Part shown: positions 1 to 64,000 of the stretch, in pieces | Position numbering within the stretch: position 1 is the first letter of the stretch | Layout of the letters: every line of letters begins with the position of its first letter | NCBI GenBank assembly: GCA_024690825.1 | Contig: JAILOK010000098.1 | Span: forward strand, 1 to 64,000 | Source: Lachnospiraceae bacterium | GTDB lineage: Bacteria; Bacillota; Clostridia; Lachnospirales; Lachnospiraceae | DNA: 64,000 nucleotides | Direction of reading: 5' to 3' | Notes under the pieces: generated by a model | Databases searched by the model: none | Seen by the model: only the letters and a program-made list of their open reading frames with translations | Told to the model about the DNA's origin: nothing | Translations under genes and position numbers: made by a program

Positions 1-2
1 TC

Positions 3-374
3 ATGTCCGCAAAGATGGAGGAGAGCACGCTTGAAGAACTGATGTGCGCCGCGCAGGGAATGGAGTGCTGCTACGGATACGACCTGGCAAATGAAGAATC
101 GCTTGTTGACGGTTTTGTGGAATATAATCCCGAGGAATATATCGACAAGGTATACAATAAGACCGGCATCCACCTTACCATGTTCAAGGATAATATCCGT
201 TTCATGACATCGCTTCGCAATGCGGACGGGACGAGGAATGAAGGAACGGAAAGCTCGCCTGAGGTATGGGCGGCCGTAAGCGCCGGAAATGTAAATGATG
301 TTTCGACCCGCATGGGTGATATGAGTGCATCGGCAGATGAACTGAAGGGAGCGATCAGCTTCTTCAGAAACTGA
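3..374 (+). CDS. Partial, internally deleted chemoreceptor (cache domain joined to receptor tail)
   Basis: The reading frame is open at the window edge, so the true start and the first membrane helix lie outside. Residues about 1-95 look like the ligand-binding single-cache domain of methyl-accepting chemotaxis proteins: a TGIHLTMFKDNIRFMTSL strand followed by DGTRNEGTESSPEV, the usual 'T.i....G.r..GT.as..V' signature. The normal second membrane helix, HAMP and long signalling coiled coil are missing. The frame instead passes into MSASADELKGAISFFRN, which resembles the extreme C-terminal tail of such receptors. This looks like an in-frame internal deletion that left only the sensor and the tail, so it should not be able to signal to CheA. 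The cache assignment is fairly secure; the deletion interpretation is inference. Confidence 0.6.
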   Translation: MSAKMEESTLEELMCAAQGMECCYGYDLANEESLVDGFVEYNPEEYIDKVYNKTGIHLTMFKDNIRFMTSLRNADGTRNEGTESSPEVWAAVSAGNVNDVSTRMGDMSASADELKGAISFFRN

Positions 375-382
375 ATTTAAAA

Positions 383-447
383 AAGATGACAGGGGGACGG
401 TCCCGGTGACAACTTTTGTGACACCGGAACCGTCCCCCTGTCATCTT
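383..447. repeat. GACAG/GGGACGG inverted repeat, minimal REPIN-like pair
   Basis: Two 26-nt arms (383-408 and 422-447) are inverted copies with a single mismatch around a 13-nt loop. Each arm carries the core GACAGGGGGACGG. It starts 8 nt after the upstream stop codon and ends 5 nt before the convergent peptide gene, so it could also act as a two-way terminator. It is the simplest form of the family found at twelve loci in this window. Confidence 0.85.
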
Positions 448-451
448 GCAT

Positions 452-667
452 TTAATTTACTGCAACCTTGTGCACGGTTGATTCATTGACTTTCGTTCCG
501 CAGCTCTTGCACAGATATACTCCACCCATGCGTTCAAGTACTTCCTTATCCTTTCCGCATTTAGGACAGTCACCCACAAGCTTGTATTGCCTTGTCTGTT
601 CCGCACCTCCGGAAACTGCGTCGAGCATATCATCGGAAAGCGCGTTTTTCTTAAGATTTTCGTTCAT
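452..667 (-). CDS. Double-glycine leader peptide with C-terminal zinc ribbon
   Basis: A 71-residue peptide. Residues 1-21 are a double-glycine leader ending LSDDMLDAVSGG, the type cleaved by C39 peptidases in bacteriocin and NHLM exporters. The remaining 50 residues hold CPKCG (C34, C37) and CKSCG (C53, C56), a four-cysteine zinc ribbon, which is unusual for a mature bacteriocin. The ATG at 667 was chosen because AAAGGAG lies 8 nt upstream; in-frame ATGs at 694 and 685 have poorer sites. A C39-containing ABC exporter is encoded at 47893 and a second peptide of the same design at 44758. No modification enzyme or immunity gene is adjacent. The leader is clear; the function of the mature peptide is unknown. 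Confidence 0.75.
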   Translation of the reverse strand: MNENLKKNALSDDMLDAVSGGAEQTRQYKLVGDCPKCGKDKEVLERMGGVYLCKSCGTKVNESTVHKVAVN

Positions 668-750
668 ATCCGTACTCCTTTGCATGTGATCCATTATAAC
701 CTCTTCACGCGGTTCTGTATACTTATACGAACGAAAACACAAAATGGCTA

Positions 751-780
751 AAGATGACAGAAGAACCGTCCCCCTGTCAC
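751..780. repeat. GACAG-family repeat, single unit
   Basis: One unit of the dispersed family (AAGATGACAG, then AAGAACCGTCCCCCTGTCAC), sitting between the divergent peptide and cysteine synthase genes. Its right end lies where a -35 box for the 798-803 hexamer would fall, so the repeat may supply part of that promoter. Confidence 0.8.
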
Positions 781-803
781 GTACCGGTCCTTTATGGTAT
801 AAT
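775..803 (+). promoter_or_regulatory. Probable promoter of the first cysteine synthase gene
   Basis: A perfect TATAAT lies at 798-803. The -35 position 17 nt upstream reads TGTCAC, which is weak and lies inside the GACAG repeat. Transcription would start near 810, leaving a leader of about 35 nt that carries the AAGGAGG ribosome site. Confidence 0.45.
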
Positions 804-844
804 GTTTTTTTCGAGCAAAGGATCACAAAGGAGGAGCGGTTTTT

Positions 845-1747
845 ATGTATTATACAAATGTGCTGGATCTGATCGGTAACACCCCGCTTATCAGTCTGGA
901 GCAGACTACGGGGCTGCAGATCTATGCCAAAGCTGAATTTTTAAATCCCGGGGGCAGCATAAAGGACAGGATCGCCTTGAACATGATAGAGGAGGCGGAA
1001 AAGGACGGCAGATTAAAACCCGGGATGACAATAATAGAACCGACCTCGGGAAATACCGGCATCGGGCTTGCGCTCTGCGGAGTCCGCAAAGGATACCGCG
1101 TGATCATAGTGATGCCGGAAAATATGAGCGAAGAGAGGAAAAAGATAATAAAGGCGCTCGGGGCGGAACTTGTTCTCACGGATCCGAAATTAAGCATCGG
1201 AGGATCGGTGGATAAGGCACTTGAGATCGCTTCGGGTTCCGATGAATATTTTGTGCCGCAGCAGTTCCAGAATCCCGCCAACCCCCAGATGCATTACAGG
1301 ACCACAGCGGTTGAGCTGACCGGACAGCTGGACAAAAAGATCGATGTATATGTGTCCGGGATAGGAAGCGGAGGAACCCTGCAGGGTGTGGCGAAATATC
1401 TGCTGGAAAAGAATCCGGACTGCAAGATAGTTGCCGTGGAACCGAAAAATGTCTCGGCACTTTTGGGAGATGAGCCCGGACTGCATCAGATCCAGGGAAT
1501 AGGAGACGGATTTATTCCGGACATCCTGGATACTTCGATCATCACGGATATCGTTGAGGTGACGGATGAGGATGCCATAGAGACCGCGCGTGATCTGGCG
1601 CGTGTGCAGGGGCTGCTTGTGGGAACATCCTCAGGGGCCAATGTCTGGGCTGCGAAAAAAATGGCCGGAAAATACGGGGATGACAGTATAATCACAACGG
1701 TCCTGCCCGACCGTGCCGAAAGATATTTCAGCACAGCTTTGATATGA
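845..1747 (+). CDS. cysK: Cysteine synthase (O-acetylserine sulfhydrylase), first paralogue
   Basis: A fold-type II PLP enzyme of 300 residues that makes L-cysteine from O-acetylserine and sulfide. The PLP lysine is K40 in GGSIKDRIA. The substrate loop TSGNTGIG, the phosphate-binding GIGSGGTLQG and the C-terminal GTSSGAN are all present. A strong AAGGAGG precedes the ATG by about 9 nt. It is a few residues shorter than the second CysK at 63013 and diverges from it towards the C terminus (ending PDRAERYFSTALI). It is not linked to the Rrf2-controlled cysteine operon, and the HD-GYP gene follows 35 nt downstream. It could prefer a different sulfur donor; that is not visible here. Confidence 0.9.
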   Translation: MYYTNVLDLIGNTPLISLEQTTGLQIYAKAEFLNPGGSIKDRIALNMIEEAEKDGRLKPGMTIIEPTSGNTGIGLALCGVRKGYRVIIVMPENMSEERKKIIKALGAELVLTDPKLSIGGSVDKALEIASGSDEYFVPQQFQNPANPQMHYRTTAVELTGQLDKKIDVYVSGIGSGGTLQGVAKYLLEKNPDCKIVAVEPKNVSALLGDEPGLHQIQGIGDGFIPDILDTSIITDIVEVTDEDAIETARDLARVQGLLVGTSSGANVWAAKKMAGKYGDDSIITTVLPDRAERYFSTALI

Positions 1748-1782
1748 CCGTCGGTATGCCTTTGGTTTTGGGATAAAGGTTC

Positions 1783-4176
1783 ATGGATTTTTTAAGACAA
1801 CACCAGCTTGATATAATGCTCGTTCTGATGGGGATCTGCGGGATCACCGCATTTTTCGTGCATATAACCGGAACACTGTCAAGAAAGAGGAAGACGGCCC
1901 TGTTGTTTGTGGAAATAAATTCAACGGTGCTTCTGGCAGCAGACAGGCTGGCATATCTGTACCGCGGCGATACGAGCGAGCTTGGATACTGGATGGTGAG
2001 GATCAGCAATTTTCTGGTGTATTTTATGACGCTTGCGATCCTGCATGCCGTCAACCTTTATATCACGGACCTGATGACGACAGAGGGCGGAAGAAAGGAA
2101 GTTCCTTTCAGGCTGAATCTTTCGGAAGATCTTATCATCGCAGGTGTTTTCATGCTGGTGGTGTCACAGTTTACTGGTCTTTATTATACCTTTGATGAAA
2201 ACAACAACTATGTGAGGGCGCGTTTTTTTCTTATCAGCTATTTTTTTCCGACCATAGTGATGTTCATACAGTTCATGGTGCTTTTCCAGTACAGGAAAAG
2301 CTTAAGAAAGCTGATCCGCTATCCGCTGATGCTCTTTGCCATCGTGCCTATCATAGCATCGATCCTGCAGATATTCACATACGGAGTCTCACTCATAAAT
2401 ATGTCGATCGTCGGTATGGCAGTACTCCTTTTTGTATTTGCCCTGATCGACATGAACACCTCGGTAAAGCAGGCACACAGGATCGAGATCGACTATCTGA
2501 AAAGACAGCAGAAGAGCATGAGACATCTCTTTGAGCAGACAGCCACGGCTCTTGCCAACGCGATCGATGCCAAGGATAAATATACGCACGGTCATTCTTC
2601 AAGGGTGGCCGAGTATTCAAGGAGGATCGCCGAGCTTTCCGGCAAAAGTGAGGAAGAATGTGATGAGGTTTATTTTTCCGCGCTGCTTCATGATGTGGGA
2701 AAGATCGGAGTGCCGGATCGTATAATCAATAAAGAGGGCAAGCTTACCGACGAGGAATTTGAGGCCATAAAAAAGCATCCCGAGATCGGAAACAATATCC
2801 TTTCAAGCATCAGTGAATATCCGTATTTAAGCATAGGAGCGCATCATCATCACGAAAGATATGACGGCAAGGGGTATCCTGACAGGCTTAAGGGTGAGGA
2901 TATACCGGAGATCGCAAGGATAGTTGCTGTGGCCGACGCATATGATGCCATGACTTCAAGGAGAAGCTACAGGGATTCGATCCCGCAGTCAAAGGTGCGC
3001 GAGGAGATCATAAAGGGCGCGGGAAATCAGTTCGATCCCGTATTTGCCAATATCATGCAGCACCTGATCGATCTTGACCAGGAATATGAACTGAGGGAGA
3101 GGGGAACCGGAAAATTCGGAGATGATGACGCTCTGTACTGTATCGATTATAAGGATACCGTGTCCGACGGAGTATTGGTCACGCCCAATAAGGTAAAGAT
3201 CAGCCTTAGGTTTACTCCGGATGAGGACAACAGGTATGAGGGCATGGCAGCGCTTCTTCTCTTTGATTCCAATGACGGCCGCGCCTACTCCGAGGAGAGA
3301 AAGCAGAAGGAACTGCATTATTTCGAATACGGTGAGATCATGTTTGACGGCCGCACCACGATAGCCGGCGCCAGAGGCATGCAGACTAAGACAACCAGGT
3401 CAGAGGAGAAACCCGAAAAAAAGATATCGGGGGAAAAGAAGGATTACACGGAGTATCTGATCGAGGCTGTAAGGTTCAGGGATCATGCGCTTGTCCGGAT
3501 CGAGGGAGACGGGAAAGTGCTCGAAATAACCATAGCCCTTCCCGACAGTTCCAGATTCCTGTATCTGGGACTTACAGGCCGGTACTGCAGCATAAGCGAT
3601 GTCAGGATCGAAAAATCGGAGGAAGAGATAGGGGAAGGATATATACAGAGGATAGCCGAAGAGATAAGCTACATCAATGTTCCTGAGGGCGATGTCCCGA
3701 ATGTACAGATCGACGGCTACAGGACTGATGCCACTGTCGGAATACCCATAACGGGCAGACTGAAGCTTTCCTTCCATTCCATGAGCCTGCCGACGGCAAA
3801 TCTGATCTGGCACTGTCCTTTTATCACGATCTTCAATTCTTTGGACGGAAAGGTCAGGGACGAGGGCTGCAGGGAATTTGCCCTGATCCGTATAGACGGA
3901 GAATACTGGGAGCCCGATGAGGCGGGGAAAAACGAGATATTTGTTAATAAACGGGATGATTTTGAAGGCTGGGACAGCTGGAAGCAGAAGAATAAAGACG
4001 GAATAGACTGTACCGTAACATTTACGAGGAAAGGGAATACCATAACGACGATAACCGAAAATATGGGCATTTATGTAAAAAACGTGACAACGATCACCGA
4101 CGATACCGAGGATATCTATGCCGCGCTTACCGGAGATCAGGTCGCGCTGACAGATATACGGATCGATACAAAGTGA
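1783..4176 (+). CDS. Membrane HD-GYP cyclic-dinucleotide phosphodiesterase with large C-terminal extension
   Basis: A 797-residue protein. Residues about 1-225 form seven hydrophobic segments like the 7TM sensor regions of histidine kinases. An HD-GYP domain follows at about 260-425, with the catalytic pair H303-D304 in LLHDVGKIGVP, the HHHHERYDGKGYP motif (GYP from 364) and the AYDAMTSRRSYR signature. HD-GYP proteins hydrolyse c-di-GMP or related dinucleotides. Residues about 430-797 have no recognised domain; they look beta-rich and soluble, with many charged residues, and repeat the theme of an acidic strand followed by 'LTGRYCSISDVRI' / 'LTGDQVALTDIRI', which suggests two related modules. 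The start has only a weak AAAGG site. A lone gene between cysteine synthase and the hydrogenase-like receptor. Confidence 0.85.
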   Translation: MDFLRQHQLDIMLVLMGICGITAFFVHITGTLSRKRKTALLFVEINSTVLLAADRLAYLYRGDTSELGYWMVRISNFLVYFMTLAILHAVNLYITDLMTTEGGRKEVPFRLNLSEDLIIAGVFMLVVSQFTGLYYTFDENNNYVRARFFLISYFFPTIVMFIQFMVLFQYRKSLRKLIRYPLMLFAIVPIIASILQIFTYGVSLINMSIVGMAVLLFVFALIDMNTSVKQAHRIEIDYLKRQQKSMRHLFEQTATALANAIDAKDKYTHGHSSRVAEYSRRIAELSGKSEEECDEVYFSALLHDVGKIGVPDRIINKEGKLTDEEFEAIKKHPEIGNNILSSISEYPYLSIGAHHHHERYDGKGYPDRLKGEDIPEIARIVAVADAYDAMTSRRSYRDSIPQSKVREEIIKGAGNQFDPVFANIMQHLIDLDQEYELRERGTGKFGDDDALYCIDYKDTVSDGVLVTPNKVKISLRFTPDEDNRYEGMAALLLFDSNDGRAYSEERKQKELHYFEYGEIMFDGRTTIAGARGMQTKTTRSEEKPEKKISGEKKDYTEYLIEAVRFRDHALVRIEGDGKVLEITIALPDSSRFLYLGLTGRYCSISDVRIEKSEEEIGEGYIQRIAEEISYINVPEGDVPNVQIDGYRTDATVGIPITGRLKLSFHSMSLPTANLIWHCPFITIFNSLDGKVRDEGCREFALIRIDGEYWEPDEAGKNEIFVNKRDDFEGWDSWKQKNKDGIDCTVTFTRKGNTITTITENMGIYVKNVTTITDDTEDIYAALTGDQVALTDIRIDTK

Positions 4177-4337
4177 TAGAAATGACAGGAAGAAAGTGAT
4201 ATAACTTAATCTGTATGTGTTTATTTGCAGCCTGATATGATCCAAAGATCATATTGAAGCAGCTGGAATGATGAAAAAGGCTTTTATTGTGCAACAGTAC
4301 TGTGAGGTTTTCAGGGACTTGTCCGGGAGGGGAAAGC

Positions 4338-6269
4338 ATGGGTCTTGTAAAGACAAACGACAAATGTATAGGCTGTAACAAATGTATAAGGGCATGCAGC
4401 AGCATGGGCGCAAATGTCGCAGTTGAGCGTGACAGGAAAAATATCATCGATGTCGATCCCGAAAGGTGCATCGCCTGCGGGGCCTGCCTTGATGCGTGCG
4501 AGCACGGGGCCAGAGAGTATATCGATGATGTGGAAAGGTTCTTTGAAGACCTTAAGAAGGGCACAAAGATTTCGGTTCTGATCGCACCCGCATTTCTGGC
4601 AAACTACCCGGGTGAATATGAAAAATATCTCGGTATGCTCAAAAAACTCGGCGTAAACCGGTTCATCAGCATCTCCTTCGGTGCGGACATAACCACCTGG
4701 GCCTACATAAAATATATCACCGAAAGGAAGTTTTTCGGCGGCATATCACAGCCCTGTCCCGCAGTGGTAGGCTACATAGAGCGTTTCATGCCGGAGCTGC
4801 TGCCGAAGCTCATGCCGGTTCATTCACCGATGATGTGCGGCGCGGTATATGTCAAAAAATACATGAAGGTGGATGATAAGCTTGCTTTCATCAGTCCCTG
4901 CATTGCCAAAAAGAATGAGATCGATCATCCCAATAATAAGGGATATGTATCATATAACCTGACTTTTACGCATCTGGTGAAATACTTAAAGGAACACCCT
5001 GTAAGCGGCGCCACGCCGTATAAGGATGAGATCGAATACGGTCTCGGATCCATCTATCCCATGCCCGGAGGACTCAAGGAGAATGTTTACTGGCTTTTAG
5101 GCGAGGATGCGCTCGTACGCCAGATGGAGGGTGAGCATCATATGTATGAATACCTCTGCCGCAATAAGGAAATGTTAAAATGCGGCAAGAATCCGTATCT
5201 CTTTGTGGATGCCCTTAACTGTACGAACGGATGTCTCTACGGTCCGGGTACCGAAAGCCGCGCCGAGATGAGGGAAGATGTCTTCATGGCTATCCAGCGC
5301 ATAAAGGCGGAGAGCAAGAACAGTTCAAAGAAATCGGCCTGGGGCAGGGATCTGACTCCAAAGAAGAGACTGGAGATGCTCAATAAGGAATTCGCAAACC
5401 TTAAGCTTGAAGATTTTCTCTGCAGCTATATAGACAGAAGCAGGTCATGTGCCGTGAAGAACCCGTCTGAAGCAGAGATCAATGAGATATTCTTAAAGCT
5501 CAAAAAGGATACCAAGGAGAAACGCACCATAGACTGCGGATGCTGCGGATACGAATCCTGCCGTGATATGGTTGTAGCCATATATAACGGCTTCAACCAT
5601 ATGCATAACTGCGTTCATTATATCAAGGACCGTGCTTACGAGGAGAAGGACAAGGCTGTGGAACTGTCCGAGGAAATCAACAGGACGCAGGAGGAGATGA
5701 GAGACAAAAAGAGTTCTCTTGCTCAGGAGATCGGAGACAACTTTGATACGATCAGACATTCCATCGGCCAGATCGAGGAGACAAGCAACGACAACGCAAG
5801 ACAGACAGAGGGTATTTCGCACGAGATGGCCGAGGTGGATAACTTTGCGACAGAGCTGAAAAATGTGCTCAATACCATCGAGATGTATTTGAGCAAGCTG
5901 GAGGAAAACAACACGGCGGTCATTGCCATTTCTTCACAGACAAATCTACTTGCCCTCAACGCTTCCATAGAAGCAGCCAGGGCAGGTGAGGCAGGAAGAG
6001 GTTTTGCGGTCGTGGCCGAGGAGATCAAAAAGCTGGCCGAGGATTCAAAGGCTGCAGCCGATGACAGCAATGAGAATAACAAGGACATAAAGGAAACCAT
6101 AGATCGCCTTATTTCAGAATCCGGCAAGCTCTCGGAGATAGTCGGCAGAGTCAATGTCAGGGCAGAGAACCTCGTATCTTCTGCCGAGCAGACTGCATCT
6201 TCCATAAGTCTTATGAATGATGTGGCCGATAATGTTGAGAGCTCGTTAAGGCAGATCCTTGAGGATTAA
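4338..6269 (+). CDS. Cytosolic chemoreceptor with ferredoxin and [FeFe]-hydrogenase-like H-cluster domain
   Basis: A 643-residue protein without membrane helices; the ATG at 4338 has GGGAGGGG 7 nt upstream. Order: two 4Fe-4S motifs (C10, C13, C16, C20 and C44, C47, C50, C54), then a hydrogenase large-subunit domain (about 75-340) with the four H-cluster ligand cysteines C140 in QPCP, C188 in SPCIAKKNE, and C295 and C299 in [21 protein letters not shown] Fe-S motif lies near residue 400. From about 440 to the end is a receptor signalling hairpin with [22 protein letters not shown]. In catalytic enzymes the first motif is TSCCP; here the proton-relay cysteine is proline, as in sensory hydrogenases. 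It probably reports hydrogen or redox state to the chemotaxis or another kinase. Substrate is inference; domains are clear. Confidence 0.88.
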
Positions 6270-6289
6270 TACGTCGGAAAGAGATTGTC

Positions 6290-7462
6290 ATGGATATAGA
6301 GATTTTATTAAGTCTTGCGATACTGATATTTGCGGCAAAGGCCCTCGGACTTTTAGCCAAGCGCATCGGGGCTCCGCAGGTTGTCGGCGAGATACTTGCA
6401 GGACTTTTGGTGGGTCCGTCAATACTCAATGCTGTTCAGGTTAATGATGCCATTGAGATATTTGCGGAGATCGGCGTCATAATGCTCATGTTCTCGGCGG
6501 GACTTGAGACGGATATAAAACAGCTGAAAAAGTCCGGCGGGAAATCATTTCTTGTGGCACTGATAGGAGTTATCGTTCCTCTTATCTGCGGTTTTACGCT
6601 CTACGGCGCGTTTTACGGCTTTGCAGCCCCGCCTTCAAAGGAATTTTACACGGCCCTCTTTATGGGCACCATAATAACTGCAACGAGCGTATCCATCACA
6701 GTGGCTGCGCTCTCCGAGATGGGAAAACTCAATTCGGAAGTGGGGACCACGATTGTCGGTGCCGCCGTTATTGATGATGTGATCGGCATCATCGTATTAA
6801 CCTGTGTCGTAGGCGGCGCGGGAGGAGACGGCAATGTGGGAATGGTACTCTTAAAGATAGCTCTTTTCTTTGGTGTGACCCTTGTAGTGGGTTTTGTCAT
6901 TCACAAGATCATGGAATGGCTTGAAAACAGGCATCCCCACACGCAGAGGATACCCATCTACAGCCTGGCCTTCTGTTTTGCCATGGCATATACCGCGCAG
7001 AAGTTTTTCGGTATCGCAGATATCACCGGCGCGTACTGTGCCGGTATAGTCCTGTGTACGATCAAGGATACGGAGTATGTGGAAAAAAAGATCAATATAA
7101 GCAGCTACATGCTCTTTGGTCCGATCTTCTTTGCCTGCATCGGTCTGAAGACCGATCTTTCGGGTCTGACGGTATCGATCCTCGGATTCAGCATCTGTTT
7201 CATCATCGCCGCTCTTCTTTCAAAGGTCGTCGGATGCGGCCTTGCGGCAAAGATCTGCGGTTACAGCCTGAAGGATTCGTTAAGGGTCGGAGCCGGCATG
7301 ATGACCAGGGGCGAGGTGGCTTTGATCGTTGCCCAGAAGGGTCTTTCGGCGGGAGTTTTAAGTTCGGCCTACTTCCCGGCGGTCATACTGCTGATCATCG
7401 TTTCATCCATCGTAACACCGGTGGTTCTTAAAGCGCTCTTTTCGGAAAAACACAGATCATGA
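6290..7462 (+). CDS. Cation:proton antiporter (CPA2/KefB-like)
   Basis: A 390-residue integral membrane protein with about twelve hydrophobic segments, of the monovalent cation:proton antiporter-2 family. Recognisable points are the N-terminal LAKRIGAPQVVGEILAGLLVG, the VIDDVIGIIVL segment carrying the conserved acidic pair of the ion site, and GMMTRGEVALIVA near the C terminus. It lacks the RCK/TrkA-N regulatory domain found at the C terminus of KefB/KefC. It starts 21 nt after the hydrogenase-like receptor and overlaps the lipase gene by four bases (ATGA), so the two are very likely co-translated. The ion (Na+ or K+) cannot be told from sequence. Confidence 0.88.
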   Translation: MDIEILLSLAILIFAAKALGLLAKRIGAPQVVGEILAGLLVGPSILNAVQVNDAIEIFAEIGVIMLMFSAGLETDIKQLKKSGGKSFLVALIGVIVPLICGFTLYGAFYGFAAPPSKEFYTALFMGTIITATSVSITVAALSEMGKLNSEVGTTIVGAAVIDDVIGIIVLTCVVGGAGGDGNVGMVLLKIALFFGVTLVVGFVIHKIMEWLENRHPHTQRIPIYSLAFCFAMAYTAQKFFGIADITGAYCAGIVLCTIKDTEYVEKKINISSYMLFGPIFFACIGLKTDLSGLTVSILGFSICFIIAALLSKVVGCGLAAKICGYSLKDSLRVGAGMMTRGEVALIVAQKGLSAGVLSSAYFPAVILLIIVSSIVTPVVLKALFSEKHRS

Positions 7463-8298
7463 AAAAGGGAATAGTGATGGAGGGCGGTGCCATGCGGGGG
7501 ATGTTCACCTGCGGCATCATCGATGTTCTCCTTGAAAACAAAATCGGATTTGACGGCGCGGTCGGTGTTTCGGCCGGCGCCACTTTTGGCTGCAATTTAA
7601 AGTCAGGACAGCACGGCAGACCGCTAAGATATAATAAGAAATACTGCAGGGACCGGCATTATCACAGCATCCGTTCGCTTCTGATGACGGGTGACATCTA
7701 TAATGTGAAATTCTGCTATGATGATCTTCCCTGCAGGCTTGATGTGTGGGATACAAAAGCTTTTGCGGAAAATCCCATGGAATTCTATGTTGTCGCAACC
7801 GATGTAAATACCGGAAAACCCGTTTATCACAAATGTACCGACGGAGGCAGGGAGGACATGAACTGGATAAGGGCATCCGCCTCGATGCCGGCTGTTTCAA
7901 GGCCCGTGCATATAGGGGAAGGGATCTATCTTGACGGGGGAACCTCGGATTCGATCCCCTTAAGGTTCATGGAAGAAAAGGGATATGACAGGATCCTTGT
8001 GATAGAGACGCAGCCGAAAGATTTTATTAAAAAGAAGCAGAAGTACATGAAGTTCATCAGGCTCGCACTGGGGAAATATCCCGAAATGATAAAGGCCATG
8101 GAAAACCGCTATATCATGTACAACCGCGAAAAGCAGTACATACGCGAAAGGGAAGAGACCGGTGAGGTTATTGTCATAAGGCCCGAAGCGCCCTTAAATA
8201 TCAGCCCCGTAGAAAGGGACGAAAATGAGCTTCAGAGAGTATATGACCTCGGGCGCGAAGCGGGATTAAAAAATATCGGGAAGATCAAAAAGCTGTAA
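7459..8298 (+). CDS. Patatin-like phospholipase (RssA/YjjU type)
   Basis: A 279-residue cytosolic serine hydrolase with the Ser-Asp dyad of patatins. The oxyanion loop EGGAMRG is at about 8-14, the nucleophile S38 lies in GVSAG, and the catalytic D159 in LDGGTSDSIP. Such proteins deacylate phospholipids or lysophospholipids. The length is typical of the small bacterial members. The start overlaps the antiporter stop (ATGA), pointing to a membrane-related operon. It faces the minus-strand ClC gene with only 6 nt between the stops. Confidence 0.88.
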   Translation: MKKGIVMEGGAMRGMFTCGIIDVLLENKIGFDGAVGVSAGATFGCNLKSGQHGRPLRYNKKYCRDRHYHSIRSLLMTGDIYNVKFCYDDLPCRLDVWDTKAFAENPMEFYVVATDVNTGKPVYHKCTDGGREDMNWIRASASMPAVSRPVHIGEGIYLDGGTSDSIPLRFMEEKGYDRILVIETQPKDFIKKKQKYMKFIRLALGKYPEMIKAMENRYIMYNREKQYIREREETGEVIVIRPEAPLNISPVERDENELQRVYDLGREAGLKNIGKIKKL

Positions 8299-8303
8299 TC
8301 TTT

Positions 8304-8336
8304 GTCAGCGGGACGGTTCTTTTGACATCTTTTTTC
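8304..8336. repeat. GACAG-family repeat forming the 3' end of the ClC gene
   Basis: GTCAGCGGGACGGTTCT followed by TTTGACATCTTTTTT. It contains the stop and last codons of the minus-strand ClC gene, so a repeat unit now encodes the C-terminal MSKEPSR and stop. It may also terminate the convergent lipase transcript. Confidence 0.7.
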
Positions 8337-9534
8337 CCACAAAGGCCGAGAGCGCTGCCGAGGGTACTATCCACAGAAGAGACTGCGCCGGGAAGCACAG
8401 AAGGAGCAGCATGGAAACCGCGAGAGGCTTTTTCATTGAGACGCCGAGGGTTCCCGCCGAGACTACCGCGGCCACAAATGCCGCATGGACCGGATCCCCG
8501 GGGAAGATGAGCAGGGATATGCCGTAGCCCAGGCAGACAGATGCAAATATCAGAGGGAAGAAATGTCCGCCCTTTAATCCTAAATTTATGCACATAGTGG
8601 TGACCAGTACTTTTAAGAATGCGATCCCTATCATGGCAAGAGGGGCGTATTTTGCGTAATCCGTTATGAGGATCCCCATCTGTTCTTCACCGGAAAACCT
8701 GATCACGGGGAGAAAACATGCGATCGCTCCAAGTACCGCTCCGGCAGTCAGTTCGCTTATCACGGGCGGCAGCGCAGCCCCTGCTTTTTCAAAGAGCTTT
8801 TCGGATCCTTCAAAAAAGATTCCAAGCAGTATCCCGCATAATAAATACACAATGAACAGAAGATAATCCGTTCTGCCTGCCGTTACGGCATCAAAGGAGG
8901 GAAAACCTTCGGATACCTTCACAAATACATGGTTAAAGAGCCAGAATATACCGAATCCGGCACCGGTGGCGATGCAGTAAAGGATCACCTTTGAGGAGCC
9001 CGTTAGGCTGTTATTATTTTGCTGATCGGGGGTCAGTTCGTCTTCAATATCAAAAAGACCGAACATGGGAGATCTGAAGATCACCGAAAGAGAGACGGCG
9101 GCGCCGATCTTTGAAAGCTCTTCGGCATGGCTTTTTGCAAATTTCATATTATCGCCCGCCCAGCAGCAAAGCGCGACGATGACACCGACCATTCCCGCCT
9201 CGGGTCCCACGCTGCTGCCAAAGATGAGCGGCAGGAGAGCGGCGATAAAGATCACGGGAAGCCTGCGGTAAGGATAGGTGCCGTCCTTTTTAAGTTTTCC
9301 GAACACCGTCATCATGCTTTCAGGATAATCACCGGAAAACTTCCTGAATATCCCGATGACAAGACCGCCCAGCGTACATATGATCAGAGGATAAAAAGAT
9401 ACGGCCGGGATTTTTTCGGGCACCAGATCCCATAAAAGATATGTGCCTTTGCTTATCGCAAATAAAAACAGCCAGAATACCATTCCTGCAACAGCGCCGG
9501 TGATGGCGCAGAAAAGAGGCAGTTTTACCTTCAT
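8305..9534 (-). CDS. ClC-family chloride channel or anion/proton exchanger
   Basis: A 409-residue polytopic protein with about ten hydrophobic segments and the ClC selectivity region in the form GSSVGPEAGMVG (the GxEGP-type helix), plus a late INLGLKGGHFFP segment that matches the ClC G.gsGG.F.P motif. The canonical early GSGIP motif is absent, as in the divergent voltage-gated chloride channel proteins of Firmicutes. There are no CBS domains. The start overlaps the stop of the upstream potassium channel gene by four bases (ATGA). The last residues derive from a GACAG repeat. Substrate could be chloride or fluoride; the sequence does not decide. Confidence 0.82.
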   Translation of the reverse strand: MKVKLPLFCAITGAVAGMVFWLFLFAISKGTYLLWDLVPEKIPAVSFYPLIICTLGGLVIGIFRKFSGDYPESMMTVFGKLKKDGTYPYRRLPVIFIAALLPLIFGSSVGPEAGMVGVIVALCCWAGDNMKFAKSHAEELSKIGAAVSLSVIFRSPMFGLFDIEDELTPDQQNNNSLTGSSKVILYCIATGAGFGIFWLFNHVFVKVSEGFPSFDAVTAGRTDYLLFIVYLLCGILLGIFFEGSEKLFEKAGAALPPVISELTAGAVLGAIACFLPVIRFSGEEQMGILITDYAKYAPLAMIGIAFLKVLVTTMCINLGLKGGHFFPLIFASVCLGYGISLLIFPGDPVHAAFVAAVVSAGTLGVSMKKPLAVSMLLLLCFPAQSLLWIVPSAALSAFVGKKMSKEPSR

Positions 9535-9950
9535 TCCCTTATCCTCCTTATCGTTTCCGAAAGTTCCGTCAGTTCTTCCTTTGAAAGAGTCTCAAGATGC
9601 TCAAGTTTGTCAAGGACCTCCGCCTTGCTTGCCTTATATTTCATCGCGACCAGATCGTTATAAAAGGCGACAACGACTCCGGTGACCAGCGCAACGATCA
9701 TTATCGTGCATATGGTGAGAAGTATGGAAAGAAGTCTTCCTGCGAGTGTCGAAGCAACAAAGTCCCCGAAACCTGCCGTGGAAAAGACCGCATAGCAGTA
9801 CCACACCGCGTCACGGTAGTTTGTGATGTCCGGTTCGACGTGCATTATAAGAAAGGCATCTATAAGAAAAAAGACCACAAATCCCGATATCAGCCTGTCG
9901 GTATGCGTACGCTTCAGCACACCTTTTAAGAGTCTGAGTCGTTTCATCAT
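9531..9950 (-). CDS. Two-TM potassium-type ion channel
   Basis: A 139-residue protein with two membrane helices (about 20-38 and 68-95), a pore loop and a charged cytosolic tail. The selectivity filter reads TAGFGD at residues 58-63, a variant of TVGYGD, so potassium selectivity is likely but unproven. The C-terminal tail (about 100-139) is a charged helix rich in Glu, Lys and Leu that could assemble the tetramer. It lacks an RCK domain. AAGGAG lies 5 nt before the ATG. It is the first gene of a two-gene operon with the ClC protein; a paired cation and anion channel suggests osmotic or membrane-potential control. Confidence 0.85.
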   Translation of the reverse strand: MMKRLRLLKGVLKRTHTDRLISGFVVFFLIDAFLIMHVEPDITNYRDAVWYCYAVFSTAGFGDFVASTLAGRLLSILLTICTIMIVALVTGVVVAFYNDLVAMKYKASKAEVLDKLEHLETLSKEELTELSETIRRIRE

Positions 9951-10038
9951 TTCTGCTCCTTGTTATATTTTGATTTTATCATTATACTTATTTTGCTGTT
10001 AAAAAGAAAGTTGACGCAAAATTTATAAGGGGGAAATC

Positions 10039-12996
10039 ATGAAAAAAACACGAAAACTTATGTTGCTGACAGTCTCATTTCTGGTGATGCTCGCACTGGG
10101 CACGGTCCCGGTCATGGCGGATGATGAGGGCGATCCCGCAAAACTTAAAGAACTGATGGAAGAGGACGGTATGTATGTCCAGAAGGGACAGTATACCGAG
10201 CTTGATACGGTAAAGCTTGCATCGGAGGGGAAACTTTTAAGCTGTTTCGGGAATAATGCCGGTTCGGCTTATATCGTATTCAATCTTCCGGCATCTCCGG
10301 AGCAGGACACATCAAAAGGCTCCGAGCTTTTAGGCTGGCCCGATGAGACAGCAACGGAATATGATGATCCGGAGGTTAAAAACTATCCGGCAAATCCGTA
10401 CTTTGCGCCGGGAGGATGGGAATACAAGCTCCGCCAGGATGAGGCGATAGTCCTTATCACCGAGCTTCCCGGGCAGTGCAAGTATTATTCGTTTATAAAT
10501 TATCTCATGTTTGCCGAAAACAAGCCCGGCAAGGATTACAGCAGCATAACCGGCATGTTCACTGCGGGAGATGAAAAGACGGGCCTCTATCATCCGATCT
10601 TCGGTTCCATCGGCAATTCATTAAACATGACAAATATAAAGCACAGCGGCAAAAGCGAGTTCGGATCGGAAGCGGTCATCGTGATAGGCGCCAATAAAAC
10701 CGTTGTCGGCCATGTCAAGGCTTCCTTAAGAGAAGCCGGATATGATGAGGATATGATAAATGTGATGCCCATACCTGCGGACACCTACAGGATGGGACTT
10801 GAAAAGGGGGACGACACCTTCTCATTCCTTCAGAGAGTATCCCAGGCGGATGATAAAGAGGCATATGAGGATTACCTTAAGAACATATCGGAAAGATCGA
10901 CCGTCTACAGGGTGACCCCGAAGGAAGAGGAAGAAGAGGATCCCTTCAAAAACGAAAAGGTGATCCCGAGAGGAACAGGCGAGCATGAATCCGCAGAGCT
11001 TAAGGATGCCGAGGGTACCCTTGATTCAATAAGAGAGTCGCTCATAAAAAAATACTCGGATGATTTTGAATGCGAGGAGCTTGACTGCCAGATCGCGGTG
11101 CCGGAAGGCCTGACGGCATATTTTACGGACTTTAACGCAAAGGGAGACAACAGGGATGCCATGTATCTGATGACACCGGAATTCACACTGGATTCCGATG
11201 AGGATTTCATAGTCACCTACGGAGTCAATCATACGGCAGCGGGGAAGGGCATATATTCAAACGCAGTCCTTTACGCGAAGCCCATGCTCAACGGAGTGAC
11301 GAGCATTTATGATTCGCTTTACAGCGGAAGCGCAAAGGAATGGCTTGATAAGGATAATAAAGACGCGGACAAGTACTATGTCTACAAGATGGCGCGGACA
11401 AAGATGGATGAGCATACGGCGGTCATCCCTTATTCCACGGGAAATACTCAGGGCAAGTACTATGGAGTCGACAATAAGAACCCGGTGCTCGTAGCCTTCA
11501 GGTCATATCTTGAAGACACCGGAACGGGCGCTTCCTACTATGAAGTGGTATATGACAGGGTAATGGTATTCCACAAGAAACAGGACGGAAAAAAATCTTC
11601 GGAAAAAGCAGAATTTACCGATAATTCGAAGGAACTTAAGGATGCCCTTGCCGGAGACGATTTTGAGGTGCAGGAAGGAAAACTCTATCCTTTTGATACC
11701 TTAAAACTTGCTTCGGAAGGAAAGATCAAGACCTGCTTCGGAAACAATGCGGGTTCCGATTATCTGATACTCGATCTTCCCGATGCTCCGGGACAGAAGG
11801 TGCCGAATCCGGCTTTCGCGCCCGAGGGAATGCAGTTCAAGCTTCGCCAGGATGAAGCGGTCATAGTTGCCACGAAGTTTGCAGACCCCTGCAAATACTG
11901 GTCCTTTATTCTCTATGAGATGTTTGCAAAGCAGAAGGAGGGCAAGGATTATTCAAGGGAAAAGGGATTCTTAAGCGTGGGTGATGAAAAGACGGGACTT
12001 TATCACACCATCTTTTCATCCGTCGGAGCGCCGGTCGATATGCTCAATGCCGCTCATGACGGAGATACTGCTTTCGGCACGACGGGAGTTATCGTGATAT
12101 GCGCCAATAAGGACGTAAAGGAAAGGATCATGAAATGCCTTGCCGATGCGGGATATCCCGGTAGCATGGTAAATGTAATGGAGATCCCGTCCGGTATTTA
12201 TGATATGGGTCTTGAAAAGAGCAAGGATACCTTCAGCCTCTTCGGACGTATCTCACAGCCGGAGGACAGGGATGCCTATGATAAGTACATTGAGGAGCTT
12301 TCGGATAATTCCTTTGTTTTCCGCGTGACTCCCAAAAAAGAGGTGAAGGAGAATTCCTTTGAGGTTAAAGAACTGAAGCCCCGCGGCAGCGGAATACATG
12401 AGGCATCGCAGGTAGACAGCTGTTCAGAGAATCTCGATGAGATCCGCAGGGAGATAATCGATAAATATTCCGATGAATACGATTATGAGGAGCTTACGAC
12501 CGAGATCGGGATCATAGACGGACTTACGGCCTATACCAACGATGTAAATGCAAACGGGGATGTCCATGACGCGGCATATCTTATCACTCCGGACTTCAAG
12601 CTGAACAGTGACGATGATTTTGTGGTGGTCTACGGAGTTAATCATGCCACGACGAAAAAGGCGCATTATTTCAATGCCGTGCTTCATGCAAAGCCGATGC
12701 TGAACGGAGTCTGCACCGTATTTGATTCGATGCTTTCGGGAAGCGCGGATGAATTTCTGTCAAAGAAAACCTCCGGAGATGATCAGTTCTACGCCTACAA
12801 GATGGCAAGGACAAAGCTTGATGATCATACGCAGACCATACCTTTTTCCACCGGAAACAAGGAAGGAAAGTTTTACGGCGTGGACAATGACAATCCGGTA
12901 TTTGTATTATTCCGCATCTACCTTGACCAGACCGGAGTGGGAGCCGATTACTACGAGCTCGTAAACGACAGGGTGATAGTATTCCACAAGAAATAA
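10039..12996 (+). CDS. Secreted protein made of two copies of an unknown ~450-residue module
   Basis: A 985-residue protein with a signal peptide (residues 1-27, ending PVMA-DDE). I do not recognise the family. The mature part is an internal duplication: residues about 30-515 and 530-985 repeat the same landmarks in the same order. These are CFGNNAGS, KLRQDEA, a CKY(Y/W)SF segment, GDEKTGLYH.IF.S.G, MGLEK..DTFS, a YGVNH strand, AKPMLNGV, KMARTK.D.HT, FSTGN..GK.YGVDN.NPV and a closing DRV.VFHKK. The first copy holds an extra stretch after the first landmark (about 95-110). There is no lipobox or cell-wall signal, so it should be released or loosely bound. AAGGGGG lies 6 nt before the ATG. It is transcribed divergently from the channel operon. 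Confidence 0.85.
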   Translation: MKKTRKLMLLTVSFLVMLALGTVPVMADDEGDPAKLKELMEEDGMYVQKGQYTELDTVKLASEGKLLSCFGNNAGSAYIVFNLPASPEQDTSKGSELLGWPDETATEYDDPEVKNYPANPYFAPGGWEYKLRQDEAIVLITELPGQCKYYSFINYLMFAENKPGKDYSSITGMFTAGDEKTGLYHPIFGSIGNSLNMTNIKHSGKSEFGSEAVIVIGANKTVVGHVKASLREAGYDEDMINVMPIPADTYRMGLEKGDDTFSFLQRVSQADDKEAYEDYLKNISERSTVYRVTPKEEEEEDPFKNEKVIPRGTGEHESAELKDAEGTLDSIRESLIKKYSDDFECEELDCQIAVPEGLTAYFTDFNAKGDNRDAMYLMTPEFTLDSDEDFIVTYGVNHTAAGKGIYSNAVLYAKPMLNGVTSIYDSLYSGSAKEWLDKDNKDADKYYVYKMARTKMDEHTAVIPYSTGNTQGKYYGVDNKNPVLVAFRSYLEDTGTGASYYEVVYDRVMVFHKKQDGKKSSEKAEFTDNSKELKDALAGDDFEVQEGKLYPFDTLKLASEGKIKTCFGNNAGSDYLILDLPDAPGQKVPNPAFAPEGMQFKLRQDEAVIVATKFADPCKYWSFILYEMFAKQKEGKDYSREKGFLSVGDEKTGLYHTIFSSVGAPVDMLNAAHDGDTAFGTTGVIVICANKDVKERIMKCLADAGYPGSMVNVMEIPSGIYDMGLEKSKDTFSLFGRISQPEDRDAYDKYIEELSDNSFVFRVTPKKEVKENSFEVKELKPRGSGIHEASQVDSCSENLDEIRREIIDKYSDEYDYEELTTEIGIIDGLTAYTNDVNANGDVHDAAYLITPDFKLNSDDDFVVVYGVNHATTKKAHYFNAVLHAKPMLNGVCTVFDSMLSGSADEFLSKKTSGDDQFYAYKMARTKLDDHTQTIPFSTGNKEGKFYGVDNDNPVFVLFRIYLDQTGVGADYYELVNDRVIVFHKK

Positions 12997-13013
12997 AGGC
13001 GTGAAAAATGTTA

Positions 13014-13042
13014 TTGAAAAAATAACAAAAACTGTGTATACT
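13014..13042 (+). promoter_or_regulatory. Sigma-70 type promoter of the small InlB-repeat protein
   Basis: TTGAAA at 13014-13019, a 17-nt spacer and TATACT at 13037-13042. Transcription should start near 13049, giving a leader of about 100 nt that can fold a GGGG/CCCC hairpin (13067-13070 with 13086-13089). An 8-bp inverted repeat AGGTTACA/TGTAACTT at 13045-13052 and 13095-13102 starts at the start point, so it may be an operator. No known riboswitch is recognised. Confidence 0.55.
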
Positions 13043-13147
13043 TTAGGTTACATAACATCAATGCGAGGGGCAGAGTATCTTCAAACCCCGGCAGTGTAAC
13101 TTATGTGTTTTGGATCATGTAAAGTCTTTTATGAAAGGGATGCCATT

Positions 13148-13993
13148 ATGAAAAGATTGAATAAGCTTATAACGGCGGTATGCGCAGGGGTACTGATCTC
13201 GGCCTTTTCCTCGATAGCGGTATTTGCGGGAAATGTCGTGGTGACCTATGTCCTTCCGGACAGGATCGTGCCCATGGTAGTGCCCCAGGGAACCAACATG
13301 ACCTATGCAGGCCCCACGGATGTTAATTACAAGGGCTATGCTTTCTGCGGATGGAGCGCTCCTTTGGCAAATGTCCAGAAGGATACGATAGCTTATGCGA
13401 TGTATCTTCCGATAGGAACGGAATCACAATCGGTGGCAGCCTGTTACGAATACCATAATCTTCCCACGGGAGTCTTGAGTTATTCCACGGCTACTCCCAC
13501 GACCATACCTGAGGCTACGAGAAACTTAAAGAACGGGATGACGGTGATGAAGACGCCGGGCACTCTTACGGCTGAGCAGGTCATCCGCTTAAATCCTGTC
13601 GGAGATCCGTACAAAACCTGTGTTGTAAAGTGGTACAACGGATCGACCGGAGAACTCTGGAAAGCGGATGTGGTCCCCTACGGCGGATCTCTGCCTGAGC
13701 CGGCGGCACCCTGCATCAACGGACTGGAATTTGTCGGATGGGACGGAAGCTGGACCAACATCACTTATGATCATGACATAATAGCCTGCTACTATAAGGC
13801 GATCCACATGCATTACAAATGCGGAAAATGCGGCGACTATTTTGCCGACAAGTGGATCCGCTCCACCGATTCCTACAAGGCCTCAACGGAGGATGTTTCG
13901 CTCTACAGCGGAGGCCACAACCACGGCACCGTGGACCACTGGACATTCGAAGAAAACGGTGTGGATGTGACGGCAACGGTGTACTTTGAGTAA
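13148..13993 (+). CDS. Secreted protein with two InlB/Flg_new-type repeats
   Basis: A 281-residue protein. The ATG at 13148 is chosen because GAAAGGGA sits 5 nt upstream and a signal peptide follows at once (MKRLNKLITAVCAGVLISAFSS is hydrophobic, cut after VFA). The mature part has two Listeria-Bacteroides type modules ending in the typical Gly-Trp turn: YKGYAFCGWS and GLEFVGWDGSW. A short Cys/His segment, HMHYKCGKCGDYF, and an NGVDVTATVYF tail follow. This suggests a small extracellular binding protein. It may form a unit with the preceding duplicated secreted protein, although it has its own promoter. Confidence 0.75.
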   Translation: MKRLNKLITAVCAGVLISAFSSIAVFAGNVVVTYVLPDRIVPMVVPQGTNMTYAGPTDVNYKGYAFCGWSAPLANVQKDTIAYAMYLPIGTESQSVAACYEYHNLPTGVLSYSTATPTTIPEATRNLKNGMTVMKTPGTLTAEQVIRLNPVGDPYKTCVVKWYNGSTGELWKADVVPYGGSLPEPAAPCINGLEFVGWDGSWTNITYDHDIIACYYKAIHMHYKCGKCGDYFADKWIRSTDSYKASTEDVSLYSGGHNHGTVDHWTFEENGVDVTATVYFE

Positions 13994-14024
13994 GCATTAA
14001 AATACAAAATCCGTCAGGATTTTT

Positions 14025-14059
14025 AAAAAGTTGTCAGAAGGACCTCTGACAACTTTTTT
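14025..14059 (+). terminator. Rho-independent terminator
   Basis: AAAAAGTTGTCAGA pairs with TCTGACAACTTTTTT around a short loop, ending in six T. The arms resemble the outer arms of the GACAG repeats (TTGTCAGA), so the terminator may derive from a degraded unit. Confidence 0.85.
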
Positions 14060-14163
14060 CATGCGTTCAATCCTTGAAATGCCCGACTTTATACAGTAAA
14101 ATTATATCTTGTGCATTATGTCCTTTACGCGGTGAAAGACAGGGGAAAATTCAAGGGGTATTT

Positions 14164-16215
14164 ATGAATCAGAGAAATAACGAAAAATTTATAGTACTGG
14201 TCGACTCGCTTGCAGCGGTGGTGCTGATCATAGAGGTAATCCTGATGGGATGGGAATTCTGGGTTCCTCCGGTGGTCATAGCCGGAATGATCGCTCTGTG
14301 GGCGGTAGGCCTGTCTGAAAAGATGGATCAGGATGTCCGCATGCTTTTTTATTTTTCATACGGCGCCCTGATGCTTTTTTATCACGGCGTTCATAAAACC
14401 AGCATGTTTGATATTGCCCTGACTGCCGTTCTGGTTATGGCGACTTATTCGATACTGAACAGGGTATATATGATGAACGCGATCCTGTTTGAGTATTTCT
14501 TCCTGCTTGTCATCCATGTCTGTAATTTCACGGGAGGGACACCGATCGAGCTTACCAGAGAAACCATAGCGCGTCTGCTGCTTCATGTGGCGATAGTGAC
14601 ATTTGTTTACTATATCAGCGTCAGGACCATCAATGAAAGGATCGATGACGAGGAAGAAAAGAAAGTCAGGGAAGAGCGCATAGAGGAAAATGATGCGAGC
14701 ACCGAGGATTTCCTGTCAAATATCTCCCATGAACTCAGAACGCCTGTAAATGTCGTCAACGGCATGTCGGATCTTCTGCTCAAAAGAGGAGCCGGGTACG
14801 AAGCGGATTCCGTGAAAAAAGCCGGAGTGCGGCTTGCCTACCAGATAGAGGATATCCAGGATTATACGGAGTGCAAGAGCGGAAGCGTATTTCTGGAAGA
14901 AGATGAATACATGAGCACATCGCTTATCAATGATGTGGTCACTTATTTCCGCTTAAGTGATAATACGGGCGATCTTGAGATGGTCGTGGACCTGTCTCCC
15001 GATACGCCCACGGTAATGACCGGAGATGTGAAAAAGATCCACAAGATCTTCAGGCACCTTCTTGAAAACGCCGTCAAGTTTACGAAAAACGGCGGCATTT
15101 ATGTGCGGCTTTATACGGAACCTACCGATTACGGTGTAAACTTAAGCATCGAGATGACGGATACCGGCATAGGAATGGATGCAAACGACATCCTCTCCGT
15201 CAGCGCGGGTCTTTATCAGGCAAACAAGAAAAGAAACCGCAGCTCGGGCGGCATAGGACTTGGTCTTTTTATAGTTTACGGGTTTACCCACAGGATGGGA
15301 GGCTTTGTAAAGATCGAAAGCGAGAAAGGAAACGGTACGACCGTCAGAGTCACCATCCCTCAGAAGGTGGTCGACAAAAAGCCATGTATGACATTAAGAG
15401 ACGGCTTCGACAGCCCCGTTCTTTTCCATGTCAGGCCGGACAAGTACAAGGTCCCGAAGCTTCGTGATTTCTACCGTAACATGGTGGCAAATCTTGCTAC
15501 AGGATTCCATGTTCCGGTTTATCCGGCAGAGACAGTGTACGAGGTGGAGCGTCTGAAGGAAAAACTGGGCGCAAGCCATGTATTCATGGGACAGGAAGAG
15601 TATGAGGAAAACAGGGGATATTTCGAAGAACTTGCAAAGGAGGATATCGTTGTAGCCGTATCTGCGGATGCGGAATACGAGCTTCCCGCAAACAGCAGGG
15701 TAGTCCTCATGCCCAAGCCTCTGTATGCATATCCCGTAATAAAGATATTAAACGAGGGAAAAGATGCCGGTGATGTGGAAGAAAACGAGCATACGGAAAG
15801 ACCGATATTTAAGGGCGTGAAGGCGCTTGTTGTTGATGACGAGCCGATGAACCTCGTCGTGGCCACCAGCCTGTTCAGAAATTATGAAATGACAGTGGAG
15901 ACCGCGGAAAGCGGGAAAGAAGCAATAAAGAAGTTCCGAGACAATGATTATGACCTGATCTTCATGGATCATATGATGCCGGAGATGGACGGAGTCGAGG
16001 CAATGAAGAGAATAAGGGATGCAGCCTCGGATCTGGGCAAAAATATCATCATAGTTGCCTTTACCGCAAACGCGGTATCGGGAGCAAGGGAAATGTTCAT
16101 CAAGGAGGGCTTTGACGGATTCATCGCAAAGCCGATCAATACTTCGGATTTTGAAAGAGTGATGATGAGGGTGCTGCCGGGAGCGGCATCAGGCAAAGGA
16201 GGTAAAGCGGAATGA
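14164..16215 (+). CDS. Hybrid sensor histidine kinase (TM sensor, HisKA, HATPase, receiver)
   Basis: A 683-residue protein from the ATG at 14164 (AAGGGG 6 nt upstream). Residues 1-165 contain five to six membrane helices with little extracellular sequence. A short coiled linker leads to the dimerisation helix with phosphoacceptor H189 in SNISHELRTP. The ATPase has the N box HLLENAVKFT, DTGIGM and GGIGLGL. A central segment (about 415-540) looks like a degenerate receiver-like linker. The C-terminal receiver has phosphoacceptor D602 in FMDHMMPEMDG. There is no HPt domain; the next gene, overlapping by four bases (ATGA), has one, so phosphate could pass between the two proteins. The signal is unknown. 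Confidence 0.9.
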   Translation: MNQRNNEKFIVLVDSLAAVVLIIEVILMGWEFWVPPVVIAGMIALWAVGLSEKMDQDVRMLFYFSYGALMLFYHGVHKTSMFDIALTAVLVMATYSILNRVYMMNAILFEYFFLLVIHVCNFTGGTPIELTRETIARLLLHVAIVTFVYYISVRTINERIDDEEEKKVREERIEENDASTEDFLSNISHELRTPVNVVNGMSDLLLKRGAGYEADSVKKAGVRLAYQIEDIQDYTECKSGSVFLEEDEYMSTSLINDVVTYFRLSDNTGDLEMVVDLSPDTPTVMTGDVKKIHKIFRHLLENAVKFTKNGGIYVRLYTEPTDYGVNLSIEMTDTGIGMDANDILSVSAGLYQANKKRNRSSGGIGLGLFIVYGFTHRMGGFVKIESEKGNGTTVRVTIPQKVVDKKPCMTLRDGFDSPVLFHVRPDKYKVPKLRDFYRNMVANLATGFHVPVYPAETVYEVERLKEKLGASHVFMGQEEYEENRGYFEELAKEDIVVAVSADAEYELPANSRVVLMPKPLYAYPVIKILNEGKDAGDVEENEHTERPIFKGVKALVVDDEPMNLVVATSLFRNYEMTVETAESGKEAIKKFRDNDYDLIFMDHMMPEMDGVEAMKRIRDAASDLGKNIIIVAFTANAVSGAREMFIKEGFDGFIAKPINTSDFERVMMRVLPGAASGKGGKAE

Positions 16216-19200
16216 AACTGTTTGATTTCTTCAAAAAAGCCTCTGATGCCGTAAAGGATTACAACAGGGATTTTAACCATAGGATATTTCTGATCCTGTC
16301 GCTTGTGGTGGAGGGTGTCGTCATAGTAGCGATCACGGGCGATCTTATTATGGGAGATAATCCGCGCGAGATTGCCGTCATCGCCTCAACCCTCATATTG
16401 ATACCGATTGTCGTGCTTGTCTGCCTGTATTTTGAAAAGCTTAATCTGGGCATCAAGATCATCATGTTATGCGTTGTATTCTTAACCATTCCAAGTCTCT
16501 TCTTTTTCGGAGGCGGTCTTGAGGGCGGAGGGGTTTTGTGGATCATCATAGCTTACATGTATGTCGGACTGTTTCTCCACGGCAGATGGAGAAAGGGAAT
16601 GTATCTGATAGTAACTGCTGTTGCGCTTATATGCTATGTAGTCTCTTATTATCATCCGGAGTGGGTGTACCCGCATACCCGCAAAATGTTTTTCGTGGAT
16701 TCCTTTATTTCGCTCGTCCTGGTCGGAACCCTATGCTATATCATGACATGGGCGCAGGGGCATCTGTTTACGGATGAGAATAGACGCGCAAAAAAGGAAG
16801 CGGAAAGGGCAGAGGAACTCACACGCTCGCAGAACCGCTTTTTCTCCAATATGAGTCATGAGATCCGTACACCGATCAACTCTATCCTGGGATTGAATGA
16901 GCTGATACTCCGTAACGAGAAAACTCCGGATGAGGTCGTAAAGGATGCCTCCGGCATACAGGGCGCAGGCAAGATGCTTTTGGCGCTGATAAATGACATT
17001 CTTGATTTTTCAAAGATAGAGGCCGGCAGCATGGACATAGTTCCGGTTGATTACCGTATCGGGGATATGCTTTCCGAGATAGTGAACATGATCTGGCTGA
17101 GGGCTCATGATAAGGGCCTCGGATTTGAAGTGAGCGTGGATCCGGATGTTCCCATGGTGCTCTACGGTGATGAGGTACGTATCAAGCAGGTCATGATAAA
17201 TCTGCTTAATAATGCCGTAAAATACACTAAGGAAGGACATGTCGAGCTTCGTGTTGAAAGCAAGGATATTGATGAAAATACCATTGAACTGCTGATATCG
17301 ATCTCCGATACCGGAATGGGGATCAAAAAGGAGGACCTGCCTTATCTCTTTGATGCCTTCAAACGCGTGGATGAAGGAAAGAACAGGCATATAGAAGGAA
17401 CGGGACTTGGACTTAATATCGTAAAACAGCTGGTTGAACTGATGAACGGAACCGTAACGGTTAACAGCGTGTACGGTGAGGGCTCAACCTTTACGGTTAT
17501 GTTGAAACAGACTGTATCCGACCACAATCCCGTGGGAGAGCTTGATATCCATAACCAGCAGATGATGAAGAGGAGCAATTATGAGAGCAGCTTCCTCGCT
17601 CCCGAAGTCAGGATCCTCATAGTGGATGATAATGAGATGAACCTCAAGGTCGAAAAGAGACTCCTTGAGGATACGGATATGGCCATTGATACGGCAAAGA
17701 GCGGAAGAGAAGCTCTGGAAATGAGCACGACATATCACTACGATGCCATTTTCATGGATCACCTGATGCCGGAAATGGACGGCATAGAGTGTCTGGAACT
17801 TTTAAGAAATCAGGCAGGCGGACTTAACAGGTCCACGCCCGTTATCGTGCTGACCGCAAATGCCGGGAGCACAAACAGAGATCTGTACGCGAAATCGGGA
17901 TTTGACGGATATCTGGTCAAACCTGTTTCGAGCGAAGCCATGGAAGAAATGCTCGTACGGCATATCCCGGGCGAGAAGATCATCTTGAGATCCGCGCTCA
18001 TAGGCAATGATGAGGAAATACACATCTCCGAAAAATATGCCGAGAGGGTTCCGGTCATCGTTACCGCTTCGAGCATGTGCGATCTTCCCGACAATGTCAT
18101 CAAGAAGCTCAACATACCGATCCTCCCTGTCATAATAAAGACGGAGGACGGCGTGTTCAAGGACGGTGTCCATATGGACGCGATCGAACTGATCAAGCAT
18201 GTGGCGGAAGGAAAGGAAGCGTACTCCGTACTTTCCGGCGAGGCTGAGTATACCGAGTTCTTTGCCGGTGTGCTTAAAAAGGCGCATCATGTCATACATA
18301 TAGCGACGACCGACAGCATGAGAGGAGATAATCACGCAGCAAGGGAGGCAGCCAAATCCTTTGACAATGTTACGGTCATCAACTCGGAGACCACCTCAAG
18401 CGCCGCGGGAATCCTGGTGCTCATTGCATGCAAGCTTGTACATCAGGGCATGGCGGCGGAGGATATCGTTTTGGAACTTGAGTCTGTAAAGAAAAAGCTG
18501 AACTGCAGTTTTGTAATAAATACGACGGATTTCCTGGCAAAGAAGGGACTTATAAGCAAAAGGATGAACAGGATCGCGGACGCGGTCAATATTCATCCCA
18601 TATTCAAAACCAGAAACGACAAAGGCCGTATCGAAAAACTGGCCTTCGGAAGGACAAAGAGAGCATACAGGCAGTATATTCACGGGGCATTTACTCCGGG
18701 ATTCCCTCCGGACAAGGATGTTGTTTTTATTACCTATGTGGACATACCCGCAGATATGCTTGCGTGGATAGTGGAAGAGGTGAAAAAGTGCGCTGCCTTT
18801 GAACATGTTGTGCTGCAGCAGGCTTCCGCCGCCATATCCTTAAACTGCGGATCGGGAACCTTCGGAATCATGTACTTCCATAAGACGGGCAAATCCTACA
18901 ATATTGCCTCATTTATCGAAGATAACAGCAGGATCGCAAAGGACCTTCCTGAGGATGATGCCGTAAATGAGACCGATGAACAGGCTGAACAGACGCAGCA
19001 GACAAAAGAAAGAGATGATTCGGGGATAGAGATACGCTCGTATGAGCCTGTGGCGGCCGTGGAACCGTCAAGGTCGTTTGGAATGACGTTAGAACGCAAG
19101 TGGTATCAGAACATCAAATGCATAGATACCAAGATAGGTATCAAAAACTGTGAATCCGAGGAAACATTCAAGGCTGTGCTGGATATGTTTGTGGAAGCGG

Positions 19201-19448
19201 TTCCCGAGACCATCGAGGAACTCGACGGATGCTTTGATGCCGAGGACTGGGAAAACTATACGATCAAGATACATGCCCTCAAGGGTTCCGCGAAACTTGT
19301 CGGTGCGGCTGAACTTGGCGATATGGCGGAAAAACTCCAGTTTGCGGGTGATGAGAACAATATCCAGTACATAAAGGATAACCACGCAGCCGCCATGGAA
19401 AATTACAGGAGGCTCGGAGAAGCCCTTGCACCTGTATTTGAAGAATAA
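16212..19448 (+). CDS. Hybrid histidine kinase with receiver, DegV lipid-binding and HPt domains
   Basis: A 1078-residue protein. Six hydrophobic helices (about 20-180), HisKA with H216 in SNMSHEIRTP, ATPase (NLLNNAVKYT, DTGMGI, GTGLGLNI), receiver with D516 in FMDHLMPEMDG. Residues about 613-897 match the DegV (EDD) fold: VPVIVTASSMCDLP at the first strand, IPILPVIIKTEDGVFKDGV, an SVLSGEAEYTEFF helix, the IATTDSMRG loop, VINSETTSSAAGIL and NTTDFLAKKGLISK. DegV proteins bind a fatty acid, as in the FakB subunits. A linker leads to a C-terminal HPt domain with H1021 in IHALKGSAK. A DegV module between receiver and HPt suggests lipid control of phosphotransfer. Domains are clear; lipid sensing is inference. 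Confidence 0.9.
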   Translation: MKLFDFFKKASDAVKDYNRDFNHRIFLILSLVVEGVVIVAITGDLIMGDNPREIAVIASTLILIPIVVLVCLYFEKLNLGIKIIMLCVVFLTIPSLFFFGGGLEGGGVLWIIIAYMYVGLFLHGRWRKGMYLIVTAVALICYVVSYYHPEWVYPHTRKMFFVDSFISLVLVGTLCYIMTWAQGHLFTDENRRAKKEAERAEELTRSQNRFFSNMSHEIRTPINSILGLNELILRNEKTPDEVVKDASGIQGAGKMLLALINDILDFSKIEAGSMDIVPVDYRIGDMLSEIVNMIWLRAHDKGLGFEVSVDPDVPMVLYGDEVRIKQVMINLLNNAVKYTKEGHVELRVESKDIDENTIELLISISDTGMGIKKEDLPYLFDAFKRVDEGKNRHIEGTGLGLNIVKQLVELMNGTVTVNSVYGEGSTFTVMLKQTVSDHNPVGELDIHNQQMMKRSNYESSFLAPEVRILIVDDNEMNLKVEKRLLEDTDMAIDTAKSGREALEMSTTYHYDAIFMDHLMPEMDGIECLELLRNQAGGLNRSTPVIVLTANAGSTNRDLYAKSGFDGYLVKPVSSEAMEEMLVRHIPGEKIILRSALIGNDEEIHISEKYAERVPVIVTASSMCDLPDNVIKKLNIPILPVIIKTEDGVFKDGVHMDAIELIKHVAEGKEAYSVLSGEAEYTEFFAGVLKKAHHVIHIATTDSMRGDNHAAREAAKSFDNVTVINSETTSSAAGILVLIACKLVHQGMAAEDIVLELESVKKKLNCSFVINTTDFLAKKGLISKRMNRIADAVNIHPIFKTRNDKGRIEKLAFGRTKRAYRQYIHGAFTPGFPPDKDVVFITYVDIPADMLAWIVEEVKKCAAFEHVVLQQASAAISLNCGSGTFGIMYFHKTGKSYNIASFIEDNSRIAKDLPEDDAVNETDEQAEQTQQTKERDDSGIEIRSYEPVAAVEPSRSFGMTLERKWYQNIKCIDTKIGIKNCESEETFKAVLDMFVEAVPETIEELDGCFDAEDWENYTIKIHALKGSAKLVGAAELGDMAEKLQFAGDENNIQYIKDNHAAAMENYRRLGEALAPVFEE

Positions 19449-19543
19449 AAGATTATAAAAAGTATTTTGACCGCGGGCACTGCGGCATGATAGTATTTAA
19501 GAAACTGTTTGATTTTTTAAGGGAACATCAAAGGAGGAGATTT

Positions 19544-19762
19544 ATGGATGCGGTTGTTCAGGAGAATCTGAAAAAGATTCTGGGGGGTGAATTAAAGTAC
19601 ACATCTGCAAATCTTGCTTTCAACATGCTGATCTCAAAAATGCAGAAGAGAGTTCAGGCAGATCCGGCAAATGCAGAGGCTTGTATGAAGGAAATGGATG
19701 AATTTCTGGCAAAGTATCCTATCGTTGCAAAGGTGGATCTTGCCAATATTGCTGCGCTTTAA
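19544..19762 (+). CDS. Small protein of unknown function in the kinase operon
   Basis: A 72-residue protein starting at the ATG at 19544, which has AAAGGAGG 7 nt upstream; an upstream in-frame ATG at 19487 has no site. It is mostly helical and soluble, with VVQENLKKILGGELKYTS at the N terminus and ADPANAEACMKEMDEFLAKYP later. There are no cysteine pairs, membrane segments or leader. It lies 95 nt after the DegV kinase and 30 nt before the FIST-like gene, so it may be a partner of either. I do not recognise the family. Confidence 0.7.
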   Translation: MDAVVQENLKKILGGELKYTSANLAFNMLISKMQKRVQADPANAEACMKEMDEFLAKYPIVAKVDLANIAAL

Positions 19763-19792
19763 GGGAGTATAATCACAAGGAGGGTTAAAGAA

Positions 19793-20758
19793 ATGCTCAT
19801 CACACTTGAAGAAACCGTTGCTTTGATCAATGAGGGAAAGATACTGCATATTGCTGCAGATGAATCGCTTTTGGACAAACTCCCGAAGGGAAAATGGATA
19901 GGCGGCACCACACCGTATTTCATCGGTGAAGAGGGCGGAATTTACACAAAAGAAAAGCTGTTTGTAAATGAGATCGGCGTAGCGGAGGATATAAGGGTCG
20001 CAGTCTACGGGAAATACAATATTTTCCAGATCGTTGAGGAATGCTACGACAACGGTCTGACGATGCTGATCATTCCTTACGGTTCACAGGTTGCGGCAAA
20101 GTATGCAAAGGAGGCTCCGGAGGTAGAGGAACTTCTGATGCATCCCGTTATCGGATGGATCTCGGGTCTGTCTCTTGACGGAACGGGTGAAGCCAGAGTA
20201 TATGACGGAACGACCGGCAAGTATTATACCGACAGAGCCGTGGCCATGTATCTCAAGCTTCCCGAGGGCAAGACTGCCATGGTAAATATGATAAATATCT
20301 TTTCGGACGACAAGACGGATCCGATCATCCGTTTCAATGAAAATGACCTGAGCGTGGAAAAATGCAGCGTGAACGGACAGGAGATCAATTTTGCGGAGTA
20401 CATCGAAAAGAAGGGAATCGATACCAAGATGCCGCTTGTGGCCGACTACAACGGCTCCTATATCAATACCTCCATCAAGAGCATAGAAAACGGAAGAGTG
20501 AATTTCTATGCGTCGGTATTCAGGAATATCGATTACAGGTTTGCGACTGATGTAGGCGACTATGCGGCCGAGTTCAGGAAAAGGATCGATGCGGCAGAAG
20601 CCCATGCGCCCGTCTTTTCCTGCAACTGTATCTTAAATTATCTTTACGGTGACTTAAACGGAAAGAAGATACCGCCTTATGCGGGGCCGGTCACTTTCGG
20701 AGAGGTGGCTTACCAGCTGATCAACCAGACGCTGGTGTACTGCGAGATTCTCGGATGA
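19793..20758 (+). CDS. FIST/DUF6976-like protein
   Basis: A 321-residue soluble protein, not securely recognised. The N-terminal pattern ADESLLDKLPKGKWIGGTTPYFIGEEGG and the C-terminal PVTFGEVAYQLINQTLVYCEI resemble DUF6976 and the C-terminal part of FIST sensor proteins, which bind small ligands and are often linked to signalling genes. The context fits: it closes the operon of two hybrid kinases, with AAGGAGG 8 nt before the ATG. Cys residues cluster late (SCNCILNYLYGD), possibly a metal or redox site. A strong terminator follows after 27 nt. Confidence 0.6.
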   Translation: MLITLEETVALINEGKILHIAADESLLDKLPKGKWIGGTTPYFIGEEGGIYTKEKLFVNEIGVAEDIRVAVYGKYNIFQIVEECYDNGLTMLIIPYGSQVAAKYAKEAPEVEELLMHPVIGWISGLSLDGTGEARVYDGTTGKYYTDRAVAMYLKLPEGKTAMVNMINIFSDDKTDPIIRFNENDLSVEKCSVNGQEINFAEYIEKKGIDTKMPLVADYNGSYINTSIKSIENGRVNFYASVFRNIDYRFATDVGDYAAEFRKRIDAAEAHAPVFSCNCILNYLYGDLNGKKIPPYAGPVTFGEVAYQLINQTLVYCEILG

Positions 20759-20785
20759 TTTTCACATGACTTTTTGAATTCTTTG

Positions 20786-20820
20786 ACGGCGGAGCACATA
20801 TGATGTGTTCCGCCGTTTTT
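20786..20820 (+). terminator. Rho-independent terminator of the signalling operon
   Basis: ACGGCGGAGCACAT pairs with ATGTGTTCCGCCGT (one mismatch), followed by a run of T. Confidence 0.9.
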
Positions 20821-20837
20821 CGTTTTTTTTGCTGATA

Positions 20838-21052
20838 GCGGGACATGTATTGTTTTTCTTGCCAATTTTTTCACGGCTATGATACTAAGAAAGTGCATTT
20901 ATTCTGTGGATGGTCACGGGTCGGCCACATTCGCATCCATGCTCAATGTGGCCTAAAAAGTACATCCATGTACTTTTTTCCCTGTATTTAGAGCACTTTC
21001 AAGTATCATATACGCCGTGAAAAAGGGCATCGAAAAACAGTACATGCCCCGC
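20838..21052. repeat. Long imperfect palindrome, element A (family shared with 25721-25874)
   Basis: The 443 nt between 20758 and 21202 hold no gene but contain this 215-bp palindrome. Outer arms: GCGGGACATGTATTG with CAGTACATGCCCCGC. Next arms: TTTTTTCACGGCTATGATAC with GTATCATATACGCCGTGAAA, then AAAGTGC with GCACTTT. Inside are two perfect small hairpins, GGCCACATT/AATGTGGCC (20923-20953) and AAAAGTACAT..ATGTACTTTT (20956-20979). A further copy of the right outer arm (ACAATACATGCCCCGC) follows at 21075-21090. Element B shares the CTATGATACTA-GAAAGTGCAT core but has different, still complementary, outer arms. It could be a MITE or a structured RNA. Confidence 0.8.
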
Positions 21053-21201
21053 CTTCCCGTAGAGAGTCGATAAAACAATACATGCCCCGCTTCCGGCAGA
21101 TCAGCCTCATTTTTACTGAGTGTTTCCCGGGATTTGACATGTCAGTTATTAGATGATATTATGTCAGGGTAGTTAGTTATGGCTAACAAGGAGGTTTTGT
21201 T

Positions 21202-22650
21202 ATGAAAGGCAAAAGGATCATTATCTCGGCTGCGGTGATCGCTTCGCTTACGGGCGTATGTCTGATAATGACGGCAGCGATAGGAGGACCGAAGAAATTC
21301 AGTGTGGGAGAGGCAGCCATCGGGGATATTTCGGAGAATGTGGATGCAACGGGGGACGTACACGGTATGGATAGTATGACCTACTATTCAGAGGTGACGG
21401 CCCCCGTAAATTTTTATAAGCTGCATACCGGCGATACGGTCAGCAAAGGCGAGAAGGCGGTCGGATACGATCTTTACGATCTGACAACTCTTTACGACAA
21501 GGCAGTCCTTTCCGCAAAAGCGGCGGAAAACACCATGAACGGGCAGGTGGAGGCCTCCGATACAAATCAGAAAAAATTCAACAAGGCCAAATCCGATATC
21601 GATACCTACAGACAGAATTACGCGCTTTTCCGTCTTGCCAATGATTATGTAAACCAAGGACAGTATCAGGAGAACTGGGATATCAACTGCATCGCTGACG
21701 GGATCACAAAAAATATCGCCCAGAAGGAGGCAGATCTTGGAAACAAGACCATCGAGCTGCAGAACGCCCAGGCAAAACAGGATCAGGACGCGGTCAACTC
21801 ACTGACGGATGATATCGAAAAACTCAACAAGGATATTGCAAACCTGAATTCAGACCTGGCGGGGCTTCCCCCGACGACCCTTTCCCCTGAGGAATATGCC
21901 CAGACTGTCATAAACGGCAACTGGATGTCGGATATCATGAGAAACTGGACGGAGACATCGACCTTAAAAAACACCTATGAGAATCAGATACTGAACGATT
22001 ATCAGAAGGATCAGTTAAGAAATACCTACGATCTGTCGGAGCTGGGCGTGGAAAATGCAGCGGAGGATCTGGCAAAGGGAAAGGCAGGCGTGAACATCGA
22101 ATATGACGGTATAGTGACGGAAAGCTTCATCAGCGACGGTTCTGTCGTACAAAAGGGTTCTCCTCTTTTTGCGGTGGAGAGCAGCAAAGATATGAAGGTC
22201 GACTGCGGCATATCCAAATACGACATAGGAAAGATCGAAAAGGGGCAGAAAGCCGAGGTGAACATTGCCGGCAATAAGTACACGGGAAGTGTTTTCGAGA
22301 TAAAGAGATTTGCCGAGGCAAAGGATTCCGACAAGGCAAAGGTCACTGTTTCCGTAAAGATCGATGAGCCCGATGACAGGGTATATATCGGTCTTGAAGC
22401 GGATGTGACGATCTTTACGAATGCAAAGGCAGGCGTGCTCACCATACCAACGGAAGCCCATTATGCCGATGACGGCGGCGACTACTGCTACACGATAACT
22501 GACGGAAAGGTCGCAAAGCAGTATATCGCCATCGGGTCCGATTCGGGTGAACGGATAGAGGTGACAGGAGGACTGCAGAACGGGGATATCGTCATAACCG
22601 ACGCCATCACCGATGACAGTATAGGAAAAAGGGCTGAACCGGAGAAATAA
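21202..22650 (+). CDS. Membrane-fusion (HlyD/MacA-like) adaptor of a MacB-type export system
   Basis: A 482-residue protein with one N-terminal membrane helix (about 4-28) and an extracellular part. A lipoyl-like half (VTAPVNFYKLHTGDTVSKGEKA) is followed by a long coiled-coil hairpin (about 100-270, rich in Asp, Asn, Gln and Lys), the second lipoyl half (YDGIVTESFISDGSVVQKGSPLFAVES) and beta-barrel and membrane-proximal domains. This is the layout of MacA/HlyD adaptors. AAGGAGG lies 7 nt before the ATG. The ATPase starts 2 nt after its stop, and the FtsX permease overlaps that, so the three form one exporter. In Firmicutes such sets export peptides or resist antimicrobial peptides. The substrate is unknown. 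Confidence 0.88.
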   Translation: MKGKRIIISAAVIASLTGVCLIMTAAIGGPKKFSVGEAAIGDISENVDATGDVHGMDSMTYYSEVTAPVNFYKLHTGDTVSKGEKAVGYDLYDLTTLYDKAVLSAKAAENTMNGQVEASDTNQKKFNKAKSDIDTYRQNYALFRLANDYVNQGQYQENWDINCIADGITKNIAQKEADLGNKTIELQNAQAKQDQDAVNSLTDDIEKLNKDIANLNSDLAGLPPTTLSPEEYAQTVINGNWMSDIMRNWTETSTLKNTYENQILNDYQKDQLRNTYDLSELGVENAAEDLAKGKAGVNIEYDGIVTESFISDGSVVQKGSPLFAVESSKDMKVDCGISKYDIGKIEKGQKAEVNIAGNKYTGSVFEIKRFAEAKDSDKAKVTVSVKIDEPDDRVYIGLEADVTIFTNAKAGVLTIPTEAHYADDGGDYCYTITDGKVAKQYIAIGSDSGERIEVTGGLQNGDIVITDAITDDSIGKRAEPEK

Positions 22651-22652
22651 AT

Positions 22653-23369
22653 ATGTCTGAAGAAAAAAAGACACTTATAGAATTTCAGGATGTCTGTAAA
22701 AAATATGTGCAGGGCGAGCATGAATTCTATGCCTTAAAGGATGCAAGCCTCACCATAGACGAGGGAGAGATGGTGGTGATCTTAGGGCCTTCGGGTGCGG
22801 GAAAGAGCACGCTTCTCAACCTTCTTGGAGGCATGGACAGCGCCACAAGCGGACACATATGGTTTGACGGAGAGGATCTGACTGCCTTTTCGGATAATAA
22901 ACTCACAAAGTACAGGGCCGAAAATGTGGGTGTCGTCTTTCAGTTCTACAATCTGATCCCGACCCTTACAGCCTATGAAAATGTTGCACTGATGAAGGAT
23001 ATCAAAAATGATACGACGGATCCGAAGGAGGCTCTGGCTTCGGTGGGGCTGGCAGATCACATGCATCAGTTTCCATCCCAGATGTCGGGAGGAGAACAGC
23101 AGAGGACTTCGATAGCGAGGGCACTTGCCAAAAACCCCAGGCTGTTATTATGCGACGAGCCGACCGGAGCTTTGGATACCGACACGGGAAAGGAAGTGTT
23201 AAAACTTCTCCAGGATATGAGCCGGACAAAAAAACGGACGGTGGTCATGGTCACCCACAACAGCTTTTTTGCCGACATCGCGGATACCGTGATCAGGGTA
23301 AAAAACGGCGGGATCAGATCCGTCGTGCACAATGAATCCCCGAAGGATGCTGACGAGGTGAACTGGTGA
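22653..23369 (+). CDS. ABC transporter ATPase (MacB/LolD type)
   Basis: A 238-residue ATPase. Walker A is GPSGAGKST, the Q-loop lies in VFQFYNLIPTL, the signature is MSGGEQQRTSIARALA, Walker B is LLLCDEPTGALD, and the switch His is in VMVTHNS. It is most like the MacB/LolD/FtsE group, which drive type VII ABC exporters without moving substrate through the membrane themselves. The partner permease follows with a one-base overlap (TGATG). Confidence 0.93.
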   Translation: MSEEKKTLIEFQDVCKKYVQGEHEFYALKDASLTIDEGEMVVILGPSGAGKSTLLNLLGGMDSATSGHIWFDGEDLTAFSDNKLTKYRAENVGVVFQFYNLIPTLTAYENVALMKDIKNDTTDPKEALASVGLADHMHQFPSQMSGGEQQRTSIARALAKNPRLLLCDEPTGALDTDTGKEVLKLLQDMSRTKKRTVVMVTHNSFFADIADTVIRVKNGGIRSVVHNESPKDADEVNW

Positions 23370-25669
23370 TGTTACTGCGCAAGATGTGGCGTGATCTGAT
23401 GAAAAACAAGACCCAGTTCATCTCGATCTTTCTGATGTCGTTTCTGGGGATGCTCGTTTTTGTCGGACTGGATGCGGAAAGCTCCGGAGCTGCCGATTCC
23501 GTTGAATCTTATTATAAGGAATACAATCTGTGTGATCTCTGGGTGATGGGAGCCGGTTTTTCCGATGATGACGCGCGGATGGCATCGCGGATAAAGGGCG
23601 TGAAGAATGTCGAAAAGCGGCTGGCGCTGACCGGGACTGCCGAAAAATATGACAATGCCTACATGTATGTCAATTACATGGATTCAAATGATATCAATTC
23701 CCTGATGCTCTATGAGGGAGAACCCTTCGATCCCGAAAAGGACGGCATCTGGCTTGAGGAATGGTTTGCAAGGACAAACAACATAAAAGTCGGCGATCAG
23801 TTTTCGGTAAAGGTTGACAGCACGAGGACAGAGGGGATCGTGCGCGGGATCGTGGATGCTCCCGACTATGTTTATTTCGTTTCCGAGGCCGATGTGATGT
23901 ACCCCAATTACACGAAATGCGGGGCGGCCTTCATGTCAAATGTCATGTATCCCGATCCGAAAAATATAGTTTACAACCAGCTTCTCATCGATGTTTATGA
24001 TGAGTATTCCGACGATGAGTCCGTAAATGTCATCAAGAGAAAGATCGAGAATAAATTTGACAGGGATGACATGGCGGTTACCGACAGGGATCAGAATCTA
24101 AGCTACGCGACCTTTGATGCCGAAGTCAGGCAGCACAAGGCCATGGGCATCATGTTTGCCGTCGTCTTTCTGGCCATAGCGCTTCTCGGCATAGTGACTA
24201 CCATGGCAAGAGTCACGGCCGGACAGCGCACCCAGATCGGCACCATGAAGGCTTTGGGCTTTTCAAAGGCATCGATCACTTTTCATTATGTTTCATACGG
24301 TTTTATTATAAGTGCCCTCGGCTGCATATCGGGATCCGTCGTCGGCTCCATCGTCATGCCGGCCTGGATCCTTGGCATGTTCCGGGGAAGTTACCTGGTG
24401 CCGGATCTGCACGGAACCGTGACGGGACTTGACATCGCTGCGACAGCTCTTGCGATCTTTGTATCGACTCTGGTGTCCTTCCTTTCCTGCCGCAAGGAAC
24501 TCAAAGACCCTCCGGCCATAACATTAAAGCCGCCGGCTCCTAAAAAGGTCAGGCATTCCGGTCTTGAAAAGAGCAGGTTCTGGCTCATGCTCAGTTTTTC
24601 CACCCAGTGGAACATCCGTGATGTGCTGCGAAACAAACTTCGAAGCCTCATGGGGATCCTCGGCGTCATGGGCTGCGCCATGCTGCTCATCTGCGGATTC
24701 GGCTGTTTTGATTCCATAAAGGGACTCATGGACAAGATGTACGGCGAACTCATGACGGCGGGCAATAAGATACTACTTTCATCCGATGCCGACGCGGATT
24801 ATGCCTATGATCTGGCGGTCCGTTACAAGGGGCAGATGATAGAGGAAACGAGCGTTGAATTTGTTTCGGACAAGGTGAAAAAGAGCGGATCGGCCACCAT
24901 CCTGGACCGCGGAAACTTCGTCCATCTGCAGGACAGAAAGTTGAAACCGTTAAAGTTAAATGAAAACGGCATTGCCATGACATCAAAGATGGCGGGACTT
25001 CTGGGACTTAAAGAGGGCGACCGTGTCAGATGGCATCTGGTCGGCGATGATAAATGGCAGTATTCGAGGATAGAACAGATCTACAGGGATCCTTCGATCC
25101 AGGGTATCACAATGAAGAGAAAGGTCTTTGAGGATATGGAGTATACCTTCAAGCCTACATCTGTTCTGACCAATATGAGCGTCGATCCTTCGCTCGTCGA
25201 TGAGGATGAGGTGTCGTCGGTCCTCAATATCGAGGGAATGAAGGCTTCCTTTGCGGAGACCATGGAGATCTTAAACGCAATGGTCTATGTCATGGTGATC
25301 GCCGCCGTTCTTCTGGGAGTGGTCGTGCTTTATAATCTGGGTGTCCTTTCCTTTGTCGAAAAGACGAGGGAGATGGCGACCTTAAAAGTACTTGGATTTA
25401 ATTCTGCAAAGATCAGAAGGATCCTGCAGAAGCAGAATCTCTGGCTTACCGTCATCGGCATCGCCGCGGGGCTATGGGCCGGCTGGGGCATGCTCTATGT
25501 CATCTGCACCACGGTATCCGATACTCTCGATATGTTTCCCATTCTGTATTTCCCGACCTATGTCTGGTCGATCGGCGGCACCTTCCTGGTGTCCATAGGG
25601 GTGAATTTCATGTTCTCCGGAAAAGTGAAGAGCATTGATATGGTCGATGCGCTGAAAGGAGTTGAATAA
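23369..25669 (+). CDS. FtsX/MacB-like ABC transporter permease
   Basis: About 766 residues. The N-terminal helix (about 15-35) is followed by a large extracellular domain, then three helices (about 265-390 with the FtsX core ..GIVTTMARVTAGQRTQIGTMKALGFSK), a further helix at about 430, a second extracellular domain and three more helices at 635-760 with FVEKTREMATLKVLGF. This duplicated FtsX layout is typical of long Gram-positive permeases. An in-frame GTG at 23366 is possible, but the ATG at 23369 gives the usual TGATG coupling with the ATPase. Probably a mechanotransmission exporter with the two preceding genes. Confidence 0.88.
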   Translation: MLLRKMWRDLMKNKTQFISIFLMSFLGMLVFVGLDAESSGAADSVESYYKEYNLCDLWVMGAGFSDDDARMASRIKGVKNVEKRLALTGTAEKYDNAYMYVNYMDSNDINSLMLYEGEPFDPEKDGIWLEEWFARTNNIKVGDQFSVKVDSTRTEGIVRGIVDAPDYVYFVSEADVMYPNYTKCGAAFMSNVMYPDPKNIVYNQLLIDVYDEYSDDESVNVIKRKIENKFDRDDMAVTDRDQNLSYATFDAEVRQHKAMGIMFAVVFLAIALLGIVTTMARVTAGQRTQIGTMKALGFSKASITFHYVSYGFIISALGCISGSVVGSIVMPAWILGMFRGSYLVPDLHGTVTGLDIAATALAIFVSTLVSFLSCRKELKDPPAITLKPPAPKKVRHSGLEKSRFWLMLSFSTQWNIRDVLRNKLRSLMGILGVMGCAMLLICGFGCFDSIKGLMDKMYGELMTAGNKILLSSDADADYAYDLAVRYKGQMIEETSVEFVSDKVKKSGSATILDRGNFVHLQDRKLKPLKLNENGIAMTSKMAGLLGLKEGDRVRWHLVGDDKWQYSRIEQIYRDPSIQGITMKRKVFEDMEYTFKPTSVLTNMSVDPSLVDEDEVSSVLNIEGMKASFAETMEILNAMVYVMVIAAVLLGVVVLYNLGVLSFVEKTREMATLKVLGFNSAKIRRILQKQNLWLTVIGIAAGLWAGWGMLYVICTTVSDTLDMFPILYFPTYVWSIGGTFLVSIGVNFMFSGKVKSIDMVDALKGVE

Positions 25670-25671
25670 GA

Positions 25672-25918
25672 AAGTTGACAGAGGTGACAGAGGGACGGTT
25701 CTGCTGTCAACTTTTTTGAGAGGGCGGACGCTTGCAATTTCTTGCTTGCCGGTTTTTTCTCGCCTATGATACTACGAAAGTGCATCTGTTTTGAGGCGGG
25801 TTACGGGATCGGCACTTTCAAGTATCTTCAAGGCTCGAAAAAGGGCGGCGCAATACATTGCATGCGTCCGCCCTGTTTTTCTGTGTTGTTGACAGCAGAA
25901 CCGTCCCTCTGACAACTT
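25672..25918. repeat. Composite REPIN-like element: inverted GACAG repeats around palindrome B
   Basis: Left unit 25672-25717 (AAGTTGACAG at the outer end, GGGACGGTTCTGCTGTCAAC inside). Right unit 25887-25918 is the inverse (GTTGACAGCAGAACCGTCCC, then TCTGACAACTT). Between them lies palindrome B. The whole fills most of the 374 nt between 25669 and 26044; the rest should hold the promoter of the next gene, of which I see no clear -35/-10 pair. Confidence 0.8.
25721..25874. repeat. Long imperfect palindrome, element B
   Basis: Outer arms AGGGCGGACGCTTGCAAT and ATTGCATGCGTCCGCCCT pair with one mismatch. Inner part TTTTTTCTCGCCTATGATAC, then AAAGTGCAT..GGCACTTTCAAGTATC. The core matches element A at 20838-21052 while the outer arms differ in sequence yet remain complementary. 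Confidence 0.8.
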
Positions 25919-26043
25919 CGGCACAAACTGGTGATCGATCATCCGGGTTGTCCCCGTTTTTCCTTGATTATTTTTCGAATCATAGATATAGTGATGTTGT
26001 TATGCAATCATATTGTTACGCATGATTTTTTTAGGGAGGAATG

Positions 26044-29000
26044 ATGAAAAATTCAGGGAGAAGACATTTTAACAGAAAAGTAGTGGCTCTTATTCTCGCG
26101 CTTGCAATGCTGTTTTCACAGAGCGCTCTCGTTTATGCGGTTGAGGGTACAGCCCCGGTTTCCGCAAATGAGACTGTTGAGACTCCGGTACAGGAGCCTG
26201 CAGGCGAAGAGGTAACGGAGCCTTCAAACGAGACTCCTGCAGACGAAGCGGCAAATCCCGCCGACCCGGCAGAAGAAACAAAGCCGGAGGAAGTCTCAAA
26301 ACCCGCAGATGAGGAACCTGCCGCATCGGAAGAGACGACAGTGTCCGAAGATGAGGCGTCTGCATCTGAAAATGACGCGGAACCGGAAGAGACCGTATCA
26401 GAGGATGAGGCCGAGACCGAAGAGCCGGCAGGTATTTCTGAAAACGGACTATCCGGAAACAAGGTATCCGACAATACGGTTTCCCTAAGCGGAGGAGATA
26501 TCGTAGTCAGCATCAATGATGTGCTTACAAGCGTAAGCGAGGATCTGTACTATGCAAGCGGAAATACGGTAAGCCAGCCGAAAGCAGTCAAAAGAATGGC
26601 CGGACAGGTCTTGGGCTTTGATCTCAAGGTTGTCAGCTTAAACGGATTAAGCGGGAACAAGATGAGCGGCAATGTCATCCTGACCGAAGGCACCGATTAT
26701 AAAGTGACATGGAAGTATAAGCAAAAAGGATGGGATGTCAGCGAAAATGTGACAAAGGATTATAAGACCGCAGAACCCGACCCCGGTACAGCCTGGATCA
26801 TAATCGAAGGTATAAGTAAAAACGAGGCCGGCAAGGGCTGGGTTGGATATAAAAATACCATCATCGTAACCTATAATGTTGAAGAAAAGACAGTGGTTCC
26901 AATTGGACACGATGATCTCGTGGTCACGCCTTCCTACAACAGGGTTACGGTGTCAAACAATTCTAAGGATAAATATATGTATGTGGCCGTGGTGAGCCAG
27001 AACAGACCGGCTAACCTCTGGGCACAGGGCGATTATCTTGCACCGGGAACAAGAAAGGTAATCTATTCCTATTACTACGATACAAACAAAAGGACTGCGA
27101 TAACCGAAAAGCAGCCCCTTACCGTGGTTGCGTCATATTCGGCTGAGTTTGGTGCTGACGACGCAGGTACCTACAGATATAATTTTACAACCACGAAAAA
27201 TACCGGTGATGCGGGCGGAGCGCCCAAGGACGGCTATGAAGAAATAAAGATGAAGGCCGTTGTAAACAAGGCTGCCCAGACCATAAAGATTTCGTGGTCT
27301 CCCGCAAAGAGTCTGGGATACAAGTACTATGACCTTTTAAGGCTCGGAACAAATGAAGAGACTTTCACAGTTGTCAATAAGGGTGAGAAGATCACGAAAA
27401 CAAGTTACACCTACGGCAAGACCGAGGTTGAAAGAGCAGCGGCGCCTGCAGTATTCAAGCTTATCTGTTATGACAAGAACAAGGCTTTCCGGGCTGAATA
27501 CATTACGGTGGCAGCGCCTTCACTCCTTTATGTTGAGCAGGGTTACGACACCAACAACCTCGAATACTGCTTCTCAAAGCTCTACGAGGACAACGATATG
27601 GCTTACAGGCTTGAGCTTGCCGAGAAGAATGTCGAAAACGGAAAAGATGAACCCGGCAAGAGAGGCTTTGAGCAGACCAAAAACAAGGCATCGGTTTATT
27701 ACAGTACCGATATGACCGAGATAAAGGACTTCAAGGTCAATAATAAGGTCTCCGTAAATGCTTTGAGAGATTTCTTCCTGGGTGACGCCGATCTGAAGAT
27801 AGAACCCGGAAAAACCTATTACTGCCGTGTTAAGAGTTCATATACCTGGCACGGAAAGACCTATACCTCGGCTCCTTCAAATGTGGTATCAAGGAAGGCC
27901 GGTCCCGCAAAGGTTTATGTGTTTGATATCAACGGTCTTAAATACACAAAGCCTGCGGGAAGCAAATCAAATAAGGATGCCATCGAAGCTGCAAATATGA
28001 GCGCCATGAACGATTATCTGGCTTACAACTTTGGCCTGCCGGGAACACAGCCCTTAAGCAGCAACTGCTTCATACACAGGAGCAATGAGGGCCCCGATGC
28101 AAAGAGCGGTTATGTGGTTTTCATTGCCGACCGCATCAGTGACAATAAGTTAAAGGGCTTTGAACTTCTCCGCTGTGATTCGCAGTACGGCAATTACAAA
28201 AAACTGAAGCTGTATAAGATCGGCAGCAACGATGAGCCTGTAAAGTACAGCGGACTGTATAAATGGCAGCCGGCTGACGAAGAAATGAAAAAACTTTTGG
28301 ATCAGTCCGGAGTAGATATTTATTACATGCACTATAATAACTTCCCTCCGGAAAAGCCCCTTTATTATGCGGTAAGAGGTGTTTACAAAAAGAGCAACGC
28401 AGTCGGAGGCTTCGGTGACGGTTATGAATGCGTAACCGAGCTTGACAAGGTTCAGAACATCTATGCCTTTGACGGAACCATCGACAAGTTAAAGCTTTAC
28501 TGGAGATATGACAGCTGCGTGAAGGAATACAGGCTGTACAGGAGGGAGTTCACAAAAGAAGACGAGGCTGCAGGAAAGAACCCCAGCGAATTTACGCGCC
28601 TCGGAACAAATGCGGATGACTTCAAGCTTGTGAAAAAGATCAAGGCCAAGAAGACCGGCACCTTAAAGGAGTCGAGCAAGAAAGCCTCCGATCAGGAGCT
28701 TATCGTTGCAACAAGCGGCAATTTAATCGGCGATTATGTAAGATATATTGACAAGAACAGCAAAAACAACAAGATTGAAGAGGGCCATACTTATCAGTAT
28801 GTGGTGGTTCCGGTATATGACACCAAAAAGGATTCTTATTCCGACTATAATATGGACAAGAGATCCGATGTAACCTACAGCATGCCCACCCTTGCAGGCG
28901 CCAAGATCAAGAACTTCAAGGCGGCAAACCACGGCGTGAGAAGGATCAGGATTTCCTGGAGCAAGCTTAAGGGAGCATCGGCATATCTGGTCATCAGGAC

Positions 29001-29823
29001 CGATAAGGATCCCAGAGAGTCGGATGACTGGAAGAATATCGAAGGATGGGTCATAGATCCGACATCCACCGATCCGAAGATGAGAACGGCCTATGCAAAG
29101 TGCGCTTTTGTCGATCATGATGTCACTGTCGGAAAGAGGTATTATTATACGATCTTTGCCGGAAGCGAAAGGAGTGAGACGATAACAAACGGACAGGTTA
29201 AGTACGCAAAATCCCTGCCTCTTGCGGTAACGGATATAAAGGTTGAAAACGGCAGCTACAGGAGCGGCGGAAAGATAAGCTGGACGAAGAATCCCGGAGA
29301 TGACGGATATACCATTACATACAGAGTGGAGTACAGAGAGGCATCAAACGGAAGCTCAAGCTACGGCGGATGGACATCTCTCGGCACGACCCAGGGTACT
29401 TCATGGAATGACGACAGGAGTCTTGACCGCGGTGTCATGAGACAGTACAGGGTGGTAAGTACCTACGATAAGGTCGCCGGAGGAATAAGGGAAGGCGGAA
29501 GGGTCTGCACACCCACTTATCTGGATATCAGCACCGGAAATACTTCGATGGCATTGGGTGAGAGCATGACCGTTACCGTAACTCCGAAGAGGGACGGCGA
29601 TCCTTCATCCGTAACGGATGTAAGCATGGACAGGTATGAAATCGGCAACAACAGCGTGATCGAGGTCACGGAAACAAAGACCGAGGACGGCAGCGTGAAG
29701 TATACGATCAGGGCAAAGGGCAGAGGAACCTCTTCCTTTACGGTACATGCCGGCGAGCACAACTGGACGAGCAACAGCTCAAGCTCCAAGCTCAACAAGA
29801 CCATCAACATCACGGTCAGATAA
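26044..29823 (+). CDS. Large secreted protein with acidic VSEDE linker and fibronectin-like domains
   Basis: A 1259-residue protein. An ATG at 26041 is also in frame, but the second at 26044 is better spaced from GGGAGG. The signal peptide ends near SALVYA. Residues about 30-150 are a low-complexity acidic linker (VSEDEA, SENDAE, ISENGLSGNKVSDN). The rest consists of beta-rich modules of about 100 residues that read like fibronectin type III domains, such as KISWSPAKSLGYKYYDLLR, IRISWSKLKGASAYLVIR and GKISWTKNPGDDGYTITYRVEYRE. The final 70 residues resemble a Big-type Ig domain. There is no LPXTG or repeat anchor. Likely an extracellular adhesin or polysaccharide-binding protein; no catalytic domain is visible. 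Confidence 0.82.
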   Translation: MKNSGRRHFNRKVVALILALAMLFSQSALVYAVEGTAPVSANETVETPVQEPAGEEVTEPSNETPADEAANPADPAEETKPEEVSKPADEEPAASEETTVSEDEASASENDAEPEETVSEDEAETEEPAGISENGLSGNKVSDNTVSLSGGDIVVSINDVLTSVSEDLYYASGNTVSQPKAVKRMAGQVLGFDLKVVSLNGLSGNKMSGNVILTEGTDYKVTWKYKQKGWDVSENVTKDYKTAEPDPGTAWIIIEGISKNEAGKGWVGYKNTIIVTYNVEEKTVVPIGHDDLVVTPSYNRVTVSNNSKDKYMYVAVVSQNRPANLWAQGDYLAPGTRKVIYSYYYDTNKRTAITEKQPLTVVASYSAEFGADDAGTYRYNFTTTKNTGDAGGAPKDGYEEIKMKAVVNKAAQTIKISWSPAKSLGYKYYDLLRLGTNEETFTVVNKGEKITKTSYTYGKTEVERAAAPAVFKLICYDKNKAFRAEYITVAAPSLLYVEQGYDTNNLEYCFSKLYEDNDMAYRLELAEKNVENGKDEPGKRGFEQTKNKASVYYSTDMTEIKDFKVNNKVSVNALRDFFLGDADLKIEPGKTYYCRVKSSYTWHGKTYTSAPSNVVSRKAGPAKVYVFDINGLKYTKPAGSKSNKDAIEAANMSAMNDYLAYNFGLPGTQPLSSNCFIHRSNEGPDAKSGYVVFIADRISDNKLKGFELLRCDSQYGNYKKLKLYKIGSNDEPVKYSGLYKWQPADEEMKKLLDQSGVDIYYMHYNNFPPEKPLYYAVRGVYKKSNAVGGFGDGYECVTELDKVQNIYAFDGTIDKLKLYWRYDSCVKEYRLYRREFTKEDEAAGKNPSEFTRLGTNADDFKLVKKIKAKKTGTLKESSKKASDQELIVATSGNLIGDYVRYIDKNSKNNKIEEGHTYQYVVVPVYDTKKDSYSDYNMDKRSDVTYSMPTLAGAKIKNFKAANHGVRRIRISWSKLKGASAYLVIRTDKDPRESDDWKNIEGWVIDPTSTDPKMRTAYAKCAFVDHDVTVGKRYYYTIFAGSERSETITNGQVKYAKSLPLAVTDIKVENGSYRSGGKISWTKNPGDDGYTITYRVEYREASNGSSSYGGWTSLGTTQGTSWNDDRSLDRGVMRQYRVVSTYDKVAGGIREGGRVCTPTYLDISTGNTSMALGESMTVTVTPKRDGDPSSVTDVSMDRYEIGNNSVIEVTETKTEDGSVKYTIRAKGRGTSSFTVHAGEHNWTSNSSSSKLNKTINITVR

Positions 29824-29866
29824 TCTTTTATCAGATCATCGAAAAGTTAGACGTACCGTACAATTT

Positions 29867-29899
29867 GGCGGGCGCTCCTTTACCGGGGCGCCTGCTTTG
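29867..29899 (+). terminator. Rho-independent terminator
   Basis: GGCGGGCGCTCC pairs with GGGGCGCCTGC across TTTACC, with a short T tract. It sits 44 nt after the large secreted protein. Confidence 0.7.
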
Positions 29900-29936
29900 T
29901 CGTATACTGATGTAAGGGTCAAAAGGAGGTATCGTA

Positions 29937-30566
29937 ATGAACGATAATATTTTCAAAAGAAATGAACTGCTTGCCGAAAAGGTCATAAATGGTCTTAAGT
30001 CGAGAAATATGACGGGGTATTACGCAAAGGATAAGGATGAGGCAAAGAAGCTTGCTCTTTCCCTTATTCCGGAAGGATCGAGCGTCACCATGGGCGGAGC
30101 CATGAGCGCTCATGAGATCGGGCTTGTTACTGCGCTGAAAAACGGAAATTATAACTTTATCGACAGGGATGAATATGAAGACAAGAGGGCCGCGATGCTT
30201 ATGGCTTATGATGCCGATGTCTTTCTTGCAAGCGCGAATGCAATGACAGAGGACGGGATCATCGTAAACATCGACGGAAATTCAAACCGTGTGTCTGCCA
30301 TCGCGCAGGGCCCTAAAAAGGTGGTCTTTATAGTCGGAATGAACAAGGTCTGCAATGATGTAGACGGTGCCATGAAAAGGGCGAGAAATGTCGCCGCACC
30401 CATCAACGCCCAGCGCTTCGGCCTCAATACCCCCTGCGCAAAGACCGGAGCCTGTATGGACTGCAAATCTCCGGACACAATATGCTGCCAGTTTCTTATT
30501 ACACGATTTTCCCGTCACGAAGGAAGGATACACGTGATCCTGGTGAACGACTCGCTCGGATTCTGA
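29937..30566 (+). CDS. LUD-domain (LutC/DUF162-like) protein
   Basis: A 209-residue protein of the LUD family, which includes the LutB/LutC subunits of lactate oxidation. Landmarks are SSVTMGGAMSAHEIGL, DVFLASANAMTEDGIIVNIDGNSNRVSAIAQGPKKVVFIVG and a C-terminal RFGLNTPCAKTGACMDCKSPDTICC with five cysteines, a possible Fe-S or metal site. Stand-alone proteins of this type are common in Clostridia and are not tied to lactate use; no lutA/lutB lie nearby. AAAGGAGG lies 8 nt before the ATG. The stop is followed at once by a GACAG repeat. Confidence 0.87.
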   Translation: MNDNIFKRNELLAEKVINGLKSRNMTGYYAKDKDEAKKLALSLIPEGSSVTMGGAMSAHEIGLVTALKNGNYNFIDRDEYEDKRAAMLMAYDADVFLASANAMTEDGIIVNIDGNSNRVSAIAQGPKKVVFIVGMNKVCNDVDGAMKRARNVAAPINAQRFGLNTPCAKTGACMDCKSPDTICCQFLITRFSRHEGRIHVILVNDSLGF

Positions 30567-30567
30567 C

Positions 30568-30605
30568 AAAAGATGACAGAGGGACGGTCCTTTTGACAAC
30601 TTTTT
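30568..30605. repeat. GACAG-family repeat
   Basis: AAAAGATGACAGAGGGACGG followed by TCCTTTTGACAACTTTTT, starting 2 nt after the LUD gene stop. The T-rich end may terminate transcription. Confidence 0.8.
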
Positions 30606-30633
30606 AAAATTCTGTGGAAATTGAACGGTTTAG

Positions 30634-30642
30634 TGATATAAT
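30634..30642 (+). promoter_or_regulatory. Extended -10 promoter of the chemoreceptor gene
   Basis: TGATATAAT, a TGN-TATAAT extended -10. No good -35 lies 17 nt upstream (GTGGAA). The predicted start near 30649 gives a 44-nt leader. It is not a sigma-28 flagellar promoter. Confidence 0.5.
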
Positions 30643-30692
30643 ATATTTTGTGGCATTGTCACACGGAGAAAATAATAAGAGAGGGTACAAAC

Positions 30693-32699
30693 ATGAAAAA
30701 GACAAGTATCAAAACGAAGCTTATTCTTGTTATGGCTATCACCGTGATCATACCGGTTGTAGCTCTGACCATTGTAAGCATGACGATCGCTATCAATCAG
30801 GGTGTGGGAAATGCCGAAGAGGTTAACACGGCGCAGGCTCAGCTGATGCATCAGCAGCTTGAAACCATTTTCAGGAAAAATATCGAGGCCATCAGGACTT
30901 TGGCAAATACACCGGAAGTCAGGACTTATCTGGAAGGAGAGCCCGGTGACGAAGTGATGGAAACGATGATATTAGACCAGATGCTTGAGATAGACAAAAG
31001 TATGAACGACGGAAATGCAATAGCGATCTCGGGTACGGACGGAGAACAGAGACTTCGTACCGTGGGAAAATGCGTAAATGTCGCTGAGCGTGAATATTTT
31101 CAGGTCCCCATGGGCGGAGCGTCTGAGTATATATCTGATCTGATAGTATCAAAATCCACAGGATCCGCTATCATTACATTTTCAGTTCCCGTAAAGAGCC
31201 TGGACGGATCAAAGATCGTAGGTATAGTACAGAGAAATTATGATGTGTCGGTACTTCATGATCTTCTTGCAGAGGATGTCATGCAGGATCGTCAGGAAAA
31301 TCTCATTGTGGACAGAACCGGAACCATAGTTGCCCATTCGGCAAGAGAGGTAAATACCGAGGAACCTGAAAAGCAGGATACGAATCCCTTCTACACAGAT
31401 TCAAGGGGAGACAAATTGGTGGGTTCCTATAAGGCACCGTGGGCTGGTGATACATGGCTTATATGCTGGGAGAAGCTTCCGGACAGCGAATGGGTAGTTG
31501 CATCCTGCCGTGTACAGGAGGTGGCTCTTGCAAGTGTATACAAGACGGTGGTGATCCAGGCAATTCTGGGTGTTTTGTTTATCGTTTTAGGTGTCGTGCT
31601 TGCGATCATATTCTCGAGAACCATCACAAAGCCTGTGGAAGCTGTGAATGATTCGCTTGAGAATCTCACAAACGGAACATTCAGAAAGATCAATGTATTT
31701 ACAAACAGGACAGACGAGTTCGGTCAGATCATACGCAATACAAACGATGTTGTTGATAAACTGAAACTCATAGTGGGTGATATCTCCAACGGAGCAGGAG
31801 ATGTCAATACGGCTTCAGATGAACTTGCAAAGATGTCCGAAAGGATTTCCACCAATACCGAGAGCGTATCACGCGCGGTTCAGGAGATCGCAACGGGTGC
31901 TACACAGCAGGCTCAGGAGATCCAGAATGCTACCGTCAATATCGAAAAGATCGGCGAAGCAGTTGCAAGTGTTCAGGATTCCACGAGAGACCTTTCAGAG
32001 ATCGCAGAGAGAATGCAGACAGCGTCCGCAGAATCAGCAAACAGTCTTGCAGAGCTTAAGAAGAGTTCCGAGACCATGGATAAGGGTATCAATGATATAT
32101 CCGAAAAGATCAGCGCCACAAGCGATGCGGTCGGCAGGATAAACGGCATGGTAGAGGCAATCTCAAGCATCGCTTCCCAGACCAACCTCCTTTCGCTCAA
32201 TGCTTCGATCGAGGCTGCCAGAGCCGGAGAAGCCGGAAAGGGATTTGCAGTCGTTGCCGAGGAGATCGGAAAACTTGCGCTTGATTCCAACAGATCGGCT
32301 GACCAGATCCGCTCAGAGATGGATCTGCTCCTTTCAGAGTCACAGGCAGCAGTCAGCATGGCTGATAATGTACAGAAGAATAATGTAAGGCAGCAGGAGG
32401 TCATCGAGACCACATTCTCAAGTGTTAACAGGATGATCGAGGATATCGAGACCACCGCAGCAGGAGTACACAAGATCTCCGTAAATGCGGATGCCTGCGT
32501 AAACGCAAAGGACGCGGTCATAGAGGTTATGGATTCCCTGTCGGCAATCTCCGAAGAGAATGCGGCATCAAGCCAGGAGACAGGAGCTTCCATGGAAGAA
32601 CTTACCGCTACGGTATCTACTCTTTCAGACAGCGCAACCTCGCTGCATGATATTTCGACAACGCTTTCAGACGAGACAGGATTCTTCAAAGAGGATTAA
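30693..32699 (+). CDS. Membrane methyl-accepting chemotaxis protein
   Basis: A 668-residue receptor from the ATG at 30693 (GAGAGGG 8 nt upstream). TM1 at about 10-35, an extracellular double-cache sensor (about 40-285, with [26 protein letters not shown] and IVFSVPV-like strands), TM2 at about 290-312, HAMP (about 313-365), and a signalling hairpin whose tip reads [37 protein letters not shown] stretch of alternating Gln, Glu, Ser and Thr pairs offers methylation sites. The double-cache suggests an amino acid or other small solute. There are no che or fla genes in the window. Confidence 0.93.
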
Positions 32700-32714
32700 A
32701 AAGGTTTTTATCGG

Positions 32715-32743
32715 CCGGGCAGGTTTTCCTGCCCGGTTTTTTT
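32715..32743 (+). terminator. Rho-independent terminator of the chemoreceptor gene
   Basis: CCGGGCAGG TTTT CCTGCCCGG followed by seven T; a textbook hairpin. Confidence 0.95.
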
Positions 32744-32833
32744 GTGTTTGCCCGCCATGGGCGGGCTCTGACGGGAGTCCTGTTCTCCATGTCTTGCCTT
32801 TCGTTGAAACAGATGGTATAGTATTAGTCGTAT

Positions 32834-32907
32834 GGGGCCGTAGCTCAGCTGGGATGAGCGTTCGCCTGACACGCGAGAGGCCATGGGTTCGATCCCCGTC
32901 GGTCCCA
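32834..32907 (+). tRNA. tRNA-Val (anticodon GAC)
   Basis: A full cloverleaf of 74 nt. Acceptor GGGGCCG pairs with CGGUCCC (one G-U), the D arm is GCUC/GAGC, the anticodon stem UUCGC/GCGAG holds loop CUGACAC with anticodon GAC, and the T arm is AUGGG-UUCGAUC-CCCGU. The discriminator base is A and CCA is not encoded. It reads GUC and GUU valine codons. It is a single gene between two terminators, with GACAG repeats just downstream. Confidence 0.95.
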
Positions 32908-32917
32908 CTTATTGAAA

Positions 32918-32946
32918 CCCCGTGATCAACTCACGGGGTATTTTTT
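32918..32946 (+). terminator. Terminator of the tRNA gene
   Basis: CCCCGTGA TCAAC TCACGGGG then TATTTTTT; perfect 8-bp stem. Confidence 0.92.
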
Positions 32947-33017
32947 AAAGTTGATAGAGGGATGGTTTTTCTGTCAAAGTGTCAAAAAGATGACAGAAGA
33001 ACCGTCCCCTTGACACC
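32947..33017. repeat. GACAG-family inverted pair
   Basis: A degenerate left unit (GTTGATAGAGGGATGG) and an inverted right unit (GATGACAGAAGAACCGTCCC) separated by CTGTCAAAGTGTCAAAA. Same layout as 383-447 but more decayed. It lies between the tRNA terminator and the PPTase gene. Confidence 0.75.
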
Positions 33018-33035
33018 ATATCGGAGATATTTGAA

Positions 33036-33623
33036 GTGAGGTTTTTCATAGAGGATAATATTACAAATGTAACCGAAGAGGAACTTGAGAAGGATCTGCT
33101 GCTTTTGCCGGAGTGGAGGAGAGTGACTGCGCAGAGGTTTAAGTTTCTTTCCGGAAAGGTCCAGAGCGCGAAGGCATACCTGCTCTTAAGACAGGCACTG
33201 CAGGAAGAATACGGCATCAGGGATGACAGCGAATTTGCCGTTGGCAGGTACGGAAAGCCGTTTCTTAAAGATCATCCGGATATCCATTTTAACCTAAGCC
33301 ACTGCAAAGAAGCCGTGATGTGCGTTGTCGATGATCATCCTGTCGGCTGTGATATCGAGTCCGTCACAAGAGATCCGAACCTTGATCTGTTAAAGGGAAC
33401 ACTGAGCGAAGCGGAGCAGGAGAGGGTCTTTGGCGCAGAAGAGCCGGAGCTTGAATTCATGAAGTTGTGGACCGCAAAAGAGGCTTTCTTAAAGCAGAAA
33501 GGCACGGGTCTTGCCGACGATCTGGCAGAACTTTTTTCAGACGGAGTGCCGGAGGGTCTTATTATAGAGACCAAAGCTATACCGGACAGATCCTATGTTT
33601 ATTCGATCTGCCGCAAAAGTTGA
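33036..33623 (+). CDS. 4'-phosphopantetheinyl transferase (Sfp type)
   Basis: A 195-residue enzyme that transfers phosphopantetheine from CoA to carrier-protein serines. Motifs of the Sfp/Gsp group are present: GKPFLKDHPDIHFNLSHC, VGCDIE with the Mg-binding acid residues, and FMKLWTAKEAFLK. It begins with GTG, with only a weak CGGAG about 10 nt upstream. There is no polyketide or peptide synthetase in the window, so the partner is elsewhere. The stop codon TGA and the bases that follow come from a GACAG repeat. Confidence 0.88.
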   Translation: MRFFIEDNITNVTEEELEKDLLLLPEWRRVTAQRFKFLSGKVQSAKAYLLLRQALQEEYGIRDDSEFAVGRYGKPFLKDHPDIHFNLSHCKEAVMCVVDDHPVGCDIESVTRDPNLDLLKGTLSEAEQERVFGAEEPELEFMKLWTAKEAFLKQKGTGLADDLAELFSDGVPEGLIIETKAIPDRSYVYSICRKS

Positions 33624-33679
33624 CAGGGGGACGGTCCCGGTGTCATCAAAGTTGACAGGGGGACAGTCCCGGTGTCATC
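33616..33679. repeat. Tandem duplication of a GACAG repeat (two 32-bp units)
   Basis: Units 33616-33647 and 33648-33679 (AAAGTTGACAGGGGGAC, then GGTCCCGGTGTCATC) are identical except for one base. The first unit supplies the stop codon of the PPTase gene. Confidence 0.88.
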
Positions 33680-33685
33680 AAAAAT

Positions 33686-33728
33686 CATCTTTTTGTAGGA
33701 TGTACGGACTGTGTAACACAGGTATAAT
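33686..33728 (+). promoter_or_regulatory. CATC-N9-GATG box with -10 hexamer
   Basis: CATCTTTTTGTAGGATG (33686-33702), then TATAAT at 33723-33728 and no -35. The predicted start is near 33735, so the box is centred at about -41, as for a class II activator. The same box with the same spacing precedes the surface protein gene (38453) and occurs after the response regulator (37586). The start codon at 33740 lies only about 5 nt from the predicted transcript end, with no Shine-Dalgarno. Confidence 0.55.
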
Positions 33729-33739
33729 AAAAGCCGGTC

Positions 33740-35455
33740 ATGAGTGAAGAAAAAAAGCGTTTTCCTAAATGCATAACGGTTATTATTGTACTCTATGCCG
33801 CGGGTGTGGGTTTCAGGTTTCAGTCCGGGGACTTTCCGCTCTTTTCGTTGTCCGTGCTTGTCTGCTGTGCCGCCTGTATCTATTGGGCAGTTTCGATCAG
33901 ACTGCGCATCACCCACGCCAGGCAGAGAAGGCTGCTTATAAGTATTGCGGGGATGATACTCCTGCTTCATTTTCTGCAGTTTCTGCGCTATAACTTTGCA
34001 GACGGAAGCCCTGTTTTTTTGAGATATCTCTGGTATCTTTATTATATCCCGATGATCCTGGCGCCGCTTTTCGGGCTGTGGGCCGCGGTTCTGATAGGAA
34101 GACCCGAGAATGAACGGCCGGGGCCGGGATGGCTTTTATTATCTGTGCCTGCGTTGATCCTCATCGCAGGTGTTCTGACAAATGATCTTCATTATCTGGT
34201 GTTTGCGCCTGATCCGCCGGGCACGGCGCTTGCCGGTGATTATACCCGCGGGATCCTCTTTTATATCGTATCCGTGTGGAATTACGGAATGCCTGTTTTC
34301 GTTCTCCTTGCGGCTTTCCGGCGCTGCAGTGTAACCTATCCCAGAAAACATGCGCTGCGTCCTCTTCTTGTCACAGTGACGGGATTTCTTTTCATGCTTA
34401 TTTTCTATGGGAGCGCATCGGGCGGCAGGAAAATCTTCGGGATCGAGATACTGACCTTTCAGATGTTGTGGAACATGATGCAGGTGTTCTTCTGGGAGGA
34501 ATGCATCTTCATCGGGCTCATTCCGTCAAATATCGATCACGGGACCATATTTAAGAATTCCAGAGTGAGGGCACTGATCCTTGATAATAACGGAAATACA
34601 GTGTTTTCCTCAAATGAGGCCGGACCGGTTCCGGAAAAGGTCAGAAAAAAAACGGGAAATTTTATTGCTGTCACAGATGAGGATACAAAGATCTGCGGCA
34701 GGAGTATTCCGGGAGGTTTTATATACTGGCAGGAGGACATGAGCGCCGTGACGGCTATCAACAGGGAACTTGCGGAAACCGGCAGACGTCTTCAGGAGGA
34801 AAACACCCTGATCTCGGGGGAGAATGAACTCAAATCCGAACAGGCAAGGCTGGAAACAGCAAACAGGCTGTATGACGAGATAGATGCAAAGGTGAGTCCG
34901 AAGTGCGAAAAGGTAAAGAAACTGCTTTCGCGTACGAAGGATCTTTCTGCGAATGAATCTGACACGGCCATACTTTTATCGGCAGTGATCACGGCTTATA
35001 TCAAAAGGACGGCAAATCTGATGCTGGTCGGAAGAGAGAAGGGGAGCCTCTCAACGGAGGATCTGAAGCTTGCATTAAATGAGTCGCTGGAATACGCAAA
35101 GCTTTACGGGATCATGGCTGATGCGGCGCCCGGAAAAAAGGCTGACTATCCTTTATTATCTGTTCTCTCGGCCTATGACCTTTTTGAAGAGATACTTGAA
35201 AACGGTTTTTATCTCATTGGCGCCTTCATGGTCTGGATAGAGACGAAGGAGTATATGGAGCTCCGCATGGAACTGGCAAAGAAGGTTGAGGCTGATGAAG
35301 ACCGCTGGATGATATTTAAGGAGCGCATAAGAGACTATGCCGTGAAGACAGGCGGATACAGGCTTTTTTCCATGGATTCCGAAGAAGAGGAGACGGTCAT
35401 GATCAGGGCAAGTTTTTCGGCAGCTTTAAGCGGATCGGGAGGTGGTATGGCATGA
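33740..35455 (+). CDS. 7TM membrane sensor protein, kinase-like but without phosphoacceptor
   Basis: A 571-residue protein. About seven membrane helices (about 10-240) resemble the 7TM sensor region of Firmicute histidine kinases. A small beta domain (about 265-330: RALILDNNGNTVFSSNE) follows, then a coiled coil (about 335-390) and a helical region where a dimerisation helix would be. There the sequence is LYDEIDAKVSPKCEKVKKLL, with no histidine in the HDxLG position, and no ATPase motifs follow. The next gene overlaps by four bases (ATGA) and has the kinase core. This looks like a receptor that became a dedicated partner of the soluble kinase. The function is inferred from context. Confidence 0.7.
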   Translation: MSEEKKRFPKCITVIIVLYAAGVGFRFQSGDFPLFSLSVLVCCAACIYWAVSIRLRITHARQRRLLISIAGMILLLHFLQFLRYNFADGSPVFLRYLWYLYYIPMILAPLFGLWAAVLIGRPENERPGPGWLLLSVPALILIAGVLTNDLHYLVFAPDPPGTALAGDYTRGILFYIVSVWNYGMPVFVLLAAFRRCSVTYPRKHALRPLLVTVTGFLFMLIFYGSASGGRKIFGIEILTFQMLWNMMQVFFWEECIFIGLIPSNIDHGTIFKNSRVRALILDNNGNTVFSSNEAGPVPEKVRKKTGNFIAVTDEDTKICGRSIPGGFIYWQEDMSAVTAINRELAETGRRLQEENTLISGENELKSEQARLETANRLYDEIDAKVSPKCEKVKKLLSRTKDLSANESDTAILLSAVITAYIKRTANLMLVGREKGSLSTEDLKLALNESLEYAKLYGIMADAAPGKKADYPLLSVLSAYDLFEEILENGFYLIGAFMVWIETKEYMELRMELAKKVEADEDRWMIFKERIRDYAVKTGGYRLFSMDSEEEETVMIRASFSAALSGSGGGMA

Positions 35456-36630
35456 CAGTGATACTCGGTGCATGGATACTGCTTTTGACCCTGGCTTCGG
35501 CATTTCTGACGGCGGAAGTGCTTTTAAGAGGCAGCAGGATATATCTGGCCTTTTCCTTTCTCGATCTTATTATCTGTTTCATGGCGCTGCAGCAGTCCGT
35601 GGAAGCTGCAAAGAGGGGAACCTTCGGAAGTTTTGCCGTCATACCCTTCATCTGTCTGACCGTCATCTGTGCAGCGATGGCCATGCATACTCATATGTGG
35701 AGGAAAAACCATCTGTCACCGATGTCCTTAAAAGAGGGACTCGATGTGCTTTCGGACGGACTGTGTTATTATCATGAAGACGGAAGGATCATCTTTTCAA
35801 ATCCAGCCATGAACAGAATAGCAAAAGATCTGACCGGTGCATTCCTTACCGACGGCAGGCAGCTGTGGGAGTCCGCATCAAAGGATGCCCTGCAGACGGG
35901 CGGGGATGAAGGCGTCATTGTAAAGATGCCGCAGGATCATGTTTACCGTATGATCAGGAACATGAGGGATTTTCTTCCGGAGCCTGTTTATGAGCTTGTC
36001 GCCTGTGACATGACGGAGGAATATGATCTGAAGCTTAAGCTTGAAGAGCAGAACCGCCGGCTTTCCGAGCAGAAAAAGATTCTGCAGGAGATAAACGAGA
36101 CCATTACCGATCTGACGATCGAAAGGGAGATACTTCAGACAAAGGTCAATATCCATGACGATCTGGGCAAGGCTTTAATAGCCGTAAGGTCATATCTGTC
36201 GGGAAAGACGGAGAGGGATGAGCTTGTATCCATTATGGACAAGGCTGTATCGCTGCTGGGTTCCGGTGATGAGCTGCGACGCCCGGATGATCTTAAGACC
36301 GTGTTAAGAGCCGCATCTGATGTAGGCGTCACCGTAAGGATAAACGGTTTGATGCCCGTAGACGAGAATAAAAGGAGCGTGATCGTGGCGGCTTTGCGTG
36401 AATGCATAACAAATACCTTCAGGCATGCCAAAGGTGATGAGCTTTATGCAGACATCAGGGTAACCGAAAACGGGCAGACGGAGGCGGTATTTACAAATAA
36501 CGGAGCTGCGCCCGAAGAAGAGATCGCAGAAACCGGAGGCCTTGGCTACCTTCGCAGGATAGCGGAAGATAACGGGGCGCAAATGCATATAGAAAGCAGG
36601 CCGGAGTTTATGTTGAGAAAAATTATGTAA
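35452..36630 (+). CDS. NarL-partner type histidine kinase with PAS-like domain
   Basis: A 392-residue protein. Three membrane helices (about 2-85), a PAS-like domain (about 100-190: DGLCYYHEDGRIIFSNPAMNRIA), a coiled coil, and a HisKA_3-like helix with H235 in VNIHDDLGKAL. The ATPase has the N box ALRECITNTFRHA and a GGLGYLRR glycine box, but the usual DNG motif reads TNNG and the C terminus ends soon after MHIESRPEFML, a little short. The composite repeat begins 7 nt after the stop and may have clipped the end. The response regulator lies beyond the repeat at 36947. The pair is a NarL/DesK-style two-component system. Confidence 0.85.
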   Translation: MTVILGAWILLLTLASAFLTAEVLLRGSRIYLAFSFLDLIICFMALQQSVEAAKRGTFGSFAVIPFICLTVICAAMAMHTHMWRKNHLSPMSLKEGLDVLSDGLCYYHEDGRIIFSNPAMNRIAKDLTGAFLTDGRQLWESASKDALQTGGDEGVIVKMPQDHVYRMIRNMRDFLPEPVYELVACDMTEEYDLKLKLEEQNRRLSEQKKILQEINETITDLTIEREILQTKVNIHDDLGKALIAVRSYLSGKTERDELVSIMDKAVSLLGSGDELRRPDDLKTVLRAASDVGVTVRINGLMPVDENKRSVIVAALRECITNTFRHAKGDELYADIRVTENGQTEAVFTNNGAAPEEEIAETGGLGYLRRIAEDNGAQMHIESRPEFMLRKIM

Positions 36631-36636
36631 ACCGAA

Positions 36637-36930
36637 ATGTTGACAGAGGGACGGTTCTGCTGTCAACTTTTTACACTCTGACTCATTTTGTTCCACGCAT
36701 TCCAGGTAACCGGTGCGACGGTGAACTTATCAATAACGCAGACTATAAGCCTGCCAGTCATTCGCATTTAGTACATGCTCATGACCGGCAGACTTAGTCC
36801 GCATAATCGTTAATTTCACCTGCACGGTTCAAAATGGAATGCTTAGGAATCAAAATGAGTCTCGTAAAAGATGACAGCAGAACCGTCCCCCTGTCACAAA
36901 AGATGACAGCAGAACCGTCCCCCTGTCATA
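36637..36930. repeat. Composite REPIN-like element around palindrome C
   Basis: Left GACAG unit 36637-36672 (GTTGACAGAGGGACGGTTC). On the right, two tandem inverted units at 36867-36898 and 36899-36929 (AAAGATGACAGCAGAACCG, then TCCCCCTGTCA), nearly identical. Palindrome C lies between. The element fills the 316 nt between kinase and regulator genes; no other feature is seen there. Confidence 0.82.
36682..36859. repeat. Long imperfect palindrome, element C
   Basis: Arms CTCATTTTGTTCC..GCATTCCA (36682-36704) and TGGAATGC..GGAATCAAAATGAG (36835-36859). Pairing continues inward with GGTGAACTTATCAATAACGC against GCATAATCGTTAATTTCACC, and GCCTGCCAGTCAT against ATGACCGGCAG. About 178 bp fold into one long hairpin. 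The outer arm recurs at 63969-64000. Confidence 0.82.
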
Positions 36931-36946
36931 TTCCCCGGGAGGAAAA

Positions 36947-37579
36947 ATGCCAAAGAAACCATACAGTGTGATGATAGTTGAAGACCAGCCCATGGCCCGC
37001 AAACTCTTTGAGATGATAGTGGAGCAGGATGAGGGCTATGAGCTTAAATATTCGGTGGAAAGCGCGTCGGTCGCGCATATGTACTGTGACAAGGAAACGC
37101 CTGATCTGGTGATCATGGATGTCATCATGTCGGACAGGTCAAACGGTCTTGACGCTGCAGAGCGCATCAAAAAGAGCCACCCCGATGTGAAGATCGTGAT
37201 CACGACCTCCATGCCGGAGGTTTCCTTCATCGAAAGGGCAAAGCAGGCAGGTGTGGACAGCTTCTGGTACAAGGGAGCGGAGCCTGCCGAGATCCTTGAT
37301 GTGATGAACCGCACCATGGCCGGGCAATCCATCTATCCGGATACAACTCCGGCTGTGAACCTCGGAGAGATTGACAGCACGGAGCTGACCGGGGCGGAGC
37401 TTGAAGTGCTGCGTGAACTCACCAAAGGAGCCAGCAATGTTGAGATAGCGGAAATATTATGCATCTCACCGACCACCGTCCGCACACATATCTCAAACAT
37501 GCTCTCAAAGACCGGCTTTGCAAACCGCACCGAGCTTGCGATCAAAGCGCGTCTTTCGGGACTGGTGATCGGAGAATGA
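36947..37579 (+). CDS. NarL/LuxR-type response regulator
   Basis: A 210-residue regulator. Receiver (about 6-125) with phosphoacceptor D58 in LVIMDVIM and the conserved lysine region near SFWYKG, and a LuxR-type helix-turn-helix (about 142-205: LTGAELEVLRELTKGASNVEIAEILCISPTTVRTHISNML). It is the probable partner of the kinase at 35452. GGGAGG lies 6 nt before the ATG. Its own promoter is not evident; it may depend on read-through across the composite repeat. A 17-bp inverted repeat that could be its binding site occurs at 33686, 37586 and 38453. Confidence 0.92.
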   Translation: MPKKPYSVMIVEDQPMARKLFEMIVEQDEGYELKYSVESASVAHMYCDKETPDLVIMDVIMSDRSNGLDAAERIKKSHPDVKIVITTSMPEVSFIERAKQAGVDSFWYKGAEPAEILDVMNRTMAGQSIYPDTTPAVNLGEIDSTELTGAELEVLRELTKGASNVEIAEILCISPTTVRTHISNMLSKTGFANRTELAIKARLSGLVIGE

Positions 37580-37585
37580 CAAAAT

Positions 37586-37602
37586 CATCCTTTTGTAAGA
37601 TG
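37586..37602 (+). promoter_or_regulatory. CATC-N9-GATG box, second copy
   Basis: CATCCTTTTGTAAGATG, 6 nt after the response regulator stop. At the spacing seen in the other copies no clear TATAAT follows (nearest is CATATT around 37628). It could be a binding site without a promoter, or a short hairpin. Confidence 0.4.
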
Positions 37603-37683
37603 CGGAACCTTCAGATCTGCATGTGTGCATATTTTTTATCAGATGCAGTATCGGGAATCTGACCCCGGTTTCCGGTGTGCCGC

Positions 37684-37711
37684 AAAAGTTGACAGAAGGA
37701 TGGTTTTTTTG
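37684..37711. repeat. Degenerate GACAG-family repeat
   Basis: AAAAGTTGACAGAAGGATGG followed by TTTTTTTG; a decayed single unit directly upstream of the higBA operator. Confidence 0.55.
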
Positions 37712-37751
37712 TGTATACACGGTTGACATATACACACAATCCGTGTATAAT
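37711..37751 (+). promoter_or_regulatory. Consensus promoter and inverted-repeat operators of higBA
   Basis: TTGACA (37723-37728), a 17-nt spacer and TATAAT (37746-37751), an exact sigma-70 consensus. A perfect palindrome GTGTATACAC (37711-37720) abuts the -35, and TATACACGG (37714-37722) is inverted as CCGTGTATA (37741-37749), spanning the core promoter. This fits autorepression by HigA or the HigBA complex. The start would be at about 37757-37758, which is the ATG of the toxin, so the mRNA is probably leaderless. Confidence 0.85.
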
Positions 37752-37757
37752 TCGTTC

Positions 37758-38039
37758 ATGATAAAGAGTTTTGGTGATAAAGAAACAGAGAAGATATACA
37801 GGCAGATTTTTTCATTGAAGCTTCCTTCTGATATTCAGGAATTAGCTCTGCGTAAGCTGATCATGATCGACAATGCCGAAAATATAAACGATCTGAGAGT
37901 GCCGCCGTCAAATCACCTTGAACAGATGCATGGAAAGAGGGAAGGACAGTACAGCATCAGGATCAATGATAAGTACAGGATATGCTTTATCGAAAAGAAA
38001 AACGAATATTACAATGTTGAGATAGTCGATTATCACTGA
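37758..38039 (+). CDS. higB: HigB/RelE-family toxin
   Basis: A 93-residue RelE-superfamily mRNA interferase of the HigB type (short, acting on ribosome-bound mRNA). Landmarks are FGDKETEKIY at the start, IQELALRKLIMIDNAENINDLRVPPSNHLEQMHGKREGQYSIRINDKYRICFI and the closing VEIVDYH, the usual 'W.vRINdqYRicF...V.v.DYH' pattern. The catalytic residues of HigB are not fully conserved by eye. The ATG at 37758 was chosen from homology; longer in-frame starts would lie upstream of the promoter. The antitoxin follows 14 nt downstream. Confidence 0.9.
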   Translation: MIKSFGDKETEKIYRQIFSLKLPSDIQELALRKLIMIDNAENINDLRVPPSNHLEQMHGKREGQYSIRINDKYRICFIEKKNEYYNVEIVDYH

Positions 38040-38053
38040 AAAAGGGGGATATT

Positions 38054-38350
38054 ATGGATAAAATAATAAAAACTCCCACAATGGGAGAAATTCTTATGGA
38101 AGAATTCATGCAGCCTCTGGGTCTTTCCGCTTACAGACTTGCAAAGGACATAAATGTGCCGGTATCCAGAATACAGGATATATTGCATGACAGGCGCAGG
38201 ATTTCCGTGGATACTGCTTTGAGACTGGCCAGATATTTTGATCTTTCGGAAAAATACTTTATTAATATCCAAAATGATATAGAAATAAGAGAATTAAAGA
38301 TCAGATTGGCTGAGGAGATTGAAAAGATCCCACATTGCAGTTATGCATGA
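38054..38350 (+). CDS. higA: HigA-family antitoxin (HTH)
   Basis: A 98-residue antitoxin of the HigA/VapI type. The helix-turn-helix (about 20-70) reads GEILMEEFMQPLGLSAYRLAKDINVPVSRIQDILHDRRRISVDTALRLARYFDLS, followed by a short helical tail that would neutralise the toxin. Toxin-first order is typical of higBA. AAAGGGGG lies 7 nt before the ATG. A terminator follows after 55 nt. Confidence 0.93.
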   Translation: MDKIIKTPTMGEILMEEFMQPLGLSAYRLAKDINVPVSRIQDILHDRRRISVDTALRLARYFDLSEKYFINIQNDIEIRELKIRLAEEIEKIPHCSYA

Positions 38351-38404
38351 GTAAAAATCAGTATCGGGGTATGATTTTGCCTTCGGAGGACGGGAGTAAT
38401 TTGG

Positions 38405-38442
38405 GATCCGGTCAGCGTAATACAAGCAGACCGGATCTTTTT
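38405..38442 (+). terminator. Rho-independent terminator of higBA
   Basis: GATCCGGTC pairs with GACCGGATC across a 15-nt loop, followed by TTTTT. Confidence 0.9.
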
Positions 38443-38452
38443 GTTATAAAAT

Positions 38453-38496
38453 CATCCTTTTGTAGAATGCGCGGCAGGAATAGATTTTTGTATAAT
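38453..38496 (+). promoter_or_regulatory. CATC-N9-GATG box with -10 hexamer, third copy
   Basis: CATCCTTTTGTAGAATG (38453-38469; one base off a perfect inverted repeat) and TATAAT at 38491-38496. The box centre to hexamer distance is 30 nt, against 29 nt at 33686. Transcription should start near 38503, giving a 38-nt leader with GGAGGG before the ATG at 38541. Confidence 0.55.
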
Positions 38497-38540
38497 AAAA
38501 ACGACTTGCTTAAAACACGATGATTCATTGGAGGGAAACT

Positions 38541-41500
38541 ATGTTCAGAAACAGAATGTCAAAAAGGATCCTTGCGTTTATGCTCTGCGCGCTGCTTACT
38601 GCGGGCATGATACCTGAAAGCATACTTGCGGCAGAGGCAGGTGAAAGCACGGAGACTGTTGAAATTGATCCGGTAAATGAGGCGTCCGGGGAGGCGGTTT
38701 CCGATAATAAGACCGCGCCGGATACCGGAAGTGAGATGCCCGGTGATGGCAGCGAAGGCACAGCACCTTCTGAAAATGAGGTAACAGAACCGGTGGAAGA
38801 ACCTTCCGTTACACCGGAAGAAACCATGCCGACGGAGACTGTGTCAGGGGACGAAGCGGAGGAGACCGTGTCGGAGGATGATATAGGCGAAGCTGTATCC
38901 GGCAATGAGATTCCCGAAACTGTTTCGGAAAATGAGACGGAAGAGGCAGCGGGAAATCCCGGAACCTGGGCAAACGTCATAAAAGTAGCCTTAAATAACG
39001 GCAGCATATATTATGGTGGAGCAGATGCGCCAAGCGGTGTCAGCTACGATGCAGATACACACACTCTTACGCTTGATAATTTTAAGAATGAGAATGCATA
39101 TATATCAAGGAAGGAATATACAGCTATAGCGGAATCTATGCAGATGGTGACCTGATCATTGAGGTAAAGGGTGATTGTGTCGTTAAACCAAAGCCTAAAA
39201 ATGCCGGATTAGGGGGCAGACAGGGATCAGTGTTCTGGGTAACCTGACCATACGTAATGTGAGCGGATCTGACGGGCGTCTTACAGTTCACGCAAACGAT
39301 GGAGATAAAATAGGTACCCGAACAGTTACGGAGGGAATATTTGCGCAGGGAAACCTGACCATAGTGAAAAACGGGAATAACACCATAACAGTCTCCGCTA
39401 CCTCGGGATATTCAGAGGGATGGCGGGAAATGTACAATCTCAACGATGATTCACGAGGAATACATTGCTATGGAAACCTGGTAATAGACGGCAAAGGGAC
39501 CAAAGGAGGTGCCACTGTCATTGGCCAGAACGAAAACAATCTTTACGGTGTTTCCTACGGGATCAGTTCGCTGAAGGATATTGAAATAAAGGACGGAGCA
39601 AAAGTTATCGCAAAAGGCAGCAAAGGAGATAAGGCGGGAAGGGTATCCTGCGGATTATATGCGGGAAACACCATTAAGGTCAGCGGCGATAAAACGATCG
39701 TCGAAGCCTACGGGGGGACCATCAGCAGTTTTGGAGACAGAACGAAAGAATCTAATTCTGACAATATCTCTTATGGGATTATGGTGGGGACGTACACTTT
39801 TGATTATTACGGAACGCCCGGTTCCATCAACATAGAAGGAGGAACCGTTACGGCAAAAGGCGGCGGGACTTCAGAATATCACAAAGATCCCAAAGAAAAC
39901 GGGCAGCGTGTCAGAAGTATCGGTATGTACACAAATGCTCTCAGCATCGGGAATGCTTCAGTAATAACAGAAGGTGCGGATCCGAACCCCGGGTTAAGCT
40001 ACGGTACCTATATCAAAACAGATAAAGCATATATTCTGTCCGTAAGATACGGAAAACTGACGGGAAAAGGTTATACAGGTGCCATTGTTTGCTCGCGTTC
40101 GATCAATTACGATACGCCGATCCTGGAGGGAAGTACATCCTACAGCGGAAGTTTACCTGTTCTGAAGGATGACTACGACAATTCATGGAAATATGCAACG
40201 ATGGATGCAAAAAGAGTCGTTATAGATATAGATGACTGGACATACGGTGAAACAGCAAAGATCCCTTCAGTACATAATCTGAATAAATACGGGGATGGGA
40301 ATGTTACGGCGACCTGCAAATTCAATGTAGATAATCCGACAAATGTGGGTCTCTACCGGGCTTCTGCAACCCTCAGCAACGGAATGACCGGGTTTAAAAC
40401 GATCAACATACTGCCCAGAAACATATCTGATGCAGTGATAACATTCGGGACACAGGAAGAATATAACGGTTCGTCACAGGAAGTGGTGATCTCAAGTGTG
40501 AAGTGCGGAGGGAAAACCCTGGTTAAAGATACGGATTATACGATAACCAGTGGTGGTTCGGCAACAAATGTGGGCGACACATTGCTCTACATCGCAGGTA
40601 AGAAAAACTATTCGGGTACCAAAACCGGAACCTGGTCACTGCAGAAGGCAACGCTTCATTATACTGATTTCAGTAACATCAATTCGAGAGAAAGCGAACA
40701 TATCATATATGACGGGAATTATAAGACCGTAACAACACCGGTCAAGTCGGGAGTGGGAAAGATAACGGTCTGGTATTATAAATATGAAACCAAAGAATGG
40801 GCAACCAGAGTAAAAGAGCCGGGAAATTACTATGTATACTTTGATGTGGAAGAAAGTAATAATTATAAGGTGGCAAATAAACTGACATATGGTGATCAAA
40901 GTGTCAGAGCAAACAGAATGACTATAAATAAGAAATACGGCGAACCCGTGGAATGTGTACCGACGGCGAGAGTTAAGGCGGGACAGACTGTAGATCTTAT
41001 GGTCAATACAGCAGGCGCCTTGGGAAGACCTTCATTTCAGATAGAAGACGGAAATGATAATACAGCCGGCGGTGGATGCAGAGTAGATTCTTCCAGTGGA
41101 TTGTTCACGGCGGGAAGCGGGATAGGTACATGCAAGGTGACGGTAAAATCGACTGCGACAGAATATTATATGGGATGGAGATCTTCAGTGACAGCCTATA
41201 TCACGGTCACCGTAGATAATAAGGAATCCGCTGCGCTTACAGTAACTCAGGGAGATATAACTTTCGGAGATTCTCCGGCTCCTGCATGGACTCCGAATAT
41301 CACTTCTCCAACTGTAAAATATTCAGGTACCAAACACGACGGAAGTACATACAGTGAAACGACAACAAAGCCTACTGAAGCCGGAAACTATACCGTAACG
41401 GTCACAGGAGAGAGTGGAATTTACTCTTATTCCGGGAGCAAATCATTTAGTATTAACCCAAAAAATGTAGAAGGTACCGTGATCACGTTTGGATCGCAGA

Positions 41501-44500
41501 GTACTTATGACGGAACAAACCAGAATGTTGTAATCGACAGTGTCAAACTGGGAGGGAATACTCTTACGGCATCCGATGATTATGAGATATTATTCGGCGG
41601 TGCAGCTGAGGATGTTGAAGATCAGCAGGTAGAAATTCAGGGTAAGGGAAACTATACCGGCACAGCAACATCTGCGGCAAAATGGAAGCTGAAAAAGAAA
41701 ACACCCGTTGCAGGAGATTTTTCTGTGACGGCAGCATCCACAAGAGATTATACCGGAGAGTCGGCAATACCGGTTCCGGAACCGTCATTGAACAGTGGCA
41801 GGACCGGCTGCGGAGACATTACAATATACTATACCGGAACAGGTACAACATCATATGCAAAAAATGTGACACCGCCTGCTGATGCCGGATTATATGATGT
41901 CACCTTTGATGTGGCAGAGGGTTCAAACTTCAGTTCTGCAACCGGACTGACATATGGTACTCTTACGATCAAAAAGGTGGATTTCACGGGAGATAAGGAG
42001 ATTTCCTCCGTAGGACAGATAGACAGGGAAACAATACTTGATCTGACAAGTTATGCCAATGACGGAACATGGGGAATTGTGACTGTAACAGAAGGAGACG
42101 GTTATTTAAGTGCTGCGCCGACAATTACAGGCAAAAAACTGAAATTTACATTCAAGAATGGCACAGCGGTTGGATCTGAGGCAACAGTAACCGTTCCGGT
42201 CACAAATTGTAAGAATTACAATGATTACACCCTCACCGTAACACTTACCGCCAGGCAGCAGTATACTCTGGAGCATGTTGCAGCAAGTGAACCTACCTGT
42301 ACGATGAACGGAAATAAAGAGTACTGGTTTGCCACAGATGAGGATGGTATTTATTTCTATGATGAAAACGGAACACAGCCTACATTTGAAAAGGATATAA
42401 TAATCCGTGCCCTCGGACATGACTGGGGTGAGTGGAAGGTTACCAGGGAAGCGACTCACACCGTACCCGGAGAGGAGACGCGTGAATGTAAAAGAGAAGG
42501 CTGTCAAGCAAAGGAAACAAGGGAGATACCTCTGGTTCCTTATACCATAACCTTCAGCTTAAATGGCAAGCCCGGTGCTGCACCTGTGTCGCAGAATATC
42601 ATAAACGGAAACAAGGCTGCAGAACCTGCCGCTCCCACAGCCGATGGCTTCACCTTCCTCGGCTGGTTTAAGGATGCTGCGGGAGAGGATTACTATGATT
42701 TCAATACTCCGGTAACAGGAAACATTACACTCTATGCAAAGTGGGTCAGCAAAGAAGTTAAGCTTTATACGGTATCCTTTGACCTGAACGGAAAGGATGG
42801 AACAAAGCCTGCAGACCAGAAGGTACCCGAGGGAGGTACGGCGGGAAGTCCGGGAAATCCCGCATCGGCCGGATTCATTTTCAGGGGCTGGTACACCGAC
42901 AAGGACTGCAAGTCGCTTTATGATTTCAGCGATCCCGTGACGGCAGATATAACACTCTACGCCCGCTGGGAGGAGGATGTGCCTCCGGGAGCGTTTAAGA
43001 TATTCTATACGGAGTCTGAGCTTAAGTTCGATCCTTACAAGGGACTGACCTACAATACAGGAAACGAGCACTATGAATGGACCTATACGGGATCAGCGTT
43101 AAAGCCTGCCATCACCGTGACGGACCACAAGGGAAATGTGCTTACGGAAGGTTCTGATTATACAGTTAAATATACGGGCAATAAGGATGTTTCTGCAAAG
43201 CCTGCAAAGGTGACGGTAACAGGAAAAGGAAACTTCGCAGGAAGCAGGAGCCTTGAATTCTATATACTTAAGGCTGACCTTGCAAAGGCTAAGGCAAAGA
43301 AGATGCTCATCATTCCCGACTCCTTTGCGGTACAGAAGGGAAAGAAGATATCGCCCGTGGTCATCTATCAGGGTGTTACGCTTGATCCGAAAAAGGATTA
43401 TAAGCTCAGCAACACAGGAGCGATAAAGGAGGATACGACCGTTGATATCGAGGGTAAGGGAACCTTCTTTACCGGAAAGATATCAGGCATACCCGTGAAG
43501 GCCTTTCGGCGGAAGAGATCAGAAACAATACCATCAAGGTAAGCCTTTCACCTGAAAAGCATGTATATACCGGCTCTGCACAGGAACTTTCCGAAAAGGA
43601 GCTTGTGGTCAAGGCCGGAAGCGGCACGGCGCCGCTTGCAAAGGGGAAGGATTATAAGGTCATCTACAGTAAAAATACCGACGCAGGAAAGGCGAAGGTT
43701 ACCGTCATGGCTCTCGGGTCCTACATAGGAAATGTGAGCAAAACCTTTACGATCGAGGCTGATACAAAGAGCAATATAACGGCGGCATTAAAAGAAGGTA
43801 TGAGCAAAGGTTATGATCCGAAGGGCGCAACGCCGGCATTGAATGTAAAGACAGACAAGACCGAACTTACAGCAGGAAAGGATTACAAGGTCGCTTATTC
43901 AAACAACAAGGCAAAAGGAGAGGCTGACTACAAGCTGACCTTCATTGGAAACTTCAAGGGCCACAAACCTGTGACAGGCAAGTTTACCATCACTGAAGGT
44001 GCTTTCGCATCGGCAAGCGTGAATTCGGCAGACCTCATCTACGGTAAGCCAAACCTTTACCGTTCGGCACCCTTCGTATCGATAGGCGGCGTGAGTGTCG
44101 GCAAGAAAGACTACACAGTGAAGTACTTTGACGGAACAAAGGAACTGGCTGCAACGGACAAGATAACTCTGGGTGGCAGTGAGACTGAAAAAACGATCAC
44201 CGTGAAAGCCACCGGAAAAAACAACTACAAGGCAGAAGACAGCGCAGCCTTCACCTACAGGGTGGTAAAGGTATCCGGAAATATGATCAATCTTTCAAAG
44301 GCAAAGATCGTGGGAAAGGATACGAAGAAGGGAGTGAAGGGTTAGGAATACACCGGAGAATATGTAACGCCGGAGATAGATGTTCTTGTCAAACAGGGTA
44401 AGACCTGGGTTAAGACAGATCCGGCAAACTATACCGTGACCTACATCAATAACATCAACAAAGGCAAGGCAGTGATCATGGTTACAGGAAAGGACGGCGC

Positions 44501-44561
44501 AGCCGGAAGCAAGACCGCGAAGTTTACGATCAAAGCAAAGAGTATGAGCAAGTTTAACTGA
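38541..44561 (+). pseudogene. Giant surface protein gene broken by three frameshifts and one stop
   Basis: A reading span of about 2007 codons. Signal peptide (ending SILAA), an acidic linker (VSGDEAEETVSEDD, VSENETEE), beta-helix-like repeats, MBG-type modules (TVTVTGESGIYSYSGSKSF), two InlB repeats (GFTFLGWFKD, GFIFRGWYTD) and C-terminal YTGSALKPAITV / GSDYTVKYTGNKDVS modules of about 85 residues. The frame changes at about 39085-39125, 39190-39225 and 43498-43506, each equivalent to loss of one base; clear homologous sequence (YSGIYADGDLIIEVKG, GISVLGNLTIRN, LSAEEIRNNTIKVSLS) continues in the new frames. An in-frame TAG is at 44343-44345, after which EYTGEYVTPEIDVLVKQG continues to a stop at 44559. 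Open pieces are 38541-39155, 39259-43542 and 43605-44345. Real decay or base-call errors are both possible. Confidence 0.82.
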
Positions 44562-44610
44562 AGCTGCACTAAATCCTTGTTTACGATCCGATAACGCAAT
44601 AAAAAATATG

Positions 44611-44648
44611 ACTTCTTGCGCGAGAAAACGTAATTTCGCGCAGGAAGT
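44611..44648. other. Strong hairpin in the gap before the second double-glycine peptide
   Basis: ACTTCTTGCGCGA pairs with TCGCGCAGGAAGT around AGAAAACGTAAT. There is no T run, so it is not a typical terminator. Role unknown. Confidence 0.55.
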
Positions 44649-44757
44649 GGATCTGAGCAACCTGAAAGCGCCGACGATTCAATAAAGAAATGTCCCCAAA
44701 AAATTTAGCTCTCCAGCTGTTTTCATCGTATAATAAGACAGATGGGAGGATTTAGCT

Positions 44758-45004
44758 ATGAACGATGATATAAGAAAACTTAACGACGATGAGCTTGATA
44801 TGATATCGGGCGGCAAATCGAACCCCCCCGGATTTATCTGACGATGAGGACAATATTCCCGAGAAATGCCCGAAGAATATAAAGGGTAAGCATACCTTTG
44901 TCATGGAGCCCAACAGTCTTTTTGAGGAAATCTGTATTTTCTGTGGCTGTAAAAAGCGAGTGAGCTACCCATGGAGTAATCCGCATAAGCCGACCCGTAC
45001 TTAA
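44758..45004 (+). pseudogene. Double-glycine leader peptide with Cys-rich core, frameshifted in a C7 tract
   Basis: The first frame gives a leader MNDDIRKLNDDELDMISGG and stops after 27 codons. With one C fewer in the C7 tract (44823-44829) the frame continues to 81 residues and ends at 45004. The restored core has C37 and H45 early and C59, C62 and C64 late (CPKNIKG and ICIFCGCKKR), a zinc-ribbon-like layout comparable to the peptide at 452-667. TATAAT at 44729-44734 and GGGAGGA 7 nt before the ATG suggest it is or was expressed. The exporter starts 2.9 kb downstream. The C7 tract could be a sequencing error, a fixed mutation or a phase-variable switch. Confidence 0.72.
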
Positions 45005-45041
45005 CAATTAATTCAGCCCTGAATAAAAAACAGGGACGGAG

Positions 45042-45076
45042 GGTGTCAGAGGGACGGTTCTTCTGACACCTTTTTT
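45042..45076. repeat. GACAG-family repeat acting as terminator hairpin
   Basis: GGTGTCAGA pairs with TCTGACACC around GGGACGGTTCT, then TTTTTT. It lies 37 nt after the peptide frame. Confidence 0.85.
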
Positions 45077-45097
45077 ATTGCATAAAATCGGAATCTG

Positions 45098-45141
45098 TTC
45101 TGCGGTCAAAATGACACAGCATTGCATTTTTGGCCGCAGAA
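45098..45141. repeat. Short imperfect palindrome upstream of QueT
   Basis: TTCTGCGGTCAAAATG pairs with CATTTTTGGCCGCAGAA around ACACAGCATTG. A 44-bp hairpin, possibly another small mobile palindrome. Confidence 0.6.
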
Positions 45142-45193
45142 TGCTATGAACTTTAAGGTGGTCGATAAATATTATATTTCAATATCACTCCGG

Positions 45194-45233
45194 GAGGTCA
45201 TCTCTTGAAAAATGACCGCCTCCGACATATAAT
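45194..45233 (+). promoter_or_regulatory. Promoter with overlapping inverted repeat, upstream of QueT
   Basis: TTGAAA (45205-45210), a 17-nt spacer and TATAAT (45228-45233). GGAGGTCAT (45194-45202) is inverted as ATGACCGCCTCC (45212-45223), straddling the -35, which suggests a repressor site. With a start near 45240 only about 23 nt remain before the ATG, so no preQ1 riboswitch can fit. Confidence 0.65.
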
Positions 45234-45262
45234 TCGGAAGTAATATCAGGAGGTTTTTTATT

Positions 45263-45808
45263 ATGGAAAAGAAAAGCAGAACCGGACTTCTGGTGCAGGC
45301 CGGGGTCATAGCGGCGATATATACGGTGCTGTCGCTTCTGACCTGGCAGTTTTCGCACCTTGAGATACAGTGCAGGGTGGCTGAGGCGCTTTGCATGATG
45401 ATCTTTTATACGCCTGCAGGTGCATGGGGTGTCGCGCTTGGCTGCCTTTTGACAAATATCTTCAGCGGCAGCGTCATTGACATGGTTTTTGGGACTCTTG
45501 CCACGGTGATCGCAGTCATTCTGACGAGACCTATCGCGAAAAAAGTGAAGGAAAAGTGCGGGGATAAGCTTGATCTGAAGCATTCCCTGCTGATACCGAT
45601 ACCGACGGTGCTTGTCAATGCCGTCATCATACCGTTCGTTCTCTACTACGGCTACGGTATAACAAGCATGGGTTCAGCCACTGGCCGGGGGGCGGTCCTC
45701 GGACTCATGGCTTTTTCGGTCTTTGCCGGAGAAGTAATCTCATGCTATGTATTCGGGCCGATCATCGTAATAGTGTTAAACCGCGTTCGCGGCAGGATCA
45801 AAATATGA
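45263..45808 (+). CDS. queT: QueT-family ECF transporter S component (queuosine precursor)
   Basis: A 181-residue protein with six hydrophobic helices, the substrate-binding subunit of an energy-coupling factor transporter. Diagnostic pieces are QFSHLEIQCRVAEALCMM near the N terminus and the GCLLTNIFSGSVIDMVFGTLATVIAVIL segment, as in QueT proteins that import preQ1/queuosine precursors. ECF A/T components are not nearby, so it would share a general module. CAGGAGG precedes the ATG by 8 nt. Its stop overlaps the start of the next gene (ATGA). Confidence 0.87.
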   Translation: MEKKSRTGLLVQAGVIAAIYTVLSLLTWQFSHLEIQCRVAEALCMMIFYTPAGAWGVALGCLLTNIFSGSVIDMVFGTLATVIAVILTRPIAKKVKEKCGDKLDLKHSLLIPIPTVLVNAVIIPFVLYYGYGITSMGSATGRGAVLGLMAFSVFAGEVISCYVFGPIIVIVLNRVRGRIKI

Positions 45809-47396
45809 AGAATACGGTCAATAAGCATATAGTGCTGCTGCTCGTGCTGGTATTGTCAATGACAATGATGATCCTCGTATCGTGCAAAAAGGCGGAAGAT
45901 ACGGGGGCTGCCGACGCCGGACAAAAACAGAGTGAGACCGGAAACGGGGATAAGGAGGAAAGCCTTCAAAATGATGATGCCGGTGAAAATGGCGGGGAGG
46001 CTTCAAAAAGGATGCGCCGGATGCGGCGGCAGAGATTCCCGATGAGCCCGTTGATGAAGAGTGGATAGAGGTCCTGAAAGCAAACGGTACCTTTTACGAT
46101 GCTCTGTATTCTCTCCCGAAGATAATGGAGGAGGATCCCGGCAACCATCCCGACAATGTGAAGATGCCGGAGGGGATAATAAGGGACAATCTGGATTATT
46201 ACATACCCCAGATGAATGAGGATGACGGCGATGACGATCTTACCACTCCGGGCAGCATGTCGGAGGTGGCAGGAACCTGGATACCGGTCACCGCCAAATA
46301 CCAGGATATAGAGACGGATTACACCTGGATAAAGGATGCGGGCGTTGATTTTCACCTGATCCTCAATGAAGACGGCACCGGGAAATGCAATATGTACGGC
46401 GGAGAGCAGGATGCTCCCTGGAACGAAAAGACTATCCTTATTTCAGGCAAGGACTGCCTGTACGGTTTTGACGAAGATGGGCATCTGGTCACTTATTTTG
46501 ATCCCGGACTGGAGACGAACATGTCCTGGGTATTTGCAAGAGAAGCGGAGTATGGCCAGATCGCTGATTCCATGAAGCCCGATCAGTCGGGATTTTTGGG
46601 AAAAAAGCTTAAAGACGGAAAGCTTTTCAGACTCAAAGGGACATACATCGGAAATGAAAAGCTTAATGAGAATCCCGATGATCCGCAGTATTCACCCGAG
46701 GATCATTTCATCGTTCTGGTGGAGACGGACGAAGAGACACATAACGGATACGGTTATGTACGCGAGGGCACGGAGGATATTGCTCTTTATTATCAGAGTG
46801 ACAGAGGCATAATCAAACCGATAAATGAGAATACGAAGGACAGGAGCAGACTGAACGGCCGCTGGAAATTCGAACTTTCGGATGACGGGAAGCTCCTGAA
46901 GCTCTGGAAGGATTATGCAGATATGCCTCAAAAATACGATGAATATGAACTGTGCGGCGACGAGGAAGCCCCGATAAGCCACCTTGCAGTAGGTCCCGTG
47001 CCGGACCGTGAGAGCATAGAGGTTCCTGAGGGGACACATGAAAAGGCGGGCTTCTGGCATCTGGACCGTATCTATGCATATCAGTACAATGTCGAAAATC
47101 CGCTGGGGGAAGAACCCTTAAAGGAGGGAGTCGACGAAAATGCTTACGGTGAAGATACCCGCAAATATGATGCGGATATCTGGTATGTGCTCCGTGAAGA
47201 CAGCACGGGTTATATGCGCATATGGAACAGATATTTTGAAGTGGTATGGAATGATGATGTCCAGTATTATTATGACATTTCCGGAAGGCATCAGATGGGA
47301 ACCGTTGTGGGTGAGATCGATTATGACGACAACTTTATAAGGCTGTTTAAGGATGAACTGAATGAAGTGCCCGAATATCCTGAAGAATTAAAGTAG
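45805..47396 (+). pseudogene. Lipoprotein of unknown function, one frameshift
   Basis: The first frame starts with a lipoprotein signal (lipobox ILVSC, Cys28) and an acidic linker, then leaves register at an A5 tract (46005-46009). In the other frame KDAPDAAAEIPDEPVDEEWIEVLKANG continues directly into the long frame that runs to 47396. One missing base explains it; repaired length would be about 530 residues. The body is acidic and aromatic, with WIKDAGVDFHLILNEDGTGKCNMYGGEQ and a later RWKFELSDDGKLLKLWKD, reading like two copies of a lipocalin-like or DUF4-type beta module with the sense 'response to dose'. It overlaps queT by four bases (ATGA). Sequencing error remains possible. Confidence 0.7.
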
Positions 47397-47518
47397 GATC
47401 TGACGATACTAAAGTATTTTGAAATTCATCCGATATATAAAGTGTAAGCAGTACTTAATTCCGGTAGAGCAAAGAATAAGGGCGGATAAATAAGGCTGTT
47501 TACAAAAATCAAACATCG

Positions 47519-47556
47519 GGAGCATCCGGATCTTTAAAGGATCAGGGTGCTCTTTT
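47519..47556 (+). terminator. Probable terminator
   Basis: GGAGCATCCGGATC pairs imperfectly with GATCAGGGTGCTC across TTTAAAG, then TTTTC. Confidence 0.55.
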
Positions 47557-47657
47557 CAAGTTGTGGCGCGGGTTTGCAAAAAGTATTTTTGACCGTATAA
47601 ACAAATGATGATAAAATCATAGGTTAGAGTGATTTTATTATGCAAAGGAGCGGCAGC

Positions 47658-47882
47658 ATGGATAATAATCTGTTCAGGGAAAAGAGCATAGAAAGAGTGT
47701 CATCACCGGAAAAACTCGACGATTACATAAAGGTCGTCTCACCGGGAGTGTGGTTTGTTCTGGCGGCTATCATCATTCTGGTGCTGGGATTTCTGGCGTG
47801 GGCAAATATCGGGGATGTTCCCGTTACCGACGCTGCCGGAACAGTTCAGATGGTACACCCCGTTAAATTTCTGCTGAATTGA
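47658..47882 (+). CDS. Truncated NHLM-type HlyD adaptor (membrane anchor only)
   Basis: A 74-residue product. The N-terminal FREKSIERVSSPEKLDDYIKVVSPGVW followed by a single membrane helix (about 31-50) is the hallmark start of the HlyD-like secretion protein of NHLM bacteriocin systems. Those proteins are normally about 250 or more residues; here the coiled coil and lipoyl/barrel domains are absent and the frame ends after VPVTDAAGTVQMVHPVKFLLN. The last residues could be the true C-terminal strand, meaning an internal deletion. AAGGAG precedes the ATG by 7 nt, and its stop is 10 nt before the exporter gene. Confidence 0.65.
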   Translation: MDNNLFREKSIERVSSPEKLDDYIKVVSPGVWFVLAAIIILVLGFLAWANIGDVPVTDAAGTVQMVHPVKFLLN

Positions 47883-47892
47883 GGGTCGTTTG

Positions 47893-50076
47893 ATGAATAT
47901 GACAAAAAAAGCGGTAAAGCCGGTCACAAAGGGAGTTGCAAAAGTTCCCGTTGTCATGCAGCTCGAAGCCCTGGAGTGCGGGGCGGCCTGCCTTACCATG
48001 GTACTTTCTTATTATAAAAAATGGATACCTCTTGAGAAGGTCCGTTCGGACTGCGGTGTTTCCCGTGACGGTTCGAATGCAAAAAATGTCCTGAAGGCAG
48101 CAAGGTCCTACGGACTTGAGGCACAGGGTTACCGCATGGAGCCTGATACGCTGAAGGAGGAGGGGACATTTCCCTGTATCATCCATTGGAATTTCAATCA
48201 TTTTGTGGTATGCAACGGCTTCAAAAACGGGTATGCCTACATAAACGACCCTGCAAGGGGCACCGTAAAGATCACCATGGAGGAATTTGACAATTCCTTT
48301 ACGGGGATATGTCTGGGCTTCGAACCGGGTGAGGATTTTGAACCCGGAGGAAAGAAGAAGAGCATGCTGGGGTATGCGAAAAAACGCCTTAAGGGCGCGG
48401 GCCCTGCCGTGGCATTTCTGCTTCTTATCATGATCATTACGGACCTGATGGAGCTTATCACTCCGGGACTGTCGAGGGTCTTTCTTGATGTGGTCCTGGG
48501 AGGGAATAATCCGGGCTGGTTTATGCCGTTTTTTACATTCCTTGCTCTGTTTTCCGTGTTGAATATAGTCGTTGCCTGGATCCAGGCAGTATATATGCTC
48601 CGCGTCAACGGAAAGATGGCGGTCGTGGGCAATACCTCCTATATGTGGAAGGTTTTAAGGCTTCCCATAGAGTTCTTTTCGCAGAGAATGGCAGGAGATA
48701 TCACGCAGAGACAGGCGACAAACGCTATGATCGCCCAGGATCTCATGAATACGATCACGCCTCTTTTTATCGATACTTTCATGATGATATTCTACCTTAT
48801 CGTAATGGTCAGATACAGTCTGATCCTTTCTGTAGTGGGGATCTTTTCGATCCTTGTGGATCTTTTCATGTCCGGCATCATGGCAAAAAAGAGAGTCAAT
48901 ATCACCCGCGTGCAGATGAGAGATGCAGGCAAGCTCTCGGGCGCGACGGTATCGGGCATTGAGATGATCGAAACAATAAAGGCAAGCGGAGCCGAGACAG
49001 GATTTTTCGGAAAATGGTCTGGCTACCAGGCAAGCGTCAATCAGAGCCAGATGGAGTATCAGAGGGTGACCGTCGTGCTGTCCTTAATTCCTCAGGCTGT
49101 GTCAACGATCTCTGCCGATATAGTGCTGATGCTTGGAGTTTTTCTGACGATGAACGGACAGTTTACCATCGGTATGATCATGGCTTTCCAGGGTTACCTG
49201 CAGAATTTCACCATGCCTGCGACCACACTTATCAACGCGGGACAGACCATTCAGGAAATGCGTACCGACATGGAGAGGATAGAGGATGTCATGGAGTATC
49301 CCGATGCCGTAGAGGAATCGGATGATACTGACAGCAGGGAAGTTGTGTACGACAAGCTGAAGGGAAATGTGGAATTAAAGAATGTGACATTCGGCTATTC
49401 GAAACTTGGCGAACCTCTTATCAAGGACTTTTCACTGACAATGAAGCCGGGAAGCCGCATCGCTTTAGTCGGCAGTTCCGGCTGCGGCAAATCCACCATA
49501 TCAAAGCTTATTTCGGGATTATACGAGCCCTGGAGCGGGGAGATCCTATATGACGGAAAGAAGAAAAATGAATACGACAGAAGCGTGTTCACGGGATCCC
49601 TTGCGGTAGTTGATCAGGATATCATCCTTTTTGAGGATACGATAGCAAATAATATAAAAATGTGGGACAAGTCCATCGAGGATTTTGAAATGATCATGGC
49701 AGCCCGCGATGCGCAGATCCATGATGATATCGTGGTCCGTGAAGGCGGTTATGATTATAAGATAACCGAAGGCGGAAAGGATTTCTCGGGAGGACAGAGG
49801 CAGAGGCTTGAGATCGCGCGTGTGCTTGCCCAGGATCCCACGATCATAATCCTTGACGAGGCAACAAGTGCGCTTGATGCCAGGACTGAATATGAAGTTG
49901 TAAAGTCGATAAGGGACCGCGGCATCACATGCCTGGTGGTTGCGCACAGGCTTTCGACCATCCGCGACTGTGATGAGATCATAGTACTCGACAAAGGAAA
50001 TGTGGTCGAGCGCGGCACACACGATGAGTTATATGCGAAGGGCGGTTATTATACCGCACTTGTAAGCAGCGAGTAG
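47893..50076 (+). CDS. NHLM-type ABC exporter with C39 peptidase domain
   Basis: A 727-residue peptidase-transporter. The N-terminal C39 domain (about 18-150) has the oxyanion Q23 in VVMQLEALECGAACL, catalytic C29, H103 in HWNFNHFVV and D119 in INDPARG. Six membrane helices (about 165-450) are followed by an ATPase with GSSGCGKST, DFSGGQRQRLEIARVLA, IIILDEATSALD and VVAHRLST. C39 exporters cut after Gly-Gly and move the mature peptide out; this one fits the NHLM ABC1 type by its N terminus and partner genes. The ATG at 47893 has GAGGG 7 nt upstream. Likely substrates are the double-glycine peptides at 452-667 and 44758, by inference. Confidence 0.9.
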   Translation: MNMTKKAVKPVTKGVAKVPVVMQLEALECGAACLTMVLSYYKKWIPLEKVRSDCGVSRDGSNAKNVLKAARSYGLEAQGYRMEPDTLKEEGTFPCIIHWNFNHFVVCNGFKNGYAYINDPARGTVKITMEEFDNSFTGICLGFEPGEDFEPGGKKKSMLGYAKKRLKGAGPAVAFLLLIMIITDLMELITPGLSRVFLDVVLGGNNPGWFMPFFTFLALFSVLNIVVAWIQAVYMLRVNGKMAVVGNTSYMWKVLRLPIEFFSQRMAGDITQRQATNAMIAQDLMNTITPLFIDTFMMIFYLIVMVRYSLILSVVGIFSILVDLFMSGIMAKKRVNITRVQMRDAGKLSGATVSGIEMIETIKASGAETGFFGKWSGYQASVNQSQMEYQRVTVVLSLIPQAVSTISADIVLMLGVFLTMNGQFTIGMIMAFQGYLQNFTMPATTLINAGQTIQEMRTDMERIEDVMEYPDAVEESDDTDSREVVYDKLKGNVELKNVTFGYSKLGEPLIKDFSLTMKPGSRIALVGSSGCGKSTISKLISGLYEPWSGEILYDGKKKNEYDRSVFTGSLAVVDQDIILFEDTIANNIKMWDKSIEDFEMIMAARDAQIHDDIVVREGGYDYKITEGGKDFSGGQRQRLEIARVLAQDPTIIILDEATSALDARTEYEVVKSIRDRGITCLVVAHRLSTIRDCDEIIVLDKGNVVERGTHDELYAKGGYYTALVSSE

Positions 50077-50085
50077 AAAGGAGCA

Positions 50086-50192
50086 GATTCCGGTCAGAAA
50101 TAACCCGGCAAAATCGAAGATTTTGTCGGAGAGGAACACCGATGCAGCGGGAGTGAGAGTCCCGCCTGCGGGACTCGAACAGTAGCGGAATC
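50086..50192 (+). ncRNA. Intercistronic multi-stem structure with mutually exclusive hairpins
   Basis: Between the two exporter genes GATTCCG (50086-50092) can pair with CGGAATC (50186-50192), enclosing CCGGCAAAATC-GAA-GATTTTGTCGG (50105-50129) and GAGTCCC-GCCTGC-GGGACTC (50157-50176). The latter competes with GCGGGA/TCCCGC (50147-50152 with 50160-50165). The end of the closing stem lies just upstream of the second gene's ribosome site. I know no matching RNA family; it may be a processing or translation switch. Confidence 0.5.
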
Positions 50193-50202
50193 AGGTGTGA
50201 CG

Positions 50203-52386
50203 ATGGGTTGGTTTGATGAACAGATAAGATTAAGAAAAATAAGCGACGACGAGGCTTTTGCGGAGTCCTTTATAAATATCGCCGGTTCCGTCATGGGTTC
50301 AAAAGTATCTACCCTTCTCTTTGACGAAAGACAGGTCATAAAGAGTTCCATCGACGAGATCCTGAAATACTATCATCTGAAAAGCGGAGATATCCCTTCC
50401 GATCTGACGGATCTTTCCGCGCAGCTTGACTATGTCTTAAGACCCTATGGGATCATGTACAGGAATGTGACCCTTAACGGCAAATGGTACAAGGACGCCG
50501 TAGGGCCGATGCTTGGAAAAAGAAAGTCGGACAACGCTCCCGTTGCATTTATTCCCGACAAGGTCAGCGGTTACATTTTTCTGAATACCGAAACGGGAAA
50601 ATACGAGAAAGTATCGGAGTCCAATAAGGAACTGTTTGATCAGGAGGCTGTTACATTTTACAAGCCCATGCCGCAGAAGAAGATGACATTGAAGGATATC
50701 CTGGTCTACATGGCGCAGTGCCTGTCCACCTCCGATATCGCTTTTATCGTCGTGGTGACGGCAGTGATATCATTTGTCGGTATGCTGATGCCAAAGATCA
50801 ATGACATCATCTTTTCGTATGTGGTGCCGGCGCACAGTATGTCCGTATTTTCGGGAGTGACCGTGTTCCTGGTCTGTACGGGTATTTCACTGTTGCTTTT
50901 TACAGCATCCAAAACTCTGTGCACGGCCAGGGTTACCGCAAGGATGAGCATTTATGTGCAGTCTGCCACGATGATGAGGATATTATCACTGCCGGCAAAT
51001 TTTTTCCGTGACTACGGTTCCGGGGAACTGGCTTCGAAAATGGAATACATGAATTCGCTCTGCTCCATGCTGATATCGACAGTCATGTCAACGGCGCTGA
51101 CAAGCATCTTTTCACTGGTTTATATCGGATCTATCATCAGGTTTGCTCCGACCATGGTGACGCCGGCTCTGACTGTTATCATGGTGACTGTGGTGATCTC
51201 GGTAATAACGACATTTGTCCAGATGAAGATCAGCAAACGGCAGATGCAGCTGGCATCAAAGGAGAGAGGCATGTCCTTTGCGCTTGTTTCCGGTATCCAG
51301 AAGATACGGCTGGCTGGCGCGGAAAAGAGAGCCTTTGCCAGGTGGGGCAATCTCTACGCAGAGGAAGCGGCGCTTTCATATGATCCGCCGATGATCATAA
51401 AGATAAATCCCGTGATCACTCTGATGGTAACGCTTGCGGGAACATTCATCCTTCAGTATTCCGCAGCGGCTTCCGGGCTGACACAGGCCTCTTATTATGC
51501 TTTCAATACAGCATACTCGATGCTTTCGGGAGCCTTTATGGGGCTTGCCGGCATGACGCTTCAGATAGCCCAGATCAAGCCGATCCTTGACCAGATCAAA
51601 CCGATCCTTGACGCAGAACCGGAATACTCCGACAATAAACAGGTGCTGACGAGGATAGGCGGAGGAGTTGAGCTCAACAACATTTCCTTCAGGTATAATG
51701 ATGATATGCCCATGGTAATAGATGATCTTTCGCTGAAGATCAGGCCCGGGCAGTATATCGCCATAGTCGGAAAGACCGGATGCGGCAAATCAACTCTCAT
51801 GAGGCTGCTCCTGGGATTTGAAAAACCCATAAAGGGCGCCATATACTATGACGGAAAGGATATCAATACGATAGACTTAAAGTCTCTCAGAAAAAATATA
51901 GGTTCCGTTACCCAGAACGGCAAGCTCTTTTCGGGAGATCTTTTTGAGAATATAGTCATTTCCGCGCCTCAGCTGTCTTTGGATGATGCGTGGGAAGCGG
52001 CCGAGATAGCGGGGATTGCCGATGATATCAGGGAGATGCCCATGGGAATGTTTACCTATGTGGCCGAGGGCGGAATAGGAATTTCCGGCGGTCAGAAGCA
52101 GAGGCTTATGATCGCAAGGGCTGTCGCACCGAAGCCGAAGATCCTGATGTTTGACGAGGCAACAAGCGCACTTGATAATATTACGCAAAAGAAGGTGTCG
52201 GATTCCCTCGCTTCGATGAAGTGTACCAGGATAGTGATAGCTCACAGGCTTTCGACCATACAGGAGTGTGACAGGATCATAGTCCTTGACGGCGGAAAGA
52301 TAATCGAGGACGGAACCTACGACGAACTGATAGCAAAGAAAGGTTATTTTGCAGATCTCGTTGAAAGACAGAGAATAGATGCTTAA
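50203..52386 (+). CDS. NHLM-type ABC exporter ATP-binding protein, second subunit
   Basis: About 727 residues. The N-terminal 160 residues form a soluble domain without C39 residues. Six helices (about 180-460) carry the ABC exporter fold, and the ATPase (about 485-727) has GKTGCGKST, ISGGQKQRLMIARAVA, ILMFDEATSALD and VIAHRLST. The pairing with a C39 exporter and an HlyD-like gene fits the second ATPase of NHLM systems (ABC2). The ATG at 50203 was preferred over a GTG at 50197; AGGTG is just upstream. A structured gap separates it from the first exporter, and the lipoprotein gene follows 33 nt after its stop. Confidence 0.87.
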   Translation: MGWFDEQIRLRKISDDEAFAESFINIAGSVMGSKVSTLLFDERQVIKSSIDEILKYYHLKSGDIPSDLTDLSAQLDYVLRPYGIMYRNVTLNGKWYKDAVGPMLGKRKSDNAPVAFIPDKVSGYIFLNTETGKYEKVSESNKELFDQEAVTFYKPMPQKKMTLKDILVYMAQCLSTSDIAFIVVVTAVISFVGMLMPKINDIIFSYVVPAHSMSVFSGVTVFLVCTGISLLLFTASKTLCTARVTARMSIYVQSATMMRILSLPANFFRDYGSGELASKMEYMNSLCSMLISTVMSTALTSIFSLVYIGSIIRFAPTMVTPALTVIMVTVVISVITTFVQMKISKRQMQLASKERGMSFALVSGIQKIRLAGAEKRAFARWGNLYAEEAALSYDPPMIIKINPVITLMVTLAGTFILQYSAAASGLTQASYYAFNTAYSMLSGAFMGLAGMTLQIAQIKPILDQIKPILDAEPEYSDNKQVLTRIGGGVELNNISFRYNDDMPMVIDDLSLKIRPGQYIAIVGKTGCGKSTLMRLLLGFEKPIKGAIYYDGKDINTIDLKSLRKNIGSVTQNGKLFSGDLFENIVISAPQLSLDDAWEAAEIAGIADDIREMPMGMFTYVAEGGIGISGGQKQRLMIARAVAPKPKILMFDEATSALDNITQKKVSDSLASMKCTRIVIAHRLSTIQECDRIIVLDGGKIIEDGTYDELIAKKGYFADLVERQRIDA

Positions 52387-52419
52387 GGGGCGTTTCATTG
52401 TGAGGAAGGAGTTTTTATT

Positions 52420-54021
52420 ATGAAAAACAGGATCATCGCATTGTTTATTGCAGCAGTGTTGTCAGCGGGTTTGATCGCAGGATGCAGCAGCTCTGTATCC
52501 GATGTAAAAAACGAACCTGAGGAGAAACAGGAAGAGGTTCAGACCGAGCCGGAAGAGGAATCTCCTGAAGAATCTGCCGAAAAAGTGGAAGAGGAATCAT
52601 CAGCCGGTGAAGCAAAGGCTGAGGATGAAGAAGAGCCGGCAGAGGGTCTCGTCATTTCGACAGCAAAGGAATTTATAAGCCGGACCGATGATGACGGAAA
52701 GGTGATCGCTTACGGACACTATCCGGTAATCAAGGCGTCGGGAAAGGATTATGAAAAGCTTTCAAAGGCTCTGGATGACTTTACGGACAGTCTGAAGGCA
52801 GATGTGGAAAAGAATCTCGATGACATCGCGGATTTTGCAAAAGAAGATATCAAGGACGGAAGAGATCTGCCGGGCGGTTATTATACATACAACTGCGATG
52901 CTCTGATAACCCGCGCGGACGAGGAAGTTGTAAGCATCCTGCTGACCTATGATACATTCTCGGGAGGCGCGCACCCGTCATCATGGTTTGTGTCAGGCGT
53001 CTATGATTCAAAGGGCGGCGAAGAACTGAATATCGGAAATGTTGTAAAGGACATGGATTCGCTTCCGAAGACCTTAAGTGACAAGCTTCTTTCGGAATAC
53101 GACAAGGAGATGTTTTTTGACGAGGATGTGGAAGGCCTGATAAAAGAGGCTTACGGAGATGATGATAAATATGTCTTTACGCTTGATAATGGCGGGATCT
53201 GCTTTTATTTCTCGGCATACCAGCTGGCTCCATATGCCTCAGGAAGCCAGATCGTGACATTTGATTATGACGATGAGGCAGATTTTGTTCTCGATGTTTA
53301 CAAAGAGAATGTCGACAATATGATCGAGGGAATAATCCCGGAGAAAAAGTACAGATTTTCCGACAGCGATAAGGCATCGTTCTCCTGGTATGCAAATTAT
53401 GAGGATGACTACGAGTATGAGCTGGATGTAGAGATAAACGGCAAGCAGGTTTCGGAAACCATCACATGCGCGGGTATGCAGCCGTATCTTGTAAAGAAGG
53501 ACGGAAAGTACTTTATCTATGTGAACGAGCTTCAGATGAACGATTACCAGAGCATAGATATATATAAGATACAGGCCGGAGTTTTCAAGAAAGTCGGAAG
53601 CTTTGAGAGGGGCTTCAGGGATACAAGCCCTACGGATCCCGATAATTTCTATCTGGCCGGACGCACGGATCTGCTGTCTACGAATAATACATACAGATCC
53701 TATCATGTGGGAGATGACGGCATGCCCGTGGCAAACGAGGAATATGACCATGTGGTCGGTTCGGTCTCCGAAAAGCTGACATTGAAAAAGGATATCGAGG
53801 CCGAGGTCTATGCGGATGAGGATGCATCCGAGCCTGAAAAGACCACGCTTGAAAAGGGAACAGTCCTTTATTATTTCAGGACCGATAACGAGACCTTTAT
53901 GGACATGAAAACGGAAGACGGAAGAATCGTCCGCTTCTATCCCAAGACCGGTGAATGGCCCCAGACCATAGACGGAACCGATATCGAAGAACTCTTTGAC
54001 GGAGTGATGTTTGCGGGGTAA
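52420..54021 (+). CDS. DUF4163/DUF3298 (RsiV-like) lipoprotein
   Basis: A 533-residue lipoprotein with lipobox LIAGC (Cys22) and an acidic Glu-rich linker (about 27-75). Residues about 80-310 match the DUF4163 plus DUF3298 pair seen in RsiV and PdaC, with YYTYNCDALITRADEEVVSILLTYDTFSGGAHPSSW and GGICFYFSAYQLAPYASGSQIVTF. This domain binds lysozyme or muropeptides in RsiV. A further C-terminal half (about 310-533) is unrecognised. It follows the exporter with AAGGAG 9 nt before the ATG and ends at a terminator, so it probably belongs to the export operon. Confidence 0.85.
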   Translation: MKNRIIALFIAAVLSAGLIAGCSSSVSDVKNEPEEKQEEVQTEPEEESPEESAEKVEEESSAGEAKAEDEEEPAEGLVISTAKEFISRTDDDGKVIAYGHYPVIKASGKDYEKLSKALDDFTDSLKADVEKNLDDIADFAKEDIKDGRDLPGGYYTYNCDALITRADEEVVSILLTYDTFSGGAHPSSWFVSGVYDSKGGEELNIGNVVKDMDSLPKTLSDKLLSEYDKEMFFDEDVEGLIKEAYGDDDKYVFTLDNGGICFYFSAYQLAPYASGSQIVTFDYDDEADFVLDVYKENVDNMIEGIIPEKKYRFSDSDKASFSWYANYEDDYEYELDVEINGKQVSETITCAGMQPYLVKKDGKYFIYVNELQMNDYQSIDIYKIQAGVFKKVGSFERGFRDTSPTDPDNFYLAGRTDLLSTNNTYRSYHVGDDGMPVANEEYDHVVGSVSEKLTLKKDIEAEVYADEDASEPEKTTLEKGTVLYYFRTDNETFMDMKTEDGRIVRFYPKTGEWPQTIDGTDIEELFDGVMFAG

Positions 54022-54038
54022 AAGATAAGCTGTAATAT

Positions 54039-54070
54039 GATAAAAGGGCAGTCTGATGACTGTCCTTTTT
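54039..54070 (+). terminator. Terminator, left copy of a 32-bp direct repeat
   Basis: GATAAAAGGGCAGTC TGAT GACTGTCCTTTTT: an 11-bp stem with T run. It is identical over 32 bases to 54958-54989. Confidence 0.9.
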
Positions 54071-54263
54071 TAGTTATCATGATCATATGAATAAAATATT
54101 GCCTGAAATAAATCCAACTAAATATCGTCAATAGTTACAAATCTGCGAAAGATCACGAAAATCTGTTGTTTCTATCTGCATGTTGTGATAATCTTTGACT
54201 TCGAAAATTCTTTTGATTTTTTCTTTTGGTAATTTCTACTATTAATCAGCGGGTATATTGAAG

Positions 54264-54689
54264 ATGTTAAGAACGAAAGAAGACCCTGTCAGGGAGATTC
54301 TGGGCAGCGCTATGGATTCACATCCGGAAGAAACCAGGCAGATAATAGAAGAGATGACTTTGATCGGAGTGGATATAGTTTATAGAATGAATGCTATGGG
54401 ATATTCACCGGATCCTTCTTCCGGAAGACCCGGAAAAATAATAATCGATCCGGAAGCGAGTTACAGCGCATGGCTCCATGAAAGACGGCATGCCATTGAT
54501 GATAAAAACAGCGGATGGAGAGGTTTCAGAAACCTTGCTGATCCGTATACTGCCGCCAGATTTGAATCGAGTGCTTATGATGAGGAAATTGAATTTGCTG
54601 ATAGGATGGGGTATTATGATGTAGTGGAAAGGCTCAAAATCCTCAAAAACAATAGGATAAGGGAGGTTCTTGGATATGAAAAAGATTGA
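54264..54689 (+). CDS. Small HExxH protein, toxin-domain-like
   Basis: A 141-residue soluble protein (TTG at 54258 is also possible; neither start has a good ribosome site). The centre reads GKIIIDPEASYSAWLHERRHAIDDKNSGWRGF, with HERRH (an HExxH motif) followed by DD, then ESSAYDEEIEFADRMG, which supplies further acids. This pattern resembles C-terminal domains of polymorphic toxins with a putative metallopeptidase motif. The surrounding 236 nt upstream are markedly AT-rich compared with neighbours. It overlaps the next gene by 14 nt. No family name can be assigned with confidence. Confidence 0.65.
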   Translation: MLRTKEDPVREILGSAMDSHPEETRQIIEEMTLIGVDIVYRMNAMGYSPDPSSGRPGKIIIDPEASYSAWLHERRHAIDDKNSGWRGFRNLADPYTAARFESSAYDEEIEFADRMGYYDVVERLKILKNNRIREVLGYEKD

Positions 54690-54975
54690 AGAAATGTCCT
54701 GCCTTGAAAAATTAAATTCTGAAGGATTATCATATATATTAAACGGAATGTTGGAGTGTGTTGAAAAAAAAAGTGCGTCAGAAGAGGAAATTGAGGCAAT
54801 AAGGAGGCTGGAAAGTGATGGGAGAGAAATTGCCGGAAGAAGGGTTTCTTCTTATGCCTGTGCAGTATTAAGTTTTTTAAGCATCATACAGTATCATGGA
54901 TCTGACGAGGATGTCCTTGGACTGTTAGCTGCATGGAATAATTCGGGTAATATATCAGATAAAAGGGCAGTCTGA
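54676..54975 (+). CDS. Small helical partner protein, immunity-like
   Basis: A 99-residue acidic, mainly helical protein (LEKLNSEGLSYILNGMLECVEKKSASEEEIEAIRRLESDGREIAGRRVSSYACAVLSFLSI). There is no signal peptide and no known motif. The ATG at 54676 has AGGGAGG about 10 nt upstream. It overlaps the HExxH gene by 14 nt, the layout of toxin/immunity pairs. The final codons (DKRAV and stop) are inside the right copy of the terminator repeat, so the gene end was provided by the host site. Confidence 0.65.
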   Translation: MKKIEEMSCLEKLNSEGLSYILNGMLECVEKKSASEEEIEAIRRLESDGREIAGRRVSSYACAVLSFLSIIQYHGSDEDVLGLLAAWNNSGNISDKRAV

Positions 54976-54989
54976 TGACTGTCCTTTTT
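54958..54989 (+). terminator. Terminator, right copy of the 32-bp direct repeat
   Basis: Identical to 54039-54070. It contains the stop codon of the 54676 gene and terminates the cassette. Confidence 0.88.
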
Positions 54990-55042
54990 GAGGGTATCAG
55001 AATGAAGATACCTCTGACATGTTAAAAGAAAGGTATTAAAGC

Positions 55043-58000
55043 ATGAAACGTCATTACGGAAAAATACTGGCATTTATGATACTGTTCTCGATGATCTTCG
55101 GCCTTCCGGGGGTGTCTTTTGCTGCCGAAACCGGAGAAAGCGTTGAAACCGGAGAGACCATAAGCGAAGATGAGGCAGAAGGCGGGACTTCGATATCGGA
55201 AGACATTTCCGGCGGGGTTGATGATAATTCAGCCGAAATGGGAGAGTTATCCGGGAATACTGCTGAAGGATCGGTGTCAGATGATGAGTGTATCGAAAAA
55301 GACCCGCTAACGGGATTGTCAGAAGAAAGTGCTTCAGCGATAACACTTCCCACATCATACAGCAATTACACCCTTGGCAGCCGGGTGACAGAAAACATAC
55401 CGGTAAGCGGTCTTACCAAATGGTATAAGCTTTCATTGGATCAGACCAGGATAATGATGCTCAGCCTGACATCCACCAAATATCCGCATCTGTATATCTA
55501 TGACAGTAACGGCGAACAGGTACGCGGATTTGACGGCCGCGGGAACTACTACCTTGGATTATTAAAGGGTAGTTACTATATCAAACTGATCACGAGCAGC
55601 CTTAATGAAACATACGATCCTTCTGTTGATACAAGTTCATTTTGTATTACTGCGCAGCAGGTGGACAATCACTACCAGTCTTTTGTTGAGGATTATGAAG
55701 ATCCCGCATCTCTTAACGATACGAAAGCCACAGCAGATGAGATCCGACCGGATAATGTATATCACGGTATTGTTTGTGCAAATAATAAAAGAGACTGGTA
55801 TAAGCTGACGGTAAGCGAGGACAACACATATATCCAGCTGTCTCAGTCGGATTATTATGATTATGATGGAGAGATCACTATCTATAATGACTCTGACAGC
55901 GTTATTGCACGTCAGAATGATGCGGATGCGATGACAGTCAGGCTTCTGTCAAGAGGTACTTATTACATAATGGCTTCGCGTTTTAATGCGGATAATAACA
56001 TTTACGGCATAACCTCATATAAGATCGCTATAGGGAAGGATGCAAAAAGAAATGAGCATGTAACTTTGTATATGCCTGATGACGGAACAGAGTATACCCT
56101 TAACGAACGAAAGACCGTGCATCTGACAGGAAATAATAACACCACTCAGTATAAGCTTAATCTTTTTGACCGTGCGCATATCCTGAAAGTGAATGTTACG
56201 GCAACAAATAATGCATATCCGTATCTGTATATCGGTGATATTTATGGAAGATATCTGGAAACACAGCAGGGCGCGGGAACCATGTACATAGGTTTAACGG
56301 AAGGCGCTTATGCGATAAGACTATATTGTAACAGTCCGGGTAACGATGTGAGTTTTTGCCTGACAACCATAGATCCTGATAATAACAACCCGAGTATCAG
56401 AGAAGACTACAGAGACAGCCGCACAAGGAACAATACAGATCTGGATGCAAGTGAGTTTCAAAAAAATGTCGGAGAAGTGATCGATATACGGGGAATACTG
56501 GGCCGGAACAATATCAGGGACTGCTACAGATTCACTGTCTCCTGTCCATCCGTGTTCAGTGTTTCACAGAAGGATTATCGCTCTTACGGTGCTACGATGA
56601 CACTTAAGGATAAAAACGGAAACCGGATACTGTATCAGAGTGACGAGAACGGATCAAAGCAGTGCACCATCCAGAAAGGGATTTATTATCTGTATGCCGA
56701 GCGTTTCAACTGGCAGAATAATGATTATGGTGTAACCTCCTACAGGGTCACGCTCTCAGATGCACCCGGGGTGGATACCTGTACGGTCACATATGACGGA
56801 AACGGTGCCGAATCCGGTACCGTACCTGAAGCTCAAAGATATATCAAAGGAGAAAATGTTTCTGTTAAGGGATTCGGAGATCTAAAGAAGACGGGTCTGG
56901 TCTTTAAGGGCTGGTGTGAAAACAGAGACGGTACGGGAAAGCTGTACTCGGAAGATGATATATATGAGAACATCCAGAAAGATCTTACCCTGTATGCTGT
57001 ATGGATGGAGCCTCATTATATAAACGAGAGAGTAAAGTCGGTCATAAACGGCAAAGGCTATGGAACCTACAGCTTTAAGCTTGTTTCAGATGATAACAAG
57101 GTCCTGAAAAATACCGGTATCTCATATTATTTTACAGACGGGTCAGGTAACAGACTTCCTGAAAATTTCGTGGCTTCAAGTGACGAAAACGGACTTATCA
57201 CCATAAGGACGAAAACCTATGACAATCTGTCAAGTCTTTCTGCTTCTCCTGTAACGGACCGGGTATCTGCCAATCTGGTATATAAACCTGACGGTTCGAG
57301 GAATGTATTGTCAAATACCAGTGTCATATTTGATATCACCGTGGAGCCCCTTTCTTTTTCGCAGGAATGGACGATGGGTACCAAGGCTTCTGTTGAAGCA
57401 GGTATAGGCGAAGGAGTCGGATTGACTCTCGGTCCTCTTGAGGCGAAAGCATCTGTCGCGGAGGCGGAGGCATCTGCCGAAGTCGGAACGACAATGGATC
57501 TGAAGCACGAGTACGTATCCGGAAAAAGAAATCTCGAGATAGGGCAGGCTTTTAATACCAAGATCGGAATAAACGGTTCAGTTGGTCCGAAAGCGGATGT
57601 GGAAGCCGGAGTTCATGTGGATGCTGCCCTTGCTACGGCAGAGGCAGGAATGAAGCTTGGACAGATGATGCGGCTTGCCGAAAAGATAAATGATTACCGG
57701 GCCTCTGCACAGGATATGAAGGACGTCGGCAGGTTTCTGCTCGCAACGGAGGCTGTTGGAACGGGAAACGCTTTTCTGGTGGGTTTGATCACGCTTATCG
57801 ATAAGAGTCCCTTTAATAATGTCGCCTGCGGGACGGATATCACTGCCGAAGCAGGCGTGAATGTCGGATCGGTGAAGGTCTACGATGTTAATAAAGCCGG
57901 TGGTGACAATACTCTGGCTGAAGGCTCGCTGCTGTCGGGCGGATATAACAGTGTTTATTCCAACGAGGCATCGATAGATGTTTCAAAAGATGCGGCATCT

Positions 58001-60946
58001 TCTAAAAAATCCATGAAAAAAGAGTCGGCGCTCGATGTAAAGGCATTGTCTGCGTCTACATCGATCACGCCTGCGGGAAAATGTGAAGTGGGTGTTTACA
58101 AGAGGGAATTTCTTCCCAAAAACTACTCTCTGACAGCGGAATATGACGGAGGAAAGAAACTGACGGTAAGAGAGCTGTCGGGTCTTGGGATAACGCAGAA
58201 ACCGGCGCAGGCAGGAAACTGGTTTTATGCAGAATTCGAAAACATGGATATTGATCAGGAAGAATATGATGTTCTCGAATACAAGGGGGAGAATCTCGAA
58301 AGACTGTGCAGCAATATCTCTCCCATTGACAGTTTTGTCAACGGAAACAGTCTGTTCATTTTGGATTCTGTCTTTTCCGATATTAATGAATATGTCCAAA
58401 AATCCGGAGTTGATGCCGAGTACAGTAAAGAAATATCCGAGACTGAAAAGTACGGTTATGATCTGAATCTTGGGCTCATGCTTGAACTGGCTGTCAAAGC
58501 GGGTGTGGGATACAAAGGCACGGAACAGACCACTTATGTAAGAGAAAGAGGTATATATAAGTCTTTTAAAACAAACGAAGATGAATTTTACAATGGCCTG
58601 GTTGTTCCCACAGCTGTAAATGATGTAAATATTTCGCAATATGAACTGAAATTTTCCGATCTGGTCTCGGAGGCTGCCAACACCGTAATAGCGGAAGCAA
58701 AGAAATATATCAAAAAAGTTGTTACTTCTGTGAAAGAAGAAGCCAAAGAAGCATTCTGTTCGGCGAAAGCCATATTAAGCGAGGGATTTAATAAAAACTG
58801 GAAGATAGTGATAGAAGCCGTCAAGGACGGAAACTTAACTGCATCTACCGAAAGCCTGAAGCATACTGCTGCGGATCAGCTGGACTGTGAACTGGTATCC
58901 TATACTATCTCCACTCACGGTGATCATACTGATGTAAGTGACGGGATGAATCTGATGGCTGCAGGCGATCATCTGGGAGGATCCGCTGTAACTTTAGGCA
59001 GTCCTTATGATGTGTATGTAACTGAAGAAGACGGTCAGACAGAGGTTGTGGACTTTTCAGAGGCTCCTCTTACGATAACACTCGAATATTCCGATGCCAT
59101 GCTCGAGGCTGCGGGCCTTACATCTGATAATGAGGATAATATAGAGATATTCAGATACGATGAGAATAGTTGTGATTATATAAGTGTCGGCGGTAAAGTT
59201 GACAAGGCGGCAAATTCCGTTACCGTGGACGGGATAACAAGCCATGGTCAGTTCATTCTGGCTGTGCAGGGCAAAGATCCTGAAAACGGAAGCAAGCCGA
59301 AACCGGATGATGGAAATAAACCCGTTGAAAAAGAGGATGAGGTGGAGCCGGGTGACCTCCCCGAAGGAAGGACTGCGCCCGAAGGCATCTGGGTCGGCGG
59401 CTTGAAGAAGAGCTACCCTTACACCGGAAAAGCCATAAAGCCTTCGATCAGGGTGTATAAGGGAAGCCGCAGGCTTACAGAAGGCACTGATTATACGCTG
59501 TCGTATAAGAATAATAAGAATGTCGGCATTAATGCCTGTATTTCGATCAACTTCAAAGGCAATCTGTCAGGAACAGAAAACATGTCCTTTGAGATCGAAA
59601 AGAATCCTCTTAAGAATGTTTCCTATGAAGAGGACGGACTGGTGGTATCCTATAAGGCGGGCGGGAAGCATAACAATATCAGGCCTGTTCTTACCATGAA
59701 CGGGGTAAGGTTAAAGTATTCGGACAAAGATTTTGAATACATCTATATTGATGCAAAAACCAGGCAGAAAAGCGACTGCATCGATGTGGGTGATTATATT
59801 GTCAGCATGGGAGCAAAGACGACGAGCAGGGGATATACCGGTTTCATCGAAGTTCCCTTTACGGTCACCGATAAACCTGCCATGTGTGATGTAACAGTGA
59901 CTCCTTCAAAAAAGAGCCTGCCTTACAACGGTACAAAGCAGATCCCGGAATTTTCCTTAAAGCACAATGGTCAGACCCTGAACAACAGCGCGTATAAAAT
60001 GCTTACCGTATCAGGTGATGACTATACCGAACCCGGAAATCATACCGTTATATTCAAGGGCAACGGTACGGATCTGATCGGCAGCAGGAGCTTCACTTAT
60101 AAGATCACCGGAAAGAGAAGTCTTGCAGATTCAGGGGTGACGGCAGTCATTGCCCCGGCAGATCTCGATAAAGATGGAAAAGTTCCCTATGCTTACGGAG
60201 GCGCAAAGCCGAAGGTTGTTATTACATATAACGGAAAAAGGCTTAAGGAAAAGACGGATTACACTCTGTCCTACAAGGATAATAAGAAAGCCGGGCAGCC
60301 GGCAAAGGTTACGGCTAAAGGAAAGGGAAACTATAAGGGAAGCAAAGTGCTTCACTTTACGGTGTCACAAAGGGACCTTTCCTCGATGCTCCTTACCGTA
60401 AACGACAGGGCAGAAAGCCGGACAACAGGGGATTACATGAAGAATCCCATACTGTTTACGGATACGGATTACAAGGATCAGAAATTAAAGAAGGGTATTG
60501 ATTATACGGCGGAATTTACCGTATCTTCCGGAAACGCAAAGCCGGTCCCGGGCGATACCGTGACTGTAAATATCGAGGCAAAGCCGGGTGGTAAATATAA
60601 GGGTAAGGCATCTGCCTCATTTAAGATAATAGAGAAGTCAAAGGATATATCGAGGGCAAAGGTGAAGGTGAACAAAAACAAGGCTTATCCCTACACGGGA
60701 AGCGCCGTAAAGCCTGTCCCTGCTGATATCGAGATCACCCTGGACGGAAAACCGCTGTCAGCATCCGACTATGATATCGTATCTTATTACAATAATATAA
60801 ACCGTGGGAAAAGTGCGGTTTTGATAATTTCCGGCAAGGGGAATCTCTGCGGCTCTAAGGCCGTTAAGTTCAAGATCGGAGCCGCCTCCGTCAGAAAGAA
60901 CTGGGACGGCCCGGTCATATTCAGATATCTCATATATAATAGGTAA
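55043..60946 (+). CDS. Giant secreted protein with PPC-like, InlB and YTGKAIKP-type modules
   Basis: A 1967-residue protein. Signal peptide (ending VSFAA), an acidic linker (ISEDEAEG, SEDISGG, SGNTAEGSVSDDE), three to four beta modules resembling bacterial pre-peptidase C-terminal domains (WYKLSLDQTRIMMLSLTS.., GTYYIMASRFNADNN), one InlB repeat (GLVFKGWCENRDG), then an Ala/Gly-rich segment (about 770-1000) with GPLEAKASVAEAEASAEVG and AGVHVDAALATAEAGMKLG that looks amphipathic. The last 500 residues hold four to five modules starting YPYTGKAIKPSIRVYKG or YNGTKQIPEF, shared with the pseudogene at 38541. There is no LPXTG. Its end overlaps the Rrf2 gene by 17 nt on the other strand. Probably an extracellular adhesin-like protein. 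Confidence 0.82.
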   Translation: MKRHYGKILAFMILFSMIFGLPGVSFAAETGESVETGETISEDEAEGGTSISEDISGGVDDNSAEMGELSGNTAEGSVSDDECIEKDPLTGLSEESASAITLPTSYSNYTLGSRVTENIPVSGLTKWYKLSLDQTRIMMLSLTSTKYPHLYIYDSNGEQVRGFDGRGNYYLGLLKGSYYIKLITSSLNETYDPSVDTSSFCITAQQVDNHYQSFVEDYEDPASLNDTKATADEIRPDNVYHGIVCANNKRDWYKLTVSEDNTYIQLSQSDYYDYDGEITIYNDSDSVIARQNDADAMTVRLLSRGTYYIMASRFNADNNIYGITSYKIAIGKDAKRNEHVTLYMPDDGTEYTLNERKTVHLTGNNNTTQYKLNLFDRAHILKVNVTATNNAYPYLYIGDIYGRYLETQQGAGTMYIGLTEGAYAIRLYCNSPGNDVSFCLTTIDPDNNNPSIREDYRDSRTRNNTDLDASEFQKNVGEVIDIRGILGRNNIRDCYRFTVSCPSVFSVSQKDYRSYGATMTLKDKNGNRILYQSDENGSKQCTIQKGIYYLYAERFNWQNNDYGVTSYRVTLSDAPGVDTCTVTYDGNGAESGTVPEAQRYIKGENVSVKGFGDLKKTGLVFKGWCENRDGTGKLYSEDDIYENIQKDLTLYAVWMEPHYINERVKSVINGKGYGTYSFKLVSDDNKVLKNTGISYYFTDGSGNRLPENFVASSDENGLITIRTKTYDNLSSLSASPVTDRVSANLVYKPDGSRNVLSNTSVIFDITVEPLSFSQEWTMGTKASVEAGIGEGVGLTLGPLEAKASVAEAEASAEVGTTMDLKHEYVSGKRNLEIGQAFNTKIGINGSVGPKADVEAGVHVDAALATAEAGMKLGQMMRLAEKINDYRASAQDMKDVGRFLLATEAVGTGNAFLVGLITLIDKSPFNNVACGTDITAEAGVNVGSVKVYDVNKAGGDNTLAEGSLLSGGYNSVYSNEASIDVSKDAASSKKSMKKESALDVKALSASTSITPAGKCEVGVYKREFLPKNYSLTAEYDGGKKLTVRELSGLGITQKPAQAGNWFYAEFENMDIDQEEYDVLEYKGENLERLCSNISPIDSFVNGNSLFILDSVFSDINEYVQKSGVDAEYSKEISETEKYGYDLNLGLMLELAVKAGVGYKGTEQTTYVRERGIYKSFKTNEDEFYNGLVVPTAVNDVNISQYELKFSDLVSEAANTVIAEAKKYIKKVVTSVKEEAKEAFCSAKAILSEGFNKNWKIVIEAVKDGNLTASTESLKHTAADQLDCELVSYTISTHGDHTDVSDGMNLMAAGDHLGGSAVTLGSPYDVYVTEEDGQTEVVDFSEAPLTITLEYSDAMLEAAGLTSDNEDNIEIFRYDENSCDYISVGGKVDKAANSVTVDGITSHGQFILAVQGKDPENGSKPKPDDGNKPVEKEDEVEPGDLPEGRTAPEGIWVGGLKKSYPYTGKAIKPSIRVYKGSRRLTEGTDYTLSYKNNKNVGINACISINFKGNLSGTENMSFEIEKNPLKNVSYEEDGLVVSYKAGGKHNNIRPVLTMNGVRLKYSDKDFEYIYIDAKTRQKSDCIDVGDYIVSMGAKTTSRGYTGFIEVPFTVTDKPAMCDVTVTPSKKSLPYNGTKQIPEFSLKHNGQTLNNSAYKMLTVSGDDYTEPGNHTVIFKGNGTDLIGSRSFTYKITGKRSLADSGVTAVIAPADLDKDGKVPYAYGGAKPKVVITYNGKRLKEKTDYTLSYKDNKKAGQPAKVTAKGKGNYKGSKVLHFTVSQRDLSSMLLTVNDRAESRTTGDYMKNPILFTDTDYKDQKLKKGIDYTAEFTVSSGNAKPVPGDTVTVNIEAKPGGKYKGKASASFKIIEKSKDISRAKVKVNKNKAYPYTGSAVKPVPADIEITLDGKPLSASDYDIVSYYNNINRGKSAVLIISGKGNLCGSKAVKFKIGAASVRKNWDGPVIFRYLIYNR

Positions 60947-61361
60947 AGGCCTCTTCTTCGTTTTCGATTATCTTGGCAAGGGTGATGCTGTCGAGATATC
61001 CGGTGACTACATCGTAAAGACCTTTATAAATGGGAAGCGTGAGGCATCCCTCAAGTCTCGGGCAGTTGTTGGGCTCACAGTCCATACAGCTTACCGGTGT
61101 CAGCGTCCCTTCCGCGCTTTCAAGGATCTCTCTGACAGTTATCTTTGAGGGATCCCTCGAAAGCCTGTATCCTCCCAGATGTCCCTTGTTTGCGGTTAAA
61201 AGCTGGCTTCTGTTTAGAAACGGAACGATCTGCTCCAGATATTTTTTCGAAATATCCTGTCTTTTTGAAATATCCTTTAAAGAAACAAACCCCTCTTCAT
61301 AATGCTCGGCAAGATCGATCATCATCCTGAGCGAATACCTGCCTTTTGTTGAAATCTTCAT
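60930..61361 (-). CDS. Rrf2-family transcriptional regulator with four cysteines
   Basis: A 143-residue winged-helix regulator of the Rrf2 family. The N terminus MKISTKGRYSLRMMIDLAEH and the KDISKRQDISKKYLEQIVPFL recognition helix region are typical. After the dimer helix, CMDCEPNNCPRLEGC places cysteines as in IscR/NsrR-type Fe-S regulators, whereas CymR lacks them, so an Fe-S cluster is plausible. It is divergent from the MetY-CysK operon and probably controls it; three AAAACCTA half-sites lie in that gap. Convergent with the giant gene, with overlapping 3' ends. Confidence 0.88.
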   Translation of the reverse strand: MKISTKGRYSLRMMIDLAEHYEEGFVSLKDISKRQDISKKYLEQIVPFLNRSQLLTANKGHLGGYRLSRDPSKITVREILESAEGTLTPVSCMDCEPNNCPRLEGCLTLPIYKGLYDVVTGYLDSITLAKIIENEEEAFTYYI

Positions 61362-61391
61362 ATTTAGCTCCCCTTTCTTATTCTACATATA

Positions 61392-61554
61392 ATTGATAAC
61401 ACGGATCGCTTCGCTGCCTGCGGCAGCTCTCACGATCCTAAAAACACTCGCAATCCGTGCAACAGCACTACTTGCTCGTGTTTTTCGTCTCACAAAGTAC
61501 GAATGTTTTCATGCGAGCATGAAACATTCGTACTTTGCTCGACTTGTTATCAAT
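61392..61554. repeat. Multi-stem palindrome, element D
   Basis: ATTGATAACA (61392-61401) pairs with TGTTATCAAT (61545-61554). Inside are CACGGATCGC against GCAATCCGTG, and a long hairpin AAAGTACGAATGTTTTCATG / CATGAAACATTCGTACTTT (61494-61536). It occupies half of the 336 nt between Rrf2 and metY. It may be a MITE-like insertion or a folded RNA. Confidence 0.7.
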
Positions 61555-61562
61555 ATACTACT

Positions 61563-61653
61563 AATCCAGTAGGTTTTCAAGAAAAATTTTTAAAAACCTA
61601 TTGACAAACCCAAAAAGGTGCATTATTATAATCAAAAATCAAAACCTACCAAA
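61563..61653 (+). promoter_or_regulatory. Promoter of the metY-cysK operon with repeated AAAACCTA half-sites
   Basis: TTGACA (61601-61606), 17-nt spacer, TATTAT (61624-61629). The motif AAAACCTA occurs at 61593-61600 and 61641-61648, and inverted (TAGGTTTT) at 61570-61577 within CTACTAATCCAGTAGG. They flank and overlap the -35 and the start. This is the expected position for repression by the divergently encoded Rrf2 protein when cysteine is plentiful; inference. Confidence 0.65.
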
Positions 61654-61697
61654 CACATAGGAGTAATCCAAAAACAAAAAAGAGAGGAGATTTTATT

Positions 61698-62987
61698 ATG
61701 AGCGGACACGAATATAAATTCGAAACAAAGCAGCTTCACGTGGGACAGGAACAGGCCGATCCGGCAACGGATGCAAGGGCGGTGCCGATCTACCAGACCA
61801 CTTCCTACGTTTTCCACAGCGCACAGCATGCAGCTGACAGATTCAACTTAAGGGATGCCGGCAATATATACGGAAGACTTACCAATTCAACCCAGGGAGT
61901 TTTAGAAGAAAGAGTAGCAGCCCTTGAGGGCGGAGTTGCAGGGCTTGCGGTTTCAGCCGGAGCAGCGGCAGTCACTTATTCCATACTTGCACTTGCAGGA
62001 GCGGGAGACAATATAGTAGCTCAGGAATCCATCTACGGAGGAAGCTACAATCTCCTTGACAATACGCTTCCCAACTACGGGATCAAGACAAAGTTCGTAA
62101 ACATCCATGATCTTGATAAGGTAAAGGCAGCCATAGATGACAAAACGAAGGCTGTATATATCGAGACACTGGGAAATCCGAATTCAGATATACCGGATAT
62201 CGAGGCTCTGGCCGGGATAGCGCACAGCCACAAGATCCCTTTGGTTATCGATAATACATTCGGAACACCGTTCCTTATCAGACCTATCGAATACGGTGCA
62301 GATATAGTTGTTCATTCCGCTACGAAATTTATCGGCGGACATGGCAGCACACTCGGCGGCATCATAGTGGACAGCGGAAAGTTTGACTGGAAGGCATCAG
62401 GAAAATTCCCGCAGTTTACGGAGCCCAATCCTTCATATCACGGGGTATCATTCGTCGGAGCAGTAGGACCTGCAGCCTATGTCACCTACATCAGAGCCAT
62501 CCTTCTGCGCGACACAGGATCTTGTATTGCTCCCATAAGCGCATGGATCCTTCTTCAGGGACTTGAGACTCTGTCATTGCGTCTTGAAAGACATGCGGAA
62601 AATACAAAGAAGGTAGTGGAATTCCTTTCAAAGCATCCTCTGGTGGCAAAGCTTAACCATCCGTCGCTTCCTGACCATCCCGATCATGCACTCTACGAGA
62701 AGTATTTCCCGAACGGAGGAGCATCGATCTTTACCTTTGACATCAAGGGCGGACAGAAGGAGGCCTATACCTTCATAGATAACTTAAAGATATTCTCACT
62801 TCTGGCAAATGTTGCCGATGTGAAGAGCCTCGTGATCCATCCTTACGACACAACGCATGCGGAGATGACACCCGAGCAGCTTGCTGAGGTCGGTATCAGC
62901 GAGAGCACCATCAGACTCTCCATCGGAACCGAGCATATCGACGATATCATCTGGGATCTGTCACAGGCATTTGATGCAGTAAAATAA
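61698..62987 (+). CDS. metY: O-acetylhomoserine sulfhydrylase (MetY)
   Basis: A 429-residue Cys/Met-metabolism PLP enzyme that makes homocysteine from O-acetylhomoserine and sulfide. PLP lysine K210 is in [18 protein letters not shown], with the upstream DNTFGTPFL and the YETS-less sulfhydrylase insert, so it is a MetY rather than MetB/MetC. The sequence before it, [14 protein letters not shown]-type, is present as [14 protein letters not shown]. The GAGAGGAG site lies 8 nt before the ATG. It is followed by cysK after 25 nt in the same operon. Confidence 0.92.
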
Positions 62988-63012
62988 AAACATATATAAG
63001 GAGGAAAAAAAT

Positions 63013-63951
63013 ATGTCAGATATAAAAGAAAGCTCACTGGAGCTCATAGGAAAAACACCGTTACTGAAACTCAACAACTATTCAAAAAAAGCAGGCGCCA
63101 CTGACGCAACGCTTATCGCGAAGCTTGAATATTTAAATCCCGCCGGCTCCGTAAAGGACAGGATCGCTCTTTCGATGGTAGAGGATGCCGAAAAGAAGGG
63201 ACTTCTTAAGCCCGGTGCGACGATCATCGAGCCTACAAGCGGAAATACCGGAATAGGCATCGCGGCTGTGGCTGCAGCAAAGGGATACAAGGCGATCATC
63301 ATCCTTCCCGAGACCATGAGCGTTGAAAGGAGAAACCTTCTCAAGGCATATGGTGCGGAACTTGTACTCACAGAGGGTGCAAAGGGAATGAAGGGCGCGA
63401 TCGCAAAGGCTGAAGAGATCCGCGATCAGACCGAGGGCTCCGTGATCCTCGGACAGTTCGTAAATCCCGCAAACCCGGGAGTACACAGGGAAACAACAGG
63501 TCCCGAAATATGGGAGCAGACCGACGGAAAGGTCGATATCTTTGTAGCCGGCGTAGGTACGGGCGGAACCGTCACAGGTGTCGGTGAATATCTTAAAACT
63601 AAAAAGCCTGATGTGAAGGTCGTTGCGGTAGAACCGGCTTCCTCCCCGGTTCTGTCAAAGGGAACCGCAGGATCTCACAAGATCCAGGGCATTGGCGCGG
63701 GCTTTGTACCGGATGTCCTCAATACAAAGGTTTATGACGAGGTCATCACTGTTGAAAATGACGATGCCTTTGCCGAAGGCAAAGCCTTTGCGGTATCCGA
63801 GGGAATCCTCGTGGGTATCTCCTCCGGTGCCGCACTCAAGGCCGCCACAGTTCTTGCAAAGAGAGAGGAGAACAAGGGAAAGAACATAGTGGTCCTGCTT
63901 CCTGACTCAGGCGACAGATACCTCTCAACACCGCTTTTCACTGCGGATTAA
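63013..63951 (+). CDS. cysK: Cysteine synthase A, second paralogue
   Basis: A 312-residue O-acetylserine sulfhydrylase. PLP lysine K48 in [19 protein letters not shown], the [12 protein letters not shown] phosphate loop, [15 protein letters not shown] and GISSGAA are all intact, and the C terminus is [13 protein letters not shown], the classic CysK ending. AAGGAGG precedes the ATG. It is the second gene of the Rrf2-linked operon, so it is probably the main regulated enzyme, while the copy at 845 is separate. Confidence 0.94.
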
Positions 63952-63968
63952 AAAAATGGAAAACATGG

Positions 63969-64000
63969 CTCATTTTGATTCCTTAGCATTCCATTATGAA
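63969..64000. repeat. Start of a second copy of element C, cut by the window edge
   Basis: CTCATTTTGATTCCTTAGCA followed by TTCCA matches the outer arm of the palindrome at 36682-36859 in inverse orientation with one mismatch. The rest lies outside the window. Confidence 0.7.

Follow-up and report, generated by a model that had tools for sequence, protein, structure and literature searches.

A DegV domain of predicted FakB fold within paired hybrid kinases of Lachnospiraceae, a candidate sensor of lipid or another ligand

The window analysed here is a stretch of 64,000 nucleotides from a Lachnospiraceae bacterium (contig JAILOK010000098.1, positions 1 to 64,000). It encodes a hybrid kinase, HK2, which carries a DegV domain in the middle of its phosphorelay modules. 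Judged from its residues, a sensor of lipid or of another ligand is the best reading of this domain, and the role is that of a candidate. No description of a DegV-containing hybrid kinase was found in the open-licence PMC literature, as searched in titles and the beginnings of abstracts.

Gene Organization and Domains

The domain order of HK2 based on Pfam is TM-HisKA-HATPase-REC-DegV-HPt, with five matches above the gathering cut-off (Table 1). The preliminary description had placed a full DegV domain between REC and HPt, at residues 613–897, with H1021 as the phosphotransfer histidine. The Pfam layout confirms this arrangement, and the positions agree to within a few residues. The hybrid-kinase set is complete: the histidine of HisKA, the boxes of HATPase, the aspartate of REC and the histidine of HPt are all present. 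In the full-length model, a second low-confidence linker lies between REC and DegV (residues 594–611).

The upstream gene, on which the preliminary description is silent, encodes another hybrid kinase, HK1, on which no HPt was found by Pfam. Its true start is probably the ATG at 14164, which gives 683 aa; this start is chosen because 683 aa is a common length in relatives, and 674–700 aa is the commonest length of the upstream kinases at relatives' loci. The stop codon TGA of HK1 overlaps the start codon of HK2 as ATGA, which suggests translational coupling of the two genes. The corresponding spacing of −3 is the commonest among relatives' loci.

Table 1. Coordinates of the two kinase genes, their features and the neighbouring gene in the window
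Feature	Position	Strand	Remarks
HK1, partner hybrid kinase	14074..16215	+	TM-HisKA-HATPase-REC; Pfam, ORF listing
Shine-Dalgarno-like AAAGGAGGT	16195..16203	+	Precedes HK2; read from sequence
HK2, DegV hybrid kinase	16212..19448	+	1078 aa; ORF listing, Pfam, NCBIfam
HK2 N-terminal membrane region	16272..16766	+	Residues 21–185, about 6 helices; hydropathy and model helices
HK2 HisKA	16830..17027	+	Residues 207–272, SHEIRTP at 215; Pfam
HK2 HATPase_c	17166..17510	+	Residues 319–433; Pfam
HK2 REC (Response_reg)	17613..17954	+	Residues 468–581, FMDHLMP at 514; Pfam
HK2 DegV domain	18060..18881	+	Residues 617–890; Pfam, PDB sequences, AlphaFold2 model, Foldseek, alignment
HK2 acidic linker, DegV to HPt	18924..19094	+	Residues 905–961; pLDDT <50
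HK2 HPt	19176..19343	+	Residues 989–1044, H1021; Pfam
DUF6976 protein	19793..20758	+	321 aa; Pfam, 407.8 bits

Homology and Predicted Fold of the DegV Domain

The Pfam match of the DegV domain reaches 122 bits against a cut-off of 27 (E = 3.8e-35) and covers positions 4–279 of the 280 in the profile. The NCBIfam model TIGR00762 gives 134.1 bits against a cut-off of 99.7. In a phmmer comparison with PDB sequences, 22 distinct chains are matched at E <= 0.01, the best being 2dt8 (2.4e-21), and all of them are annotated as DegV, FakB, fatty-acid-binding or hypothetical proteins.

An EDD/FakB fold is predicted for the domain. Its AlphaFold2 model has a mean pLDDT of 83.7 and a pTM of 0.81, and the first 45 rows of the Foldseek comparison with the PDB are DegV or FakB proteins (TM-score by query length 0.69–0.82). 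By their titles, the nearest entries are FakB, binders of lipids or fatty acids, or members of the DegV family without an assigned function. Structure prediction had been proposed earlier as a check on the EDD fold, and the lack of the fold, named there as the contrary outcome, was not found. Such a structural match is expected from the sequence homology and is silent on the ligand. The C-terminal DegV-like domain of FakA (PDB 6w6b; 7w7h chain A) is distantly similar in fold, at Foldseek rows 46–47 with TM-scores by query of 0.46–0.53. This is a far weaker match than FakB, and the kinase-linked domain falls on the FakB side.

Recurrence and Phylogeny

The window genome contains six DegV kinases and two stand-alone DegV proteins; the architecture of HK2, with or without HPt, is seen in five further ORFs. 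There is one Dak2 gene, which its length suggests to be of FakA type. Among 299 genomes from the window genome's family, at least 46 have a DegV match within an open reading frame of 700 aa or longer. Records that do not carry a MAG label also contain DegV kinases: Butyrivibrio sp. XPD2002 and VCD2006, and Lachnospiraceae bacteria AB2028, NC2004, AD3010 and V9D3004. The six copies in one genome, the many genomes and these records rule out chance or an assembly artefact. The rarity of the fusion implied by the preliminary description is not borne out, as the fusion recurs across one bacterial family.

A quick tree of 78 rows picked out of 183 separates 55 kinase-linked rows from 23 stand-alone or PDB (FakB-type) rows, with an SH-aLRT support of 100 and one state change. 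Three long-frame DegV proteins fall outside the kinase group: L225 is Dak2-FakA_M-DegV, L226 is HAD-DegV, and L224 is a DegV with an unassigned N-terminus. Several loci deviate in layout. A separate DegV gene adjoins an HK-REC-HPt gene at L214, L215 and L216, and a DegV-HPt protein is encoded at L195. The DegV kinases at L202 and L206 show only a weak kinase match, REC and HPt were not found on them, and no partner lies within 600 bases.

Residues at the Ligand Site

According to PMC8892158, Arg173 is required for catalysis and is completely conserved in FakB, and the carboxylate is held by the network Thr62-Ser95-Ser171-His270. In a motif alignment with FakB1, the equivalents in HK2 are S672 (Thr62), T700 (Ser95), K778 (Ser171), L780 (Arg173) and N878 (His270). 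The preliminary description had named a lack of the lipid-pocket residues as a second contrary outcome, and on this point the result is mixed: hydroxyls are retained at the positions of Thr62 and Ser95, while Ser171, Arg173 and His270 are lost in the window copy.

Residues were tallied in 138 kinase-linked copies and 31 stand-alone proteins (L033 left out). The former comprise 83 HPt-bearing and 55 HPt-less copies, which are not prevalences because of the selection of loci: the named loci comprise the best 80 of at least 531, biased towards the window's type, and 60 further loci were hand-picked from long-frame and near-threshold rows of the 299-genome search. His270 is kept in only one of the kinase-linked copies versus 30 of the 31 stand-alones. 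Its position is occupied by Asn in 132/138 (83/83 HPt-bearing and 49/55 HPt-less), as in the window copy. As read from the alignment, the exchange of His270 for Asn is one that breaks the published hydrogen-bond chain. Arg173 is kept in 31/138 (5/83 and 26/55) versus all 31 stand-alones. Both stand-alone DegV proteins of the window genome retain Arg173 and His270.

The position of Thr62 is Ser or Thr in 128/138 (83/83 HPt-bearing, 45/55 HPt-less), and that of Ser95 is Ser or Thr in 104/138 (78/83 and 26/55). Of the 55 HPt-less members, 29 have Ala or Gly in place of Ser95 and 10 have Ala, Met, Val or Gly in place of Thr62; constraint on the carboxylate site is therefore not uniform. HPt-bearing members have a charged set of their own: Leu replaces Arg173 in 60/83, Arg or Lys stands at the Ser/Gly171 position in 78/83, and Asp or Glu at the Thr of LSGT in 82/83. 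Position 121 is Ser in 83/83 HPt-bearing members and Ser, Thr, Ala or Cys in 55/55 HPt-less members. Position 158 is Cys or Ser in 83/83 and Thr, Ser or Cys in 50/55, although a small residue here does not demonstrate a FakB tunnel, since 23 of the 31 stand-alones have His.

Of the 75 columns that are hydrophobic in stand-alones, a fraction of 0.88/0.86 is still hydrophobic in the HPt-bearing/HPt-less copies (window copy, 0.84). At Arg205, the contact with FakA and the membrane, the MAFFT column lacks Arg in the window copy and phmmer pairs an Arg; one inserted residue and a GRTKR close by leave the register ambiguous. HPt-bearing members have this basic patch close to where Arg205 would lie, with the same ambiguity of register. 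Judged by the aligned residues, the ligand site of the kinase-linked DegV is partly kept.

Distribution of HPt over Kinase Pairs

The phosphorelay motifs are largely present across the family. The H-box of HK2 is present in 128/137, MDxxMP of its REC in 130/136, the HPt motif in 82/83 and the H-box of HK1 in 113/121. At one locus of the window genome, C88, the upstream ORF is a 239-aa HisKA-REC remnant. In an anti-phage library, HK2 gave three weak matches and HK1 a single one, each to PDC-M43B and in the ATPase region; the DUF6976 protein gave none.

In 119 kinase pairs, HPt is located only on the DegV kinase in 74, only on the partner in 42, on both in 0 and on neither in 3. These pairs come from 148 DegV rows; left out were 15 for which no kinase ORF was found in the 600 bases upstream, 4 truncated at a contig end and 10 whose DegV ORF has no kinase domain. 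For 55 of 138 kinase-linked copies, HPt was not found on the DegV protein itself; the locus profiles were built from six proteins of the window genome (seven sequences for HPt, three for HD-GYP, one for GGDEF), so weak domains can be missed at relatives' loci. The preliminary description had suggested that a fatty acid could gate phosphotransfer from REC to HPt within one chain. This cannot be the general mechanism, because no HPt was found on these 55 proteins and in 42 pairs HPt is on the partner.

On the tree, HPt changes 4 times on the DegV kinase and 2 times on HK1. Three independent pairs are available: HK1 is opposite in about one and does not differ in about two, the latter owing to pairs with HPt on neither kinase. 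With three independent pairs, a sign test of the exclusivity cannot reach significance. The rule of one HPt per pair is thus weakly replicated, being backed by few independent switches.

Neighboring Genes

A relative of the DUF6976 protein is encoded at 37 of 83 HPt-bearing loci versus 0 of 55 HPt-less loci. A gene for a c-di-GMP enzyme is the immediate upstream neighbour at 39 of 126 loci (19/76 and 20/50). At two of the six loci of the window genome (C95 and C63), a REC-HD-GYP gene lies directly upstream of HK1. The window locus itself has no adjacent REC-HD-GYP gene, c-di-GMP gene or other response regulator. The window genome (2.95 Mb) has 24 GGDEF and 22 HD_5 matches.

Proposed Mechanism and Alternatives

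It can be proposed that HK1 and HK2, membrane hybrid kinases from overlapping genes, act as one phosphorelay unit with a single HPt. The DegV domain, whose carrier fold and hydrophobic interior are predicted to be kept, may sense lipids. Lacking the residues for FakA-dependent phosphorylation, it would not supply fatty acid to FakA. We infer that it would most probably bind a lipid-type ligand, such as a free fatty acid or a similar amphipathic molecule of the inner membrane leaflet. The bound and unbound states would then affect the encounter between REC and HPt, which are flexibly tethered, either within the same chain or through contact with the partner kinase. The gating is put conditionally, since the full-length model of HK2 does not resolve the domain arrangement (pTM 0.38, disordered linkers). 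The output would be a response regulator, which could make or break c-di-GMP in a sizeable minority of loci and, possibly, for the window copy. The probability of this account as a whole, with one HPt per relay, a lipid-type sensor modulating the contact of REC and HPt, and c-di-GMP output in some loci, is put at roughly 0.4.

The domain could instead be a ligand-free scaffold that docks two kinases, or REC and HPt, with the EDD fold kept for stability or interaction. The distribution of HPt would fit this, since two hybrid kinases with one common HPt may need a docking device. The drift of the polar pocket residues in HPt-less members and the occurrence of DegV as a separate gene or joined to HPt alone (L214, L215, L216 and L195) also favour it. 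However, the hydrophobic column pattern is retained, and Asn is nearly fixed at a site that in FakB points to the carboxylate, a pattern more suggestive of a conserved role than of drift. A scaffold is conceivable, if somewhat doubtful. The same systematic exchange to Asn, together with the new charged set of HPt-bearing members, might mean that the site was re-tooled for a different small ligand. The retained hydrophobic columns and the titles of the nearest PDB entries given above speak against this, and such a ligand appears unlikely.

A still working FakB, tied incidentally to a kinase and loading fatty acid for FakA, would agree with the DegV homology, the Dak2 gene and the GRTKR patch. 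Yet Arg173 is absent in 107/138 and His270 in 137/138, the window copy included, and the stand-alones of the same genome keep both. On these losses the kinase-linked DegV is probably not a partner of FakA; plain FakB function is rejected, with hardly any probability left to it.

More broadly, such sensors could form a class of lipid receptors in bacteria. A carrier domain without the residues for metabolic hand-off would serve as an intracellular lipid sensor that steers phosphate flow between two kinases with one HPt, in six copies in this genome, in rumen-type Lachnospiraceae, and with c-di-GMP as one recurrent output. This wider proposal is speculative and rather improbable as it stands. 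Gut and rumen bacteria meet dietary fatty acids, and rumen-type Lachnospiraceae live amid long-chain fatty acids. Only a small number of two-component receptors for fatty acids are known in bacteria. If the DegV domain binds lipid, the state of membrane or free fatty acids would be read out directly by phosphorelays. Whatever the ligand turns out to be, pairs of hybrid kinases with a single HPt are a clean system in which to test relay sharing, and the DegV family would acquire a lineage whose role is probably not metabolic.

Comparison with Known Systems

The kinase-linked domain is homologous over its whole length to FakB/DegV proteins (PF02645, TIGR00762; FakB1 and FakB2 of S. aureus), and shares with them the predicted fold and mostly the Thr62-type hydroxyl. 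It differs in its separate clade, in the loss of His270 and mostly of Arg173, and in its fusion into a phosphorelay. HK2 shares phosphorelay domain order and catalytic motifs with tripartite HK-REC-HPt kinases of the BarA, TorS, ArcB and EvgS type, although the NCBIfam matches to these types are all below their cut-offs. In contrast to these kinases, it has a ligand-type domain between REC and HPt, and many of its relatives lack their own HPt.

The RpfC-RpfG system for DSF in Xanthomonas (PMC5391125) pairs a membrane-bound hybrid kinase, which carries REC and HPt and has a fatty acid as its signal, with a response regulator that is an HD-GYP c-di-GMP phosphodiesterase. Similarly, REC-HD-GYP or REC-GGDEF genes adjoin some DegV kinases. 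RpfC senses with a short N-terminal region, whereas the candidate sensor of the DegV kinases is internal, after REC, and, unlike RpfC, a pair of hybrid kinases has a single HPt. The resemblance would be one of working principle, with homology only in the common kinase modules.

The DegV Domain of the Hybrid Kinase

The start of HK2, the DegV kinase, lies inside the 3' end of the gene for its partner hybrid kinase HK1, with an ATGA overlap preceded by AAAGGAGGT. The preliminary description placed a DegV region between REC and HPt of a phosphorelay protein, and the order of the Pfam matches agrees with it. The DegV match reaches 122 bits (cut-off, 27). The AlphaFold2 model of this domain, based on an alignment of 50 sequences, shows a pLDDT of 83.7 and a pTM of 0.81. 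With this model as the query, a Foldseek search of PDB lists DegV/FakB entries in all of its top 45 rows. In the full-length model (pTM 0.38), which does not fix the domain arrangement, the linkers at residues 594–611 (REC–DegV) and 905–961 (DegV–HPt) are of low confidence.

The window DegV differs at 7 of 85 strongly conserved columns of the HPt type (median 2, most divergent 29). HK2 stops shortly past the HPt, without the C-terminal extension of most relatives, and has HALKGS in place of the consensus HALKSS. The nearest paralogue is C88 in the same genome, with 65% identity in DegV (copy compared, L012:7336-10770).

Features of the DegV kinase, its partner and neighboring genes
Feature	Position	Strand	Basis
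HK1, hybrid kinase HisKA-HATPase-REC	14074-16215	+	Pfam
HK2 ORF, 1078 aa	16212-19448	+	ORF and Pfam
HK2 membrane region, ~6 helices	N-terminal	+	hydropathy and model helices
HK2 HisKA	residues 207-272	+	Pfam
HK2 HATPase	residues 319-433	+	Pfam
HK2 REC	residues 468-581	+	Pfam
HK2 DegV	residues 617-890	+	Pfam
HK2 HPt	residues 989-1044	+	Pfam
DUF6976 gene, downstream of HK2	19793-20758	+	Pfam
Methyl-accepting chemotaxis proteins upstream of HK1 (subset of loci)	L199:980-2323, L200:12479-13831, L212:12151-13494

The Pfam search found no HPt on HK1. Its true start is probably at 14164, which would give 683 aa, a length common among relatives. Between its HATPase and REC domains, HK1 has a segment of about 130 aa (15379-15798, around residues 436-575) with no Pfam match; the HK1 at locus L144 has a comparable one. 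The segment is perhaps a degenerate receiver. At 10039-12996, a 985-aa protein with a signal-like N-terminus and, by eye, two similar halves has no Pfam match.

Distribution of DegV Kinases

Of the eight DegVs encoded in the genome (2.95 Mb, 138 contigs), two stand alone; the other six lie in open frames of 725-1149 aa and are all kinases. It has one Dak2 gene, whose length suggests the FakA type. A scan of named genomes revealed at least 531 relatives. Among the best 80 of them, 79 carry Lachnospiraceae, Butyrivibrio or Eubacterium in their titles; many are rumen-derived, and some are not labelled as MAGs. At least 46 of 299 genomes of the window's family, taken as Lachnospiraceae from its named relatives, show a DegV match in an open frame of at least 700 aa, a count from frame length with only part of the frames opened for domain content. 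Scans of 146 genomes of the order (E cut-off 1e-55) and 149 of the phylum (1e-50), which weaker relatives would escape, gave 6 and 19 matches outside the family. All but one of these have frames of 286-370 aa; the exception, at 580 aa, is a DegV with an N-terminus lacking an assigned domain. The DegV hybrid kinase is a real and widespread variant of hybrid kinase; literature searches found no description of it.

Residues of the Candidate Ligand Site

A quick tree of 78 rows, selected from a total of 183, separates the 55 kinase-linked DegVs from 23 stand-alone or PDB rows with an SH-aLRT of 100 (no bootstrap), and one change of state is enough for kinase linkage. The kinase-linked DegVs form a separate clade in this tree.

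The FakB1 residues follow PMC8892158, and were assigned by motif via FakB2 (4x9x), so that residue numbers are motif-based. They were tallied in 83 HPt-bearing and 55 HPt-less kinase-linked copies and 31 stand-alone proteins. The position of His270 is Asn in 83/83 HPt-bearing and 49/55 HPt-less copies; His is seen in 0/83 and 1/55, versus 30/31 stand-alone proteins. Arg173 is Arg in 5/83, 26/55 and 31/31, respectively. Ser or Thr is found at Thr62 in 83/83, 45/55 and 31/31, and at Ser95 in 78/83, 26/55 and 30/31. The position of Ser/Gly171 is Arg or Lys in 78/83 HPt-bearing copies, mixed in the 55 HPt-less ones and Gly in 31/31 stand-alone proteins. A one-residue insertion shifts the register around Arg205, and a basic GRTKR lies 2-5 columns further on in HPt-bearing members. 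Position 121 is Ser, Thr, Ala or Cys in 138/138 kinase-linked copies. Position 158, Cys, Ser or Thr in 133/138, is not diagnostic because 23/31 stand-alone proteins have His there. Both stand-alone DegVs of the window's genome retain Arg173, Arg205 and His270.

Other DegV fusions were seen: a single 594-aa ORF with Dak2-FakA_M-DegV (L225:617-2401), by its look a fused FakA-FakB, and a HAD hydrolase-DegV protein (L226:660-2330).

HPt in Kinase Pairs

From 148 DegV rows in 146 loci, 119 DegV kinases uncut by a contig end and with a kinase ORF ending at most 600 bases upstream were counted. HPt is only on the DegV kinase in 74 pairs, only on the upstream ORF in 42, on both in none and on neither in three. 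Of these three, L081 carries a fragment of HPt in the following ORF, at the contig end; L196 has a separate HPt gene; and at L144 no HPt was detected on either member. The window's genome has three pairs of each kind; the upstream ORF at C88, one of these pairs, amounts to no more than a HisKA-REC remnant of 239 aa. Mapped on a tree of 75 pairs, the presence of HPt switches 4 times for the DegV kinase and twice for HK1. Owing to relatedness, no significance can be claimed for this exclusivity: among 3 independent pairs, HK1 is opposite to the DegV kinase in about 1 and shows no difference in about 2.

Split arrangements include HK-REC-HPt followed by a separate DegV gene (L214-L216), HK-REC followed by a DegV-HPt protein (L195), and DegV ahead of the kinase with HPt on its own gene (L190). 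Two misfits (L202 and L206) have a weak kinase match, and REC, HPt and partner were not found. At 13 HPt-bearing loci an HK-REC-HPt gene lies upstream of HK1; with such neighbors at some loci, the one-HPt rule applies to the pair, not to the locus.

Three upstream ORFs (L012:6620-7339, L081:3793-6120 and L144:2805-5162) match the kinase profile only in part, over HisKA, and contain REC, with no ATPase region detected; an HPt is also noted for the latter two. They are perhaps substrates of another kinase and not kinases themselves.

Neighboring Genes and Possible Output

A DUF6976 relative is present in 37/83 HPt-bearing loci, 35 of them on the same strand within 400 bases, and in 0/55 HPt-less loci. 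It is possibly a functional partner of the HPt-bearing DegV kinases.

REC-HD-GYP genes lie directly upstream of HK1 at C95 and C63 in the window's genome; the window locus has no GGDEF or HD-GYP gene as its upstream neighbor. The immediate upstream neighbor contains GGDEF and/or HD-GYP in 19/76 loci with HPt on the DegV protein and 20/50 others, against a background of 24 GGDEF and 22 HD_5 matches in the window's genome alone. It has only a REC match in 8/76 and 11/50. Neighbors free of all three are the largest other class (24/76 and 12/50), and the three checked are methyl-accepting chemotaxis proteins.

Possible Function of the DegV Domain

Beyond the observed architecture, gene overlap, clade and residue changes, the inferred mechanism is that the DegV domain binds a lipid-type ligand without passing it to FakA, and that its state would change phosphate flow via the shared HPt. 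The carboxylate site is unevenly conserved in kinase-linked DegVs, which counts against this mechanism, and the ligand is a candidate only. The domain might instead be a ligand-free docking element, a role that accounts for much of the evidence used for lipid sensing. Fatty-acid gating of phosphotransfer, as proposed in the preliminary description, is a good hypothesis and not a result.

The closest working parallel to such gating is RpfC-RpfG, in which, according to PMC5391125, the hybrid kinase detects a fatty acid and signals through an HD-GYP regulator. The sensor described there differs from the DegV domain of the present kinases.
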